Of a DNA stretch of 55,398 nucleotides, positions 1-55,398 are shown in pieces. The notes under the pieces are model-generated. The model worked only from the letters and a program-made list of their open reading frames with translations. It was not told the DNA's origin and ran no database searches. This DNA is from an uncultured Bacteroidia bacterium (lineage in GTDB: Bacteria > Bacteroidota > Bacteroidia > Bacteroidales > Prolixibacteraceae), in contig CAIXCY010000069.1 in assembly GCA_903918045.1 (NCBI GenBank), forward strand, positions 1 through 55,398. Reading direction: 5' to 3'. The position numbers were made by a program, and so were the translations under genes. How positions within the stretch are numbered: position 1 is the stretch's first letter; the number at the start of each line of letters is the position of its first letter.

Positions 1-188
1 TATACTTTTCAGAGGGCGTGTTTAACTATTCAGAAAGGGGATTACATATTGAAACGAACCCCTTCAAATTAATTCTGATCCTAAATTAGCGTGTTTCTTT
101 CGGTATATGACGAATGATTTGAAGTTATTTCAGGGATTTTTTTTACATTGCGTCCAAAATAATTTGGTCTGAATAAATAATACAGTTT

Positions 189-1025
189 GTGAAAAAAGTT
201 TCAATTCAAGGGATAAAAGGTTCATTTCATGAGGATGCAGCAAGGCGATATTTCAGCGATGAGGTAGAAATTGTTGAATGTAAATCGTTCCGCAAAGTTT
301 GTGAACAAATTGATGAAGATAAGGTTGACTATGCTGTTTTAGCAATTGAAAATTCAATTGCCGGAAGCATCCTACAAAACTATTCGTTAATTCGTGATTA
401 CCACCTGCGTATTATCGGCGAGATCTATATCCATATTCAGATGAATCTGATGGTCCTACCCGGAGTGCGTAAAAAGGATATTAAGGAGATTTATTCGCAT
501 CCGGTTTCCTTTTTGCAGTGCGCCGAATATATTGAAAAATATTTCCCTAATGTTGAAACAAAGGAACTCGGAGATAACGCAGCAGTAGCCAAGCTGATTT
601 CAAAAGAGAAGATTACCTATGCCGCGGCAATAAGCAACCTGAGATCCGCCCAATTATACGGATTAGAGGTGATTGACAAGGGGATTGAGAGCAATAAAAA
701 GAATTATACCCGGTTTTTGATTCTGGCCAAACATGCCACAAGTGCCGAAACTCCCAATAAAGCCTCCCTCTGTTTTGAGGTTGGCCATTTTCATGGCGCA
801 TTAGCCAAAGTATTAAATACCTTTGCTGAACACGAGATAAACCTGACAAAAATACAATCGCTTCCTATTATTGGAAAACCAAACGAATACTCTTTTCATG
901 TTGATGTAGAGTGGGATTCAATTGAAAACTATGAAAAAGCGATACATATGGTTTTGAAAAATGTATCAAGTATGGCCATCCTTGGAGAATATGTCAGGGG
1001 AGAAGTCGCAATACACAATGAATAA
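189..1025 (+). CDS. pheA: Prephenate dehydratase with ACT domain
   Basis: Converts prephenate to phenylpyruvate, the last step before transamination to phenylalanine; cytosolic. The 278-residue protein starts at a GTG and has the dehydratase domain first (residues about 1-185), with the family's Thr-Arg-Phe active-site triad in NYTRFLIL near residue 173. A C-terminal ACT domain (about 190-275) carries GALAKVLNTFAEHEINLTKI; this domain usually binds phenylalanine for feedback inhibition. The usual ESRP motif reads QSLP here, which I recall as common in Bacteroidota homologues. There is no chorismate mutase domain, so it is monofunctional. A flavodoxin gene follows after 10 nt and an aminotransferase after that, so it probably heads an operon. 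No good promoter is visible in the 188 bases upstream. Confidence 0.93.
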   Translation: MKKVSIQGIKGSFHEDAARRYFSDEVEIVECKSFRKVCEQIDEDKVDYAVLAIENSIAGSILQNYSLIRDYHLRIIGEIYIHIQMNLMVLPGVRKKDIKEIYSHPVSFLQCAEYIEKYFPNVETKELGDNAAVAKLISKEKITYAAAISNLRSAQLYGLEVIDKGIESNKKNYTRFLILAKHATSAETPNKASLCFEVGHFHGALAKVLNTFAEHEINLTKIQSLPIIGKPNEYSFHVDVEWDSIENYEKAIHMVLKNVSSMAILGEYVRGEVAIHNE

Positions 1026-1035
1026 ATACTGACTT

Positions 1036-1554
1036 ATGGGAAATCTAGCTATTTTTTTTGGACCGGAAGGGGGATCTGTAAACCGTGTTGCCAAATCGCT
1101 GGCAGCAAAACTGGAACAGCAAAAACCCGATCTGATCCTTATCAATGAGGCAACGGCTGCCGATCTTGAACGGTATGATACAATCATCTTTGGAATCTCG
1201 ACAATTGGAAGGGATACCTGGGATCAGAAATTTGGAAATATCGATTGGTCGAGGTTTATGCCGATCATCTCTGCCTTTAATTTTACTGGAAAGAAAGTTG
1301 CAGTCTTTGGTTTAGGCGACCATATTACCTATGCCTACCATTTTGTAAACTCAATGGGGATTCTGGCCAAGGAAGTTGTCAAAAACGGTGGTGAGCTTTT
1401 AGGAAAAGTAAGCGCTGAAGGGTATGATTTTCAGGATTCTGAAGCCCTCGAGGGTGGCTTGTTTTTAGGATTGCCCGTAGATGAGGATTTCGAACCTGAA
1501 CTCACTGACGGTCGTTTGAATGGCTGGGTTGCACAGTTAAATAAGGAGTTTTGA
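1036..1554 (+). CDS. Flavodoxin
   Basis: Small FMN electron carrier of 172 residues, the usual long-chain flavodoxin length. The N-terminal beta strand and phosphate loop read LAIFFGPEGGSVNRVAK, where the family normally has a Ser/Thr-rich loop. The FMN-contacting segments look like GISTIGRDTWDQ (about 54-65) and VAVFGLGDHITYAYHF (about 94-109), both typical of flavodoxins, and the C-terminal DEDFEPELTDGRLNGWVAQL also fits. It lies between pheA and an aminotransferase, upstream of a 2-oxoacid:ferredoxin oxidoreductase. The likely role is to accept electrons from that enzyme, perhaps in place of ferredoxin under iron limitation; this is inferred from position. Its stop codon lies inside a possible TTG-initiated start of the next gene. 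Confidence 0.9.
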   Translation: MGNLAIFFGPEGGSVNRVAKSLAAKLEQQKPDLILINEATAADLERYDTIIFGISTIGRDTWDQKFGNIDWSRFMPIISAFNFTGKKVAVFGLGDHITYAYHFVNSMGILAKEVVKNGGELLGKVSAEGYDFQDSEALEGGLFLGLPVDEDFEPELTDGRLNGWVAQLNKEF

Positions 1555-1568
1555 ATTCGTTCAGCCAA

Positions 1569-2888
1569 ATGAACACGCCAATAAACTACGAACTGGTTGA
1601 GCGCAAGATTGAAGAACTGGAGGTTCCTGAAATAGGAAATGCTTCAATCCGTGAGATTGTGCAACTGGTAAGCAGCATTGAAGCAGCTACCGGTCAAAAG
1701 TATATACGCATGGAGATGGGGATCCCCGGTCTTCCGCCTGCGCAAATTGGAGTAGAAGCTGAGATCGAGGCATTACGCAATAACGTGGCCTCCGCCTATC
1801 CCCGCATTGACGGTATTCAGCCGCTAAAGGATGAGTCATCCCGTTTCCTGAAGCTCTTTATGAATATTGATGTTAAACCTGAGGGATGTATTCCCACAGT
1901 GGGTTCTATGGAGGGAAGTTATGCCGCATTCCTGGTTTCAGGAAGCTGTCACAAGGAACGGGATACCACACTGTTTATCGATCCGGGCTTTCCTGTACAA
2001 AAGCAGCAATTGCTGGTTATGGGACAGAAATATGAAACATTCGATGTTTTTGATTTTCGTGGTTCAAAACTTCGTGATAAACTTGAATCGTACCTCTCAA
2101 AGGGAAATATCCATTGCATCGTCTATTCAAACCCGAATAATCCGGCCTGGATCTGCTTTGATGATGAGGAACTAAGGATCATCGGCGAATTGGCCAATAA
2201 ATATGATGTGGTTATAATTGAGGATCTTGCCTATTTTGGAATGGATTTCAGATCCGATCTCTCCAAACCCGGAATGCCACCTTACCAGGTTACAGTTGCC
2301 AGGTATACTGAGAATTATATCTTAATGATCTCCAGTTCAAAGGTTTTCTCCTATGCCGGACAGCGAATAGGAATGCTCGTTATCTCCGATGCCCTTTACC
2401 ACCGCCATTTCCCTTACCTTGGAGAACGGCTAAAGGTTCATGGTTTCGGGAATGCCATAGTGCACCGGGTATTATACTCTTTGACTTCAGGCACCTCCCA
2501 CTCGGCACAGTATGCCCTGGCAGCCATGTTTAAGGGCGCCAATGACGGGATTTTTAATTTCGTTGGAGATGTAAAGGAGTATGGCGAGAAAGCAAAGATT
2601 ATGAAGCAGATTTTTACCGAAAATGGCTTTACGATTGTCTATGATACTGACCAGGGAAAACCGGTCGGAGATGGATTTTATTTCACTATTGGTTACCCGG
2701 GTATGACAGGGGGTGAATTATTACACAAGTTACTGTACTACGGAATTAGCGCTATATCCTTGGGCAATACCGGCAGCACAAAAGAGGGGTTAAGGGCTTG
2801 TGTGTCAAATGTAAAAAGAGACCAATTCGAAGATTTAACAATAAGGGTTAAGCAATTCAACGCAGATTTTCCGATAATAACTGAATAG
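1569..2888 (+). CDS. PLP-dependent class I/II aminotransferase
   Basis: Fold-type I aminotransferase of about 440 residues. The Schiff-base lysine is in SSSKVFSYAGQRIG and the cofactor-binding segment is YSNPNNPAW; VVIIEDLAYFGMD matches the Asp/Tyr strand of the family. I place the start at the ATG at 1569. A TTG at 1551 in the same frame would overlap the flavodoxin stop by 4 nt, but it sits only 2 nt from the AAGGAG-like sequence. Downstream genes encode a 2-oxoacid:ferredoxin oxidoreductase and upstream lies pheA, so plausible substrates are arylpyruvates or branched-chain 2-oxoacids. The sequence alone does not decide between synthesis (phenylalanine from phenylpyruvate) and fermentative amino-acid breakdown. 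Confidence 0.85.
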   Translation: MNTPINYELVERKIEELEVPEIGNASIREIVQLVSSIEAATGQKYIRMEMGIPGLPPAQIGVEAEIEALRNNVASAYPRIDGIQPLKDESSRFLKLFMNIDVKPEGCIPTVGSMEGSYAAFLVSGSCHKERDTTLFIDPGFPVQKQQLLVMGQKYETFDVFDFRGSKLRDKLESYLSKGNIHCIVYSNPNNPAWICFDDEELRIIGELANKYDVVIIEDLAYFGMDFRSDLSKPGMPPYQVTVARYTENYILMISSSKVFSYAGQRIGMLVISDALYHRHFPYLGERLKVHGFGNAIVHRVLYSLTSGTSHSAQYALAAMFKGANDGIFNFVGDVKEYGEKAKIMKQIFTENGFTIVYDTDQGKPVGDGFYFTIGYPGMTGGELLHKLLYYGISAISLGNTGSTKEGLRACVSNVKRDQFEDLTIRVKQFNADFPIITE

Positions 2889-2948
2889 CCTGGTCTTCTA
2901 CCCGGTCGCCTTCAGAAAAGTTAACGATCTAATAAATATCATATTAAG

Positions 2949-3179
2949 ATGGCAAAAGTCAGAGGAGCAGTTGTTGTCGACACCGAAGTATGTAAGGGGT
3001 GCAACCTTTGTGTTGTGGCCTGTCCTACATTAACCCTGGCGCTTAACCGCAATGTGAATAACAAGGGATATCACTATTCTTATATGGAAAATCCTGAAAA
3101 TTGTACAGGATGTACCAATTGTTCAACCGTTTGCCCCGATAGTTGTATCACTGTCTACCGGACAAAGACCGAACATTAA
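2949..3179 (+). CDS. 2-oxoacid:ferredoxin oxidoreductase delta subunit (2x[4Fe-4S])
   Basis: A 76-residue ferredoxin-like protein with two cluster motifs, CKGCNLCVVACP (residues about 15-26) and CTGCTNCSTVCP (about 53-64), each CxxCxxCxxxCP as in bacterial 2[4Fe-4S] ferredoxins. It precedes the alpha, beta and gamma subunits of a four-subunit 2-oxoacid:ferredoxin oxidoreductase with 21 nt to the next gene. It is therefore most likely the delta subunit that relays electrons from the thiamine centre to an external ferredoxin or flavodoxin. There is a 60-nt gap from the aminotransferase, so it could be transcribed with the genes upstream. Confidence 0.92.
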   Translation: MAKVRGAVVVDTEVCKGCNLCVVACPTLTLALNRNVNNKGYHYSYMENPENCTGCTNCSTVCPDSCITVYRTKTEH

Positions 3180-3200
3180 ATAATTCTTTAAATCCTGAAT

Positions 3201-4283
3201 ATGGGAGAGTTAAGATTAATGAAGGGAAATGAAGTGATTGCTGAAGCTGCAATCCGCTGTGGGTGTGATGGCTATTTTGGCTATCCGATTACTCCGCAGT
3301 CTGAAGTTATGGAGACTTTAATGACACTGCGTCCCTGGGAAGATTCGGGGATGGTTGTCTTACAGGCGGAGAGTGAAATTGCCTCTATTCATATGGTTTA
3401 CGGCGCAGCCGGCGCCGGGAAAAGGGTAATGACCTCCTCTTCGAGTCCGGGTATCAGCCTTATGGCCGAAGGAATTTCGTATATGGCAGGTGCCGAACTA
3501 CCCTGTGTAATTGTAAATGTACAGCGTGGTGGTCCGGGACTTGGAACCATCCAGCCATCTCAGGCTGATTACAACCAGGCGACAAAGGGTGGCGGACATG
3601 GCGATTATTCGTTGTTTGTGCTCGCCCCTGCCTCAGTACAGGAGATGCACGATTTTGTAGTCCTGGGATTTGAGATGGCCTTTAAATACCGAAATCCGGT
3701 GATGATACTAGCCGACGGAGTAATCGGACAGCTTATGGAGAAGGTCGAATTGATTGACCAGCGTCCGCGTTGGACCAATGAGCAGATTGAAGAGATCTCT
3801 GGAGATTGGGCAACCACAGGTAAACGGTCAAATCGCCAAAAACATGTTATCACCTCCTTAGAGATGGATTCAAATACAATGGAACAGAACAATCTCAGAC
3901 TCCAGGCAAAATACAATCGCATGAAGGATGAAGAGGTTCGTTATGAATCTATTGAATGTGAAGATGCAGATTATATTATGGTTGCCTTTGGCTCCGCAGC
4001 AAGGATCTGTCAGAAAACGGTTCAGATTGCACGCAGAAAAGGGGTCAAAGTTGGACTCATCCGACCGATCACCCTCTTTCCGTTTCCTGAAAAGATTATC
4101 GCCGAATATGCGACCAAAGTAAAAGGCTTTCTTTCCGTGGAATTCAATGCAGGGCAGATGGTTAATGATATCCGGCTTGCCGTAAATGGAAAAACACAGG
4201 TTGAATATTTCGGCAGAATGGGGGGAATCGTCCCTACGCCGGATGAGGTTGAGCTAGCTTTGGAACAACGTTTTAATAATTAA
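3201..4283 (+). CDS. 2-oxoacid:ferredoxin oxidoreductase alpha subunit (VorB/KorA-like)
   Basis: Pyrimidine-binding subunit of a thiamine-diphosphate oxidoreductase that oxidises a 2-oxoacid and CoA to acyl-CoA, CO2 and reduced ferredoxin. The 360-residue length and the GYPITPQSEVME motif (about 29-40) match the alpha subunit of VOR/KOR enzymes. QAESEIASIHMVYGAAGAGK (about 55-74) contains the glutamate that activates the cofactor, and SSSSPGISLMAEG follows. The subunit pattern of 76, 360, 270 and 183 residues is that of four-subunit VOR/KOR rather than the two-subunit indolepyruvate enzyme. Valine-derived versus 2-oxoglutarate specificity cannot be read here; the neighbouring aminotransferase favours amino-acid-derived oxoacids. 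Confidence 0.92.
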   Translation: MGELRLMKGNEVIAEAAIRCGCDGYFGYPITPQSEVMETLMTLRPWEDSGMVVLQAESEIASIHMVYGAAGAGKRVMTSSSSPGISLMAEGISYMAGAELPCVIVNVQRGGPGLGTIQPSQADYNQATKGGGHGDYSLFVLAPASVQEMHDFVVLGFEMAFKYRNPVMILADGVIGQLMEKVELIDQRPRWTNEQIEEISGDWATTGKRSNRQKHVITSLEMDSNTMEQNNLRLQAKYNRMKDEEVRYESIECEDADYIMVAFGSAARICQKTVQIARRKGVKVGLIRPITLFPFPEKIIAEYATKVKGFLSVEFNAGQMVNDIRLAVNGKTQVEYFGRMGGIVPTPDEVELALEQRFNN

Positions 4284-4288
4284 GCAAG

Positions 4289-5101
4289 ATGTCTGTATTA
4301 ACTGAAAGAATCAACGAGATCATCAAACCGGAAAACCTGGTTTATGCCAAATCACCGCTTCTGAATGACGATGCAATGCATTATTGCCCCGGATGCAGTC
4401 ATGGTGTCGTACACCGGCTGATAGCCGAGGTGATTGAAGAGATGGGAATCCAGGAACAGACCATCGGAGTTTCGCCGGTGGGATGTGCTGTCTTTGCTTA
4501 CAATTATATCGATATAGACTGGGCTGAGGCAGCTCATGGACGCGCTCCGGCGGTAGCCACCGGAATTAAACGGGTTATGCCCGAGAAATATGTCTTCTCC
4601 TATCAGGGCGATGGAGATTTGGCTGCAATCGGCACGGCTGAGACTTTACATGCCATAAACCGTGGTGAGAATATCGTAATGATCTTTATCAATAATGCAA
4701 TCTACGGAATGACTGGCGGTCAGATGGCGCCGACAACACTGATCGGGCAGATAACAGCCACAACACCCAATGGCAGAAATGCTGATTTGAATGGTTACCC
4801 GCTTAAAATAACTGAACTAATAGCACAATTACCCGGGGCTGCTTATGTTACAAGGCAAAGTGTCCAGACTCCGGCTGCAGTTCGCAAAGCAAAAAAAGCG
4901 ATCCGAAAGGCATTTGAGATTCAGGCAAAAAAGATTGGAACTTCATTTGTTGAGGTCGTCTCAACCTGCAGTTCAGGCTGGAAGCTTACCCCTGTCGCTT
5001 CAAATAAGTGGATGGAAGAGAATATGTTCCCCCAATATCCATTGGGTGATTTGAAAGACTCCGGGCGCGCTGATGCTGATTTATACCGGATAAAAGGTTA
5101 A
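4289..5101 (+). CDS. 2-oxoacid:ferredoxin oxidoreductase beta subunit (TPP-binding)
   Basis: The 270-residue subunit that binds the diphosphate half of thiamine diphosphate. The signature is GDGDLAAIG followed by NNAIYGMTGGQMAPTT (about 107-150), the GDGD...NN Mg2+/TPP motif. An N-terminal YCPGCSHGVVHRL, with the CxGC pair found in this family, lies at about 31-43. The C-terminal part (VEVVSTCSSGW and onward) closes the domain. Only 5 nt separate it from the alpha gene and 25 nt from the gamma gene, so the subunits are co-transcribed. The alpha and beta proteins together form the active site at their interface. Confidence 0.93.
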   Translation: MSVLTERINEIIKPENLVYAKSPLLNDDAMHYCPGCSHGVVHRLIAEVIEEMGIQEQTIGVSPVGCAVFAYNYIDIDWAEAAHGRAPAVATGIKRVMPEKYVFSYQGDGDLAAIGTAETLHAINRGENIVMIFINNAIYGMTGGQMAPTTLIGQITATTPNGRNADLNGYPLKITELIAQLPGAAYVTRQSVQTPAAVRKAKKAIRKAFEIQAKKIGTSFVEVVSTCSSGWKLTPVASNKWMEENMFPQYPLGDLKDSGRADADLYRIKG

Positions 5102-5126
5102 TACCACAAAATTTAAAGCTCAAAAA

Positions 5127-5678
5127 ATGACTGAAGAGATCATTATCGCAGGGTTTGGCGGACAAGGAGTACTTTCAATGGGGAAAATTCTGGCCTATTC
5201 AGGTGTTATGCAGGATCAGGAGGTGGCCTGGTTCCCTTCGTATGGCCCGGAAATGAGGGGTGGCACAGCCAATGTGACTGTGATCCTTAGTGACGAGCGG
5301 ATCAGTTCCCCTATCCTTCATGAATTTGACACCGCTATTATCCTGAATCAGCAGTCGATGACAAAATTCGAATCACGTGTAAAACCAGGAGGGACGCTGA
5401 TCTATGATCCTAATGGAATTATTCATCACCCTTCACGAAAAGATATCAATATTTTAAAGGTTGAAGGATCACGGCTCGCAGTTGAAATGGGTAATCCGCT
5501 GACATTTAATATGATTGTACTGGGCGCTTTCCTGAAAGCAAAACCGGTTATTAAGCTGGAGAATGTGAAAAAAGGGCTCGAAAAATCGTTACCTGAACGT
5601 CATCATAAATTAATCCCACTCAATCTGGCTGCAATCGAAATCGGGCAGGAAAATCTCGTGGTTGTGCAGGAGGTTTGA
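5127..5678 (+). CDS. 2-oxoacid:ferredoxin oxidoreductase gamma subunit
   Basis: A 183-residue gamma subunit, thought to carry the CoA-binding domain of the oxidoreductase. The N-terminal IIIAGFGGQGVLSMGKILA and WFPSYGPEMRGGTANVTVI are the two signatures of the POR/KOR gamma domain. It closes the operon. The stop codon is followed within 2 nt by an array of TAG-containing 7-8-nt units (separate entry), and I see no canonical GC-rich terminator in the following 400 bases. Confidence 0.92.
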   Translation: MTEEIIIAGFGGQGVLSMGKILAYSGVMQDQEVAWFPSYGPEMRGGTANVTVILSDERISSPILHEFDTAIILNQQSMTKFESRVKPGGTLIYDPNGIIHHPSRKDINILKVEGSRLAVEMGNPLTFNMIVLGAFLKAKPVIKLENVKKGLEKSLPERHHKLIPLNLAAIEIGQENLVVVQEV

Positions 5679-5679
5679 G

Positions 5680-5723
5680 TAGGCTAATAGGCTTTAGACA
5701 TTTAGGCTATTAGGCTTTTAGGG
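5680..5723 (+). repeat. TAG-phased 7-8-nt array, copy 1
   Basis: TAG trinucleotides occur at 5680, 5688, 5695, 5703, 5711 and 5719, spacings 8, 7, 8, 8 and 8. Units resemble TAGGCTAA and TAGGCTTT. The array begins 2 nt after the gamma-subunit stop codon. The same spacing pattern recurs at 13580-13614 after fucI. Confidence 0.75.
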
Positions 5724-5724
5724 A

Positions 5725-5748
5725 TGGAACGCAGATGACGCAGATCTA
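5725..5748 (+). repeat. 24-nt dispersed repeat, copy 1
   Basis: A 24-mer beginning TGGAACGCAGATGACGC matches 15961-15984 at 19 of 24 positions. Both copies contain an internal near-duplication of the form CNGATGACNCNGAT. Both are intergenic and close to a gene 3' end. Confidence 0.55.
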
Positions 5749-5880
5749 GCGGATCGACACGGATTAGTAGTAGATTACAAATATGATTTTTAGTTCATCC
5801 GACAAATAATGGAAAGAACTAATTTTATTAACGAAAGCATACTTCAGTTAATTTAGTAATCCTGGATATCTGTTTCTGAT

Positions 5881-6002
5881 CAAATCCGGAGGATTTGAAT
5901 GTTTAAAGCAATAATTCTGGGGGATCCCTGATGTACGACTCCGTCCGCAGGTTCTACACTAATGATCTATTCTATAATCCGATGACCTCTCCGATATCAA
6001 TT
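5881..6002. repeat. Three-hairpin composite element, degraded copy
   Basis: Starts with CAAATCCGGAGGATTTG, a 6-bp stem hairpin. It is followed by AATGTTTAAAG, a weak middle hairpin (5933-5957, GTACGACTCC...GTTCTAC) and a final CTATAATCCGATGACCTC segment. The order and total length of about 122 nt match the better-preserved copy at 16171-16295. Confidence 0.55.
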
Positions 6003-6053
6003 CTTTAGCAGTAAAACCTTTCTGTAATATGCATTTAATCCTTCCCATCAGCA

Positions 6054-6091
6054 CCCTAAAAGCCACCATCCTAATAGTCTTTTAACCTAAA
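6054..6091 (-). repeat. TAG-phased array, inverted copy
   Basis: On the minus strand this is a TAG-phased array like 5680-5723: CTA occurs on the plus strand at 6056, 6071 and 6087, spacings 15 and 16, which are multiples of the 7-8-nt unit. It faces copy 1 in inverted orientation across about 330 nt. Confidence 0.5.
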
Positions 6092-6101
6092 CGCCTTCCC
6101 C

Positions 6102-6707
6102 TCACAACATCCCATTATCAATCTGCCAGATGATGTATTCGATCATCTTATCTTCATTGGCAGCGTCATATTCTGATTTGAGGTTATGTCCAAAGAGGCG
6201 CGCAATCCCTTGCCAGAAGAAGGCGCTGAATCCCCCTTTAAACTCCCTGATAATTTCATACGACGACTGGCCTGTCTCGCGGTCTATTAATTTGATAAGT
6301 ATCCGTCCCTGGTTAATTGACATCGATCGGATTTCAGGTTCAAACTCAGAAAACAGATCTTTCTCGATTTTTTTAATGTAATCCTTTCGCTCCCGATTAG
6401 TCTTAAAGGTCAAATACGCACTATTATATTCTTTCAATTTCCTGGCAGCAACTTTGGCGATTGGATAAACTTTCATTACCCTCATCTCCAATACGGTATA
6501 TTGATGCAGCGCCTTACGTGACCAGTCTTTACGTTGCGGATATACCAGGATCTCAGGCAAAACGTAATGCAAAATTGAATCTGATTCTGTAATAAGCGTT
6601 TTATCATTATAGAGATAGGGGGGGCGGTCCTTGATCTGGGCAAGCCCGGCCAGGGGTATTGATATAAGCAAATAAAGCGTTAATCTTTTTAACATTAATG
6701 GAATCAT
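6102..6707 (-). CDS. DUF4294 exported protein
   Basis: Member of DUF4294, a Bacteroidota family without an assigned function. The diagnostic core is EKDLFSEFEPEIRSMSINQG followed by RILIKLIDRETGQSSYEIIREFKGG. I start at the ATG at 6707, which gives an N-terminus of MIPLMLKRLTLYLLISIPLAGLAQ type, a normal signal peptide with a likely cut after the AQ. A longer frame back to 6743 adds 12 residues that spoil the signal peptide. The mature protein of about 180 residues has charged helices and no visible membrane segment, so it is probably periplasmic. It is monocistronic, convergent with the oxidoreductase operon and divergent from arginine deiminase. Confidence 0.82.
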   Translation of the reverse strand: MIPLMLKRLTLYLLISIPLAGLAQIKDRPPYLYNDKTLITESDSILHYVLPEILVYPQRKDWSRKALHQYTVLEMRVMKVYPIAKVAARKLKEYNSAYLTFKTNRERKDYIKKIEKDLFSEFEPEIRSMSINQGRILIKLIDRETGQSSYEIIREFKGGFSAFFWQGIARLFGHNLKSEYDAANEDKMIEYIIWQIDNGML

Positions 6708-6804
6708 ATTATGAGACCTCAAAATTAGTAAACGATACTTCAAGTCCGACTATTTGAAAGGTTATTAAATTCCAAAATTTGTTATCTCCGGATTTTTAAA
6801 TCGG

Positions 6805-6812
6805 TATCTTTG
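6805..6812 (+). promoter_or_regulatory. Promoter -7 element for arginine deiminase
   Basis: TATCTTTG matches the Bacteroidota -7 consensus TAnnTTTG exactly and lies 39 nt before the ATG at 6852. No TTG occurs at the expected 19-20-nt spacing; the nearest TTTG is 23 nt upstream. Confidence 0.5.
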
Positions 6813-6851
6813 TCATTAAGATTGTAAAACTCGTTTGAAAGCTATAAAAAA

Positions 6852-8111
6852 ATGGATAAAATTAAGGTTGGTGTATCCTCTGAAATTGGAGTTCTAAAGG
6901 GGGTAATCCTTCATTCTCCGGGTCATGAGGTTGAGAATATGACCCCTGAAAATGCCGAACGGTCACTCTACAGTGATATTTTAAATCTCTCGGTGGCCTC
7001 TAAAGAGTATGTCCACATGAAGGAGATTCTTGAAAAGGTTTCCACAACCTTTGAGGTAAAAGATCTGCTTATTGAAACTCTTCGGAGTGACTCCGTAAAG
7101 GAGGATCTCGTCCGAAGAATCTCGTTCCAGGAAGATGCCGCTGCAGAAATAGATTTTTTGCTTCAGATGCCGGCCAAGGCATTGGCAACTCAGCTGATCG
7201 AAGGGGTCGTTCTTAAACGGGACAACCTGACCCGGTTTTTAAGTAAAGAGCGTTATTCGATGCGCCCACTGCACAATTTTCTTTTCACAAGGGATGCATC
7301 GATGACCCTTTGGGACGAAGTGCTGATCGGGAAAATGGCGAGTAAGGTACGTGAACGCGAAACAATGATTATGGAGGCGATCTTTAAACATCATCCGGCC
7401 TTCGGTGTTAAAACGATTAACCCTGCCGGGAATACAACATTCGTGAATGCTACCATCGAAGGAGGTGATGTCCAGATTGCACGCGAAGATGTTCTTGTCA
7501 TCGGCAAGGGATCCCGCACTTCTTCAGAGGGAATCGACTTTCTGATTGAGATGATCAAGGCCAAGAAAACAGGACCCAAACATTTGATTGTACAGGAACT
7601 GCCCGACAGCCCTGAGTCATTTATCCATCTCGATATGACCTTTACCTTTCTGAATCAGGATGCGTGTCTGGTTTATGAACCACTAATTCTCAAAAATAAT
7701 AAATTCCATACGATACATATTACAATTGATAATGGGATAGTTACAGGCATCCATGAACGGAAAAACATGCTGAAAGCACTTCATCAGGTTGGATTTGAAT
7801 TTGAACCTGTGTTTTGCGGGGGCAAACAGGATCCATGGATAATGGAGCGCGAACAATGGCATAGCGGCGCTAACTTCTTTGCTTTTGCACCCGGAAAAGT
7901 GATTGGCTATGAGCGGAACGGCTACACCTTGGAAGAGATGAATAACAATGGATTCGAGATTATCCGTGCCCAGGAATATATTGATAAAAAGTTGGATCAT
8001 AACGATTTCAAAAAACTCGTAATCACGATTCCCGGTTCAGAACTTGCACGCGGCGGTGGAGGCGCCCGGTGTATGACCATGCCAATTTATCGCGAGAAGG
8101 TGGATTGGTAA
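6852..8111 (+). CDS. arcA: Arginine deiminase family protein
   Basis: Hydrolyses arginine to citrulline and ammonia, the first step of the arginine deiminase pathway; cytosolic. The 419-residue length fits ArcA. Guanidino-modifying-enzyme landmarks occur in order: LKGVILHSPGHEVENMTPEN (about 15-34), FLFTRDASM (about 144-152), EGGDVQIARED (about 201-211), HLDMTFTFLN with the catalytic His (about 258-267), and the C-terminal catalytic cysteine in ARGGGGARCMTMP (about 402-414). No carbamate kinase, ornithine carbamoyltransferase or antiporter gene is adjacent, so the rest of the pathway, if present, is elsewhere. A role in nitrogen supply or acid tolerance instead of ATP generation is possible. 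The start fits the -7 element upstream. Confidence 0.9.
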   Translation: MDKIKVGVSSEIGVLKGVILHSPGHEVENMTPENAERSLYSDILNLSVASKEYVHMKEILEKVSTTFEVKDLLIETLRSDSVKEDLVRRISFQEDAAAEIDFLLQMPAKALATQLIEGVVLKRDNLTRFLSKERYSMRPLHNFLFTRDASMTLWDEVLIGKMASKVRERETMIMEAIFKHHPAFGVKTINPAGNTTFVNATIEGGDVQIAREDVLVIGKGSRTSSEGIDFLIEMIKAKKTGPKHLIVQELPDSPESFIHLDMTFTFLNQDACLVYEPLILKNNKFHTIHITIDNGIVTGIHERKNMLKALHQVGFEFEPVFCGGKQDPWIMEREQWHSGANFFAFAPGKVIGYERNGYTLEEMNNNGFEIIRAQEYIDKKLDHNDFKKLVITIPGSELARGGGGARCMTMPIYREKVDW

Positions 8112-8174
8112 GCAGCATTTCTCATCGAAATAAAATATTCCTTGATATTGTCAATATTTGAATTGAAACAATCA

Positions 8175-8714
8175 ATGCGCAAATTAGAAAACCAAGAGCT
8201 TTCACGACTTTCTGTCGAGGAATTTAAACAAGCCGGTAAAATGCCTATTACAGTCGTAATGGATAATGTAAGAAGCTGCAATAATGTAGGTTCAGTATTC
8301 CGCACCTCGGATGCCTTGCTTGTGAATAAGATCTGTTTGTGCGGGATTACCGCCACTCCGCCTGATAAAGAGATTCATAAGACAGCCCTTGGTGCGGAAA
8401 ATACTATTGTCTGGGAATACTTTTCGACCACGGAAGAGGCCGTTGAAATTCTCAGGAACGAGGGTTATACGATTATCGCCATCGAGCAGGTGGAGGGGAG
8501 TATTTCATTAAATGACTACAGACCTGAGCCGAATGAAAAGCTTGCACTAATTTTTGGCAATGAAGTAAGAGGTGTGCAACAGGAGGTGGTTACTCTTTGT
8601 GATAAAACCATCGAGATTCCTCAATTTGGGACCAAACACTCGTTTAATATCTCGGTGAGTGCGGGGATTGTGTTGTGGGATTTATTCAATAAACTGAAGC
8701 GAACTGGCAGCTAG
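8175..8714 (+). CDS. TrmH/SpoU-family RNA 2'-O-methyltransferase
   Basis: SPOUT-fold enzyme that methylates ribose 2'-OH in tRNA or rRNA. All three SpoU motifs are present: DNVRSCNNVGSVFRTSDA (motif 1), LIFGNEVRGV (motif 2) and IPQFGTKHSFNISVSAGIVL (motif 3, SAM-binding trefoil knot). I begin at the ATG at 8175, giving 179 residues with the N-terminus MRKLENQELSRLSVEEFK usual in Bacteroidota homologues. A TTG at 8142 in frame adds 11 unlikely residues. There is no N-terminal substrate-binding domain of the RlmB type. The specific nucleotide target cannot be told from sequence. Confidence 0.9.
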   Translation: MRKLENQELSRLSVEEFKQAGKMPITVVMDNVRSCNNVGSVFRTSDALLVNKICLCGITATPPDKEIHKTALGAENTIVWEYFSTTEEAVEILRNEGYTIIAIEQVEGSISLNDYRPEPNEKLALIFGNEVRGVQQEVVTLCDKTIEIPQFGTKHSFNISVSAGIVLWDLFNKLKRTGS

Positions 8715-8779
8715 CCTCTGGCTTGTTTTTCTCTGATATGAATTTATTCTTCTTTAATTGGCTGCAGTTTTAGTCCAAA

Positions 8780-9013
8780 CTACATTTCTTTTAACCATTT
8801 TAAGTCATCTTTTACCAATTGATCATGAGATATTAAATTTCCAGATTCAATATCCTCATCACTCAAATGAAGCATTAATATTTGTTCCTTCGTTAATTTC
8901 ACTATGTCATTGTCTGCAGAACTCTTATTAACCAGCTTATAAAGCGCAAATAGATAATCTTTATTATTAATTGTCAATAGTTTATCAATTATATTATTCC
9001 TAAATAAATAAAC
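8780..9013 (-). pseudogene. Orphan antitoxin-like protein, probably a remnant
   Basis: The open frame extends from 9082 to 8780 (100 codons), but only the part from about residue 24 onward looks like protein. RNNIIDKLLTINNKDYLFAL followed by the C-terminal LSDEDIESGNLISHDQL and DLKWLKEM resembles small Bacteroidota antitoxins that accompany RelE/ParE-type toxins. The first 23 codons are very AT-rich and overlap the promoter of the divergent DUF2975 gene. No ATG lies near the start of the conserved part in this frame; one occurs in another frame, which suggests frameshift decay or a non-ATG start. No toxin gene lies downstream. The conserved boundary is approximate, and a functional solitary antitoxin remains possible. 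Confidence 0.45.
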
Positions 9014-9035
9014 ATTGAAAATAGATATATAAATA

Positions 9036-9065
9036 TTGATATTCGATAAATTATATTTATATTTG
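9036..9065 (+). promoter_or_regulatory. Promoter of the DUF2975-HTH operon
   Basis: TTG at 9036-9038, 19 nt, then TATATTTG at 9058-9065: an exact match to the Bacteroidota consensus TTG-N19-TAnnTTTG. Transcription would begin near 9072, 19 nt before the ATG at 9091. The promoter lies within the AT-rich upstream part of the opposing antitoxin-like frame. Confidence 0.75.
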
Positions 9066-9090
9066 CGACATAATTTTAACATCGAACATT

Positions 9091-9639
9091 ATGTCATCAA
9101 AAACAGATTACATCTTTAAAGCACTCAATGTTGTTTCATGGATCATATTCGTTGGTGTCTGTATAGAGGCAGGGGGCTTTATTTTCAATACGTTCTTTAC
9201 TTTATTGCTTAACCCTGTTGGCGCAATTCGATTTTGGACCGAAGTGAATTTGTCTGAATTATATTATTACAATCAAAGGGATTATATTACAGTGACTTCG
9301 CTAATGATTATTGTAGCTGTTATGAGAGCTTTGATGTTTTACTTTATTGTGAAAATCTTTCACGAGAAGAAACTTAACCTCTCACAACCATTCAATGAAA
9401 CCGTAAGACGTTTTATCTTAAGGATTGCCTATTTGGGATTAGGTATTGGATTATTTTCTTTTTGGGGTGCAAAATATTCCGAAGGATTAGTGAATAAAGG
9501 GGTAAAAATACCGGATTTACAATATTTAAGGTTAGGTGGAGCTGACGTGTGGTTGTTTATGGGCATTACACTACTGATCATTGCTCAGATTTTCAAAAAA
9601 GGGATTGAACTGCAAAACGAAAACGGCTTAACCGTATAA
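9091..9639 (+). CDS. DUF2975 membrane protein
   Basis: A 182-residue integral membrane protein with four hydrophobic segments at about 10-38, 64-87, 110-127 and 151-167, matching the DUF2975 family. Function is unknown. In many bacteria the family is encoded directly upstream of a small Cro/C1-type repressor, as here with a 3-nt gap, which suggests a regulated membrane sensor or an autoregulated pair. The FILRIAYLGLGIGLFSFWG stretch and the KIFHEKKLNLSQPFN loop are typical of the family. Start and promoter agree. Confidence 0.82.
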   Translation: MSSKTDYIFKALNVVSWIIFVGVCIEAGGFIFNTFFTLLLNPVGAIRFWTEVNLSELYYYNQRDYITVTSLMIIVAVMRALMFYFIVKIFHEKKLNLSQPFNETVRRFILRIAYLGLGIGLFSFWGAKYSEGLVNKGVKIPDLQYLRLGGADVWLFMGITLLIIAQIFKKGIELQNENGLTV

Positions 9640-9642
9640 GCA

Positions 9643-9855
9643 ATGTCCATAATTGTAAATTTAGATGTCATGATGGCAAAACGGAAAATGTCGTTAAACG
9701 AACTTTCCGAAAAAGTGGATTTAACGCTTTCCAATCTTTCTATTTTGAAAACCGGAAAGGCAAAAGCAATTCGTTTTACAACCTTAGAAGTTATTTGCAA
9801 GGTATTGAATTGTCAGCCTGGTGATATTCTCGAATATCGTGAAATTGAGAAATGA
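9643..9855 (+). CDS. Small XRE/Cro-C1-type HTH regulator
   Basis: A 70-residue DNA-binding protein that is essentially only a helix-turn-helix: MSLNELSEKVDLTLSNLSIL is helix 2 and the recognition helix, followed by KTGKAKAIRFTTLEVICKVL and NCQPGDILEY. It resembles the YozG-like regulators paired with DUF2975 proteins. It is 3 nt downstream of that gene and certainly co-transcribed with it. It probably controls its own operon, but no clear operator is visible at 9036-9090. Confidence 0.88.
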   Translation: MSIIVNLDVMMAKRKMSLNELSEKVDLTLSNLSILKTGKAKAIRFTTLEVICKVLNCQPGDILEYREIEK

Positions 9856-9868
9856 CCATTGTAGAGAT

Positions 9869-9900
9869 GCTTTAGTGATTTAAGCTTTAAATCATTAAGC
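9869..9900. terminator. Bidirectional terminator-like hairpin
   Basis: TGATTTAA and TTAAATCA form an 8-bp stem around a GCT loop, with outer GCTT...AAGC pairs. It sits between the convergent HTH and M48 protease genes and covers the M48 stop codon at 9895-9897. It is AU-rich, so strength is uncertain. Confidence 0.5.
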
Positions 9901-10827
9901 AAACTGATCGAGTAAGGCGATCCTTTTTTCAATTGGTGGGTGGGTTGAAAAAAAATTGCTTAGTGAGAATTTCTTCTCTTCAGGCTGCGGATTTTCGATA
10001 AACAACTGTGCAATATCGCGACGTTCGACGGCTTCAATCAATGGATCCTGACTGATTTTCCGTAAGGCGTTAGCCAGGGCGTAAGGTTTGCGGGTCATCT
10101 CCGCCGCACCGGCATCAGCCATATACTCACGGGATCTCGAAATGCCGAATCGAAGCAGGATCGCAATCAGGTAACATACGGCTGAGATTACCAGCGCAAT
10201 AACGATCACCACTCCGCCGTTTTTGTTCTCCCTGTCCCTTGTAAATGCTCCAAACTGAAGGCTTCGAAGTGCCATCTGGGCGATAAAGGCAAAAATACCT
10301 ACGAAAATAATTGAGATGATCATTAACCTCACATCGCGGTTCAGGATATGAGAAAGTTCATGGGCGATTACCCCTTCGAGTTCATCGTCATTTAGTTTAT
10401 CGATAATTCCGCGCGAAAGCGAAACAGAAAAGGTTCGTTCATTGATTCCACTCGCGAAAGCATTTAGAGAGTTGTCTTCAATAATATAAATATGAGGGGT
10501 CTTCATCCCTTTGGAGATGCAGAGATTTTCGACAAGGTTATAGACCCGCTTGTTCTCCATGCGTGCCAAAGGTTTTGATCCGGTGGCCATTTGGATCATC
10601 GAATTGTGAAAAAACCAGGCAATGATAAACCAGATCGAAGTTCCGATAATCACAAAAGGAACGATACTCACAAATGAGTCATTAATCATTTGGGGATCCT
10701 GTTGCCGCGAAGTGAAGAACAAAAAAGCATAAACCATCCCAAGGAGTACCATTGGAAAAGCAATAATCAGGAGGACACTGTTGAAGTTGTTTCTCCTGAT
10801 TTGTGTCTGTATGCCGACGTAGGTCAT
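9895..10827 (-). CDS. M48-family zinc metalloprotease (HtpX-like)
   Basis: Membrane-bound metalloprotease of the Ste24/HtpX type that degrades damaged membrane proteins. Two N-terminal membrane segments (about 17-39 and 53-72) precede the zinc site HELSH in EGVIAHELSHILNRDV (H156, E157, H160). The third ligand region is SRSREYMADAGAAEMT, and two further hydrophobic segments (about 168-187 and 203-224) lie between. The C-terminal STHPPIEKRIALL is the HtpX landmark. Length of 310 residues fits. The start ATG overlaps the stop of the upstream lemA gene by 1 nt, so translation is coupled; lemA-htpX pairs are a known arrangement. Confidence 0.92.
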   Translation of the reverse strand: MTYVGIQTQIRRNNFNSVLLIIAFPMVLLGMVYAFLFFTSRQQDPQMINDSFVSIVPFVIIGTSIWFIIAWFFHNSMIQMATGSKPLARMENKRVYNLVENLCISKGMKTPHIYIIEDNSLNAFASGINERTFSVSLSRGIIDKLNDDELEGVIAHELSHILNRDVRLMIISIIFVGIFAFIAQMALRSLQFGAFTRDRENKNGGVVIVIALVISAVCYLIAILLRFGISRSREYMADAGAAEMTRKPYALANALRKISQDPLIEAVERRDIAQLFIENPQPEEKKFSLSNFFSTHPPIEKRIALLDQFA

Positions 10828-11387
10828 TAATTAAAGCTGATTTTTGGCGGTTCCTCCATTGTAGCACGATCCTGTCCAAGGTCGAACATTGTTTCGCGTC
10901 TGAATCCGAAGTTGTTCGCAATAAGATTCGAAGGAAAAGTTTCGATACCTGTATTGTATTCAGTAGTGGCAGCGTTGAAATATCGGCGTACTGCGGCCAG
11001 TTTATTTTCGATATCGCTTAATTCCTCCTGAAGTTGCAGGAAGTTTTGATTAGCTTTTAGATCGGGATAGGCTTCAACCGACACCTTTAATCCCTGTAAT
11101 GCAGACGAGAGCTGGGTCTCAGTTTTGATTTTATCGTCAATTGTTGTGGCGCTCATCGCTGCAGTTCTTGCTTCGGTAACCCGCATAAGCAACTCCCTTT
11201 CATGGGTGGCATATCCCTTTACGGTCTCAACAAGCTGAGGAATAAGGTCGTGCCGTTGACGCAGTTGAACATCAATATCTGCAAAGGCATTTTGTCTTGT
11301 ATTGCGAAGGCGCACCAGCGAATTGTAGATGCCAATCAGCCAGAATACAATAACAACAAGAACAACCAGAATAATAATGAAAGGCAT
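10827..11387 (-). CDS. lemA: LemA family protein
   Basis: A 186-residue LemA protein: one N-terminal membrane anchor (MPFIIILVVLVVIVFWLIGI) followed by the conserved helical domain with YNSLVRLRNTRQNAFADIDV and QLRQRHDLIPQLVETVKGYA. Later landmarks are KVSVEAYPDLKANQNFLQLQ and RRYFNAATTEYNTGIETFPS. The molecular function of the family is not settled. I start at the ATG at 11387; the longer frame to 11441 adds 18 residues before the anchor and crosses the candidate promoter. It is translationally coupled to the M48 protease downstream. A second lemA occurs at 26776-27369 in a different context. Confidence 0.9.
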   Translation of the reverse strand: MPFIIILVVLVVIVFWLIGIYNSLVRLRNTRQNAFADIDVQLRQRHDLIPQLVETVKGYATHERELLMRVTEARTAAMSATTIDDKIKTETQLSSALQGLKVSVEAYPDLKANQNFLQLQEELSDIENKLAAVRRYFNAATTEYNTGIETFPSNLIANNFGFRRETMFDLGQDRATMEEPPKISFN

Positions 11388-11416
11388 AATGATGAATTTT
11401 AGGTGACTTAATAGAA

Positions 11417-11424
11417 CAAATTTA
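11417..11424 (-). promoter_or_regulatory. Promoter -7 element for lemA-M48
   Basis: On the minus strand TAAATTTG matches TAnnTTTG exactly, 30 nt upstream of the preferred lemA start at 11387. No TTG lies at the ideal spacing; one is 14 nt upstream. Confidence 0.45.
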
Positions 11425-11498
11425 CGAATATGTGGAAACAATTTCTCGATTGGAGGTTTTTTTTATAATCAAAGGTGAATGTTTCGGATTGATTGATT

Positions 11499-11540
11499 CT
11501 GGCTACTTGCAACTGGCTACTTGTAACTTGCAGCTGGCTG
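11499..11540 (+). repeat. Intergenic heptamer array, six 7-nt units
   Basis: Exactly 42 nt that split into CTGGCTA, CTTGCAA, CTGGCTA, CTTGTAA, CTTGCAG and CTGGCTG. The unit family matches the heptamer inside two histidine kinase genes at 50387-50419 and 52523-52555. Confidence 0.75.
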
Positions 11541-11609
11541 ATATTACTGCTCAGGAAAGTGTATTGTCTTTCCTGGAGTTAGTCCATGCAAAATCATGTG
11601 GTTCTAGTC

Positions 11610-11641
11610 CTGCCAGCAGCTAGTCGCCCAAAGCCAGTTGC
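11610..11641 (-). repeat. Heptamer array, inverted copy
   Basis: On the minus strand it reads in 7-nt steps as CTGGCTT, TGGGCGA, CTAGCTG and CTGGCAG, so it is an inverted, degraded relative of 11499-11540, about 70 nt away. Confidence 0.55.
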
Positions 11642-11782
11642 TCTAAATTCTGCTAAATCATTATTTTATGGAGAGCAATAAATTATTGCAAATAGAATCT
11701 GATCTTATTCCGGAAAGTTTTATTTTTACGATTCGTATGACTTTTCAGAATTCAACAATTAATAATAAAAAAATCAGTAAAA

Positions 11783-13573
11783 ATGATTAACCGACTTATT
11801 GGAGAGATGCCTAAAATTGGCATTCGACCTGTGATTGACGGCCGTCTTCAGGGGGTTAGAGAATCACTTGAGGTTCAGACCATAAATATGGCAAAGGCAG
11901 CTGCTCAGCTTATATCTGAGAATCTGCGTTTCCCGAACGGACAAAAAGTGGAATGTATAATAGCTGACCATACTATCGGTGGTGTTGCAGAAGCGGCGAT
12001 GTGTGCCGATCAGTTTTCACGCGCAGGTGTTGGCGTATCGCTTACTGTTACCCCCTGCTGGTGCTACGGTACAGAAGTTATGGATACCGATCCGTTATTG
12101 CCAAAAGCTGTCTGGGGTTTTAACGGAACAGAGCGTCCGGGTGCCGTTTATCTTGCTGCCGCGCTTGCCGGTTATGCACAGAAAGGTTTACCTGCTTTCG
12201 GAATTTATGGCCGCGATGTACAGGATTCAAGAGATACCTCAATTCCTGAAGATGTAAAAGGGAAGATCCTGCAGTTTGCAAAAGCCGGTCTTGCCGTAGC
12301 GCAGATGCGTAATAAATCGTATTTATCTATTGGCGGAATGTCGATGGGTATTGCAGGTTCGTATGTTGATCAGGAGTTTTTGCTCGATTACCTGGGTATT
12401 CGTACAGAGGTGGTCGATATGTCGGAGATCTCCCGTCGGGCAGAACGTGGTATTTATGACCATGCCGAATTTGAGAAAGCATTGGCATGGGTGAAACAAA
12501 ACTGTAAAGAGGGAAAAGATCCGAACAAAGCGGATAAACAACTTTCTGCCAAGCGCAAAACCTGGGAGTGGGAGATGGTTGTTAAGATGACCCTCATTGC
12601 GCGTGACCTGATGATTGGTAATCCGGTACTGGCTGAGATGGGTTATGGCGAAGAGGCGTTGGGACGCAACGCCATTGCTGGCGGTTTCCAGGGTCAGCGT
12701 CAGTGGACCGATCATTTGCCAAACGGAGATTTCATGGAGGCGATCCTAAACTCCTCTTTTGACTGGAACGGAATACGTCAGGCATTTATTGTGGCAACTG
12801 AAAACGATTCCTTAAATGGTGTTGCGATGTTGTTTGGACATCTACTCACCAATACTGCCCAGATATTTTCTGATGTTCGCACTTACTGGAGTCCAGACTC
12901 TGTAGAGCGTGTAACAGGCAAAAAGCTTACAGGTAAAGCTTCAGAAGGGATCATTCACCTGATTAATTCAGGTTCAACAACCCTCGATGCGACAGCTAAA
13001 CAGCTTAAGGATGGTCAACCTGCGATGAAACCATTCTGGGAGATCTCCGAATCTGAGGCTCAGGCATGTCTTGATGCAACAGATTGGCCGGCTGCTGATC
13101 TGGGCTATTTCCGTGGCGGTGGTTATTCTTCGCATTTCAAAACTGAAGGGGAGATGCCTGTCACAATGTCCAGGATCAACCTAATTAAGGGGATTGGTCC
13201 GGTTCTTCAGATCGCAGAGGGGTGGACAATTCAATTGCCTGAAGATGTCCATACCACACTTGATGCGCGTACAAATCCAACCTGGCCAACAACATGGTTC
13301 GCACCACGATTGACAGGCAAAGGGGCTTTTGCCGATGTCTATAATGTAATGGCAAACTGGGGTGCAAACCACGGAGCAATCAGCTACGGACATGTTGGAA
13401 GTGAGCTTATTTCATTGGCTGCGATGCTCCGGATTCCTGTTTCGATGCATAATGTTGCAGATGAGAAAATTTTCCGGCCTGCTGTCTGGAATGCCTTTGG
13501 AATGGATAAAGAGGGTTCCGATTACCGTGCCTGCGATACCTATGGACCGGTATATGGCAAAACGAGAAAGTAG
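11783..13573 (+). CDS. fucI: L-fucose isomerase
   Basis: Isomerises L-fucose to L-fuculose, the entry step of fucose catabolism (also D-arabinose to D-ribulose); cytosolic Mn2+ enzyme. The 596-residue length is close to the E. coli enzyme. Recognisable segments are [20 protein letters not shown] at the N-terminus, [60 protein letters not shown] with active-site acid residues, and the C-terminal [15 protein letters not shown]. No kinase, aldolase or FucP-type permease lies next to it; an exported sulfatase follows after 339 nt. The start is the ATG at 11783. A strong terminator follows. Confidence 0.96.
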
Positions 13574-13579
13574 GGAATA

Positions 13580-13614
13580 TAGACTTTTAGGCTATAGACT
13601 ATTAGGCTTTTAGG
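13580..13614 (+). repeat. TAG-phased 7-8-nt array, copy 2
   Basis: TAG at 13580, 13588, 13595, 13603 and 13611, spacings 8, 7, 8 and 8, identical to the first spacings of the copy at 5680. The fucI stop TAG is at 13571. CAGCCTAAAAACCTAA at 13649-13664 is a partial inverted partner. Confidence 0.75.
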
Positions 13615-13680
13615 GTATCCGGAATATGGTTCTTATCCAATACACCTTCAGCCTAAAAACCTAACAAGCTCTTAATCCCT

Positions 13681-13732
13681 CCGGCAGTTTATCTTTGGTG
13701 TTTATCAACGAAGGTATACTGCCGGATTTTTT
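13681..13732 (+). terminator. Intrinsic terminator after fucI
   Basis: CCGGCAGT (13681-13688) pairs perfectly with ACTGCCGG (13718-13725). A second inner stem TATCTT/AAGGTA follows across a T-T mismatch, and ATTTTTT follows the stem: a textbook Rho-independent terminator. Confidence 0.88.
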
Positions 13733-13808
13733 CTGCAATCATAATTTTACGTGATAGAATCAAGTCCTATAAGGATGTAGAGGCAATATCAGGAATTGAA
13801 AATTTAAA

Positions 13809-13848
13809 CGCAGAGAGTCGCTAAGGGAAATCGCAGAGGGTCGCAAAG
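13809..13848 (+). repeat. Pair of 17-nt direct repeats
   Basis: CGCAGAGAGTCGCTAAG (13809-13825) and CGCAGAGGGTCGCAAAG (13832-13848) match at 15 of 17 positions with a 23-nt period. I recall similar CGCAGAG/CGCAAAG strings as common between genes in this phylum. Confidence 0.5.
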
Positions 13849-13912
13849 TATTTAAGTGTAAAAGCTTCAAGGAAGATGAAGCATTTGAATTAATAGATTT
13901 TTATTTCTTGCT

Positions 13913-15403
13913 ATGAAAATTATGACCAAGCTTCCGGCAGTGTTGTTCTTTAGCGGATTATCACTGTTTGTCCAGGCCAGAAAGCCGAATATCCTCTTTC
14001 TGTTTGCGGATGATCAGCGGGCTGATGCTCTTGGGATTTCTGGGAATCATTACATCCGGACTCCAAATATTGATAATCTGGCCAGAAGTGGTGTCCGCTT
14101 TACCAGTTGTTATGTTATGGGTGGGCATCATGGTGCAATTTGTGCCCCCAGCCGTGCAATGCTTATGAGCGGTAAAAGTCTTTTCCATGTTTACGACAGG
14201 CTTGAAGGGGTACATACGATGCCAATGCATTTTGCCGACAATGGCTACGAAACTTTTGGAACCGGGAAGTGGCATAATGGCGCTCAAACCTTTGAAGCTT
14301 CGTTTCAAAATGGGAAGAATGTGTTTATCGGGGGGATGGCAGATCATTATAAGGTTCCCTGCCGTGATTTAGGGGCAGATGGAAAACTTACTTCCCCTGT
14401 AACTAAGGGGTACTCAACAGATCTTTTTGCAGGCGCTGCAACCGATTTTATCAATGAATATGCGGCAGAAAAGCGGGAGAATCCTTTCTTTTGTTACGTT
14501 GCATTCACTGCGCCCCATGATCCCCGCTCTCCGCGAAAAGATTATATCGGAATGTATCCTCCTGAATCGATTCCTGTCCCGGGAAATTTTCAGAAAGTTC
14601 ACCCTTTTAAATTTGACCAGCTGGATCTGAGAGATGAGAATCTTGCTCCGTGGCCAAGAACCCCTGAGATAATACAGGAATCTTTGGCTGACTATTATGC
14701 CCTTATCACGCACCTCGATGCGAAGGTGGGAGAGCTTATAGAAACACTCAAGAGAGACGGGCTTTTTGGAAATACGATAATTGTTTATGCCGCAGATAAC
14801 GGATTGGCGATTGGAAGCCATGGCCTGTTGGGGAAACAGGATGTCTATGAGCATAGTACAAATGTTCCATTAATTATCTCAGGCCCCGGGATTCCACGGG
14901 AAAAAGTAAGTCAGGCACTCGTTTACCTCTATGATTTATTCCCGACATTAAGTGGTTTATGTGAAATCGCGGTCCCTTCGGGTGTAGACGGGCAAAATCT
15001 GACACCTATAATAATGGGTGAAATTACCGGAGTTCGGGATGCGCTTTATACCGCTTACCGGAATACTGCCAGAGCAGTAAGGAAGGGAGACTGGAAAATT
15101 ATTTTTTATCCTCAGCAAAATTTCATCCAGTTATTTAACCTTGGGAAAGATCCCTTTGAGATTAATAACCTGGCTAAACTTCCTGAATCTCAAGCTAAAA
15201 TTGAGGAGATGATGGCGCTTATGCTTGAACTCCATAAAGCGAATGATGATACCGCCTCAATGAATCCGAAAACGATACTTCCACTCGAATATGACTATAC
15301 TCAGTTACATCAGCATCCCGATGAGTGGCAACCTGAATATACGCTGAAAAAGTATTTTAAAGGTGTTGATTTAGAAAAAGCTAAGAAGAACTCAGAACAC
15401 TAA
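13913..15403 (+). CDS. Exported sulfatase (formylglycine type)
   Basis: Sulfate ester hydrolase of the alkaline-phosphatase superfamily, exported by the signal peptide MKIMTKLPAVLFFSGLSLFV. The metal-binding DD pair is D33-D34 (LFADDQRADALG). The sulfatase signature is C77-A-P-S-R81 in ICAPSRAMLMSGK; C77 is the residue converted to formylglycine by a maturase not seen in this window. TGKWHNG and AADNGLAIGSHGLLGKQDVY complete the active site. At 496 residues it fits family S1. Its position after L-fucose isomerase suggests a sulfated fucose-containing glycan as substrate, an inference only. An acetyltransferase gene follows after 4 nt. Confidence 0.92.
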   Translation: MKIMTKLPAVLFFSGLSLFVQARKPNILFLFADDQRADALGISGNHYIRTPNIDNLARSGVRFTSCYVMGGHHGAICAPSRAMLMSGKSLFHVYDRLEGVHTMPMHFADNGYETFGTGKWHNGAQTFEASFQNGKNVFIGGMADHYKVPCRDLGADGKLTSPVTKGYSTDLFAGAATDFINEYAAEKRENPFFCYVAFTAPHDPRSPRKDYIGMYPPESIPVPGNFQKVHPFKFDQLDLRDENLAPWPRTPEIIQESLADYYALITHLDAKVGELIETLKRDGLFGNTIIVYAADNGLAIGSHGLLGKQDVYEHSTNVPLIISGPGIPREKVSQALVYLYDLFPTLSGLCEIAVPSGVDGQNLTPIIMGEITGVRDALYTAYRNTARAVRKGDWKIIFYPQQNFIQLFNLGKDPFEINNLAKLPESQAKIEEMMALMLELHKANDDTASMNPKTILPLEYDYTQLHQHPDEWQPEYTLKKYFKGVDLEKAKKNSEH

Positions 15404-15407
15404 TTTA

Positions 15408-15947
15408 ATGGCCATCACTATGGAATTTAGGATAAAATCATGTACAGAAGAACAATTGCCTGAAATCAGGGAGATATTTAATGAGGCGATACTTCATTCC
15501 ACTGCCTTGTACGATTATAAGCTACGTACGATGGAGGTTATGAATAGCTGGTATGCGGAAAAACAACATGGAAAATATCCTATTATTGGTGTTTTCGACC
15601 GCGATAATTCTCTTTTGGGGTTTGGTTCCTACGGGTCATTTCGTGTCAGACCCGCCTATAAATATACGATAGAACATTCTGTTTATGTGAGGAAAGATCA
15701 ACGGGGTAAAGGAATTGGAAGATTGTTGCTTAAGGAGATTATAAGAGTGGCGGCAGAACAGGATTATCACGTTCTCATAGGTGGTATTGATGCCTCAAAT
15801 CTGGAAAGCATCCGCTTGCACGAAAAAGAGGGGTTTGTTTTTAACGGGATAATCCGTGAAGCCGGATTTAAATTTGGACGGTGGCTCGACCTTGCGTTTT
15901 ACCAGCTGATTTTGGATACCCCTTTAAATCCGGTAGAGGATTATTAA
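15408..15947 (+). CDS. GNAT N-acetyltransferase (phosphinothricin/MnaT-like)
   Basis: Acetyl-CoA-dependent N-acetyltransferase of 179 residues. The acetyl-CoA loop is VRKDQRGKGIGRLLLKEI (about 95-112), the R/QxxGxG/A motif A, and GGIDASNLESIRLHEKEGF is motif B. The profile (IREIFNEAI, ALYDYKLRTMEVMNSWY, FGRWLDLAFYQL) is that of the Pat/MnaT group, which acetylates phosphinothricin-like compounds or methionine derivatives. The true substrate is unknown. ATG at 15408 is used; an ATG at 15420 is equally possible. It is 4 nt from the sulfatase, so co-transcribed, though a functional link is not obvious. Confidence 0.88.
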   Translation: MAITMEFRIKSCTEEQLPEIREIFNEAILHSTALYDYKLRTMEVMNSWYAEKQHGKYPIIGVFDRDNSLLGFGSYGSFRVRPAYKYTIEHSVYVRKDQRGKGIGRLLLKEIIRVAAEQDYHVLIGGIDASNLESIRLHEKEGFVFNGIIREAGFKFGRWLDLAFYQLILDTPLNPVEDY

Positions 15948-15960
15948 TATGAGATACTAA

Positions 15961-15984
15961 TGGAACACTGATGACACTGATCGA
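15961..15984 (+). repeat. 24-nt dispersed repeat, copy 2
   Basis: Begins TGGAACACTGATGACACTG and matches 5725-5748 at 19 of 24 positions. Confidence 0.55.
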
Positions 15985-16170
15985 ATAGCTAAACACAGCT
16001 AGAAAAAGTAAGAATTAACTATATTTCCCTTTGCTTTATAAGGAGATTCCTTGTCTTAAAATATTTCTCATTCCCGTTTAAGTAATTATTTTGATTTTTT
16101 TTGTTTTCATTGTGGCTTACAGCCTCCTTTATAACTCTTTTTAAATCTCCTATCATTTAATATGTTTTTT

Positions 16171-16295
16171 CAAATCCGGCGGGTTTGTACGTTTATAGAA
16201 ATTTGACTTTTGAAAGATAGGTATGACTCCGCCGAGTCATACCTGATATTCTTAATTTCTTTGTCTATAAACATACGACCTCGCTGAGGTCATTA
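16171..16295. repeat. Three-hairpin composite element
   Basis: Hairpin 1 is CAAATCCGGCGGGTTTG (16171-16187). Hairpin 2 (16219-16244) has perfect 11-bp arms AGGTATGACTC and GAGTCATACCT around CGCC. Hairpin 3 (16277-16291) is GACCTC-GCT-GAGGTC. An outer inverted pair, GTACGTTTATAGA (16187-16199) and TCTATAAACATAC (16264-16276), encloses hairpin 2. A degraded copy is at 5881-6002. Confidence 0.75.
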
Positions 16296-16432
16296 AACAT
16301 TAACATAAATAGAATTCCAACATTATCTGTTTTGATGTTCGAGTTTCGCAACTCCCGAGTACCTGGTGTGAGGAAAAGAGATATAAAGGAGGCGCAAAGG
16401 TGTAGGATGCGACATTCTATCTTAGCTATTTC

Positions 16433-17149
16433 TTAATAATTCATAGGAACCTCCATAAGTAGAATTTCTGCATCAGTATCAGCCAGGATTGTTATTTTGT
16501 CAGTATCCCAGATTCCAAACCCATCGCGGGCGGCTAATTGCCGATCATTAATAGTCATTTCGCCACTTAGGATAAATGCGTATACTCCATTCCCTATGGC
16601 TTTAAGCTCATAGTCACAACTGACACCTTTGTCAAATTTTCCAAGATGAAACCAGGCATTCTGATGAATCCATACTCCTGCATCTTCCGGATTTGGAGAA
16701 AGGATTTGCTGCAGCTTATTATTGCGGTCTGCAAGATCGAGGGTTATCTGGTCGTACCTGGGGGTGACATTCTTCTTATTGGGGAAGACCCAGATCTGAA
16801 GAAATTTCACCAATTGATCTTTGTTTGCATTATATTCACTGTGAAAAATACCAGTTCCTGCACTCATAACCTGGATATCTCCATGCTTAATCACAGAAAC
16901 AGTTCCCATACTGTCTTTATGCTCAAGATCTCCCTCCAGGGGAATTGAAATAATCTCCATATTGTCATGAGGGTGGGTGCCAAACCCCATTCCCGCCTCG
17001 ACACTATCGTCGTTTAGTACGCGCAAAGCCCCAAAGTTCATCCTTTCGGGATTATAGTAGTTTGCAAAGCTAAAGGTGTGCCTGCTTTTTAGCCACCCGT
17101 GGTTTGCATTCCCACGGGTATCGGCTTTATGTAGAATAGTATTTGTCAT
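16433..17149 (-). CDS. Pirin family protein
   Basis: Bicupin protein of 238 residues; some pirins are quercetin 2,3-dioxygenases and others act as redox-responsive cofactors. The N-terminal cupin has the metal motif in GFGTHPHDNMEIISIPLEG (about 56-74: two His and a Glu), followed by HGDIQVMSAGTGIFHSEYN with the further His. RHTFSFANYYNPERMNFGAL is the pirin signature. The C-terminal cupin (about 160-235) lacks the metal ligands. It lies 2 nt after yceI in the same direction and so forms an operon with it. Confidence 0.93.
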   Translation of the reverse strand: MTNTILHKADTRGNANHGWLKSRHTFSFANYYNPERMNFGALRVLNDDSVEAGMGFGTHPHDNMEIISIPLEGDLEHKDSMGTVSVIKHGDIQVMSAGTGIFHSEYNANKDQLVKFLQIWVFPNKKNVTPRYDQITLDLADRNNKLQQILSPNPEDAGVWIHQNAWFHLGKFDKGVSCDYELKAIGNGVYAFILSGEMTINDRQLAARDGFGIWDTDKITILADTDAEILLMEVPMNY

Positions 17150-17151
17150 GA

Positions 17152-17697
17152 TTATGATTGCTTTACCAATTGTATTTCACAGCTTATTTTTACATCCTCG
17201 CCCACAAGCACTCCACCAGCTTCGAGGGCTGCATTCCAGGTCAGGCCAAAATCCTTTCGGTTTATCTTGCCGTTAATTGTAAATCCCGCTTTCTCATTTC
17301 CCCAGAGATCTTTCATAACACCTCCAAATTCAACATCGAGCTTAATCTGTTTTGTGACATCCTTTACCGTGAGGTCACCATATAACTCATAGCTACCGTC
17401 ATTGTCAACTTTTTCATAAGTATTTCCAATGAAATGGATCTCTTTGAAATTTTCAACATCAAAAAAATCGGCACTTTTTAAATGGGTATCGCGATCTGCA
17501 ACACCTGTGTCTACAGAAGCAGGATTCATCCAGAAATCAATCTCGGAAGTCATAAAATCCTCACCTGTTGTGTATATACTGGCATCAAATTCTTTAAACA
17601 CTCCCTTCACGTTTGTAATCATCAGATGTTTAACTTTAAATCCTATTTCACTGTGAATTGGGTCAATACCCCACTTTGTTTTTACTTGCTCTTCCAT
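17152..17697 (-). CDS. YceI family lipid-binding protein
   Basis: A 181-residue protein of the YceI family, lipocalin-like barrels that bind isoprenoid or polyprenyl lipids. Landmarks are WGIDPIHSEIGFKVKHLMIT at the start, VKGVFKEFDASIYT, the D-T-G-V-A-D-R-D-THLKSADFFDVE segment (about 63-80) and GDLTVKDVTKQIKLDVEF. There is no signal peptide, unlike E. coli YceI, so it is probably cytosolic. Its promoter has an exact -7 box, and pirin follows at 2 nt. An AraC regulator gene lies upstream in the same direction. Confidence 0.93.
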   Translation of the reverse strand: MEEQVKTKWGIDPIHSEIGFKVKHLMITNVKGVFKEFDASIYTTGEDFMTSEIDFWMNPASVDTGVADRDTHLKSADFFDVENFKEIHFIGNTYEKVDNDGSYELYGDLTVKDVTKQIKLDVEFGGVMKDLWGNEKAGFTINGKINRKDFGLTWNAALEAGGVLVGEDVKISCEIQLVKQS

Positions 17698-17728
17698 GGT
17701 TCTTATTTTTAAGTTATTTATAATGACG

Positions 17729-17736
17729 CAAAGGTA
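17729..17736 (-). promoter_or_regulatory. Promoter -7 element for yceI-pirin
   Basis: On the minus strand TACCTTTG matches TAnnTTTG exactly, 31 nt before the yceI ATG at 17697. The -33 position carries TTC/TTT rather than TTG. Confidence 0.55.
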
Positions 17737-17896
17737 GTGGGGGGAAGTTGGTTGGGAAATGGATAAATTACGGGATCAATGGTATAAATAAAGGGGAAAC
17801 GGGATAATATCGAATTGCATAATCATTACAGAGCTTTTCTTTTCGGTAGGAACGGTAGGTGATGAAATGCAAATTGAGTTTATTTCCCCTGACCAT

Positions 17897-18781
17897 CTAT
17901 TTGATTATGCTCTTCTTAAAATCCTGAAGTGAAAGTCCTTCATTTGTTTTAAAAAATTTACTGAAATGCGAGGGATCTTCGAAGCCAAGTTCAAATCCAA
18001 TTTCCTTACCGCTTTTCCCGGTGAAGATTGCCATCCGCTTTGCTTCAAGAATAATCCGATCCTGAATGAAATCCTTTGCAGAACTGTTTATGGACAACTT
18101 AATTACCTCATTCAGATAATTGGGAGTCACACAGAGTAATTCAGCATAATCCTTAACCTGATGCCATTTCATATAATGGTTTTCAACGACGGCCTTAAAA
18201 TTCGTCACAATTGTTTTACCCACTTCTATGTACTGCGTATTCGTGTCGGGGGCGGCTGAGGTGCATAATCCTTTGCACTCAATCAGGAAGAGTTTAAGGT
18301 AGGCTCCAATGGTTTCGAAATACATCTCATTCCTGATTTGAAACGCCGAAAATATTTGGTTCACAAATGGTTGTAATATATTTATAACTTGCGGCGTGAG
18401 CACAAGCGGAGGCGTTTCGCCACTTTTCTGAAATAACCGCAGGTTGGAAATAAAGTCGTTTCGAATACTGTTCTTTTCGAGAAATTCTGCCGTGAAGAGA
18501 ATCACATATCCGGTTGGATCAGGATCGGTAATCACCTGATGAACCTGCCCGGGACTTACAAAAAAGAGATGGTTCGGAAAGATGGGATATTCCCTAAAAT
18601 CAATCACATGTTTTCCCGTGGCTGTAATTGGCCAGATTATCGTGTAATAATTGTGTCGGTGGGGATTGTCTGCAATTCCCACCATAAGACTGTCTATCCC
18701 CTCCATCGTTTTTATCACAAATGGAGTAGGTGCCCCATTTTGAAGCAAATCAAGGTTATATATATTTTCCTTTCTGGTCAT
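17897..18781 (-). CDS. AraC family transcriptional regulator
   Basis: A 294-residue regulator. The N-terminal cupin sensor (about 15-140) includes NPHRHNYYTIIWP and FFVSPGQVHQVIT. The C-terminal double HTH (about 195-290) includes DYAELLCVTPNYLNEVIK and the second-helix signature IGFELGFEDPSHFSKFFKTN. The effector is not identifiable. It lies upstream of yceI-pirin in the same orientation and next to the divergent cytochrome genes at 19057; either could be its target. Its own promoter is an exact consensus match. Confidence 0.92.
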   Translation of the reverse strand: MTRKENIYNLDLLQNGAPTPFVIKTMEGIDSLMVGIADNPHRHNYYTIIWPITATGKHVIDFREYPIFPNHLFFVSPGQVHQVITDPDPTGYVILFTAEFLEKNSIRNDFISNLRLFQKSGETPPLVLTPQVINILQPFVNQIFSAFQIRNEMYFETIGAYLKLFLIECKGLCTSAAPDTNTQYIEVGKTIVTNFKAVVENHYMKWHQVKDYAELLCVTPNYLNEVIKLSINSSAKDFIQDRIILEAKRMAIFTGKSGKEIGFELGFEDPSHFSKFFKTNEGLSLQDFKKSIIK

Positions 18782-18830
18782 CGTTTTTATAAATTAAAAG
18801 AACGGAATATACTAATGGATATAATCCTTT

Positions 18831-18860
18831 CAAATTTAGATTATAATCGTTGATTGGCAA
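18831..18860 (-). promoter_or_regulatory. Promoter of the AraC regulator gene
   Basis: On the minus strand TTG (18858-18860), exactly 19 nt, then TAAATTTG (18831-18838): a perfect Bacteroidota consensus. The -7 box ends 50 nt upstream of the ATG at 18781. Confidence 0.75.
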
Positions 18861-19056
18861 ATGATTGATCCCTTTTATGCAACCTTAAACTGATTTATTT
18901 GTTCTTAAAGCAAGGATGTTTATTCTACTGGATATCCAGCTATGTGGGTCACAAAGAATGATTCTAAATTGGTTTATTCTGTGGTTTGTCATTGTTAATT
19001 ATAGTTACTTTGGCGTGTTATTGAGCTTATTTATTAATGTTCTTAAATCTTAAAAC

Positions 19057-20418
19057 ATGAAGAAATCCTTGAAAATAAAGAGTTTTTACTACTCATTGAC
19101 TTTGCCTACCAGCAAAATGGGAGTACAAATTCTAACCCATGCAGGTAAAATTTTGTTTGTAGCTATCGCGTTGCTCTTAAATATAACAGCGGTTAAAGGG
19201 CTGCCAAGTTATGCCCGGCAGACCGGCATGTCTTGTTCTGCCTGTCATTTCTCATTTCCTGAACTAAATTCCTTTGGACGTCAGTTCAAGATGAACGGTT
19301 ATGTACTCACAGGGATGAGCACCATTGAATCGAAGGACGACAGTACCAACGTAACCCGGCTTAAATTGTTAAGCACATTGCCTCTGTCGGCAATGGTTCA
19401 ATCCTCATTTACCCATATTGCAAAAGACGTTCCCGGAGTTCAGAATAATTCGGTGACCCTCCCTCAGCAATTGAGTGTCTTCTATGCCGGACAGGTTACT
19501 CCCCATATTGGGACTTTTATTCAGATGACCTATGACGGCCATAGTTTTGGGATGGATAATGTCGATATCCGGTACGCAAACCAGGGTAGATTTGCAGGCA
19601 AAAGTTTAACTTATGGCTTAACGTTGAATAATAACCCTGCTGTTCAGGATGTGTGGAATACTTCCCCAGCCTGGAGATTCCCTTCTGCCGGATCAGATGC
19701 TGCCAAGACACCTGCAAAATCGTCCATTATGGAAAATCTGGGTGGACAGGTAGCTGGATTAGGCCTATATGCACTTTGGAATAACCTGATTTTTGCTGAA
19801 GTTAGTGCTTACAGATCTGCTCAGCAGGGAGCTGCGAATCCTTCAGATACTACAAGTGTCGGTGTGCTGCGTGGCATTGCACCTTATTGGAGATTGGCGT
19901 TGCAACATCAATGGTATAACAATTATATTTCTGTCGGCACATTTGGGATTGCTCCAAGGCTATATCAAAGCGGTATCACAGGTGACATGAATAAAATCAG
20001 AGATGTCGCCTTTGATTTTCAGTATGAACATAATTTACCTTTCGGAGCGTTAACCATACATTCCTCCTATACCCATGAGAATGAGACTCGTGAATCCTCT
20101 GGTGCTCCAAGTCAGGAATTAGATTTTAATTCTTTTAAAGCCGATGCTAATCTCTATCTGAAAAAAGGATTAGGTGCAACCGTAGGTTATTTTAAAACAA
20201 CCGGCACAGTAGATGAGAATGTCGGCAGCTGGACCAATAAACCGGATAGTGACGGTTATATCGCCCAGCTTGAATATTTGCCATGGTATAATACAAAATT
20301 TGCTTTACAATATGTCGGCTATAATAATTTTGATGGCACACATTGGAATTATGATGGGAAGGGGCGAAATGCATCAGATAATAATACCCTTTACCTCGTT
20401 GTTTGGCTCAATTTTTAA
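19057..20418 (+). CDS. Cyc2-like fused monoheme cytochrome / outer-membrane beta-barrel
   Basis: A 453-residue exported protein. After a long hydrophobic leader (about 30-48) comes LPSYARQTGMSCSACHFSFP with a single c-heme site, C60-x-x-C63-H64, then ELNSFGRQFKMNGY. This arrangement and the A-R-Q-T-x3-CxxCH wording match the N-terminal cytochrome of Cyc2 fused cytochrome-porins as I recall them. The remaining 370 residues alternate polar and hydrophobic residues with many Tyr, Trp and Asn, lack long hydrophobic helices and end in LYLVVWLNF, as outer-membrane beta-barrels do. An ATG at 19117 would give a more normal signal peptide. A cytochrome c gene follows after 21 nt. The likely role is electron transfer across the outer membrane; donor or acceptor is unknown. 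Confidence 0.7.
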   Translation: MKKSLKIKSFYYSLTLPTSKMGVQILTHAGKILFVAIALLLNITAVKGLPSYARQTGMSCSACHFSFPELNSFGRQFKMNGYVLTGMSTIESKDDSTNVTRLKLLSTLPLSAMVQSSFTHIAKDVPGVQNNSVTLPQQLSVFYAGQVTPHIGTFIQMTYDGHSFGMDNVDIRYANQGRFAGKSLTYGLTLNNNPAVQDVWNTSPAWRFPSAGSDAAKTPAKSSIMENLGGQVAGLGLYALWNNLIFAEVSAYRSAQQGAANPSDTTSVGVLRGIAPYWRLALQHQWYNNYISVGTFGIAPRLYQSGITGDMNKIRDVAFDFQYEHNLPFGALTIHSSYTHENETRESSGAPSQELDFNSFKADANLYLKKGLGATVGYFKTTGTVDENVGSWTNKPDSDGYIAQLEYLPWYNTKFALQYVGYNNFDGTHWNYDGKGRNASDNNTLYLVVWLNF

Positions 20419-20439
20419 TTAATATTTACAATTTAGATT

Positions 20440-20853
20440 ATGAAAAGAATTTTTTCAGTTTCATTGCCGCTATTTGTTTTTATGTTGGTATTTAGTGCTT
20501 TTCAGGGAGTTGCTCAGGAAAAGAGTCACGGAATTGGTCCTGTCAAAACTGTTGTACTGGGTCCGTTGAATCCAAAATGGGTAGATGAAGGTAAAGGGAT
20601 ATTTAACATGCAATGTATTGTTTGTCATGATTTGGATCAGAAGAAGATCGGCCCGGCGCTTCGGAATGTAACAAAGCAGCGGGCACCTGAGTTTATTATG
20701 AACCTGCTTTTAAACTCGGCTCAGATGCAGAAAGAGGATCCTATCATCAAGGCGCTTTTAAAGGAATATAACAATTTACCGATGCCTGACCCTGCACTCA
20801 ACCAGGCTAAAGCAAGATCGGTATTGGAATATATGAGATCTGTTGCGAAGTAA
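20440..20853 (+). CDS. Periplasmic monoheme cytochrome c
   Basis: A 137-residue protein with signal peptide (MKRIFSVSLPLFVFMLVFSA, cut near AQ at 25-26) and one heme site, C59-I-V-C62-H63. It continues DLDQKKIGPALRNVTKQR and has a likely axial methionine M115 in NNLPMPDPAL. The C-terminal helix ARSVLEYMRSV is typical of class I cytochromes. It forms an operon with the cytochrome-barrel gene upstream and would be placed to carry electrons between that protein and the inner membrane. A strong terminator follows, ending the two-gene unit. Confidence 0.9.
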   Translation: MKRIFSVSLPLFVFMLVFSAFQGVAQEKSHGIGPVKTVVLGPLNPKWVDEGKGIFNMQCIVCHDLDQKKIGPALRNVTKQRAPEFIMNLLLNSAQMQKEDPIIKALLKEYNNLPMPDPALNQAKARSVLEYMRSVAK

Positions 20854-20880
20854 GCGGTTTCGTATTTAATTGGCATAATT

Positions 20881-20925
20881 CCACTGTCATGATTCTCCCG
20901 GAGATCATAGCAGTGGAATTTTTTT
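20881..20925 (+). terminator. Intrinsic terminator after cytochrome c
   Basis: CCACTG...CAGTGG outer stem, with ATGAT/ATCAT pairing inside and CTCC/GGAG at the tip, followed by AATTTTTTT. It lies 28 nt after the stop codon at 20853. Confidence 0.85.
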
Positions 20926-21086
20926 GCACCAAAAAATAGCTATTATCAAAAAATAATTACACCTTAGCACTTTATTATCAGGTAATTCAAATAGGGAGTT
21001 CTCCCTGTCCAACGAAGAGAATCCGATTGCCGGAACAACTGAAAACTCCTTGAAATTTAAAATTAATTTGTAATCTTATTCCAGCC

Positions 21087-22607
21087 ATGGTCCGTTTATT
21101 TCCGGTTTCAATCTGTATTTCAATGATTTTGCTTTTGAATATAACCCACCTCCATGGTCAGAAAGGGGGAGGTTTTCTGAGTGTGACAGAGATAGGGAAT
21201 CCTAAAATTAAAGGTTCAACTTATTTTGATGAAGTGAACCAAACCTACACTTTAATTGGCAGTGGACTCAATATGTGGGCGAACAGGGATGAATTCCATT
21301 TTGCCTCCGTAAAACTTAGCGGAGATTTTATCCTCACAACCTTCTGTCACTTTGTTGGGGAAGGGGCAAATGCTCATCGTAAAATGGGGTTAATAGTCAG
21401 AGAAAATTGTGACCCCGGATCACGCTATGCAGATGCTGCCATCCACGGTGACGGACTTACATCGTTACAATACCGGATTAAGGAAAATGACCTTACCGGG
21501 GAAGTTAAAGCGACACTTGTGGCTCCCGATGTGATCCAGCTTGAACGGAAAGGGGATACCCTTGTGATGCGCGCTGCCAAAACCGGCAATCCCCTTATTG
21601 AAACCGGACGGTTATTGATAAGCTTCAAATCCCCTGTTTATGCCGGATTGTTTGTCTGCGCTCATGATACCGGAGTGATTGAAAAGGCAGTATTTTCCAA
21701 TTTCCGTATTGATGTTCCAGCAGCAACGGGAGTTGATGGTTATCAGCACCCTTCCGCTAGTCGTTTGGAGATAATGGATGTGGCGACAGGTATCCGAAAA
21801 GTGATCTTCGCCACCAAAGGACATATCGAAGCGCCAAACTGGTCGAGGGATGGAAAATTTCTAATCTATAATTCAGAGGGATTGCTTTATAAATTTCCAC
21901 TCGATACAAAAACGCCGGAAAAGATATTCACGGGTGATGTTACAAGCAATAATAACGACCACGTCCTCTCCTTTGATGGGAAGTACCTGGGTATTTCGAG
22001 TGGTACCAAACTGCCTGATGGAAAAACCGGTTCGATGGTTTATGTGGTTCCAGTGGAAGGTGGCATTCCCAAAATAGTCACGCAGAATGTTCCGTCTTAT
22101 TTGCATGGGTGGTCTCCGGATGGAAAAACGCTTGTTTATTGTGCTGAACGAAACGGAGATTATGATGTTTGGGGAATCGGGATACATGGCGGAGCGGAAT
22201 TCCGATTAACAAATTCCAAAGGGTTGGATGATGGTCCGGAATATGCCCCGGATGGTAAAATCATCTATTTTAATTCTGTGCGTTCGGGAATGATGAAAAT
22301 CTGGCGGATGTCGGCCGATGGAAGTAATCAAAAACAGGTAAGCTTTGGTCCCTATAACGATTGGTTTGCTCATCTTTCACCCGACGGCAAAAATATGGTT
22401 TATGTTTCCTATCCTGCTGCTGTGCCTGCCAATTCTCATCCCCACAATCAACGGGTTCTGCTACAGTTTCAACCGGCAAACATTTCGAAATCAAAAGTCC
22501 TGGCGTATATTTATGGGGGACAAGGGACTATGAACGTCCCCTCCTGGAGCCCTAATGGTAAAATGATCGCCTTTGTTTCATTCACCTATGGTGATCCAAA
22601 TTATTAA
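21087..22607 (+). CDS. Exported PD40/TolB-like beta-propeller protein with N-terminal lectin-like domain
   Basis: A 506-residue exported protein (signal peptide about 1-24, ending at HGQ). Residues about 25-215 look like a DUF1349/concanavalin-type beta-sandwich (LNMWANRDEFHFASVKLSGD, RKMGLIVRENCDPGSRYADA). The second half has WD40-like PD40 blades: PNWSRDGKFLIYNSEG, LSFDGKYLGIS, HGWSPDGKTLVYCAERNGDY, PEYAPDGKIIYFNSVRSG, AHLSPDGKNMVYVSYP and PSWSPNGKMIAFVSF, giving six blades. Such proteins resemble the TolB propeller but occur widely in glycan-using Bacteroidota with unknown binding partners. No catalytic residues are recognised. It is 12 nt from the next gene, so the two are co-transcribed. 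Confidence 0.83.
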   Translation: MVRLFPVSICISMILLLNITHLHGQKGGGFLSVTEIGNPKIKGSTYFDEVNQTYTLIGSGLNMWANRDEFHFASVKLSGDFILTTFCHFVGEGANAHRKMGLIVRENCDPGSRYADAAIHGDGLTSLQYRIKENDLTGEVKATLVAPDVIQLERKGDTLVMRAAKTGNPLIETGRLLISFKSPVYAGLFVCAHDTGVIEKAVFSNFRIDVPAATGVDGYQHPSASRLEIMDVATGIRKVIFATKGHIEAPNWSRDGKFLIYNSEGLLYKFPLDTKTPEKIFTGDVTSNNNDHVLSFDGKYLGISSGTKLPDGKTGSMVYVVPVEGGIPKIVTQNVPSYLHGWSPDGKTLVYCAERNGDYDVWGIGIHGGAEFRLTNSKGLDDGPEYAPDGKIIYFNSVRSGMMKIWRMSADGSNQKQVSFGPYNDWFAHLSPDGKNMVYVSYPAAVPANSHPHNQRVLLQFQPANISKSKVLAYIYGGQGTMNVPSWSPNGKMIAFVSFTYGDPNY

Positions 22608-22619
22608 ATTCCTGAAGAG

Positions 22620-23723
22620 ATGTGTTTTTCATGTTTAAAATGGGCCTTATTGGTTGCGGTTTTTGGGTTTGCTTCTGCATTATTTTGCCGGGCATCTGAA
22701 GATCAGTCTGACTTTAATGGTCCTAAATATGTGGTAACATTTGGCATGGGCTACACTGATTTTTTGCCTGGTAGCTTAATTCGAATGGAGGTTCGGTTTA
22801 AAAATATTACCCAACATGCTGAAACAGTTACTCAGGAATTTGTAGTCCTGGACAAGGATAGGCTGGTGGTTTGGAAAACGGTCATTAATCTGGAATTGGG
22901 GGAAGAAGGGAACGTTAAAATTCCTTTGCTGATCCCGGTTCCAAAGACTGCAGGAATTTTCACGCTGACTCTAGGTCACGCGGATGAAATTCAAAAAGAG
23001 TTGATTCCTTCGTTTGAATTTAATGTGATTCGACCCCAAAAGTCGTCCAGGTTATCTAAGATTTTGGTTTATTCTCCTGCCTATGAAGAGAATCTTAACT
23101 TATTTTTAAAGACCTGGGAGATAAAAGCGCCCAATTACTCCTGGGCTCAGGTGTTATTACTTGGAAAGGAGGGTTGGGCTCACTATATTGCCGGGGAACC
23201 TGAGATCAGCCAGTTAATATCCCGTTCGTTACGCCGGGAGATGTCCGTTATTTTTCTCGATTTTGGATCTTCAGGAAGGGATCAAACTACGCAATCTAAA
23301 ATATTTTTGCCATTTGATGTGAAAGTTAGCTTTAGCAAGTTGAAATCACCTGAACGAGTCTTTATATTAAAGGGTGGTTACCCTGAACTTACCTATGGTT
23401 TAGCCACATCCAGGGTCGATGAGTGGAATGGTAGTGATGGATTTACTGTTCCGGACGAGGAGATGCGTTTTGAAGGGAAAGGGGTGCGCATAAACGCCCT
23501 GGCTACTTGTGGGGTTAATCCAATCCGGTTTCCATTGGTTGAGGTGATTCCAGTTAGTGGGAAAGGAAAACTTTATTTATGCCAGTTAAGCACTGAAGGC
23601 CGGATAGATGAAACAATACAGCCAGCAAGGTATGAGCGGGAGATTCCGGTTTATGATCCTGTGGCAGTACAGCTATTGTTAAATTTAATATCTGTATCGG
23701 TTGGGGATGATTTGCTTAAGTAG
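22620..23723 (+). CDS. Exported protein of unknown function
   Basis: Not recognised. The 367-residue protein has a signal peptide (MCFSCLKWALLVAVFGFASA). A possible lipobox is not convincing. Residues about 30-140 look like an Ig-like beta-sandwich (SLIRMEVRFKNITQHAETVT, VVWKTVINLELGEEGNVKIP). A mixed alpha/beta part follows, including AQVLLLGKEGWAHYIAGEPE and MSVIFLDFGSSG, which is reminiscent of the amidotransferase-like regions at the C-termini of some GH2 glycosidases. No catalytic glycosidase domain precedes it. It is co-transcribed with the propeller protein upstream, and the pair may act together at the cell envelope. The stop codon lies inside a perfect 36-bp palindrome. Confidence 0.6.
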   Translation: MCFSCLKWALLVAVFGFASALFCRASEDQSDFNGPKYVVTFGMGYTDFLPGSLIRMEVRFKNITQHAETVTQEFVVLDKDRLVVWKTVINLELGEEGNVKIPLLIPVPKTAGIFTLTLGHADEIQKELIPSFEFNVIRPQKSSRLSKILVYSPAYEENLNLFLKTWEIKAPNYSWAQVLLLGKEGWAHYIAGEPEISQLISRSLRREMSVIFLDFGSSGRDQTTQSKIFLPFDVKVSFSKLKSPERVFILKGGYPELTYGLATSRVDEWNGSDGFTVPDEEMRFEGKGVRINALATCGVNPIRFPLVEVIPVSGKGKLYLCQLSTEGRIDETIQPARYEREIPVYDPVAVQLLLNLISVSVGDDLLK

Positions 23724-23751
23724 AGGCGTAAAATTTTACGCCTCTACTTAA
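23716..23751. terminator. Perfect 36-bp palindrome, bidirectional terminator candidate
   Basis: TTAAGTAGAGGCGTAAAA (23716-23733) is followed without a gap by its exact reverse complement (23734-23751). It includes the stop codon of the plus-strand gene (23721-23723) and ends 5 nt before the stop of the convergent MFS gene. Flanks are AT-rich but lack a long T-tract. Confidence 0.7.
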
Positions 23752-23756
23752 ATAAA

Positions 23757-25085
23757 TCAACCATTTTTAGTTTTTGGAAATTTCTTCCGGACAAGTAACG
23801 AAAGACCGATAAATGCAATTATAAGAATAATTGGCAGAACCGACATATTGCGTAAGGTTATTTGGGGACCGGAAGTTTCGATCGATTTTCCCATGATAGG
23901 CAACACCATAGAAGTTGCGACAAAACCTGCCCCGCCTAAAATAGACATTCCCAATGCACCACTTTTGGGGACATATTCAGAAGCAAAACCGATCATAGTT
24001 GGCCAGAAGTAACATACGCCAACGGCAAATACTGCTGCCGAAAGAACTGTCATCATGGCACCTGATGAAATACTGAGCAACCACAGTCCAACTGTTGCAG
24101 TAATGGCCGAACCTAACAATACCCCGGTTGGGTTTAAACGATGAATCAATCCTCCTGCAAAAAAACGACCAACTGCCATAATACCCGTCATCACCACCAG
24201 GATAATCATTGGATTGATTCCGTTGGTACTTAACAGTGCATTAATCCACTGGTTTGTTCCCAGCTCTGTGGAGGCCGTAAGCAACATGCAAAATAACACC
24301 AGTGGAAATAACAGACTGATTTTATTTATTAACCGTCCTTCGATAATTACCAAAACAACAATTGCCGTGATAATCAGGTAAGGAACCATGCTATTGAAAT
24401 TCAAGCTTAGGGCAGGGATGAAAGCAGAAAGAATCATAAGTAGTACCGCTGCGATTATAGTATATGGTGCGCCAACATTACGCATCATATCTTTATAAGT
24501 AGCACCGCTGGCCACCCGTTCTGTCTCCGGGATCCTTTCGTTGAAGAATAAATAGCCGTAAGTGGCTAATGGAATAAAGAGTATACCGACTAATACCTGC
24601 CATGGGAAGTTAAATGAATCCATGATCAACCAGGCTAAAACTCCTCCAATCACGATTCCGCCAGGAAACCAAACATGAAACCTGTTTAGCATTTTTGTTT
24701 TTTCAGTCGGAAAGATTGTAGCAACAAGGGGGTTACAAGCTGCCTCAACACTACCATTGGCGAGTCCGATAAATACATTGGCAATAAATAGGGAGGTAAA
24801 ATCTTTAGCCAAAAGTAAGAGTATAATTCCGATAACATGCAGACCAAAGGCCAACCGGACAATTGTTTTTGTTTTGACGATATCGATGATAAATCCTCCT
24901 GCAAACATAGCTATGGCAAAGCCGAAGAATGCAGGTGCAAAAGCGCGGCCAATTTCTTCTTTGCTTAATAGATAAGTGGTAGTAAATACACCCTCAATTT
25001 TTGCTCTGATAGCAAATGTCAGTCCGGTAACCAGTAACGCCAGACAGCTGGCAATAAAAAGTCTCTTTTGATTTACATTTTCCAT
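23757..25085 (-). CDS. MFS sugar-type permease
   Basis: Inner-membrane major facilitator protein of 442 residues with about twelve membrane segments, starting at 10-30 (FIASCLALLVTGLTFAI) and ending at 414-432 (LPIILIIAFIGLSLLVR). The first-half cytoplasmic loop region GGFIIDIVKTKTIVR and the NRFHVWFPGGIVIGG segment resemble sugar permeases of this superfamily. It lacks the wording I would expect of FucP. The substrate is unknown, but nearby genes for fucose and sulfated glycans make a sugar plausible. It is monocistronic, with a -7 box at 25253 and a long 5' leader. Confidence 0.87.
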   Translation of the reverse strand: MENVNQKRLFIASCLALLVTGLTFAIRAKIEGVFTTTYLLSKEEIGRAFAPAFFGFAIAMFAGGFIIDIVKTKTIVRLAFGLHVIGIILLLLAKDFTSLFIANVFIGLANGSVEAACNPLVATIFPTEKTKMLNRFHVWFPGGIVIGGVLAWLIMDSFNFPWQVLVGILFIPLATYGYLFFNERIPETERVASGATYKDMMRNVGAPYTIIAAVLLMILSAFIPALSLNFNSMVPYLIITAIVVLVIIEGRLINKISLLFPLVLFCMLLTASTELGTNQWINALLSTNGINPMIILVVMTGIMAVGRFFAGGLIHRLNPTGVLLGSAITATVGLWLLSISSGAMMTVLSAAVFAVGVCYFWPTMIGFASEYVPKSGALGMSILGGAGFVATSMVLPIMGKSIETSGPQITLRNMSVLPIILIIAFIGLSLLVRKKFPKTKNG

Positions 25086-25252
25086 AATCGGGTTGAATAT
25101 TTAGTTAGAAATTAAAATAGTTTTCCGGGATTAGTAACAGCTTAATAAACTGATAAATACTGCGGTTTTAAATTGGATTGCAGGTTTTGAAACAGGATTC
25201 AGGCGTTGGGAAATAAAAGAGCCCATACATTTATATTTCAGTTCAGTTACTG

Positions 25253-25260
25253 CAAATATA
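25253..25260 (-). promoter_or_regulatory. Promoter -7 element for the MFS gene
   Basis: TATATTTG on the minus strand matches TAnnTTTG. It predicts a 5' leader of about 160 nt. No TTG is present at 19 nt. A GTTCTGTTCTGTTC tract lies just upstream. Confidence 0.45.
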
Positions 25261-25319
25261 AAAAAAATCAGAACAGAACAGAACGCAACTTATATTTTGA
25301 GAAAATTATTATTTAAATC

Positions 25320-25363
25320 AATAAAGGGGGTGAAATAAATTTAATTATTTCACCCCCTTTATT
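25320..25363 (-). terminator. Terminator hairpin after the lemA-TPM operon
   Basis: Perfect 19-bp inverted repeat with core GGGGGTGAAATAA and a 6-nt loop (25339-25344). On the minus strand it follows the TPM gene by about 140 nt and is succeeded by a T-rich run. Confidence 0.8.
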
Positions 25364-25456
25364 GTTGGGTTTTATCCGGCTAGGAAGGTTAATAAAGAGA
25401 GTAAATAAGGTGTGTAAGACCTGATTTACAATTTTTTATTTTTTTACAAAAATACC

Positions 25457-25505
25457 CAATTGCCGAATTGCCATGATTGCCAAATCGTCGAATTGCCTAA
25501 TTACC
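25457..25505. repeat. ATTGCC-phased 8-9-nt array
   Basis: ATTGCC or close variants begin at 25459, 25467, 25476, 25484, 25492 and 25500, spacings 8, 9, 8, 8 and 8. The array runs into the stop codon of the minus-strand TPM gene (25501-25503). Confidence 0.7.
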
Positions 25506-26328
25506 ATGAACCACCCGCGCCACCTCCACCGAAGCTTCCACCTCCGAAGCCTCCGAAACTGTCTCCGCCGGAATCACCACCGCCGCCTGAAAAATCGTTC
25601 CATGAACCGCTGTTTCGTCCGCCGCCACCTAGCAGATCCATTAGCAGCAGGGTACCCAGAAATCCCTGGCCACTACTGACTCCATAAGCGTTTGTTCTGC
25701 GACGGAAAAGAAAAATTATGGCTAGGACAATCATAATTACTATGAATCCTCCGGAACCTGATTTACCTTTTTTTCTTGCCGCTTTAACATACTGATCAGC
25801 TGTGAATTCACCAGCGGTTAGAGATATCAGGACATCTGTACTTTTATCAAGACCAGAAAAATAGTCGTTTTGTTTGAATGCTGGCAGGAGCTCCTCCCTG
25901 ATCAATGCCTGGCTTGCCACGGCATCAGGGACAACGGCCTCGAGACCATAGCCCACAGCAACATATACTTCACCCTGTTCATTGGCAATCTTTGGTTTAA
26001 CAAGGATTAGTATTCCGTTATTTTTCCCTTTCTGTCCGATTCCCCATTGTTCGGAGAGTTTCGTTGCGTAATCGGCTTTGTCATATCCAGAAAGGCTTTT
26101 AACCGTTACTATAGCGATCTGGGTTGAGGTTTTCTGGTAGAAACTGACCAGTTTATTTTCAAGCGCACCATTTTGGCTTGCAGAAAGGAGTCCGGCAAAG
26201 TCATTCACAAGTCGGGGAGGATCCGGGCGAACCGGAAATTCGCTCTGTGCGTATGAAATCTGGCAGAAAATAAGCGCTGTCAATAGGGTAAAAAGCGCAG
26301 TTTTAAGTTTCAAAGTAAAGTATCTCAT
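25501..26328 (-). CDS. TPM-domain exported protein with Gly-rich tail (YgcG-like)
   Basis: A 275-residue protein with signal peptide (FTLKLKTALFTLLTALIFCQ, cut near YAQ). The TPM domain (about 33-180) starts VRPDPPRLVNDFAGLLSASQ and includes TQIAIVTVKSL and LSEQWGIGQKGKNNGILILV. One membrane helix follows (about 193-210), then a low-complexity tail of Gly, Ser and Phe ending GGGGAGGSW. This is the architecture of YgcG/psb32-like proteins; the role is unclear, with envelope protein repair or folding proposed for relatives. Its ATG overlaps the upstream stop by 1 nt (TAATG), so translation is coupled. The GC-rich tail produces a proline-rich antisense frame that is not a gene. Confidence 0.88.
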   Translation of the reverse strand: MRYFTLKLKTALFTLLTALIFCQISYAQSEFPVRPDPPRLVNDFAGLLSASQNGALENKLVSFYQKTSTQIAIVTVKSLSGYDKADYATKLSEQWGIGQKGKNNGILILVKPKIANEQGEVYVAVGYGLEAVVPDAVASQALIREELLPAFKQNDYFSGLDKSTDVLISLTAGEFTADQYVKAARKKGKSGSGGFIVIMIVLAIIFLFRRRTNAYGVSSGQGFLGTLLLMDLLGGGGRNSGSWNDFSGGGGDSGGDSFGGFGGGSFGGGGAGGSW

Positions 26329-26765
26329 TATTTTCCGTATGAAATTTCGTCCGATAGTTCATTGGTATCATCGCTCTGCCAGGGGAAATACTGTTTAAGA
26401 TGTTCACCTGTTTTTTCGATTCCAGTAATTATACCCTGAGCAAATTCCCCCTTGCTGAAATGGCTGATCATAGTCTCCTTGATTGCATTCCAGAAACCTT
26501 CGGGAACGACCTTATTAATTCCGGAGTCACCAATGATTGCAAATTTACGGTCGTTAATGGAGAGGTAAATCAGCACTCCGTTACGCTCCTTGGTTTCGTG
26601 CATCTTAAGCTTTTTAAAGAGCCATGCTGCCCTGTCAAGTACCTCCTGTTTGCAGGCACTTTCGATATGGACACGAACCTCGCCGCTTGTTTGATGTTCT
26701 GCACCTTCAATAGCTTCTTTGATTAACCGCTCATTCTCTTTCCCGAGAAAATCTTTAGGGTTCAT
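26328..26765 (-). CDS. TPM-domain protein, short
   Basis: A 145-residue TPM-domain protein without signal peptide: NPKDFLGKENERLIKEAIEG at the start, HQTSGEVRVHIES, ERNGVLIYLSINDRKFAIIG, DSGINKVVPEGFW and FSKGEFAQGIITGIEKTGEH. The frame runs back to 26957, but the extra 64 residues are basic, lie wholly over the lemA gene and lack family similarity, so I start at the ATG at 26765, 10 nt after lemA. It lies between lemA and the larger TPM gene, coupled to the latter. Many Bacteroidota encode this lemA-TPM-TPM order. Biochemical role unknown. Confidence 0.87.
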   Translation of the reverse strand: MNPKDFLGKENERLIKEAIEGAEHQTSGEVRVHIESACKQEVLDRAAWLFKKLKMHETKERNGVLIYLSINDRKFAIIGDSGINKVVPEGFWNAIKETMISHFSKGEFAQGIITGIEKTGEHLKQYFPWQSDDTNELSDEISYGK

Positions 26766-26775
26766 AACCGAACAA

Positions 26776-27369
26776 TTAAAATTGAACCTTTGGCGCTTTT
26801 TCAGCCCCTTTTTCCGCTTCAAAATAAGCTTTCTTCTCAAAATTTCGCATCGAAGCGATGAACATCTGTGGGAACTGGCGGATGTAGGTGTTATAACTTC
26901 TGGCAACTTCATTGAATTTTTGTCGTTCGACGGTAATCCGGTTTTCAGTCCCCTCAAGCTGCGCCTGAAGATTTAAAAATCCTTCATTAGCCTTCAGATC
27001 CGGGTATTTCTCCATCACGACCATTAAGCGTCCCAATGCCGATGATAATCCACCCTGGGCTTCCTGGAACTGTTTCATTGAAGCAGTTGTAAGCTTTGTA
27101 GGATCTACGGTGACCTGAGTTGCTTTAGCACGCGCCTCAATAACTGCTGTTAGGGTCGATTTCTCGAAGTCTGCATAACCTTTGACTGTATTAACAAGGT
27201 TTGGGATCAGGTCAGAACGGCGCTGATAGACATTTTCCACCTGTGACCATGATGCGGCAACCCCTTCATCCATCGTTACCATCTTATTTGCGGTTGAGAT
27301 TCCCCACTGAAATCCCCAAAACAACAGAACTACAATTACAATCAGTACAATTATTCCTGTTCTTTTCAT
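26776..27369 (-). CDS. lemA: LemA family protein (second copy)
   Basis: A 197-residue LemA protein: N-terminal anchor (MKRTGIIVLIVIVVLLFWGF), then MVTMDEGVAASWSQVENVYQ, RRSDLIPNLVNTVKGYADFE, VVMEKYPDLKANEGFLNLQA and RSYNTYIRQFP. It is only moderately similar to the LemA at 10827, so the two are old paralogues. It is the first gene of a three-gene operon with two TPM-domain proteins. No exact -7 box was found in the 150 bases upstream. Confidence 0.92.
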   Translation of the reverse strand: MKRTGIIVLIVIVVLLFWGFQWGISTANKMVTMDEGVAASWSQVENVYQRRSDLIPNLVNTVKGYADFEKSTLTAVIEARAKATQVTVDPTKLTTASMKQFQEAQGGLSSALGRLMVVMEKYPDLKANEGFLNLQAQLEGTENRITVERQKFNEVARSYNTYIRQFPQMFIASMRNFEKKAYFEAEKGAEKAPKVQF

Positions 27370-27518
27370 CTTTTCTTACTTTTTAAATTAAATAGAACTA
27401 TTAAATTCCAATTCGGGTGTGAAGTTAAACAACAAAATAAGATTGGTAATAGTTTTGACATTAATAATTTATTTGATCCGGATTTACTTAACTTTAGACC
27501 ACATCTAATGGCTAGTTT

Positions 27519-28922
27519 ATGAAAATAAAATTCCTCGGTGCTGCACGCGAAGTTACGGGCAGCAAAACACTTATCACCCTTGATAACGGCAAGAAAATAC
27601 TCCTGGACTGCGGTATGTTTCAGGGAAAAGGGCAGGAGACCGACCAGATGAACCGAAATCTTGGTTTTGAGCCCAGAGAGATCGATCATATCATCCTTTC
27701 ACATGCTCATATCGATCACTCTGGTCTGATCCCCTATGTTTACCGACTTGGATTCAGGGGTTCGGTTATTTGCACCAATGCCACGCGCGATCTTTGTGCA
27801 ATTATGCTTGCCGACAGCGGGCATATCCAGGAAAGTGATACTCAAATGCACAATAAAAAACGGGCGCGTCAGGGGTTGGAACCTGTTGAACCGATCTACG
27901 TTAAGGAGGACGCTCTGCGCTGCATGGAACTTTTCATCGGAACAGCCTCAAACCGGAAATTTTATATCAGTGACAACGTCAAGGTGCGATTCACAACAAC
28001 CGGACATCTGTTGGGGGCAGGAGCCGCTGTTATTGAAATAACGGAAAACGGGAAAGTCACAAAAATAGGTTATACCGGCGATATCGGCCGCCCGTCAAGC
28101 AGAATTCTTAAATCTCCCGAACCTTTTGCCCAGGTCGATTACCTGATTACGGAAGCGACATACGGCAACAGGTTGCATCCTCATATCAAAGCTGCAGAAG
28201 AAGATCTGCTGCGTGTTGTCAAAGAGGCGTGTGTTGACCGTGGCGGGAAACTGATCATTCCCTCCTTTGCAATTGGCAGAACCCAGGAACTGGTCTACTC
28301 GCTGAATAATTTTTTCAATGAGGGGCGATTGCCAAAGGTGCAGATATACGTTGACAGTCCGCTGGCAGTTAATGCCACAGACATTTTTCGGATGCACCCC
28401 GAATGTTTCAACAAAGAGTTAATTGAAGTATTGGTCTATGACGATGATGCATTTGGCTTCAATTCGCTCCATTATGTGAAGACTTCCCAGGAATCAAAGA
28501 AATTAAATAAAATTAAAAAGCCGTGTGTGATTATCTCTGCATCAGGGATGATGGAAGCCGGGCGGATCAAGCACCACCTGGCAAATAACATTTCAAACCC
28601 CAGGAATACAATTTTATGTGTTGGGTATTGTGCTCCGAGGACCTTAGGTGCAAAAATTATCAATGGGGATTCTGTAGTCTCAATCTTTGGCGTTAAATAT
28701 GCAGTAAATGCTACAATTGAACGGATTGAAGCATTCAGTGGACATGGAGATTATAACGAAATGCTCGATTATCTTAAATGCCAGGACAAGAAACAGATCA
28801 GGAAGACGTTTCTGGTCCATGGGGATTACGAAGCTCAGTTGTTTTATAAGGAAAAGATGATTGAAGCAGGGTTCGGGGATATCGAAATCCCGGAGTCGGG
28901 GAAAGAGTTTGTACTGGACTAA
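27519..28922 (+). CDS. MBL-fold beta-CASP RNA metallo-hydrolase
   Basis: A 467-residue metallo-beta-lactamase/beta-CASP nuclease, similar to bacterial relatives of CPSF-73/Ysh1. Zinc motif 2 is LSHAHIDHSG (about 60-69), and GHLLGAGAAVIEI and GYTGDIGR supply further ligands. The beta-CASP part has SFAIGRTQELVYSLNNF, ISASGMMEAGRIKHHLAN (motif B region) and FSGHGDYNEML, with VHGD near the C-terminus. The C-terminal RMMBL-like segment is short. Activity would be endo- or exoribonucleolytic on unknown RNAs; some family members instead carry other hydrolase activities. Stands alone, divergent from the lemA operon and convergent with marR. Confidence 0.92.
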   Translation: MKIKFLGAAREVTGSKTLITLDNGKKILLDCGMFQGKGQETDQMNRNLGFEPREIDHIILSHAHIDHSGLIPYVYRLGFRGSVICTNATRDLCAIMLADSGHIQESDTQMHNKKRARQGLEPVEPIYVKEDALRCMELFIGTASNRKFYISDNVKVRFTTTGHLLGAGAAVIEITENGKVTKIGYTGDIGRPSSRILKSPEPFAQVDYLITEATYGNRLHPHIKAAEEDLLRVVKEACVDRGGKLIIPSFAIGRTQELVYSLNNFFNEGRLPKVQIYVDSPLAVNATDIFRMHPECFNKELIEVLVYDDDAFGFNSLHYVKTSQESKKLNKIKKPCVIISASGMMEAGRIKHHLANNISNPRNTILCVGYCAPRTLGAKIINGDSVVSIFGVKYAVNATIERIEAFSGHGDYNEMLDYLKCQDKKQIRKTFLVHGDYEAQLFYKEKMIEAGFGDIEIPESGKEFVLD

Positions 28923-28963
28923 ATTTAGCTCGTCAAAAGTTTGAAGATTAGTTATATAACAGT

Positions 28964-29425
28964 TTACCCCACATTGTTTGTTCTGATTTTATCCAGAAGT
29001 TGGTTGAAAAGGATAATTTCAGATTTGGAAAGCTTATTTAAAAGTGTATCAGCTTTCTTTTCACAATCAAACAGTCGGTCTAGTAAGGCAAGTCCTAACT
29101 CTGTAATCTCTATCGTTTTTAATCTTCGGTCGTCAGGATTCTCCTTTCTGCTGATCAGTTGCTTGTCGTAAAGGCGGTCGACAATCCTGCTCACGTCTGA
29201 ATCTTTATCGAGCATCCGATCTTTGATGAATCCGATACAAAGGGGCGCTTCTGAACGAAAGCCACGCAAGATACGGAGCACATTATATTGTTGCTCTGTA
29301 ATGTTATGCGCCTTTAGCGATTGAAAAAATTCATAACTTAACTGTTTTGCAGTGTAGGTAAGGTTTATCAATCCCTTGTGATAATCGTTCCGGAAACGCC
29401 CCTTTAATTCGTCTTCAATAGTCAT
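28964..29425 (-). CDS. MarR family transcriptional regulator
   Basis: A 153-residue winged-helix regulator. The recognition region is IKDRMLDKDSDVSRIVDRLY (about 65-84), and the wing is LISRKENPDDRRLKTIEITE, with the DxRR motif of the family. It follows doxX by 6 nt, so it is probably the repressor of its own operon. A 14-bp palindrome in the promoter region at 29905-29918 is a candidate operator. The ligand is unknown; small phenolics or oxidants are common for the family. Confidence 0.92.
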   Translation of the reverse strand: MTIEDELKGRFRNDYHKGLINLTYTAKQLSYEFFQSLKAHNITEQQYNVLRILRGFRSEAPLCIGFIKDRMLDKDSDVSRIVDRLYDKQLISRKENPDDRRLKTIEITELGLALLDRLFDCEKKADTLLNKLSKSEIILFNQLLDKIRTNNVG

Positions 29426-29431
29426 AAAAAA

Positions 29432-29785
29432 TTATTTAATAAGGTCCGGATTTCTTATTATTCCAACTGTCCAAACTAAGATTAAAACAACAGCGGGCAT
29501 CATTATGCTCATCCCGGCGGTCATATGGATGATGATCGCACCTCCCATGTATGAACTAAGTAACAACGTTCCAATTTTATTTGTTTTGGGGAAAAGGAAT
29601 AAAAAGGCTGAAGCCAGTTCGCCAAGGGCAATAATGATACGCCAATCGCCCAGATGCATTTGCGCCATTTGTTCGGGATGAAGGAATAATTTGCCACTTG
29701 CACTATAAATGTATAGGGCCGTTAATAGTCCTGAAATGATCCATGCTGCAATTTTTGCTGGTTTTGAAATTTCCGCTGTTTTCAT
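29432..29785 (-). CDS. DoxX family membrane protein
   Basis: A 117-residue protein with four membrane helices (about 9-27, 45-63, 69-86 and 90-108). The family motif includes YIYSASGKLFLHPEQMAQMH near the first loop and ASAFLFLFPKTNKIGTLLLS. DoxX-like proteins are linked to quinone or thiol redox handling, but this short type has no assigned reaction. It is first in an operon with a MarR regulator, a common arrangement for stress- or electrophile-inducible membrane proteins. Confidence 0.88.
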   Translation of the reverse strand: MKTAEISKPAKIAAWIISGLLTALYIYSASGKLFLHPEQMAQMHLGDWRIIIALGELASAFLFLFPKTNKIGTLLLSSYMGGAIIIHMTAGMSIMMPAVVLILVWTVGIIRNPDLIK

Positions 29786-29883
29786 AATTTTAATTTTTAG
29801 TTTTTAATAATTGTCTATTTTTAGTTAAATAACCTTCCAGATCGGCTTTGTTTATAAGGCTAGGAATTATCATAACTTCCTTA

Positions 29884-29891
29884 CAAATATA
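29884..29891 (-). promoter_or_regulatory. Promoter -7 element for doxX-marR
   Basis: TATATTTG on the minus strand, with TTA (29911-29913) instead of TTG at exactly 19 nt. It predicts a leader of about 90 nt before doxX. Confidence 0.55.
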
Positions 29892-29904
29892 TGGAACAAC
29901 AATG

Positions 29905-29918
29905 CATGTTTAAACATG
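29905..29918. promoter_or_regulatory. Candidate MarR operator palindrome
   Basis: CATGTTTAAACATG is a perfect 14-bp palindrome covering the -33 region of the doxX-marR promoter. MarR proteins usually bind palindromes of this size in their own promoters and repress by blocking polymerase. Confidence 0.4.
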
Positions 29919-30020
29919 TAAAGATAAATAATGTAATTGAAAGGCTAAATTCTTCCAAATCCTTTAATCGCGTTCAACTTAAGTGACTCATGATTATCTT
30001 GCCTTATGAATCTGGAATAC

Positions 30021-33000
30021 CTATTTTCTGCCGGGAACCTGACTACTGTAATGTAGCAAAGGCAGATTTCCTTTTGAATTAATTCCGAGGGTTTTTAAAG
30101 GAATCACGTTTCCAATCCCGAAATTGATTGCCCATTGTGTGAAATCATTTACCGATACCTGACCATCTCCATCGATGTCAGACGAAAGATAAATTAAAGT
30201 CTTGCCAAAGTCCGTCGCCCATTGTGTGAAATCATTCACCGAAATAGAGGCATCTCCATCGGCATTTCCACTGACCATCCCAAAAATTCCCAGGATTAAT
30301 TGCTTATAACCTGCAGAATTTCCGTAAGACTTTGTAATAGCATCCGAAAAATTATAGGTATAGTCATTGCAATTGGCACTCATTCCTACTGAACTCATGA
30401 TAGAAATGTGATTGCGGTGGTGGATAATCACATACAGGTTGCCGTTGATTACAGGATTGCCGATCGTTGGTTTACTGATGCCGTCCAGATCGGTGATCGT
30501 ACCATCTGATTTAAGAAAATAGGCTCTTGGCCATCCCTGCAAAAGGGTTCCCGGGAGTGCTGCATCAGGAGTCGCCGCCTGCCGGAGTTCAACAAGAACC
30601 CAGTCAACCGCCTGTACGGGAACTGAAACAACACTTTCATTCCCACTATAATTCCATGGCGCAACATTGTAAGGCTGAGTGATTGGAATAAGAGACTTGT
30701 CATTTAGCGTTAAGTTCATTGAACTAGTTGCAGCATTGAATTCTCCCTCAAGAAATACCGAAACATTCAGCTGTTTATTTAGGGGAGGTTGTGCATTGAT
30801 AATCGCAATAGCAGAAGCTGGGGAAATACACCCTTGTGCATCAGTTACGGTGAAAGTATAGGTTCCGGGTGGCAAATTGCTGAATGTTCCATTTGTGCCG
30901 GTACCCGTCAGGGTTGTATTGGTTAGCGATTCAGTCAGGGTCCAGGTCCCGGAGGCAGGTAATCCGCTCAATGCAACACTCCCGGTGGCCGTGGAACAGG
31001 TTGGCTGGGTGATGATTCCCGGAATTGGGACATTCGGAGCTGAAACCGTTGCGGTAACATCAAACCGCGCAATGCTTTCGCAGCTGCTCACTGTTTGGCT
31101 TGCGTAATAATGATTACCATTGACAAGAGGAGTTGAAGGGAGAAGTATTAATCCTCCGGTTAGAGCATCATACCATGTTATTGCTGTACCTGTTGCCGAT
31201 AAGCTGGCAACTGTAGGAGCGGCAGAGAGGCAGAATGTCTGAGCCGCTGCACCAGTTGGGGCAGCGGGAGGAGTACAGATAATATTCAATGTATAATCTT
31301 CCACTTCACCATACAGGGAATTGCCGCAGGAGGTTGAATTTGAGCCGTATCCCGATCCTGTATAGGTTACTCTAATTCTCATGCGGGTTGTACCGCTGGT
31401 AGTCCCGATGGGGGGAGTGATCGTTGCTGTTATTGGATTGGTTCCGGTTGGGACAGATGATACATACACATTCTCACCGGAATCGGAGAAATCCCCATTC
31501 TTATTCCAATCCACCCAAATGAAAATTTGATCCGCACGGTAATTTGGATTATAAGTTACCTTGGCAGGGTAACTTATTCCGGTTCCCATCGTGGTTTGTG
31601 CTGATGTATAATCTGAATAACCGTTTGTTCCGGCTGTGGAGGTCTGATCAATGGATCCAACTACAACATGCGTAATATAGGTTGTGCCAGGGGAAGTTGA
31701 CCCTGCAGCACAGTAACTCACGGAGGTAATAGTCCGGTTTCCTGCAGGGGATGAAATGGAAGGTGTTTTCGCCGTACCTACCGTTATGGAGGAACAACTG
31801 GCGTCCAGAACATCATTTAATACGGCTGTGGGTGCGACGTCATATGCAAGCCAGAAGTAATTTGTGCCCGCATTTAAAGTTTGAGTTCCGGTGAACGTAA
31901 AGACTCCATTAGGTGCGATCACAGCAGATCCAAATTGTGTAGCTGTTGCAAATGTGTTATCAAATCCAGAGTAAAAAAGTCGGGCATTTGAAATGTCAAC
32001 TATCGGATTTGTAGAGCCGGTAGTATTAAAAGTAAAGGAAGTTGCACTTAAAGGCGATAGCGTACCGTCAGTAACAACCTGCACCCCTATTATTTCCTGA
32101 TTTGCCTGATTCGGAAATACATTTGCGGTCTTATTTTGAGTCGTAGTACTGGAAACAAAGTTCATTGAGGTGGGTGAATAATAAACAGGTGATTCCCAAA
32201 GACCTCTGCCATAAGTTGCAACTCTTAATTTGCTGTTCTGAGGAAGGGGAGCATAGTAAAATTCCAGTTCACCAACCGATACATTCGGAAGGCTGGTGTT
32301 GTAAGCTATCCAATTGTCAGTCCCTTTCTTAAAATAAACTCCTACTTCGGTCCCTGCATATAATTGTACTTCAGTATTAACCTGTTTATTCTGGACAATT
32401 GTATAAACAGGCAGGGAAGGCAAGCCTGCCGAGAGATTAGTCCATGTTGTACCACCGTCTATCGATTGGTATACTTTCGTAGCATTATATCCGCTGAGCG
32501 TAACCCATAGGGTATTTTGATCATCATTTTTAACCGTAATGTAAGTAATATTGCCTGAGCCGACAGGAAGGGTTCCCGTTATTGTGGTCCATGTTGATCC
32601 GCCGTCAGGAGTTTTCCAGATAACCGAAGGACTGGCAACATATAACACCTGTGTATTCGAAGGGGCAATTGCCATGGAACGGATTTTAGATGAGGTATTC
32701 ATCGTCGAAATTTTGGTCCAGGAATCTCCCCTGTTTGTCGTTTTCCAGATATCTGAATAGCCCAGATATAAAATCTGTGGATTGAGTGGGTCAATGATAT
32801 AGGGGGAGACCCATGCACCTGTACTTCCAAGACCTCCGGGGATATTTGCCGAAATATCTGTTGATGAATTCCAGTGGTCTGTAGTTCTGTCCAGTTGTCC
32901 GTTAGTATAGGTACCGTATTGAATATTTGCATCTGTATAGTCGATTAAACATTCCATTCCATCGCCACCTTTTACATCATTCCATGAACCACCTGACAAT

Positions 33001-34505
33001 AATTTTGTTCCATTGTCCTGCAAGCCGGTAATTGTTTCATTTGTAGTCTTCTGAGAAACCCCCAGTTTGTACATCTCACTTATTACAATTCCGTTTGTCT
33101 TATTCGTCCATAAAGTACCGTCGTTAGTGGAGAGGTAAACTCCGCCGTCATTGCATTCGAATAAATTTCCGTCACTCCGGTATCTTAACATATGCTTGTC
33201 TGCATGGACAGCCTGAACGGTACTGCCTGCCCAATGATTAACAATTGCCCATGTGGTTCCTCCGTCGGTAGAACGCCATGTGTTAACCCCGCCAATCAGC
33301 AATGTATTGCCATTTGAAGGGGATGATGCAATGGATAAATCATACCAGCCTTGTCCCCCTCCAATCGAATCGTTCCCTGTTGGCGACCATCCCAACATGT
33401 TAATAGTACCGCCAAAAACCTTAGTAAAGGAGGTTCCACTGTTTGTTGATTTATAAATGCCATATAAACCATTAAGTGAATTTGCGGCAATCGCATACAC
33501 ATTTGTGGGTTGATTCGCAGAAACAGCCATATCAATGCGATAAGCTTTTGAATTTAAGAGACTCTGAGTCCAGGAGGTCCCTCCATTTGATGAAACATAA
33601 ATGGTTCCACCTGTTGTTGAGCCATATAAGGTATTGAAATCTCCCGGTTTAAATTCCATGTCAATAAAGTTGACTGTCGTTAAGCGAGTTCCCCATGTCG
33701 CACCACCATCAATGGTCTTGTAAACCCCATTTGAAGTTGCGGCAAGGATTGTAAGATTGTTTGAGGGATCGATCAGAAGCTTTGAAACCATCGATCCTGC
33801 CGCCAGCGTGTAACTTAATCCTGTGGTAATCCAGGTGACACCTCCATCGGTCGATTTAAGAACACCAATACTTCGGTTATCCCAGCCATCCTTATCGCCG
33901 GTTGCAATATAGATTGTATTTGACGTGACATAATCTGTTGGAATGATAATGTCACTTACTGCCAGGACACCATTATTGTCGGTAAGACACGTCCAGGTAG
34001 ATCCGTTATCTGTTGTTTTCCATAAGCCACCTGCAGCAGCCCCAACCCACCACGTATTATTATCCGATGGATGGAACGCGATGCAGTTAAGCCTGCCAAT
34101 CCCGGCATATCCACCCGTAGTGGTGGTTGGACCAAGGGAAACCCAACTTGAAGTGTTTGTTAAACTTCCGGCTTTTAAGGTTGGATGTCCTTTTTGAAAA
34201 TCCCGATAAACATCCCTTGCAGTTTGCTTCGGAAATTCGGTAGTGATGGGATCAATTTGATTTTCCATGTAATACTCCCAGCGCTTAAACTGCTTCCATC
34301 CAGTTGCTTTAGTTTTTACACCAGATTTTAGATAATAGCCATTTTCTACATTATAGGGTTTCCAGTATTGATTGAATGCATCCTTATAATCGGAAAGGGT
34401 TAATTGTCCCTTTAATTTGCCCATGGGTAGGTTTTGTATCCACGGCTGGGAAATCAAGTCTGATGCTAAGAAGAGGAGGATCAGAACCAAAAAAATTTGT
34501 TTCAT
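30021..34505 (-). CDS. Giant surface protein: sortilin/BNR propeller, GEVED and dockerin-like C-terminus
   Basis: A 1494-residue exported protein (signal peptide 1-19, ending LISQ). Residues about 130-790 are BNR/VPS10-type propeller blades with repeated Ser-x-Asp-x-Gly-x-Thr-Trp boxes (KTTDNGSTWTCLT, KSTDGGVTWITTG, WRSTDGGTTWAIV). A BNR-associated beta domain follows (about 800-920), then a GEVED domain (WVDWNKNGDFSDSGENVYVS, SLYGEVEDYTLNI), an Ig-like repeat and an adhesin-like segment. Near the end are two EF-hand-like dockerin loops, GNADGDASISVNDFTQW and DIDGDGQVSVNDFTQW. It lacks a type IX sorting domain, unlike its neighbour at 34945. Probably a cell-surface or secreted binding protein. 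The BNR boxes do not establish sialidase activity. Confidence 0.85.
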   Translation of the reverse strand: MKQIFLVLILLFLASDLISQPWIQNLPMGKLKGQLTLSDYKDAFNQYWKPYNVENGYYLKSGVKTKATGWKQFKRWEYYMENQIDPITTEFPKQTARDVYRDFQKGHPTLKAGSLTNTSSWVSLGPTTTTGGYAGIGRLNCIAFHPSDNNTWWVGAAAGGLWKTTDNGSTWTCLTDNNGVLAVSDIIIPTDYVTSNTIYIATGDKDGWDNRSIGVLKSTDGGVTWITTGLSYTLAAGSMVSKLLIDPSNNLTILAATSNGVYKTIDGGATWGTRLTTVNFIDMEFKPGDFNTLYGSTTGGTIYVSSNGGTSWTQSLLNSKAYRIDMAVSANQPTNVYAIAANSLNGLYGIYKSTNSGTSFTKVFGGTINMLGWSPTGNDSIGGGQGWYDLSIASSPSNGNTLLIGGVNTWRSTDGGTTWAIVNHWAGSTVQAVHADKHMLRYRSDGNLFECNDGGVYLSTNDGTLWTNKTNGIVISEMYKLGVSQKTTNETITGLQDNGTKLLSGGSWNDVKGGDGMECLIDYTDANIQYGTYTNGQLDRTTDHWNSSTDISANIPGGLGSTGAWVSPYIIDPLNPQILYLGYSDIWKTTNRGDSWTKISTMNTSSKIRSMAIAPSNTQVLYVASPSVIWKTPDGGSTWTTITGTLPVGSGNITYITVKNDDQNTLWVTLSGYNATKVYQSIDGGTTWTNLSAGLPSLPVYTIVQNKQVNTEVQLYAGTEVGVYFKKGTDNWIAYNTSLPNVSVGELEFYYAPLPQNSKLRVATYGRGLWESPVYYSPTSMNFVSSTTTQNKTANVFPNQANQEIIGVQVVTDGTLSPLSATSFTFNTTGSTNPIVDISNARLFYSGFDNTFATATQFGSAVIAPNGVFTFTGTQTLNAGTNYFWLAYDVAPTAVLNDVLDASCSSITVGTAKTPSISSPAGNRTITSVSYCAAGSTSPGTTYITHVVVGSIDQTSTAGTNGYSDYTSAQTTMGTGISYPAKVTYNPNYRADQIFIWVDWNKNGDFSDSGENVYVSSVPTGTNPITATITPPIGTTSGTTRMRIRVTYTGSGYGSNSTSCGNSLYGEVEDYTLNIICTPPAAPTGAAAQTFCLSAAPTVASLSATGTAITWYDALTGGLILLPSTPLVNGNHYYASQTVSSCESIARFDVTATVSAPNVPIPGIITQPTCSTATGSVALSGLPASGTWTLTESLTNTTLTGTGTNGTFSNLPPGTYTFTVTDAQGCISPASAIAIINAQPPLNKQLNVSVFLEGEFNAATSSMNLTLNDKSLIPITQPYNVAPWNYSGNESVVSVPVQAVDWVLVELRQAATPDAALPGTLLQGWPRAYFLKSDGTITDLDGISKPTIGNPVINGNLYVIIHHRNHISIMSSVGMSANCNDYTYNFSDAITKSYGNSAGYKQLILGIFGMVSGNADGDASISVNDFTQWATDFGKTLIYLSSDIDGDGQVSVNDFTQWAINFGIGNVIPLKTLGINSKGNLPLLHYSSQVPGRK

Positions 34506-34944
34506 TTATATTTATTTTTTTTGCAGCCCTTTGGAATCGAAGATCAGCGATGCTAAAAGTCATCAATATTGACTTTGTTATCACCAATATTTTAGGGAGA
34601 TTTTTACTGAAATTATATTCTCTGATTCATTTGCTGACTTATCCTTAATCACTATATATTGGGTTGATAACCGAAAGATTACCTACCTATAAATTTTAAA
34701 GAATTTTATTTCTTTAAAGGGCTGCTATTCAGAAATATATCACAAGGTCCGTGATTGGGCGGTCAATTTGATCCCGAATAGATGGAATCCAATAATACGG
34801 TACCAAACATATAAAAAAATCGACACAATTATAACATCGGCTAATTAAAAATTGGACTATAAGTTGTGCAAGTTTCTAAATTAGATTGTCTAAAATAAAA
34901 GAAGCCGCTCCAAATTTTATTAAAACGACCTCTTTTATCTGCAG
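34506..34944. other. Intergenic region between the two giant genes
   Basis: These 439 bases contain no credible gene. A terminator for the upstream giant gene lies at 34897-34936, and an AT-rich hairpin TTTAAAGAA/TTTCTTTAAA lies near 34694-34718. A possible -7 box for the downstream giant gene (TATGTTTG on the minus strand, 34804-34811) would imply a 300-nt leader. Confidence 0.5.
34897..34936 (-). terminator. Terminator after the T9SS giant gene
   Basis: On the minus strand AAAAGAGGTCG pairs with CGGCTTCTTTT (11 bp including two G-U), followed by a T-rich run. It begins 8 nt after the stop codon at 34945. Confidence 0.75.
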
Positions 34945-37900
34945 CTATTGTACTACAATGAGTTTAACTGTTATCATCTCACCTTTCCAGGTCAAAACGC
35001 ATGGATAAATGCCCGATGGAAGGGATTGATCGAATAAAACACTCTGACTAATTCCTGCCTTTAGGTCGCCATCAAAAATTCGCTCAAGATGCTTTCCATT
35101 CAAAGTGAACAGATCGAGCTTCGCGTTAGCATCTTCCCTGATCCGGAATTCAAATTTTACCTGACCTGATGTTGGATTGGGGTAGACCTTTAGTTCATTT
35201 TTAACAGGAACAGGCTCCAGCACGACTGCTGTTTCAGTATTACCCTGGATTGATGCGGAAGGAATCGTAGCCGATTTCAAACCTGTTATAGCAAGGGTCC
35301 GGGCTATACTGGTACCACAACTGTTCGTCGCAGTAACACTAAGAGTCCCTAAGGTTGCAGTTGCAGCATAGACAATCTTTACTGAGTTGGTAGTGCCGGT
35401 AATTGTTGCCCCTGTTCCGGAGAATTTCCAGGTATAAGTTACTCCGGTCACCAGTGGCACAGTGTAAGTATAGCTTGTTGAGCCTGGCGTAACAGCCGAA
35501 GTTGATGTGGTGAAATTGCCTGGTTGGGCAGCAACAGGATTAACTGTAACGGTTGTTGTTATACTCCGGGTACATCCGCTGGCATTTTTAACAGTATAGC
35601 TGATTGTTACTGTCCCTGCAGCTACTCCGGTTAAAATCCCACTTGTACCAATAGTTGCAATTGAGGTTGTTCCACTGCTCCAGACTCCTCCTGTTGTTGC
35701 ATCGGTCAGAGTTGTTGTTTTCCCTACGCAAACTGACTTGGTTCCACCAATAGCAGCAGGTGCAGCAGGTAGTGCATTTACTGTCGCTGTAACATTGAAT
35801 CTGGATGAACTTTCACAGGTATTTACCGTTTGGGATGCATAATAATGAGTGCCACTAACCAAAGCTGTCGTTGTGGCTAAAGCTGTACCCCCTGATGCGG
35901 CACTATACCACTTAATTGAAGTTCCCGTTGCGGTCAAACTGGCAATGGTTGCACCGGAGCAGAATGATTGAGCGGATGTACCTGTGGGCGCTGCCGGAGC
36001 TAAAGGCTGGGTATTGATTACCACATTTGCCGATGATGCCGAAACACATCCTGAGCTATTCTTCACCGTGAAGGTATAAGTTCCGGGTGTAAGTCCAGTG
36101 ATCGTTTTACTTGTTCCGGTTCCGGTTGTCGTTATGGCGCCCGAAGATCTGGTTAAGGTCCAGGAGCCGCTTGCCGGGAGCGAATTCAGAACGACATTTC
36201 CTGTGGCCAAAGCGCACGTAGGTTGCGTAATAGTACCAACTACCGGAGTTGCCGGAGTTGCACTAACCGTGGCTGTGACATTGAACCGTGTTGTACTTTC
36301 ACAACTGTTCAGGGTTTGGGACGCATAGTAATGGGTCCCATTGACCAAAGCGGTGGTCGTTGCCAATGCGTTGCCTCCTGTTGCTGCAGCATACCATTTG
36401 ACAGAAGTGCCCGTTGCGGCTAACCCGGCCACGGTGGGAGAGGATATTGTGCAGAAGGTTTGAGGAGTTATACCTGATGGGGCCGCGGGTGGAGTACAAG
36501 CAGCAGTGACCGTAACAGAATAGTCTTCAACCTCGCCCCAACTGGAATTGCCACAAGGTGTTGCATTGGTACCCGATGTGCCGGCATCCTGTAGCCTGAT
36601 TCTCATTCGGGTTGTACCTGTCGATGCACCGGCAGGTGGTGAGAAGGTTGCTGTTGTATGAGGAGTTGAAAAAGTCCCGCTGGAGACATAGACATTTTCT
36701 CCGGGATCGGTAAAATCACCATTTTTATTCCAATCAATCCAAATTAAGATCTGATCAGTCGAATAGGCGCTTGTAACGTTGATCGTGGCTGAATAATTCT
36801 GACCAATCTGCATTGTCGTGTTTTGGGCCGTATAATCTTCATAACTATTTGTCCCTCTTCTGGAAGCCTGATTAATTGATCCGGATGTAACATTCGAGAT
36901 ATATTCATAAGTTGTTGCAGTTGATCCTGCTGCGCAATAATTCACAGCCCCGATCATCCTGCTTCCGGGAGGATTCGTAACGGAAGGGATGTTGTCTGTT
37001 CCAACTGTCAAAGATGTGCATTGTGCATCCAGAACATCTCCAAAGAGGGCTGATAACGGCACATCATAAGTGAGCCAGAAATAATTTATTCCGGTACTCA
37101 ATGTTTGATTTCCGGCAACCGTAAACACGCCATTTGGAGCGATTGAAACGGATCCAAAAGGTGTGGTTGTGGCAAGGACATTGCTTGTCCCGGTATAAAA
37201 AACCTTGGCATTTGTAATATCTGTTGCCGGATTTGTAGAACCTGAGGTATTAAAGGTAAATGAAGTAGCGCTTAATGGCATCAGATTTCCGTTTGTTACG
37301 ATCTGAATGCCAATGATTCCCTGGTTTATTTGATTCTGTGCGATATTTGAAGTGTTATCCTGGGTCGTAGTGCTTGAAACCAGGGTCATTGGTGAAGAGG
37401 AATAGTAAACAGGTGATTCCCAGAGTCCCCTGCCGAATGTGGCCGCTCTCAGTTTACTATCGATTGGATTGGTGGCATAGTAAATCTCAATTTCGCCTAC
37501 TGATACGTTGGGTAAGCCGGTATTGTACGGAATCCAGTTATCTGAACCTTTTTTGAAATAAATTCCAACTTCTGTGCCCACATATAATTGGATCTCTGTA
37601 GCAGATTGTTTGTTTTGGACAATGGTATAAGCTGGTATTGAAGGGAGCCCGGCCGAAATGTCGGTCCAGGTTGTCCCTCCGTTAACTGATTGAAATACTT
37701 TCGAGCTGCTGTAACCACTTAAGGTAACCCAAAGCGTATTTTCATCATCATTCTTAACCGCCAGATAGGTGATATTTCCCAGGCCAGTAGGTAGACTTCC
37801 GGTAATATTTGTCCACGAAGTACCATTGTCTGTAGTTTTCCAGAGAACAGAGGGGTCTGCAACATACAAGACCTGAGTGTTTGAAGCCGAAATTGCCATT

Positions 37901-39723
37901 GACTGGATTTTATTGGCGGTATTCATTGATGAAATTTTTGTCCAGGTATTACCTCTGTCTGTAGTTTTCCAGATATCTGAGTAGCCGACATATAATATCT
38001 GAGGATTGGAAGGGTCTATAAGGTAAGGGGATACCCATGCTCCGGTAGCTCCAAAACCACCTGGAATGTTTGCGGAAATATCGGTTGCTGAATTCCAGTG
38101 ATCTGTGGTTCTGTCAATTTGCCCGTCTACGTAGGTTCCGTATTGGATATTTGCATTTGTATAATCAATCAGACACTCCATGCCGTCTCCCCCTTTTACG
38201 TCATTCCATGCTCCTCCTGACAATAATTTTGTTCCGTTATCCTGTAATCCGGTGACCGTCTCATTGGTTGTTGTTTGGGACACCCCAAGCTTATACATCT
38301 GACTGATTACGATCCCATTTGTTTTATCACTCCATAGTGTTCCATTATTAGCTGAAAGATAGACACCTCCATCGTTGCATTCGAATAAACTTCCGTCAGC
38401 ACGGTACTGTAGCATATGTTTATCGGCGTGTACAGCCTGCACGGTGCTCCCGGACCAATGATTTACAATCGACCAGTTAACCCCTCCATCAGTAGAACGC
38501 CAGGTATTAACCCCTCCGACAAGCAATGTATTTGCATTTGTAGGGGAGGCAGAGATGCTCAGATCGTACCATCCCTGTCCACCGGAATCATTTCCGGCTG
38601 CGGCCCAACCCAACAGATTTTTTGCACTTCCTGCAACCTGCGTAAAAGAGGCTCCACTGTTTGTAGATTTATAAATGCCATAGAGTCCGCTTCCCGAATT
38701 GGCTGCAATGGCATAAACCCAGGTAGGTTGGTTGACCGAAACTGCAAGGCTTATCCGGAAAGCGTTGGCATCGGTAAAACTCTGTGTCCAGGAGGCACCA
38801 CCGTTCCCAGAAACATATATACCACCAGATGTCGTTGATCCGAAGAGTGTGTTAAAATCACCCGGTTTATATTCCATGTCAATAAAATCGACAGCTGTAA
38901 GCTGGGAATTCCAGGTATTACCTCCATCGACGGTTTTGAAGACACCTTTGGATGTAGCTGCAATTAACGTTTGGTTATTTCCCGGATCAACCAACAGTCT
39001 TTTAACCATTAAACCATCTGAAATTAAGTAACTAATTCCGCTTGTATTCCAGCTTGCACCACCATCCGTTGACTTTAATACTCCAATGCTGTTGTTGTCC
39101 CAGTGATCCCTGTCTCCTGTTGCAATATAGATCGTATTTGAGGTTGCAAAATCGGTTGGGATAATAATATCGCTAACCGCAAGAACCCCGTTATTATCTG
39201 TCAAACAGGTCCAGCTGGTGCCGTTATTTGTCGTAACCCACAATCCGCCTGCTGCCGCCCCAACCCACCAGGTGTTGTTATCTGTTGGATGAAAAGCGAT
39301 ACAATTAATCCTTCCGACACCGGCATAACCTCCTGTTGAACCAACCGGCCCGAGCGATAACCAGTTGGAAGGATTTGTCAGGGAGGCCGCTTTCTTTGGA
39401 GGGTTAGCCTTCAGATAATCCTGGTAAACCTGAATTGCCGATTGCTTTGGAAATTCACCGGTAGTCGGATTTATCTGGTTCTCCATATAATGCTCCCACC
39501 GTTTAAACTGTTTCCACCCTTGAGCCTTGGTTTTTACTCCGTTAACCATATAGGATCCTTTATCCACATTGAATGGCGCCCAGTATTGATTAAATGCATT
39601 TTTAAAGTGGGATAAATTCAGCTGCCCCTTTGCTACTCCCTGAGGCAAATTTTTTATCCAGGGTTGGGAAATTAAATTTAATGAAACAATCATTAAGAGC
39701 AGAATAAAATATAAACGTTTCAT
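34945..39723 (-). CDS. Giant T9SS-exported surface protein: sortilin/BNR propeller, GEVED, Ig-like repeats
   Basis: A 1592-residue paralogue of the protein at 30021. The first 1060 residues align throughout: signal peptide ending LISQ, propeller with WWVGAAAGGLWVTTNNGTSW and KTTDRGNTWTKISS, BNR-associated domain, then GEVED with GEVEDYSVTV. The remainder differs. Three Ig-like repeats contain versions of TGTSIKWYSAASGG...HYYASQTVNTCES, followed by bacterial Ig2-like and PKD-like segments rich in Thr and Ser. The last 80 residues form a type A T9SS sorting domain (VYPNPTSGQVKFEFRI ... LFTLNGKHL ... LPSGIYPCVLTW ... VKLIVVQ). It is therefore predicted to cross the outer membrane by type IX secretion and be anchored or released there. 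Ligand unknown. Confidence 0.9.
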   Translation of the reverse strand: MKRLYFILLLMIVSLNLISQPWIKNLPQGVAKGQLNLSHFKNAFNQYWAPFNVDKGSYMVNGVKTKAQGWKQFKRWEHYMENQINPTTGEFPKQSAIQVYQDYLKANPPKKAASLTNPSNWLSLGPVGSTGGYAGVGRINCIAFHPTDNNTWWVGAAAGGLWVTTNNGTSWTCLTDNNGVLAVSDIIIPTDFATSNTIYIATGDRDHWDNNSIGVLKSTDGGASWNTSGISYLISDGLMVKRLLVDPGNNQTLIAATSKGVFKTVDGGNTWNSQLTAVDFIDMEYKPGDFNTLFGSTTSGGIYVSGNGGASWTQSFTDANAFRISLAVSVNQPTWVYAIAANSGSGLYGIYKSTNSGASFTQVAGSAKNLLGWAAAGNDSGGQGWYDLSISASPTNANTLLVGGVNTWRSTDGGVNWSIVNHWSGSTVQAVHADKHMLQYRADGSLFECNDGGVYLSANNGTLWSDKTNGIVISQMYKLGVSQTTTNETVTGLQDNGTKLLSGGAWNDVKGGDGMECLIDYTNANIQYGTYVDGQIDRTTDHWNSATDISANIPGGFGATGAWVSPYLIDPSNPQILYVGYSDIWKTTDRGNTWTKISSMNTANKIQSMAISASNTQVLYVADPSVLWKTTDNGTSWTNITGSLPTGLGNITYLAVKNDDENTLWVTLSGYSSSKVFQSVNGGTTWTDISAGLPSIPAYTIVQNKQSATEIQLYVGTEVGIYFKKGSDNWIPYNTGLPNVSVGEIEIYYATNPIDSKLRAATFGRGLWESPVYYSSSPMTLVSSTTTQDNTSNIAQNQINQGIIGIQIVTNGNLMPLSATSFTFNTSGSTNPATDITNAKVFYTGTSNVLATTTPFGSVSIAPNGVFTVAGNQTLSTGINYFWLTYDVPLSALFGDVLDAQCTSLTVGTDNIPSVTNPPGSRMIGAVNYCAAGSTATTYEYISNVTSGSINQASRRGTNSYEDYTAQNTTMQIGQNYSATINVTSAYSTDQILIWIDWNKNGDFTDPGENVYVSSGTFSTPHTTATFSPPAGASTGTTRMRIRLQDAGTSGTNATPCGNSSWGEVEDYSVTVTAACTPPAAPSGITPQTFCTISSPTVAGLAATGTSVKWYAAATGGNALATTTALVNGTHYYASQTLNSCESTTRFNVTATVSATPATPVVGTITQPTCALATGNVVLNSLPASGSWTLTRSSGAITTTGTGTSKTITGLTPGTYTFTVKNSSGCVSASSANVVINTQPLAPAAPTGTSAQSFCSGATIASLTATGTSIKWYSAASGGTALATTTALVSGTHYYASQTVNTCESSSRFNVTATVNALPAAPAAIGGTKSVCVGKTTTLTDATTGGVWSSGTTSIATIGTSGILTGVAAGTVTISYTVKNASGCTRSITTTVTVNPVAAQPGNFTTSTSAVTPGSTSYTYTVPLVTGVTYTWKFSGTGATITGTTNSVKIVYAATATLGTLSVTATNSCGTSIARTLAITGLKSATIPSASIQGNTETAVVLEPVPVKNELKVYPNPTSGQVKFEFRIREDANAKLDLFTLNGKHLERIFDGDLKAGISQSVLFDQSLPSGIYPCVLTWKGEMITVKLIVVQ

Positions 39724-40003
39724 AAATTTAGATTTTAAGATGAAAAAGCATTCGGATTACTATAGTACAAGCATTAAAATGGAATTACCTTCGTATGCCG
39801 GATCTAATTGGTTCCGGGTAAAGGGAGGAATGGTTTATGGTTGTGTGATTTAACATTAAATAACTATTCAAACATATCATTTATTTTCATAATCCCAATG
39901 CGTTTTATTGAATTATCCTCACCCTTTTACTCAACTTATTTTACGCTTGTAAGGTTGCCGATATTCAGTATTTCTCAAATACTCTAAAGGGGTGTATACC
40001 CTT

Positions 40004-40573
40004 CTATTGCGGTAAAGCCACTTTGATGTGTACACATGGAATAGCTTCCCAGCTGCAGTTTTTATGAATATTCCAGGTCAGATTCCTGATAGTATCAGTT
40101 TTAACCTCAAAACTGAAATCTGATTGTTCATACCATGTTTTCAGGCAGTTTTTGTCTGTCTCCGGATAATCGTTCAGCAGTTTAGTATAAAACCAAGGGT
40201 CTTTTTTGTATTCGTCAACCACGAAATATTTCCCCTCAGGAATCCGGATGGAGATTTTCCCTAATGAATCGGTACAGATTTCTAAATATACCATTGTGTT
40301 GAATGTGTTAATCTGTCCTTTTTTAAGGTATAATCTTTTCCCCTGCAGCGGCTTTGGGGTTTCAAGTTTTTTTAGCAACTCAGGGGGAGGTTTCGCTCCG
40401 CCACAATAGGAGGTTGTTCCTGTAACCATTATTTCAACAGGTATTTTTTGTCCTTTGAGTAGATTTGAAGGTTGATTTAGGCTTTCCACTCTTCTCTCAT
40501 TTTTATTTGCGTGGTTCATTCCGGGAGTTCCCGAAAAGGATGAGAGAAGGATAAACAGGATTATACAGCGCAT
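40004..40573 (-). CDS. Exported protein of unknown function
   Basis: A 189-residue protein with a weak N-terminal signal (MRCIILFILLSSFSGTPG). I do not recognise a named family. It has four cysteines (in TSYCGGAKPPPELL, LEICTDS, DKNCLKTWY and HKNCSWEAIPC, plus the N-terminal one), suggesting disulfides in the periplasm or outside. GKISIRIPEGKYFVVDEYKK resembles a small beta-sandwich of the carboxypeptidase-regulatory kind. It is downstream of the histidine kinase cluster in the same direction (137-nt gap) and upstream of the giant surface genes; a functional link to either is unproven. Confidence 0.65.
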   Translation of the reverse strand: MRCIILFILLSSFSGTPGMNHANKNERRVESLNQPSNLLKGQKIPVEIMVTGTTSYCGGAKPPPELLKKLETPKPLQGKRLYLKKGQINTFNTMVYLEICTDSLGKISIRIPEGKYFVVDEYKKDPWFYTKLLNDYPETDKNCLKTWYEQSDFSFEVKTDTIRNLTWNIHKNCSWEAIPCVHIKVALPQ

Positions 40574-40710
40574 AATTCCGGGGTTATAAAAAAATAACAG
40601 ATCCTATTAATTGAACTTGCAAATGTTTCAGTCCTGGGCAATAATTTCGTTGGGCATCTCAGGATCAGCATCTTGGTCTGTTTTCAAGATTTTCAACTTG
40701 AGCTTATTGT

Positions 40711-42108
40711 TTAAATTTTTACTGGCAAAACAATTGTGAATTCTGAACCTTCCCCTTCCCGCGTATCAACCTTCAGCTCACCGCCATGACCATTGGTAAT
40801 GATCTCATAACTCATGCTTAATCCAAGTCCTGTCCCCTGCCCGCTAGGTTTTGTTGTAAAGAAAGGCTGAAAGATTTTATCCAACGCTTTTTGAGGAATT
40901 CCGTTGCCATTGTCTTTTATACTTACCCGGACCTCTACCCCTCCGTCAACAGGGGAGATGACCCTTCTGGTTGTAACAGTTATTGTTGGCTCATAATTGG
41001 ATTGCGAGTCGTCATTTTCCCTTGTTTTGCTTTGTTGTTTCTTCTCATTTACGGCATAAAAGGCATTTGTAATTAAATTGAGGATTACTCTCCCTACATC
41101 CTGCGGGATGATATTGATAAATCCAATGGATTGGTCGAAATCGGTTTTCAGTGTCGCATTAAACGATTTGTCCTTGGCCCTCAATCCGTGGTAAGCCAGG
41201 CGAAGGTATTCATCTGCCAAAGCATTGATATTTGCCGGTTCTTTAACACCACTGCTGCTCCGACTGTGCTGTAACATCCCTTTTACAATGGAATCGGCTC
41301 TCTTTCCATGTAGCGTGATCTTTTTTTGGTTTTCAGATATATCATTTGCAAGCAAAATGGCATCTTCGCTCTTCCCTTCCAGTAATTCGTTTTTCAACTC
41401 TTCAATCAGATCAATATTCACTTCCGAAAAATTATTGACGAAATTCAGCGGGTTTTGTATTTCGTGGGCAATTCCCGCCGTAAGTTCACCCAGAGAAGCC
41501 ATTTTCTCCGATTGAATTAGTTGGGACTGAGTCGCACGTAATTCATCCAGAGCATGTTCCAATTCCTCTTTTTGTTTCGTTAATTCAGTCGTTCGCTCGG
41601 CGACCAATCCTTCCAGTTCAACCTTTCTGATCGCGATGGCTCGGTTCAGTTCGTCCTCCTGCGCTCTTTTAATCCGCTCTTTCTCTGCTGCCTTTAATTG
41701 TCGGTTTTGACTGAAAAAAATGGCAACCATCCAGATAATCGTAAGTGCAGAGGCATTTTTAAAATAGTCTTCCTTGTTGGTGAAAAAATCGACCGCTATC
41801 GCCTGGGTCAGATCGCTCAGAATTGAAACGAATATATAGGGAACAAAAGCAATCAAAAACCCGCGCAATTGCTGAAATTCCTTATGCTGAAATACGAAAA
41901 TAAGCAGTGCAACGAGGTAAGCATGCCAGACCCATTTAGTGATCTCACCTGCTGAAAAAATTGCTTCTGCGCCAAAAAGGGAAACCGCAAAAATACCGGC
42001 AAAATAAAGTGGCTTCTCCCAATGGTGAAGCTTATTTACCTTGGCATATTTCCGGATTCGATTTACAAGAATTAAACTTACAACCAAAGGTGCTACGGAG
42101 AGTGACAT
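40711..42108 (-). CDS. Membrane sensor histidine kinase
   Basis: A 465-residue kinase. Five or so membrane segments occupy residues 1-135 (for example PLYFAGIFAVSLFGAEAIFS and ALTIIWMVAIFFSQ), with no extracellular domain, so it senses within the membrane. A coiled coil (about 140-200) leads to the DHp motif SEKMASLGELTAGIAHEIQN with phospho-acceptor H215. The catalytic domain has the N box (ILNLITNAFYAV), G1 (VSIKDNGNGIP), F box (IFQPFFTTKPSGQGTGLGLS) and G2. The transmitter matches those of the three other kinases here, but the hinge after the first DHp helix reads NELLEGKSEDAILLAND without the heptamer-coded insert. No response regulator is encoded nearby. Confidence 0.9.
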   Translation of the reverse strand: MSLSVAPLVVSLILVNRIRKYAKVNKLHHWEKPLYFAGIFAVSLFGAEAIFSAGEITKWVWHAYLVALLIFVFQHKEFQQLRGFLIAFVPYIFVSILSDLTQAIAVDFFTNKEDYFKNASALTIIWMVAIFFSQNRQLKAAEKERIKRAQEDELNRAIAIRKVELEGLVAERTTELTKQKEELEHALDELRATQSQLIQSEKMASLGELTAGIAHEIQNPLNFVNNFSEVNIDLIEELKNELLEGKSEDAILLANDISENQKKITLHGKRADSIVKGMLQHSRSSSGVKEPANINALADEYLRLAYHGLRAKDKSFNATLKTDFDQSIGFINIIPQDVGRVILNLITNAFYAVNEKKQQSKTRENDDSQSNYEPTITVTTRRVISPVDGGVEVRVSIKDNGNGIPQKALDKIFQPFFTTKPSGQGTGLGLSMSYEIITNGHGGELKVDTREGEGSEFTIVLPVKI

Positions 42109-42135
42109 GAAAAATAGTTTTAATTATTTTTGACC

Positions 42136-45100
42136 TTACAAGATTATAATAAATTCTGTAAAATAACCCTCTTTTGTGTTAACTTTTAACTCTCCGCCGT
42201 GTCCATTTGTAATAATTTCATAACTCAGAGATAAGCCTAATCCTGTCCCCTCTCCGGTGGGTTTAGTGGTAAAGAATGGTTGAAAGATTTTGTCCAGATC
42301 CTTTGGCGAGATTCCATTCCCGTTGTCGATGATTTTTAACTCTATCTTTTCATTCAATTTTCTGGTTTTAACCGATACAGTCGGTTCATAGCCCTCAATA
42401 TTCAATCTGTTTTTTTCGGTAACAGCATAAAAGCCGTTGGTTAATAAATTGAAAATTACCCGGCCGATATCCTGAGGGATAATATTGATATTCCCTATGG
42501 TGGGGTCAAAATCGGTCTTTATTATTGCATTGAACGCTTTGTCGTTAGCCTTTAATCCATGGTATACAAGCCTTAAATATTCATCTGCAAGTTTATTAAT
42601 ATCAGTGGGTTCTTTAAGTGCACTGCTGATTCGGGAATGTTGAAGCATCCCTTTCACAATATCCGCTGCCCGCTTTCCGTGATGGTTGATTTTTTGCTCA
42701 TTTTCTGCTATAGCACAGGCGATGGATTTAACCTCATCCAAATTCCCTTTTTGAATCTCCTCATTCATTTCAGCAATCAGATCTGCATTGACTTCCGAAA
42801 AGTTTGTGACAAAATTTAACGGATTTTGGATCTCATGCGCAATACCGGCAGTTAGCTCACCCAGTGAGGCCATTTTCTCAGAATGAATAAGCTGTGCCTG
42901 GGTCGATTTAAGCTCCGAATACGCCTTTTCAATCTCCCTTGTTCGTTCTCTTACTTTCTCCTCAAGGTTTTCATAGAGTATCGCATTTTCAATAGAGATC
43001 CCAATTTGCCCAGAAAGCATCTCCAGGAGTTCGATTCTGTTTTTGTTAAAAACTCCTTTTAACAGCCTGTTTTCGAGATACAATAAACCATTGATTTTCC
43101 CTTTGGCAGTTATCGGAAGGCACATGACCGAGAAGATCCGGTTTCCCTGGATATAGGGATCTGAACCAAAGCGTTCCTCACTAAGTGCGTCATTAATAAC
43201 AACACACTCTTCGGACCTCCAGCAATAGTTAACGATAGATTCTGGCACTATATTCATTTGAACTACAGGTGTCGAAGGGATAATTTCAATCGAATCAATG
43301 CCCGTTATTCCAACTGCTTCAATGCAAAGTTGGTTGTCTTTGAAAAGCAGCAAACATCCTCTTTGTGCGCCGGCATTCTCGATTGTAATGTGCATTAATT
43401 TTTTCAGAAGATCGTCGTATTTTACCTGGCTTGCGATGCTTTGTGAAGCCTTAAGAACACTTGAGAGGTCGAGGGCTGTTTTACTCGATATTGATGTATT
43501 TGAATTTGCTTCGGCCTGATCCTCAAATTTATAAGCCGATTTTTTACTTAGCTGTATATGAAAACGATCCTCCAATTGTCTGCATTTGGCAATGGCTCCC
43601 CACTGGTTATAGGCTTCCCACGCATCAATAAGATAGATCTGGCTTTGCTTAATTAATTTCATCTTTAAACACAGCAAACCTGCACTCTCGTTGGCAATGG
43701 CCTCAACATATTTAAAGCCATTCTTCGCAGCCAGCCCGATCGATTGTTCATAGAGCTGCAATGCTTTCTCCGGTTGGTTCGTTATCGAGTAGTATTCTGC
43801 ATGTAACAAATCATAATGCTGACTGTAATTTTCCGGACACCCTTTTGCCCACATTTTCATATCCTGAAGGTGGTTCTTAAAAATCTTTAAAAACCTCTTT
43901 TTCTCATTCCGGTTTAAATCTTTGTAACAGGAAGAAATTGAAAGTGAAGTATATAAGGCCTGGGATACTTCAAGCGGATCACCCAGAAAGTTTGCAGCAT
44001 AGTTAACAACTAACTGGCTTTCATCAAGGGCTTCCCGATGTTTTCCAAAGAGGTATAAATGCGCGCACCTTGCTGAATGGAAGAATGCGAGTTTGGTATT
44101 ATTGCCCTCCCGGTTTAGCCGCTCCAGGGTTTCGGCACTGTTAAACGTATCATCATCCCAGCTATTGAATTTAGTCTGGCCATTTAAAGCTTTTGCAAAC
44201 TGGTGGAAACTTTGAAAGAAATCCAATCCCCCTTTCCCATTTCTAATCAGGGCCAGATGTTCATCCGAGCTTTTCAAAATCTCTTTAAGGTTTTCTCCTC
44301 CAATTATTCTAATCCGTAAATAAAGTGCCACCGAATAACCTGTAAATATTTGATCACCATTAAGAACACAGGCCTTAATGGTTTCTAAGATGGGGTCGTA
44401 CCCTTGGCGGATCGGATTTCGCCAATGATTGTAAAAGCTTAATACGGTATAGCTTAGTCGCCATTTGATGAGAGGCGAGTGTGTTTTCTGATGCAGTTTC
44501 ATCGTGATTTCCCAAAGGTTAAATCCGCGCTTCTGCATCTTAAGGGCAGAGAGTACAACTACAGAAAATCCGGAAAAACCCCAGCCACTTGCATCGGTAA
44601 ATCCTTCTTTTAGATACGATTTTACAATATTAAAAATCACCAGCATCATTAAATTCTGATCCTGCTGGTATGCGCTTGTGGCCAGGTCAATTAAGAATTT
44701 ATTCAGTGCAATAACCTCCTCGTCTTTACAATCCTTTAACAGGAAAAGACCTTCGGGTTTTCTGTATCTGGTTGAGAATAGAAACAAATATTTCACCATC
44801 GTGACCAAGGTCAAAGCCTTAATGGCAACCTTACTTTTCGGGAAACGAATATTGTAGAGCCTTGCTGCTTCAAGTCCAAGCCGAAGCGATTCATTGGTAT
44901 TCCCCATTTTCAGATAAAGTGAGGAATGGAGGTAATAAACCTTTAATTTTTCGTAGTTAGTTCTGGAATAACCATGAATTTCTTTAAAATAGAATTCTGC
45001 GAGGGTAGGGCTATCATTTAAATATTCGCACTCTCCAAGTTCAAATAAGACATCAAAAGTTAAATTGTAATTATCTATCCAGCTGTTTTTTCCCAATAAA

Positions 45101-47463
45101 TCTTTGGCCATCTTTAAAAAATGGACTCCGAGGTTGTATGAAGTTGAATCTTTGGCCTTTCTTCCGGCAATCAAACAGAGTTCTATAATTCTCCTTTTTT
45201 CCGCCAGGTCTTCAATAAGCTTGTAGCTCAGGGCAAAATGGTTTAATAATTCGAAAATACTATCATGCAATTGGGATTCAGTCCGGTTTAACAAGAGAAG
45301 CCGGCCAATGCGAAGGTGCAGGGATTCAAGTTCTGGGGTTGAAATCAGATTATAGGCTGCTTGCTGTACTTTATCATGGGAGAAAGTAAATTGTGCGGTT
45401 TCGCCTGGAAGATGTTGAGTTTTTTCGTTTTGAGCACTTAAATAGCTTAAAGTGAGGACTCTGTACCGTGTGTCAATGGAATTTATAAATTCTTCTTTAA
45501 TTGCTGGTTTTAACTCAGAATAAACTTTTAACTGCGATTTTTCTGTTATATCAGAGAGATCAGCCAGGTTAAAGGTATTTCCCAATACTGCTGCATATTT
45601 TAAAATCTCACAGGTCTGTGAAGGGAGGGTGGTCAACCCCTCCGTCATCAGGTCAATCACGTTATCGGTATATCCTAAACTGTCAATTTCAACCAGGTCC
45701 CAGACCCAGTTGTTGTCCCGGTCTTTTGTTATTAATTTCTTATCATATAGGGATTTAAGAAAGTTGTGTATGAAAAATGGATTCCCTTTTGTTTTTGAAA
45801 AAACTTGTTTTCCGAGTTCATTTGCCCGATCTTCAATCATCCCGAAAGAATCTGCAGTAATCTGACAGGTTGTTTTCTGGTTTAGGGGTTTGATATGTAT
45901 TGTTCTTACATGTCCCTCTGATTCGTTGATCTGTTTAAGGGTAATTAACAGCGGATGACCTTTCTCTACTTCATTATCCCGGTAAGCCCCCAGTAGCAAA
46001 ATACTGTTCTCCCGGGGGTTCTCCAGGATCCGTTTGACAAGATTCAGCGATGGAAGGTCGGCCCATTGAAGGTCGTCCAAAAAGATTACCAGCGGACACT
46101 CTGCCGTGGTAAAAATGTAGATAAAGTCGAGCAGAACCATGTGGAACCTGGCTTCCTGCTCTGCAGGCTGTAATTTGGGAACTGCAGGTTGCTTTTCTAT
46201 GATTCGTGATAATTGAGGAATGACTTCAGTTATCAGCGAGCTATTTTCACCCAAAACTGATGTAATACGTCTCTTCCATGCACTGATTTTTTCTTCCGGC
46301 TCAAACAGGAGGTTTTTTATGAATTCCTGAATTGCCTCAATAAAAGCATAATAGGGAATGTCTTTTTTAAACTGATCAAATTTTCCGCTGATAAAGGTCC
46401 CATGGTTTTGGATAATCGGGAATTTAATATGTCTGATCAGGGCTGATTTGCCAACTCCCGAATAGCCAGCCAGTAAGACAAGGATAGATTTTAACTGGTT
46501 GATATTTTGGTAGTATCCCAGTAATTCATTCTGTTCCTGATCACGACCATACAATTTCTGACTTTGCTTGTAATGTTCAGTAATGTCGTTTAATCCGGCT
46601 TTGAAATTAATTAATGGTTCTTTGGCTATGAAGTGTTTTTTTATTGTAAGTAAATCGGCCTTTAGCCCAAGGGCGCTATGATACCGGTCATTTGGATTCT
46701 TCTCCATCAATTTGGATATGATCAGGTCAAATCCTTTGGGTAAGTCTGGCAGAATTGATTTTAAGAAAACAGGGTTTCTTGAGAGGTGAAAATGGATGAT
46801 TTCGAGCGGATCGATTGAGTCGAATGGCGGTTTTCCTGCAAGTAATTCATACAATAAAACACCACAGGAATAAAAGTCACTGCTGTAAGTTAATGCATGG
46901 GCTGTCCGGCCGGTTTGTTCAGGTGAAATATAGGTCAGAGTCCCTTCTATCTGATCCACATTCAGAAGCTCATTCGTTTTAGAGTAACTGGTTGAGGAGA
47001 TGCCAAAATCAAGTAATTTCAAGGTACCATCTCGCGCAATCATGATATTACTGGAATTAATATCTTTATGGATGACCCCCTTTTGGTGAATGTAATAGAG
47101 TATATCGGCCAGTTGGATTCCGATTTCAAGAACCTCGGATGGGGTGATTTTCTTTTTGAAGATTTGTTTCCTTAAGTCGACTCCATCAATGTACTCCTGC
47201 ACCAGGGCGATGGTTGTCCCATCGTACGAAATTCCATGAACTTTTGGGATGCCTGGATGGTCCAGGTCTTTGAGGATATCGTATTCATGACCTAATTTGG
47301 AACTTTTCAGGATATCGTCATTATCCAGAGCCGATTGTTTCAAAACAACCACCAGACCATCCGAAATGCGGCTTGCCAGAATAATATCATTCCGGTCATT
47401 TTTTACGAGCCTCTTTATATACGTATATCCTTTATGGGTTACCCCTGCTTCGGATGAATTCAT
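42136..47463 (-). CDS. Hybrid Ser/Thr kinase - AAA ATPase - GAF - histidine kinase
   Basis: A 1775-residue cytosolic signalling protein. Residues 12-275 form an eukaryotic-like kinase with lysine K42 (VVVLK), H132-K-D134-INSSN139, D152-F-G and SPE at 180-182, so key catalytic residues are present. A predictive-ATPase (AAA/STAND) domain follows at about 302-570, with Walker A GYSGVGKS (333-340) and Walker B-like VIFLDDLQWAD. A long alpha-helical TPR-like region spans about 600-1350, a GAF domain about 1385-1530, and a DHp/catalytic transmitter with GIAHEIQNPLNF begins near 1540. This multi-domain type is known, usually with no fixed partner. It starts 3 nt after the methyltransferase gene ends, so it is co-transcribed with the oxygenase and methyltransferase. 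Confidence 0.9.
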   Translation of the reverse strand: MNSSEAGVTHKGYTYIKRLVKNDRNDIILASRISDGLVVVLKQSALDNDDILKSSKLGHEYDILKDLDHPGIPKVHGISYDGTTIALVQEYIDGVDLRKQIFKKKITPSEVLEIGIQLADILYYIHQKGVIHKDINSSNIMIARDGTLKLLDFGISSTSYSKTNELLNVDQIEGTLTYISPEQTGRTAHALTYSSDFYSCGVLLYELLAGKPPFDSIDPLEIIHFHLSRNPVFLKSILPDLPKGFDLIISKLMEKNPNDRYHSALGLKADLLTIKKHFIAKEPLINFKAGLNDITEHYKQSQKLYGRDQEQNELLGYYQNINQLKSILVLLAGYSGVGKSALIRHIKFPIIQNHGTFISGKFDQFKKDIPYYAFIEAIQEFIKNLLFEPEEKISAWKRRITSVLGENSSLITEVIPQLSRIIEKQPAVPKLQPAEQEARFHMVLLDFIYIFTTAECPLVIFLDDLQWADLPSLNLVKRILENPRENSILLLGAYRDNEVEKGHPLLITLKQINESEGHVRTIHIKPLNQKTTCQITADSFGMIEDRANELGKQVFSKTKGNPFFIHNFLKSLYDKKLITKDRDNNWVWDLVEIDSLGYTDNVIDLMTEGLTTLPSQTCEILKYAAVLGNTFNLADLSDITEKSQLKVYSELKPAIKEEFINSIDTRYRVLTLSYLSAQNEKTQHLPGETAQFTFSHDKVQQAAYNLISTPELESLHLRIGRLLLLNRTESQLHDSIFELLNHFALSYKLIEDLAEKRRIIELCLIAGRKAKDSTSYNLGVHFLKMAKDLLGKNSWIDNYNLTFDVLFELGECEYLNDSPTLAEFYFKEIHGYSRTNYEKLKVYYLHSSLYLKMGNTNESLRLGLEAARLYNIRFPKSKVAIKALTLVTMVKYLFLFSTRYRKPEGLFLLKDCKDEEVIALNKFLIDLATSAYQQDQNLMMLVIFNIVKSYLKEGFTDASGWGFSGFSVVVLSALKMQKRGFNLWEITMKLHQKTHSPLIKWRLSYTVLSFYNHWRNPIRQGYDPILETIKACVLNGDQIFTGYSVALYLRIRIIGGENLKEILKSSDEHLALIRNGKGGLDFFQSFHQFAKALNGQTKFNSWDDDTFNSAETLERLNREGNNTKLAFFHSARCAHLYLFGKHREALDESQLVVNYAANFLGDPLEVSQALYTSLSISSCYKDLNRNEKKRFLKIFKNHLQDMKMWAKGCPENYSQHYDLLHAEYYSITNQPEKALQLYEQSIGLAAKNGFKYVEAIANESAGLLCLKMKLIKQSQIYLIDAWEAYNQWGAIAKCRQLEDRFHIQLSKKSAYKFEDQAEANSNTSISSKTALDLSSVLKASQSIASQVKYDDLLKKLMHITIENAGAQRGCLLLFKDNQLCIEAVGITGIDSIEIIPSTPVVQMNIVPESIVNYCWRSEECVVINDALSEERFGSDPYIQGNRIFSVMCLPITAKGKINGLLYLENRLLKGVFNKNRIELLEMLSGQIGISIENAILYENLEEKVRERTREIEKAYSELKSTQAQLIHSEKMASLGELTAGIAHEIQNPLNFVTNFSEVNADLIAEMNEEIQKGNLDEVKSIACAIAENEQKINHHGKRAADIVKGMLQHSRISSALKEPTDINKLADEYLRLVYHGLKANDKAFNAIIKTDFDPTIGNINIIPQDIGRVIFNLLTNGFYAVTEKNRLNIEGYEPTVSVKTRKLNEKIELKIIDNGNGISPKDLDKIFQPFFTTKPTGEGTGLGLSLSYEIITNGHGGELKVNTKEGYFTEFIIIL

Positions 47464-47466
47464 GGG

Positions 47467-48318
47467 TTAAACTTTTTTTAATGAAAGCAATCCGTAGTAC
47501 CACAACTCTTTTTCAAGAGCCTCAAATTGTTTAATTGAACTAAAATGATTTCCATGATTTATCTTATTGCGAAGGCCAATTCCCCGAAGGAAAATACCGA
47601 ATCGCCATAATTTACTGGCCATGGAATGGAGGTGTTTGAGTGAAGGTCGGGTGAATTGTGTTATATCCTGAAGTTCAAAATCGACAAATCCACACCTTTC
47701 TGCGTTGACCTTATGTTCTGAAAAGGTATCAAGATCTTTTATCGACCACCCTTCCAGCCAGGCATGCAGGAGTTTTTCACCCTCAGCTTCCAGTGGTCTT
47801 TGGGTTCTGAAGTAATCAGCACAGATCAATCTCCCCCCCGGCTTAAGTAACCTGTAGGCTTCCTGGTAAAAATTGAGTTTTTCACCGGCATGACACATAC
47901 TTTCGCATGCCCAGATTACTGAAAATGATTCATTCTCAAAATTGGTGTTTGAATAGTCTTGTTCTGAGAATGAAACCCGACTGTCAAGCTGACATTTACG
48001 GGCAGCATTTTCCCCTTTTTCGACCTGATGAGGTACAAGGGTTATGCCGCTTACCCGAACATCGAAATTTTGGGCGAGCCAAAGGGAACTGCCACCGCGA
48101 CCACATCCGGCATCGAGAATGATATCGCCGTCACTCACATCGGCCGTTCTGGCCATAACTCTATTCAGATTTAAGAGCGCCTTTGCATGCGATTTTACCT
48201 CGTCATCATAATATCCAAAATGAACAGCACCGTTTTTATTCCCATACCAGAGGACACGATAATCGATGCGGGTGTTGTCGTAATAGCTTACTATCGAATT
48301 TTTATATTCCAGATCCAT
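47467..48318 (-). CDS. Class I SAM-dependent methyltransferase
   Basis: A 283-residue methyltransferase. The SAM-binding motif is ILDAGCGRGGSSLWLAQ (about 67-83), followed by acidic-loop residues and SVIWACESMCHAGEKLNFYQ (motif II/III region) and YRLLKPGGRLICADYF. The layout resembles tocopherol/MPBQ-type and sterol-type small-molecule methyltransferases rather than RNA or protein methylases. The C-terminal third (about 195-283) is helical, as in lipid or quinone methylases. It overlaps the end of the MpaB-like oxygenase gene by 28 nt and ends 3 nt before the hybrid kinase, so it is tightly coupled to both. The substrate may be the oxygenase product; this is inferred from context. Confidence 0.87.
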   Translation of the reverse strand: MDLEYKNSIVSYYDNTRIDYRVLWYGNKNGAVHFGYYDDEVKSHAKALLNLNRVMARTADVSDGDIILDAGCGRGGSSLWLAQNFDVRVSGITLVPHQVEKGENAARKCQLDSRVSFSEQDYSNTNFENESFSVIWACESMCHAGEKLNFYQEAYRLLKPGGRLICADYFRTQRPLEAEGEKLLHAWLEGWSIKDLDTFSEHKVNAERCGFVDFELQDITQFTRPSLKHLHSMASKLWRFGIFLRGIGLRNKINHGNHFSSIKQFEALEKELWYYGLLSLKKV

Positions 48319-49727
48319 AGTTTTTTCCTTTTACCGGTTTGCGACCAATTTGCTCTTAAAGTTTTCGGAATTCTAAAACCCGTTTGCTTCCCTTCCCTGA
48401 AATGAAGCGATAGAATGCCAATCATAATTCCGCTTAACGCCGACATTGCATCCAGTATTATTTCTTCCCCAATCTCTTTACCGGTATTGTCTGACCCTTT
48501 GTTCAGAAGGGCTTCACGTAACTTTCCGTGGTGAACATCGACAAGGTTTTTTCGGTTAAAAAATCGTGACAGAAGCTGCATGCCAACCCCAATTATCCGA
48601 TTACCCAATCCGCTGTCTGGCTTTTTTTTCTGGTATTTACCCTTTTGGACTTTTATAATCTGATGATATTCTTTAAGATTGGTGTGTAAATCTTCGCGCA
48701 GTAATATATCGTTTGAAACTTTTTCATTTTCGGTTTGTGGATTGATAAAAAGTTCGGGATAGGCATCCCGGTAGGACGGGCCAAGCATACGTTCAAAACA
48801 ATCGGGGAATTGATCATCTGCAAGCATCCGTTTCATTAAAAGAAGGATTAGTTTTAACGGCAAATGAAAATGGTTTAGTGTTTCGACCAATGCCTTAGTT
48901 AAAATTACCCCGGATACAGTTTTATCCCTGAAAAGATGGTCGTAGACCGCATGTTGCAATGACCATGCTTCTTCAACATCTTTACTTTGCAGGTTTTCCT
49001 GCACCCCCATTATTCTGCCAATGGTTTTCCAGGTATAAAACCATGCCTCCTGCTCCTGTGGAGTCAACGGATCGCCCAGCAAGGCCATCCCTTTGAAAAA
49101 TTCAAGAGAAAACACCTGGTTCGTGGCAACCAAATCCTCCTGGCTAATTGGCTTACCCCATGCCTCGTTCCACTCCTCACCATAGGTATTATCCAGAATC
49201 ACCTGCCGCATAGCAGCGTGCATAATCCGTACTTTTAAGGCAGTAAGAATTCCCCGTTTCTCAGGCTCCCACCAGTTTTCGTCCATCACGTCGAATACAA
49301 ACTGAGCGGTTTCGAAGATCCTGCGTTCGGGCTGGGTCTTAAGGAGCTTGGTCATACGCAATACATTCGCCGGTTTTTCGGCCATGTATGTGTAGGGGAG
49401 GGCCCGGAACATCAGAATGAGAATGAATTTTGTCCCCTTCTCTTTCCATATTTCATGTGTTTGATTGAAAAGTGAAATCTCCTCAGGGGTGAAGTGGATG
49501 TTTAATTCACTATTTACAAAATCGAGCATTGGCTTTGGCAGTTCCTTGGAGATTACACTGTCATTCTGAGCCAGATCAACCAGAATAGACCGCAAATGTT
49601 CCATCGATTTAGACTTAAAAATTGCCTCAATCGCCTGATCAGCCGGCTTGTCCATTATCTGGCGCAGCGCATCAAGGTCGATTCCGTTCCAAACAAATTG
49701 TTGTGAGCTTTTGTCCATAATTTCCAC
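48291..49727 (-). CDS. MpaB-like oxygenase (DUF2236)
   Basis: A 478-residue protein of the DUF2236 / MpaB / rubber-oxygenase family, heme or metal enzymes that include polyisoprene cleavage (Lcp) and farnesyl side-chain cleavage in mycophenolate biosynthesis. The family core is visible: LILMFRALPYTYMAEKPANV (about 95-115), RRIFETAQFVFDVM, ALKVRIMHAAMRQVIL with the likely heme-ligand histidine (about 168-183), and WFYTWKTIGRIMGVQ. No signal peptide is present, so it is cytosolic or membrane-associated. An ATG at 49718 is an alternative start. Substrate unknown, probably a prenyl or lipid chain. It heads the operon with the methyltransferase and hybrid kinase. Confidence 0.82.
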   Translation of the reverse strand: MEIMDKSSQQFVWNGIDLDALRQIMDKPADQAIEAIFKSKSMEHLRSILVDLAQNDSVISKELPKPMLDFVNSELNIHFTPEEISLFNQTHEIWKEKGTKFILILMFRALPYTYMAEKPANVLRMTKLLKTQPERRIFETAQFVFDVMDENWWEPEKRGILTALKVRIMHAAMRQVILDNTYGEEWNEAWGKPISQEDLVATNQVFSLEFFKGMALLGDPLTPQEQEAWFYTWKTIGRIMGVQENLQSKDVEEAWSLQHAVYDHLFRDKTVSGVILTKALVETLNHFHLPLKLILLLMKRMLADDQFPDCFERMLGPSYRDAYPELFINPQTENEKVSNDILLREDLHTNLKEYHQIIKVQKGKYQKKKPDSGLGNRIIGVGMQLLSRFFNRKNLVDVHHGKLREALLNKGSDNTGKEIGEEIILDAMSALSGIMIGILSLHFREGKQTGFRIPKTLRANWSQTGKRKKLWIWNIKIR

Positions 49728-49772
49728 TATTTAGTTAGGCTACTCAAATGTAGCGCATTTGCAGTAGCCAAG

Positions 49773-51809
49773 TTATACATCTGGTAAGCAGATTGTAAAT
49801 TGCGTTTGTTCACCTTCTGTTGTCACAACAGTCAGGTTACCACCGTGTGCTTTAACAATATCATAGCTCATACTTAGTCCCAGTCCCGTTCCCTGTCCCG
49901 TTGGTTTGGTCGTAAAAAAGGGTTGAAAGATCTTTTCCAGCAACTTATTCGGGATGCCATTACCATTATCTTTTATAAACACCTCAACCTTGTTTTTTGT
50001 TCTTTTTGTCGTTATTGAAACAGTTGGCTGGTAAATATTCCAATCCTTCAGATCCCGGGAAAGTTGCTCTTTTTTTTCTGTAACCGCATAGAACGCATTT
50101 GTTATTAAATTAAGAATTACCCTCCCTATATCCTGCGGGATAATATTTATCGTTCCAATTGTTTCATCAAAATCGGTTTTCATCGTTGCATTGAACGAAT
50201 TGTCTTTGGCACGCAAACCATGATAAGCTAATCTTAAATATTCGTCAGCAAGTGCATTGATATCAGTTGGTTCCTTTTGCCCTGAACTGGTTCGGGAATG
50301 TTGAAGCATCCCTTTTACAATGGCATCTGCACGTTTGCCATGATGAAGGATTTTTTCAAGGTTTTGCTTCACATCGTCTGCAATTTCAGCTGCCAGTTGC
50401 CAGTTGCCAGCCGCCAGTTCCTCATTCAATTCACCTACTAACTCAACACTCACTTCCGAAAAATTATTAACAAAGTTCAGTGGGTTTTGAATTTCGTGGG
50501 CAATACCTGCGGTGAGTTCACCGAGGGAGGCCATTTTTTCGGCCTGAATAAGTTGTGATTGGGTGGATTTGAGTTCAGCTAGTGTCGTTTCAACTTCATT
50601 TTTTTGTCTTTGCAATTCATGATTGATTTTGATGCGCTCTCTTGAAGCGCGATACATATAAAGGGCAATCAGAAGTACCAACATTAAAACCCCAAGTAGT
50701 AAATAAAAAAAGATTTTGTCCTTAAAGGCTTTTTCTGCTCTTTTAATTTCCTCGTTTCGTTGATCTTCCTCCACAGTCATTATTTGTAGTTGTTGTGTAA
50801 CCCGAGTACTGTTCATTACCTCATTTCCCTTTAAATAAATCTTCAGGTACTTGACTGTGCTATCTGCATTAATACGTTCATAATAATCACTCAACATTTT
50901 TGCCGGCTTGGATGAAAGATATTCCACTGGAGTATTTATAACGCATTCGATAGCCATTTTAGCAGCATAAAGGGATGAGTCTATTAAGTTAAATCGCATG
51001 TAATGTTGCGCTAAGCTAAAATAGTAGAACTGGAAATACCTGGTCTTCACTCCCTTATACTTATCTACTATGGAAGCCGCGCTTGTATAGTATTTATCAG
51101 CATTTGGCTTGTCATTCATTCTACTATACGCGCTGGCAAGGTTAGATAAGCTATATACCCCCAGGCTTCTTTCCATAATCATCCGATTCTCAGGATCTGT
51201 ATTGATCAGGATTTCTTCTAACATATTTACACTCTTTGTTGCAAAGTATAATGCAGAATCAGGCTTATTGGCATTGAGGTAAACAAAGCCAAGATTCATC
51301 AGCGGATAAAATTTAAAATATGAGTTTGTTCCCAGATTGGCATAATAGCTTGACTGTTTATAAATGGAAATTGCCTTTGAATTTTCTTCACGATCTTTAT
51401 AGATGTGAGCCGATTGATTGAGCACAAAGCCCATTAGTGATTTGTCGTTCAGCTGTTTACTTAATTCAATCGCTTTCTGGTGATAATGCAATGCCTTTGT
51501 AAAGTTTCCTGTAATTCTGCAACCCTGGCCATACATGCTGAGCGAAACACATTCAGAATAAGAATCTTTCTTTTTTAACGAAAGATCGAATAAGTATTTC
51601 GCTTCTTCCAATTGGGGAATAGGAGCCTTGTCATCTGAGAGAAGTACCAGCTTAGTGACCAACTCATGCATGATTGTTGGATTGGATTCATTTTCAATTT
51701 GTTTGAAAAGGTCGCGATCTTTCTGGGTGAGTAAGCCAATATCAGACTTTTGTCCAAAGGTTATGCCCCAGAGTAACACAAGAATGAGTATGCAGGTACT
51801 GTTTTTCAT
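49773..51809 (-). CDS. TPR-containing sensor histidine kinase
   Basis: A 678-residue kinase with signal peptide (MKNSTCILILVLLWGITFGQ), a periplasmic TPR-like helical domain (about 25-345, with GNFTKALHYHQKAIELSKQL and NLASAYSRMNDKPNADKYYT repeats), one membrane helix (366-387) and a coiled coil. The DHp has phospho-acceptor H438 in GIAHEIQNPLNF. The catalytic domain ends GQGTGLGLSMSYDIVKAHGG. The DHp hinge has the heptamer-coded insert LAAGNWQLAAEI (465-476). Between about 50290 and 50470 its DNA is nearly identical to the neighbouring kinase at 51894. No receiver domain or regulator gene is adjacent. Confidence 0.9.
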   Translation of the reverse strand: MKNSTCILILVLLWGITFGQKSDIGLLTQKDRDLFKQIENESNPTIMHELVTKLVLLSDDKAPIPQLEEAKYLFDLSLKKKDSYSECVSLSMYGQGCRITGNFTKALHYHQKAIELSKQLNDKSLMGFVLNQSAHIYKDREENSKAISIYKQSSYYANLGTNSYFKFYPLMNLGFVYLNANKPDSALYFATKSVNMLEEILINTDPENRMIMERSLGVYSLSNLASAYSRMNDKPNADKYYTSAASIVDKYKGVKTRYFQFYYFSLAQHYMRFNLIDSSLYAAKMAIECVINTPVEYLSSKPAKMLSDYYERINADSTVKYLKIYLKGNEVMNSTRVTQQLQIMTVEEDQRNEEIKRAEKAFKDKIFFYLLLGVLMLVLLIALYMYRASRERIKINHELQRQKNEVETTLAELKSTQSQLIQAEKMASLGELTAGIAHEIQNPLNFVNNFSEVSVELVGELNEELAAGNWQLAAEIADDVKQNLEKILHHGKRADAIVKGMLQHSRTSSGQKEPTDINALADEYLRLAYHGLRAKDNSFNATMKTDFDETIGTINIIPQDIGRVILNLITNAFYAVTEKKEQLSRDLKDWNIYQPTVSITTKRTKNKVEVFIKDNGNGIPNKLLEKIFQPFFTTKPTGQGTGLGLSMSYDIVKAHGGNLTVVTTEGEQTQFTICLPDV
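50387..50419 (-). repeat. Heptamer array inside a histidine kinase gene
   Basis: On the coding strand: AA, then CTGGCGG, CTGGCAA, CTGGCAA, CTGGCAG, CTG. It encodes LAAGNWQLAA in the DHp domain. Same unit family as 11499-11540 and identical to 52523-52555. Confidence 0.85.
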
Positions 51810-51893
51810 TTAGTTTATTCTTTTTATTTTTAAGGAGAAAAATTGTTTTATTGGTCATTACTTTCTCTCCGGATTTCATTTGTTTCTTATTTA

Positions 51894-54800
51894 TTATGTA
51901 TTTCCAAGTAAGCTAATAATAAACTCAGAGCCTTCTCCTTCTTTAGTCTCCACCTTCAACTCCCCTCCATGCGCTTTTACAATATCGTAACTCATGCTTA
52001 GTCCTAACCCTGTTCCCTGTCCGGTTGGTTTGGTGGTGAAAAATGGCTGAAAGATTTTGTCAAGTGCATTTTGTGGGATTCCATTTCCATTGTCCTTAAC
52101 TGAAATCAAAATATGATCACCCATTTTTTTGGTGGAAACACTGACCGTTGGTTCGTAATCCGGTATATGTCGAGGTAGTGGCGATTGCGGAGACGTAGTA
52201 TGCTGCATCTCTACAGAAACCGCATAAAATGAATTGTTTATCAAATTCAACAAAACTCTTCCGATATCCTGGCGAATAACATTGATTTTTGGAAGATTTA
52301 GGTCGAAATCTGTTTTAAAATCTGCATTAAATGATTTGTCCTTTGCCCTTAATCCATGATAAGCGAGACGCAGATATTCATCAGCCAAAGCATTGATATC
52401 CGTCGGTTCTTTTACTCCTGAACTGGTGCGACTATGCTGCAACATCCCTTTTACAATGGCATCGGCGCGTTTGCCATGATGAAGGATTTTTTCAAGGTTT
52501 TGCCTGACATCATTTGCAATTTCAGCTGCCAGTTGCCAGTTGCCAGCCGCCAGTTCCTCGTTCATTTCACCTACTAACTCAACATTCACTTCCGAGAAGT
52601 TATTGACGAAATTCAATGGATTTTGGATTTCGTGGGCAATGCCGGCAGTAAGTTCGCCTAAAGAGGCCATTTTCTCGGACTGTACCAGTTGCGCCTGTGC
52701 CATTTTCAGATCAACCAGTGTTCTTTCGATCTGCGTTTTAGCCGATTCAAGTTTGTTGAAATCTTCATAACGGGCATATGCTGTCGAGAATGCGTCGGCA
52801 AGGTTTTGCACCAGGTGCAATTCATCTTCACTTAGTGGTTTATCATTGCCTACATACAACATACCCTGTAAAAATGGGATAAAGTGCAAATCCAGGTTTG
52901 TTGGATGATCTCCGGTAACATATTTTTCAGTTGGTGCAATGGCACCAGATTTTACAAGGTTTCTGGTCCAGTTTATAAAAGCGGCCTCATCCCAGTGCTC
53001 TTTATAGATTTGTCTCTTTTGCCAATTATCAACCAGGTTTTGAAAAGTGGTTTGTGCAGTATCGTATGGCAGATTAAATGCAGCAATTGCCCTACCATCA
53101 GGCGTCGATAAAAAGGTATGTATCTGCTCAAGCCGTTGATCCATAATAAAAACGCCACATCGGGTAAACGGAACGCCCAGCGTGGTAAGTTCGTTCCAGA
53201 TTAAAGGGGTGATTTGTTCCAGATCATCGGTGGTGCGCATGGAGGCAATTTCGGCACGTACCCGATCAAGCGACGAAGCTTTAATTGCTTCTCTGGCCTG
53301 TGCTTCTGATTTTTGTAATTCGATGTATCGCCTGAACGTGAGGTCGATAACAGAAGCAAACCGTTTCAGGATTTTTATCTCTGATTCATCATAGGGTGTG
53401 TTTGACCATGCGTATAAACTTGCAACAGAAAAAGTAAGGAAATGTCCATACTGTTTTTCACCTTTTGTCCAATCAGGTACTGAAGGAAGAGACAGACCCG
53501 ATAACAGCTTTTCGTAATACAATTTGAGTTGTTCACCCGTCAGCTCCGGGAAATAGTCTTCCTGTTTTATCCAGTTATCGTATATGCCTTGTAACACCGG
53601 ATGCCCCGATAATTCAACCCATCCTACCAATGAAAGGCTGTCGCCGTCTGCTGATGAAGTAGCAGAATACAATTGAGCTTTGGGGTTTCCATCAACGAGA
53701 AGTCCAACGCCGCAACGTACCGGATTAATACCAAGTTTTCTCAACTCAGTAAATACCAGGCTGGCCGTAACCGAAACGTCATTGCTGTTGTGCATGGCCA
53801 TCGCCCTGCCGCGAACTTTTTCCAAAGCCGCTTCAATCTGTGCTTCGCGTGCCTGAGCTTCGGCTTTTTGGAGATCGAGGAAACGGATGTAGGTTTGATC
53901 GAATACTTTTCCGAAACGCCTGAATATATCTTGCACTTCGGGTACGGGTTGAAGCGTGACGAATAAAAGAAAACCTTTTGAGAAATAGACAACATGATTA
54001 ACCTGGAATTCTGGAAAGACAGGAAAGTGAATTCCTGCTTTAATAGCCATATCCAACATATTTATTATATCCGGTATTGTTCCCATGTATTGGTAATGTT
54101 TCACCAATTCTTCCCCGCCGAATTCTTCCGCATAGTACTCTTCTCCAAGCAGATAAGCTTCCCGGTAATGAATAAACATGGAGTTATCTGTCAGAGGTAC
54201 TGAAAATGGCGGTTGCAAAATTCCTTGGCTGCTCATCCAAAAAGTGGCCGATTGTTTATCATCATCATCCCAAATGGAATAACCTGCACTCCATGCTGGA
54301 ATTTCCAATGCCTGCATTTGCTGAAACAATAAATTGGAAGCTTGAGTAAGTTCATCACTTTTTTGCATGGCCATGGTTCTGGCACGAACCCGTTCGAGAG
54401 CCAGTTCAATACGAGATTCCTTTGCCTGTGCTTCAGCAAGTGTTACATCAAGGAATCTGCGATAGGCCAGTTCAAAGACATTGCGGAAACGTTTCAGAAC
54501 TTTTCGTTTTCCCTCAGAAATCGGTTCATAGGTTGAAATTCCGATAGCTCCTGTACCGATGGAGAAGAAATAATACGAGAGTTGCCCTATATTATTCAGT
54601 TTGGGATCATCCTGCTCCCCCATACTTTTACGGTATTCACGCCATTGATCCAATTCATCTCCATTAATAACAAATTCTCCAAAAGCATCAGTTGCACTTC
54701 TGACCTGCTTCACCAGATTTTTGGTTGCGGGATGACTGTTGTAAAGAATAGTAGTCACAGTTGCACCGGCTGATTCAGCGAAATCATAATTCAGAAACGA

Positions 54801-55199
54801 CCCTTTTTCATCGTTATGGATATTGATCATCGCATTCCGGAGTTCACCGAACCCCATATTATGAAGTTCTGCAAACAGTATCTCGCAAATGCTCAGCAAG
54901 TCGCCGGGTTTGCGCATCCCCATAGCCACGGTTCTTACCCGTTCAAGTGAAAATTCGATTTCGAGTTCCTTGTTCTGCGCCTCAACGGCTTCCCGTTTCT
55001 TCCCGAGTTCCTCAATAGTCTCTTCCAAAAGAATGGCTGTTGTCCGTTTGACCTTCTCCGTACGGTCGAGTTTGAAGGCGGTTATTGCCATTTCGCTTTC
55101 AGTATCCTTGACGGCTTTGGCTAACGAAGCTCTTTCTTCAACTGACAATTGTTCGTTTTGCCGAAGAAAATCGGAGATCTTTTGGAGGTTTGGGTTCAT
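51894..55199 (-). CDS. Soluble histidine kinase with four tandem sensor units
   Basis: An 1101-residue cytosolic kinase without membrane segments. After a coiled coil (about 20-85), four related units of about 185-195 residues follow. Each starts with a Leu-Glu/Asp-Lys/Arg-Val-Arg helix (SLERVRTVAMGMRKPGD, LERVRARTMAMQKSDEL, LEKVRGRAMAMHNSNDV, LDRVRAEIASMRTTDDL) and ends with a helix such as FRRYIELQKSEAQARE. The folds look GAF-like, separated by signalling helices. The DHp motif EKMASLGELTAGIAHEIQN and a complete catalytic domain close the protein. Ligands are unknown. It carries the heptamer-coded LAAGNWQLAAEI insert like its neighbour. It may head the kinase operon or be transcribed alone; the 84-nt gap to the next gene has no clear terminator. 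Confidence 0.88.
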   Translation of the reverse strand: MNPNLQKISDFLRQNEQLSVEERASLAKAVKDTESEMAITAFKLDRTEKVKRTTAILLEETIEELGKKREAVEAQNKELEIEFSLERVRTVAMGMRKPGDLLSICEILFAELHNMGFGELRNAMINIHNDEKGSFLNYDFAESAGATVTTILYNSHPATKNLVKQVRSATDAFGEFVINGDELDQWREYRKSMGEQDDPKLNNIGQLSYYFFSIGTGAIGISTYEPISEGKRKVLKRFRNVFELAYRRFLDVTLAEAQAKESRIELALERVRARTMAMQKSDELTQASNLLFQQMQALEIPAWSAGYSIWDDDDKQSATFWMSSQGILQPPFSVPLTDNSMFIHYREAYLLGEEYYAEEFGGEELVKHYQYMGTIPDIINMLDMAIKAGIHFPVFPEFQVNHVVYFSKGFLLFVTLQPVPEVQDIFRRFGKVFDQTYIRFLDLQKAEAQAREAQIEAALEKVRGRAMAMHNSNDVSVTASLVFTELRKLGINPVRCGVGLLVDGNPKAQLYSATSSADGDSLSLVGWVELSGHPVLQGIYDNWIKQEDYFPELTGEQLKLYYEKLLSGLSLPSVPDWTKGEKQYGHFLTFSVASLYAWSNTPYDESEIKILKRFASVIDLTFRRYIELQKSEAQAREAIKASSLDRVRAEIASMRTTDDLEQITPLIWNELTTLGVPFTRCGVFIMDQRLEQIHTFLSTPDGRAIAAFNLPYDTAQTTFQNLVDNWQKRQIYKEHWDEAAFINWTRNLVKSGAIAPTEKYVTGDHPTNLDLHFIPFLQGMLYVGNDKPLSEDELHLVQNLADAFSTAYARYEDFNKLESAKTQIERTLVDLKMAQAQLVQSEKMASLGELTAGIAHEIQNPLNFVNNFSEVNVELVGEMNEELAAGNWQLAAEIANDVRQNLEKILHHGKRADAIVKGMLQHSRTSSGVKEPTDINALADEYLRLAYHGLRAKDKSFNADFKTDFDLNLPKINVIRQDIGRVLLNLINNSFYAVSVEMQHTTSPQSPLPRHIPDYEPTVSVSTKKMGDHILISVKDNGNGIPQNALDKIFQPFFTTKPTGQGTGLGLSMSYDIVKAHGGELKVETKEGEGSEFIISLLGNT
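52523..52555 (-). repeat. Heptamer array inside a second histidine kinase gene
   Basis: The 33 nt are identical to 50387-50419 and occupy the same codons of the paralogous DHp domain. The two remaining paralogues (40711 and 42136) have unrelated sequence at this point. Confidence 0.85.
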
Positions 55200-55257
55200 G
55201 ATTAAATTATATTACTGACCTTGATAAATATCCTTAATTTAAAAAGATTGCTTCGTT

Positions 55258-55390
55258 GTCCGTCAATTGACGGACGCCTCGCAATGACAGACCTCTTTGT
55301 ATGAGGTGAAGGATAGGGGGAGTTGGCGGCGGTGCCGCCAACTCCCCCGATCCATCACCGGTAAAACAACAAATTTGTCATTGCGAGGCG
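55258..55390. repeat. Composite palindromic repeat at the right edge
   Basis: Contains a perfect palindrome GTCCGTCAATTGACGGAC (55258-55275), a perfect 15-bp stem hairpin with GGT loop (55316-55348) and 15-nt inverted arms CGCCTCGCAATGACA (55275-55289) and TGTCATTGCGAGGCG (55376-55390) that enclose the hairpin. The element probably continues past the window end. GTCATTGCGAGG strings are frequent dispersed repeats in many bacteria. Confidence 0.7.
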
Positions 55391-55398
55391 CGTCACAA

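Follow-up and report, generated by a model that had tools for sequence, protein, structure and literature searches.

Does an uncultured member of the Prolixibacteraceae (Bacteroidota) encode an electron conduit of the kind that Cyc2 provides across the outer membrane of iron oxidizers, and if so, in which direction and from what donor would electrons flow? The question is raised by two adjacent genes on a contig of 55,398 nucleotides, all of which was analyzed and is called the window here. A preliminary description, made from the sequence alone, had read the first gene as a Cyc2-like fusion of a cytochrome to a barrel and the two together as a minimal two-gene conduit. Published work is cited from excerpts of the papers concerned.

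The gene pair and its predicted products

The features on which the argument depends are the following.

19057..20418, + strand: Cyc2-like monoheme cytochrome fused to a 16-strand porin, predicted to lie in the outer membrane, 453 aa (open reading frame with one CxxCH, relaxed Cyc2 motif, AlphaFold2 barrel, porin fold matches, 80 full-length homologs)
19057..19203, + strand: putative signal-peptide region, residues 1–49, with a long n-region and a hydrophobic core at about 31–45 (translation; low-confidence model helix 22–40)
19198..19266, + strand: putative heme-binding segment G48–L70, GLPSYARQTGMSCSACHFSFPEL, with CxxCH at residues 60–64 and PxL at 68–70 (motif definition from PMC8406198)
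19384..20415, + strand: predicted porin barrel, 16 strands, residues 110 to 452, with C-terminal Phe453 (AlphaFold2/DSSP, Foldseek)
20440..20853, + strand: predicted periplasmic monoheme class I cytochrome c, 137 aa, C59-x-x-C62-H63, Met115 the likely axial ligand (PF00034, PDB matches, 11-row alignment)
20877..20925, + strand: intrinsic terminator hairpin and T run at the 3' end of the pair (fold z −4.62)
17897..18781, − strand: divergent AraC-family regulator, a weakly supported candidate regulator of the pair (PF12833, 2e-15)

The two reading frames lie on the same strand, 21 nt apart. The terminator that had been proposed to close the pair is present as a hairpin of −23.8 kcal/mol followed by a T run (z −4.6; none of 200 shuffles was equally stable); it is absent from the list of a simple consensus scan, probably because its stem is interrupted. 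A profile search of the genome with the barrel protein (A1, E up to 10) returned no second copy of the gene. The AraC gene was considered as a conserved regulator and set aside: it adjoins the pair only in the window and in one related locus (L008), where a divergent AraC-like reading frame beside the pair was read by eye, and it has no match in loci L016–L097 at 1e-8.

The barrel protein contains a single CxxCH (C60, C63, H64) just behind a hydrophobic N-terminal stretch, and its last residue is Phe. This stretch, at about residues 31–45, and a low-confidence helix at 22–40 in the model suggest a signal peptide. A scan of contigs recovered at least 560 homologs, the best 80 of which were aligned with the window protein (alignment A3, 81 rows, 39–76% identical); by phylum name in their titles they comprise Bacteroidota (32), Pseudomonadota (22), Acidobacteriota (19) and five other phyla (7). 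At least one homolog (L035, 50% identical) belongs to a strain with a name, Yeosuana aromativorans JCM 12862. All 81 rows have exactly one CxxCH, and P50, S51, A53, R54, Q55, T56, C60, C63, H64, P68 and L70 are invariant. Because both the flanking and the heme residues are invariant and each of the 81 rows has one CxxCH, the C60/C63/H64 motif is not a chance occurrence, and the single c-heme motif on which the preliminary description was built stands. Heme would be attached at these residues.

An AlphaFold2 model based on the 81-row alignment has a mean pLDDT of 84.4 and a pTM of 0.79; the pLDDT falls below 50 at residues 1–21 and 42–53, so confidence is low for the N-terminus and for some of the heme segment. 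From residue 110 onward the model contains 16 strands, the last at 444–452, or 17 if a short strand at 100–105 is counted. The barrel ending in Phe that had been anticipated from the sequence is thus recovered in the model, with 16 strands after residue 100. The solved structures ranked highest by Foldseek are general porins, namely OmpT (6.6e-8), Omp-Pst2 (7.7e-8), OmpU (1.0e-7) and OmpF1 (3.1e-7), all of which we take to have 16 strands. OprO (4rjw) and OprP (2o4v), which have been named as the closest structures for Cyc2 (PMC8406198), follow at ranks 34–35 (1.6e-6). With RMSD values mostly of 7–8 Å and TM-scores, normalized by query length, of 0.39–0.48, the matches support a predicted fold class rather than close kinship. 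An outer-membrane location would be in keeping with this predicted fold.

Kinship with Cyc2

Neither Pfam nor NCBIfam has a model that matches the barrel protein of the window, and none of the 81 rows is matched by a Pfam model; a PDB sequence search with the single protein gave no match up to E 10, and a PDB profile search gave only one chance-level match, a bacteriocin (E 0.12). Kinship was assessed from the published motif, from the fold and from profiles built in this analysis.

The Cyc2 signature has been described as AXPXFAR[Q/K][T/Y] ahead of CxxCH and PXL behind it (PMC8406198). The corresponding segment of the window protein, GLPSYARQT, matches five of the seven fixed positions, with A changed to G and F to Y, and the sequence H64-FSF-P68-E-L70 supplies the PXL; an ortholog that is 65% identical (L022) reads ALPSFARQT. 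Combined with CxxCH and PxL at the spacing used, the strict motif occurs in 51 of the 81 rows, and a relaxed form that accepts Phe or Tyr and leaves the first position free occurs in all of them. The published screening motif PXFAR[QK][TY] matches 55 rows, so that surveys relying on a strict PXFAR screen overlook 26 of the 81 family members, including the Tyr form of the window protein. Three residues separate the motif Thr from the first heme Cys in the window protein; the motif has been placed 5 amino acids upstream of CxxCH (PMC8406198), a count that is ambiguous relative to the spacing found here. All 81 proteins reach the length of at least 365 aa given for Cyc2.

The window protein therefore resembles the Cyc2 proteins of iron oxidizers, such as Acidithiobacillus ferrooxidans Cyc2 and Mariprofundus Cyc2-PV1 (PMC8406198, PMC7029218), in its N-terminal CxxCH, in AxPx[FY]AR[QK][TY] with a loose first Ala, in PxL, in its predicted 16-strand porin and in its length. 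Compared with the published motif of characterized Cyc2, it has G where A is expected and Y where F is expected. Its placement relative to A. ferrooxidans Cyc2, Cyt572 and Cyc2-PV1, for which iron activity has been shown, is indirect, by way of the motif, the fold and a set of proteins from Chlorobiaceae.

The last of these came from one family of genomes (f43) in which partial matches to A3 occur in many members. The FMO antenna protein, a marker of Chlorobiaceae, is present in 10 of 10 members tested and identifies these genomes as belonging to that group. Five stretches from this family were considered (L110–L113 and L120). Three of them (L110, L111 and L113; alignment A4) encode a protein of 420–426 aa with ATPAFSRQTGQSCAACH and Phe at its end; L112 was left unresolved by the ORF caller, and L120 encodes another type (AIPSWARKY). 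The profile of these Cyc2-like proteins (ATPAFSRQTG..CAACH) aligns with the A3 profile with an hhalign E value of 1e-18 over 276 columns. They share with the window protein the CxxCH motif, the same three-residue spacing and the terminal Phe, and in L110 and L111 a monoheme cytochrome c also stands beside the gene. Unlike in the window, this cytochrome c is upstream and looks to be of another type, the hosts are phototrophs, and the profile homology extends over only 276 columns. Chlorobium ferrooxidans has been placed in Cyc2 Cluster 1 (PMC7029218), and cyc2 has been found in 40% of Chlorobium mOTUs (PMC8125076); the sequences from L110, L111 and L113 are not equated here with these published genes.

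A second, shorter type (A5; L014, L015, L119 and L121), with a P[AS]F[AG]RKY motif, matches A3 at 2.6e-15 over the N-terminal 144 columns. In a phylum sample of 395 genomes, Chlorobiaceae included, 107 match A3 at E ≤ 1e-3. Seven of the 395, one of them the window genome, align along almost all of the profile with E below 1e-190; the next best match is at 2e-25, and the remaining matches listed are confined to roughly the first 60 to 175 positions.

The preliminary description had left room for a periplasmic cytochrome family unrelated to Cyc2; what was found instead is full-length homology to Cyc2-type cytochrome-porins, and we regard it as very likely that the window protein is a Cyc2-type outer-membrane cytochrome-porin. 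Other outer-membrane electron conduits, MtoAB, PioAB and MtrAB, consist of separate multiheme cytochromes inserted in a porin. The window protein is unlike them in having one heme motif fused to the barrel. The iron corrosion described for Prolixibacter was considered as a link, prompted by the shared family name, and was set aside.

The partner cytochrome and gene neighborhoods across lineages

The second gene of the pair had been described as a small soluble cytochrome c. Its product matches Pfam Cytochrom_C (PF00034, 1.8e-8), and an ortholog is found directly downstream of the barrel gene in all 10 strongly matching relatives. The best PDB matches are 3cp5 (5.6e-26), which we take to be a Rhodothermus marinus cytochrome, 6cuk (3.6e-25) and subunit A of alternative complex III (6btm, 2e-9), a set that fits a carrier at the oxidase end of a chain. 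An alignment of 11 rows has 48 invariant columns, one of which is Met115, the likely axial heme ligand. Cytochromes c4 are diheme proteins. The order of barrel followed by soluble cytochrome c is that of cyc2–cyc1 in the rus operon (PMC10654088); the window partner is monoheme, whereas Cyc1 is listed in the same source as a cytochrome c4 protein.

A search of 61 genomes (the window genome and 60 relatives) for the barrel protein gave 13 matches: the window genome, 10 strong matches and two weak ones of the RKY type. The strong matches, one of which (G010) is cut short by the end of its contig, include nine of the 17 other members of the genus and one of 19 genomes from the family. Eight of the 17 have no strong match, and because five of these eight are over 90% complete, the pair must be dispensable. 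The small cytochrome was matched in 17 genomes, 12 of them strongly, and the barrel is present in 11 of the 12. The window, L017 and L024 have flanking genes in common (sulfatase, GNAT, pirin and MFS). Together with the tree, this favors vertical inheritance in the genus, accompanied by losses, over a recent acquisition by transfer. Binning of metagenome-assembled genomes (MAGs) may mislead here, though the flanks are shared with L017 and L024. The named relatives in the closest clade of the tree are MAGs of Prolixibacteraceae, uncultured Bacteroidia or Bacteroidales and one titled Paludibacter. Several carry the titles Kiruna, Umea, Loclat or LacPavin, which we take to denote stratified freshwater lakes and ponds.

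Pairwise distances between barrel proteins correlate with those between small cytochromes (Mantel r 0.92, 0 of 2000 permutations, n = 22, comprising the window and 21 of 22 loci with the cytochrome, truncated L027 being omitted), a correlation that shared descent alone can explain. It bears on the possibility that the two proteins form no conduit at all, the barrel being a heme porin for redox gating, sensing or peroxide protection and the cytochrome c serving an oxidase independently. In one relative (G006) the cytochrome c lies beside the pirin gene with the barrel gene missing between them, so that this cytochrome either serves some separate purpose or is a relic, and in fold the predicted pore corresponds to general solute porins. 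However, a redox gene stands directly behind the barrel gene in 49 of the 80 loci (the best 80), its kind tracking the lineage, and the correlated distances, with the caveat just given, also argue for a joint function. We consider it very improbable that no conduit is formed.

The identity of that redox gene differs among phyla. Among the best 80 loci, a small cytochrome c of the window type (P0002-like) is directly downstream in 22 of the 32 from Bacteroidota, a set that overlaps the 10 strongly matching relatives. In 14 of the 19 Acidobacteriota loci the gene directly downstream encodes a Rieske protein, and next to it comes a cytochrome b fused to cytochrome c domains. In Pseudomonadota a diheme cytochrome c is directly downstream in at least 13 of 22 loci, a lower bound because L074 and L078 were left unscored despite a diheme reading frame of 251–255 aa in this position. 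The domains of these downstream partners were verified in L058 and L057. None of the three partner types is directly downstream in 31 of the 80 loci; in eight of the 31 (L033–L037, L047, L050 and L079) relatives of one monoheme cytochrome c are found upstream.

In a relative whose barrel protein is 60% identical (L026), the pair is embedded in an oxidase operon, in the order Fer4–NrfD–cytochrome c–SCO–[cyc2–cytc]–COX1–COX3–COX4–COX2 (with heme)–CtaB (names from Pfam; COX4 from position and size; CtaB scored as UbiA family). The left half of this arrangement recurs in L027 and the right half in L028, each ending at a contig end. The minimal two-gene conduit of the preliminary description accordingly applies to the window contig but not to these three relatives, in which the pair lies inside a caa3-oxidase operon. 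A further six loci (L038, L039, L041, L043, L045 and L048) have relatives of a pentaheme cytochrome and a molybdopterin-family protein behind the pair, and four of the six also have a relative of NrfD there. This set, whose domains (PF14522, PF00384, Fer4, NrfD and cytochrome c) were verified in L043, reads as alternative-complex-III-like.

The window genome has neither rusticyanin nor cox genes beside the pair. On another of its contigs (C225) it carries a caa3 operon that lacks the pair, with SCO directly adjoining COX1; identities between corresponding proteins are 64% (Fer4), 60% (NrfD), 38% (cytochrome c), 54% (SCO), 66% (COX1), 55% (COX3), 56% (COX4), 46% (COX2) and 42% (CtaB). Two further genes of the COX1 family are a 718-aa frame on C267, which the sizes and heme counts of its neighbors suggest is a probable cbb3 type, and a 750-aa frame on C39. 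The genome also encodes an assembly protein for cytochrome c (PF01578). RuBisCO was not found in the genome, which makes a Calvin cycle unlikely.

Cyc2 homologs in Bacteroidota have been published before: in MAGs from a humic bog, Trout Bog (PMC6344600); in MAGs from the Southwest Indian Ridge, in Cluster II, where Bacteroidota are listed among putatively heterotrophic groups with Cyc2 (PMC9769843); and in reading frames from the Snap-Snap chimney, data in which FeGenie identified no cyc2 (PMC11333457). One locus in our set (L030, MAG Dive100_bin10.60, 54% identical) bears a dive name that also appears in PMC9769843, a putative link between the projects. The excerpts of these three papers describe neither a pair with cytochrome c nor a caa3 operon, and cyc2 with caa3 in Bacteroidetes or with Rieske in Acidobacteriota is not described in those of PMC8357290, PMC11333457 and PMC10654088. 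Our literature search found no report joining cyc2 with Prolixibacteraceae. The arrangements may nonetheless have been described elsewhere.

Direction of electron flow and the possible donor

The position of the pair inside a caa3-oxidase operon in three relatives favors inward flow, and we consider it quite probable that electrons pass through the pair in this direction. The reverse would be an export route used under anoxia, in which the cytochrome c hands respiratory electrons to the barrel and humics or Fe(III) receive them outside. Extracellular electron transfer to humics as acceptor has been proposed for lake bacteria with Cyc2 or porin–cytochrome genes (PMC6344600), and several relatives of the window come from lakes, by title; but the oxidase operons fit a source of electrons for the oxidase, and a single high-potential heme would presumably be a poor reductase of humics. 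Outward flow is, in our estimation, very improbable.

On balance, we favor an inward conduit running from Fe(II) through Cyc2 and cytochrome c to a caa3 or cbb3 oxidase. A dissolved extracellular donor, most likely Fe(II), would reduce the single heme of the barrel protein, whose short N-terminal heme segment would lie at the pore of the outer-membrane barrel or within it; the AlphaFold2 model, in which part of this segment is of low confidence, does not fix the position of the heme. The electron would then pass to the co-encoded periplasmic monoheme cytochrome c, a stand-in for Cyc1, and from there to the caa3-type oxidase encoded on C225 or the probable cbb3-type oxidase encoded on C267. Uphill transfer to quinone via NrfD-type or bc-type complexes may also be possible, as the gene neighbors suggest. 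The host would probably be a heterotroph that uses the conduit as a supplementary source of electrons. Several observations run against this chain: the strict motif is missed at two of its seven fixed positions, the oxidase operon of the window genome is unlinked to the pair, the pair is dispensable within the genus, G006 has the cytochrome c but not the barrel, and 31 of the 80 loci lack all three partner types directly downstream.

Both the direction and the identity of the donor are inferred. A pore and a heme alone do not fix the donor. Electrons might enter through the same inward conduit from reduced humic quinones, Mn(II), a mineral surface or a partner cell. Cyc2-like genes, in Bacteroidetes among others, were more common in the anoxic hypolimnion of the humic bog than in its upper layer (PMC6344600), and one homolog in our set (L034) belongs to a Melioribacter MAG titled MnB_16 / Mn-Melioribacter. 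A donor other than Fe(II) is disfavored by published accounts of the characterized Cyc2 proteins as iron oxidases (PMC8406198, PMC7029218) and by the requirement for entry into the pore, which favors dissolved Fe(II) according to Keffer et al. (PMC8406198); we hold such a donor to be rather unlikely. Fe(II) oxidation in vitro has been demonstrated for Mariprofundus Cyc2, the potential of which is 208 mV (PMC8406198); the same authors warn against assuming this function for proteins distant from the characterized members.

The neighborhoods tentatively suggest a broader picture, to which we give less credence than to the chain itself: Cyc2 may be a plug-in electron port, in which one conserved barrel-cytochrome is joined to a periplasmic acceptor specific to the lineage. 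The acceptors would be a monoheme cytochrome c with a caa3 oxidase or the alternative-complex-III-like set in Bacteroidota, a diheme cytochrome c in Pseudomonadota and the Rieske/cytochrome b–c set in Acidobacteriota. Lake Bacteroidota without a Calvin cycle would then hold a complete module from donor to oxygen, possibly under-counted owing to the Tyr form of the motif.

Whether Cyc2 outside the known iron oxidizers oxidizes iron is an open question according to those who described it (PMC8406198). The present branch offers a genetic argument (the pair within a caa3 operon in relatives), a candidate carrier and a homolog in the named strain of L035, which makes the question testable. If the proposed model works, heterotrophic lake Bacteroidota may join in iron oxidation at oxic–anoxic boundaries.

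Genes around the barrel–cytochrome pair

The pair of Cyc2-like barrel gene and small cytochrome c gene has the following neighbours in the window:

16433-17697, minus strand: genes for pirin/quercetinase-like and YceI-like proteins, beside the pair

Among close relatives, the pirin gene is often a neighbour of the pair (loci L016-L018, L022 and L024; at greater distance in L020). In G006, a genome of the same genus as the window genome, the small cytochrome c is kept and adjoins the pirin gene (contig C533, locus L106, positions 2180-3634), with no barrel gene between them; either the gene was lost naturally or its absence stems from the assembly. In L043 (4905-7904) the pair is immediately preceded by genes for a response regulator and for a sensor kinase that carries Cache and PAS domains, possibly a donor-sensing system; ORFs of comparable size also stand upstream of the pair in L038, L039, L041, L044 and L048. 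Elsewhere in the window, positions 30021-55199 of the minus strand hold a series of very large ORFs, including ones of 1494, 1592, 1775 and 1101 aa.

Other Cyc2-like types and arrangements

A second, shorter Cyc2-like type of about 390-400 aa, with the motif P[AS]F[AG]RKY, occurs in the phylum (Bacteroidota, including Chlorobiaceae), in these stretches:

L014, 700-3285: shorter type
L015, 76-2670: shorter type
L119, 1866-4435: shorter type
L121, 2440-3663: shorter type

In L014, L015 and L119 the gene before this one encodes a multiheme cytochrome about 460 aa long. A further variant, with the motif AIPSWARKY..CYMCH and a small monoheme cytochrome gene downstream, is found in a genome of the Chlorobiaceae family f43 (L120, 2941-4993). 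Two barrel homologues stand in tandem in L031 (5372-8760) and in opposite orientations in L092 (8001-17312).

Plasmid-borne homologues

Matches to the barrel on plasmids total nine records. On a plasmid of Caballeronia sp. SBC1 (L097, 3942-6959) the order is high-potential iron-sulfur protein, barrel homologue, c-type cytochrome, and the first of these is possibly another electron carrier adjoining a Cyc2-like gene. Plasmids of Acidithiobacillus ferrooxidans YQ-N3 (CP084173.1, L096) and Acidiphilium cryptum JF-5 (NC_009469.1, L122; typed conjugative) each carry a distant barrel homologue with a c-type cytochrome downstream and a transposase alongside. Given this plasmid location beside a transposase, a barrel and c-type cytochrome pair of this kind may therefore be mobile.
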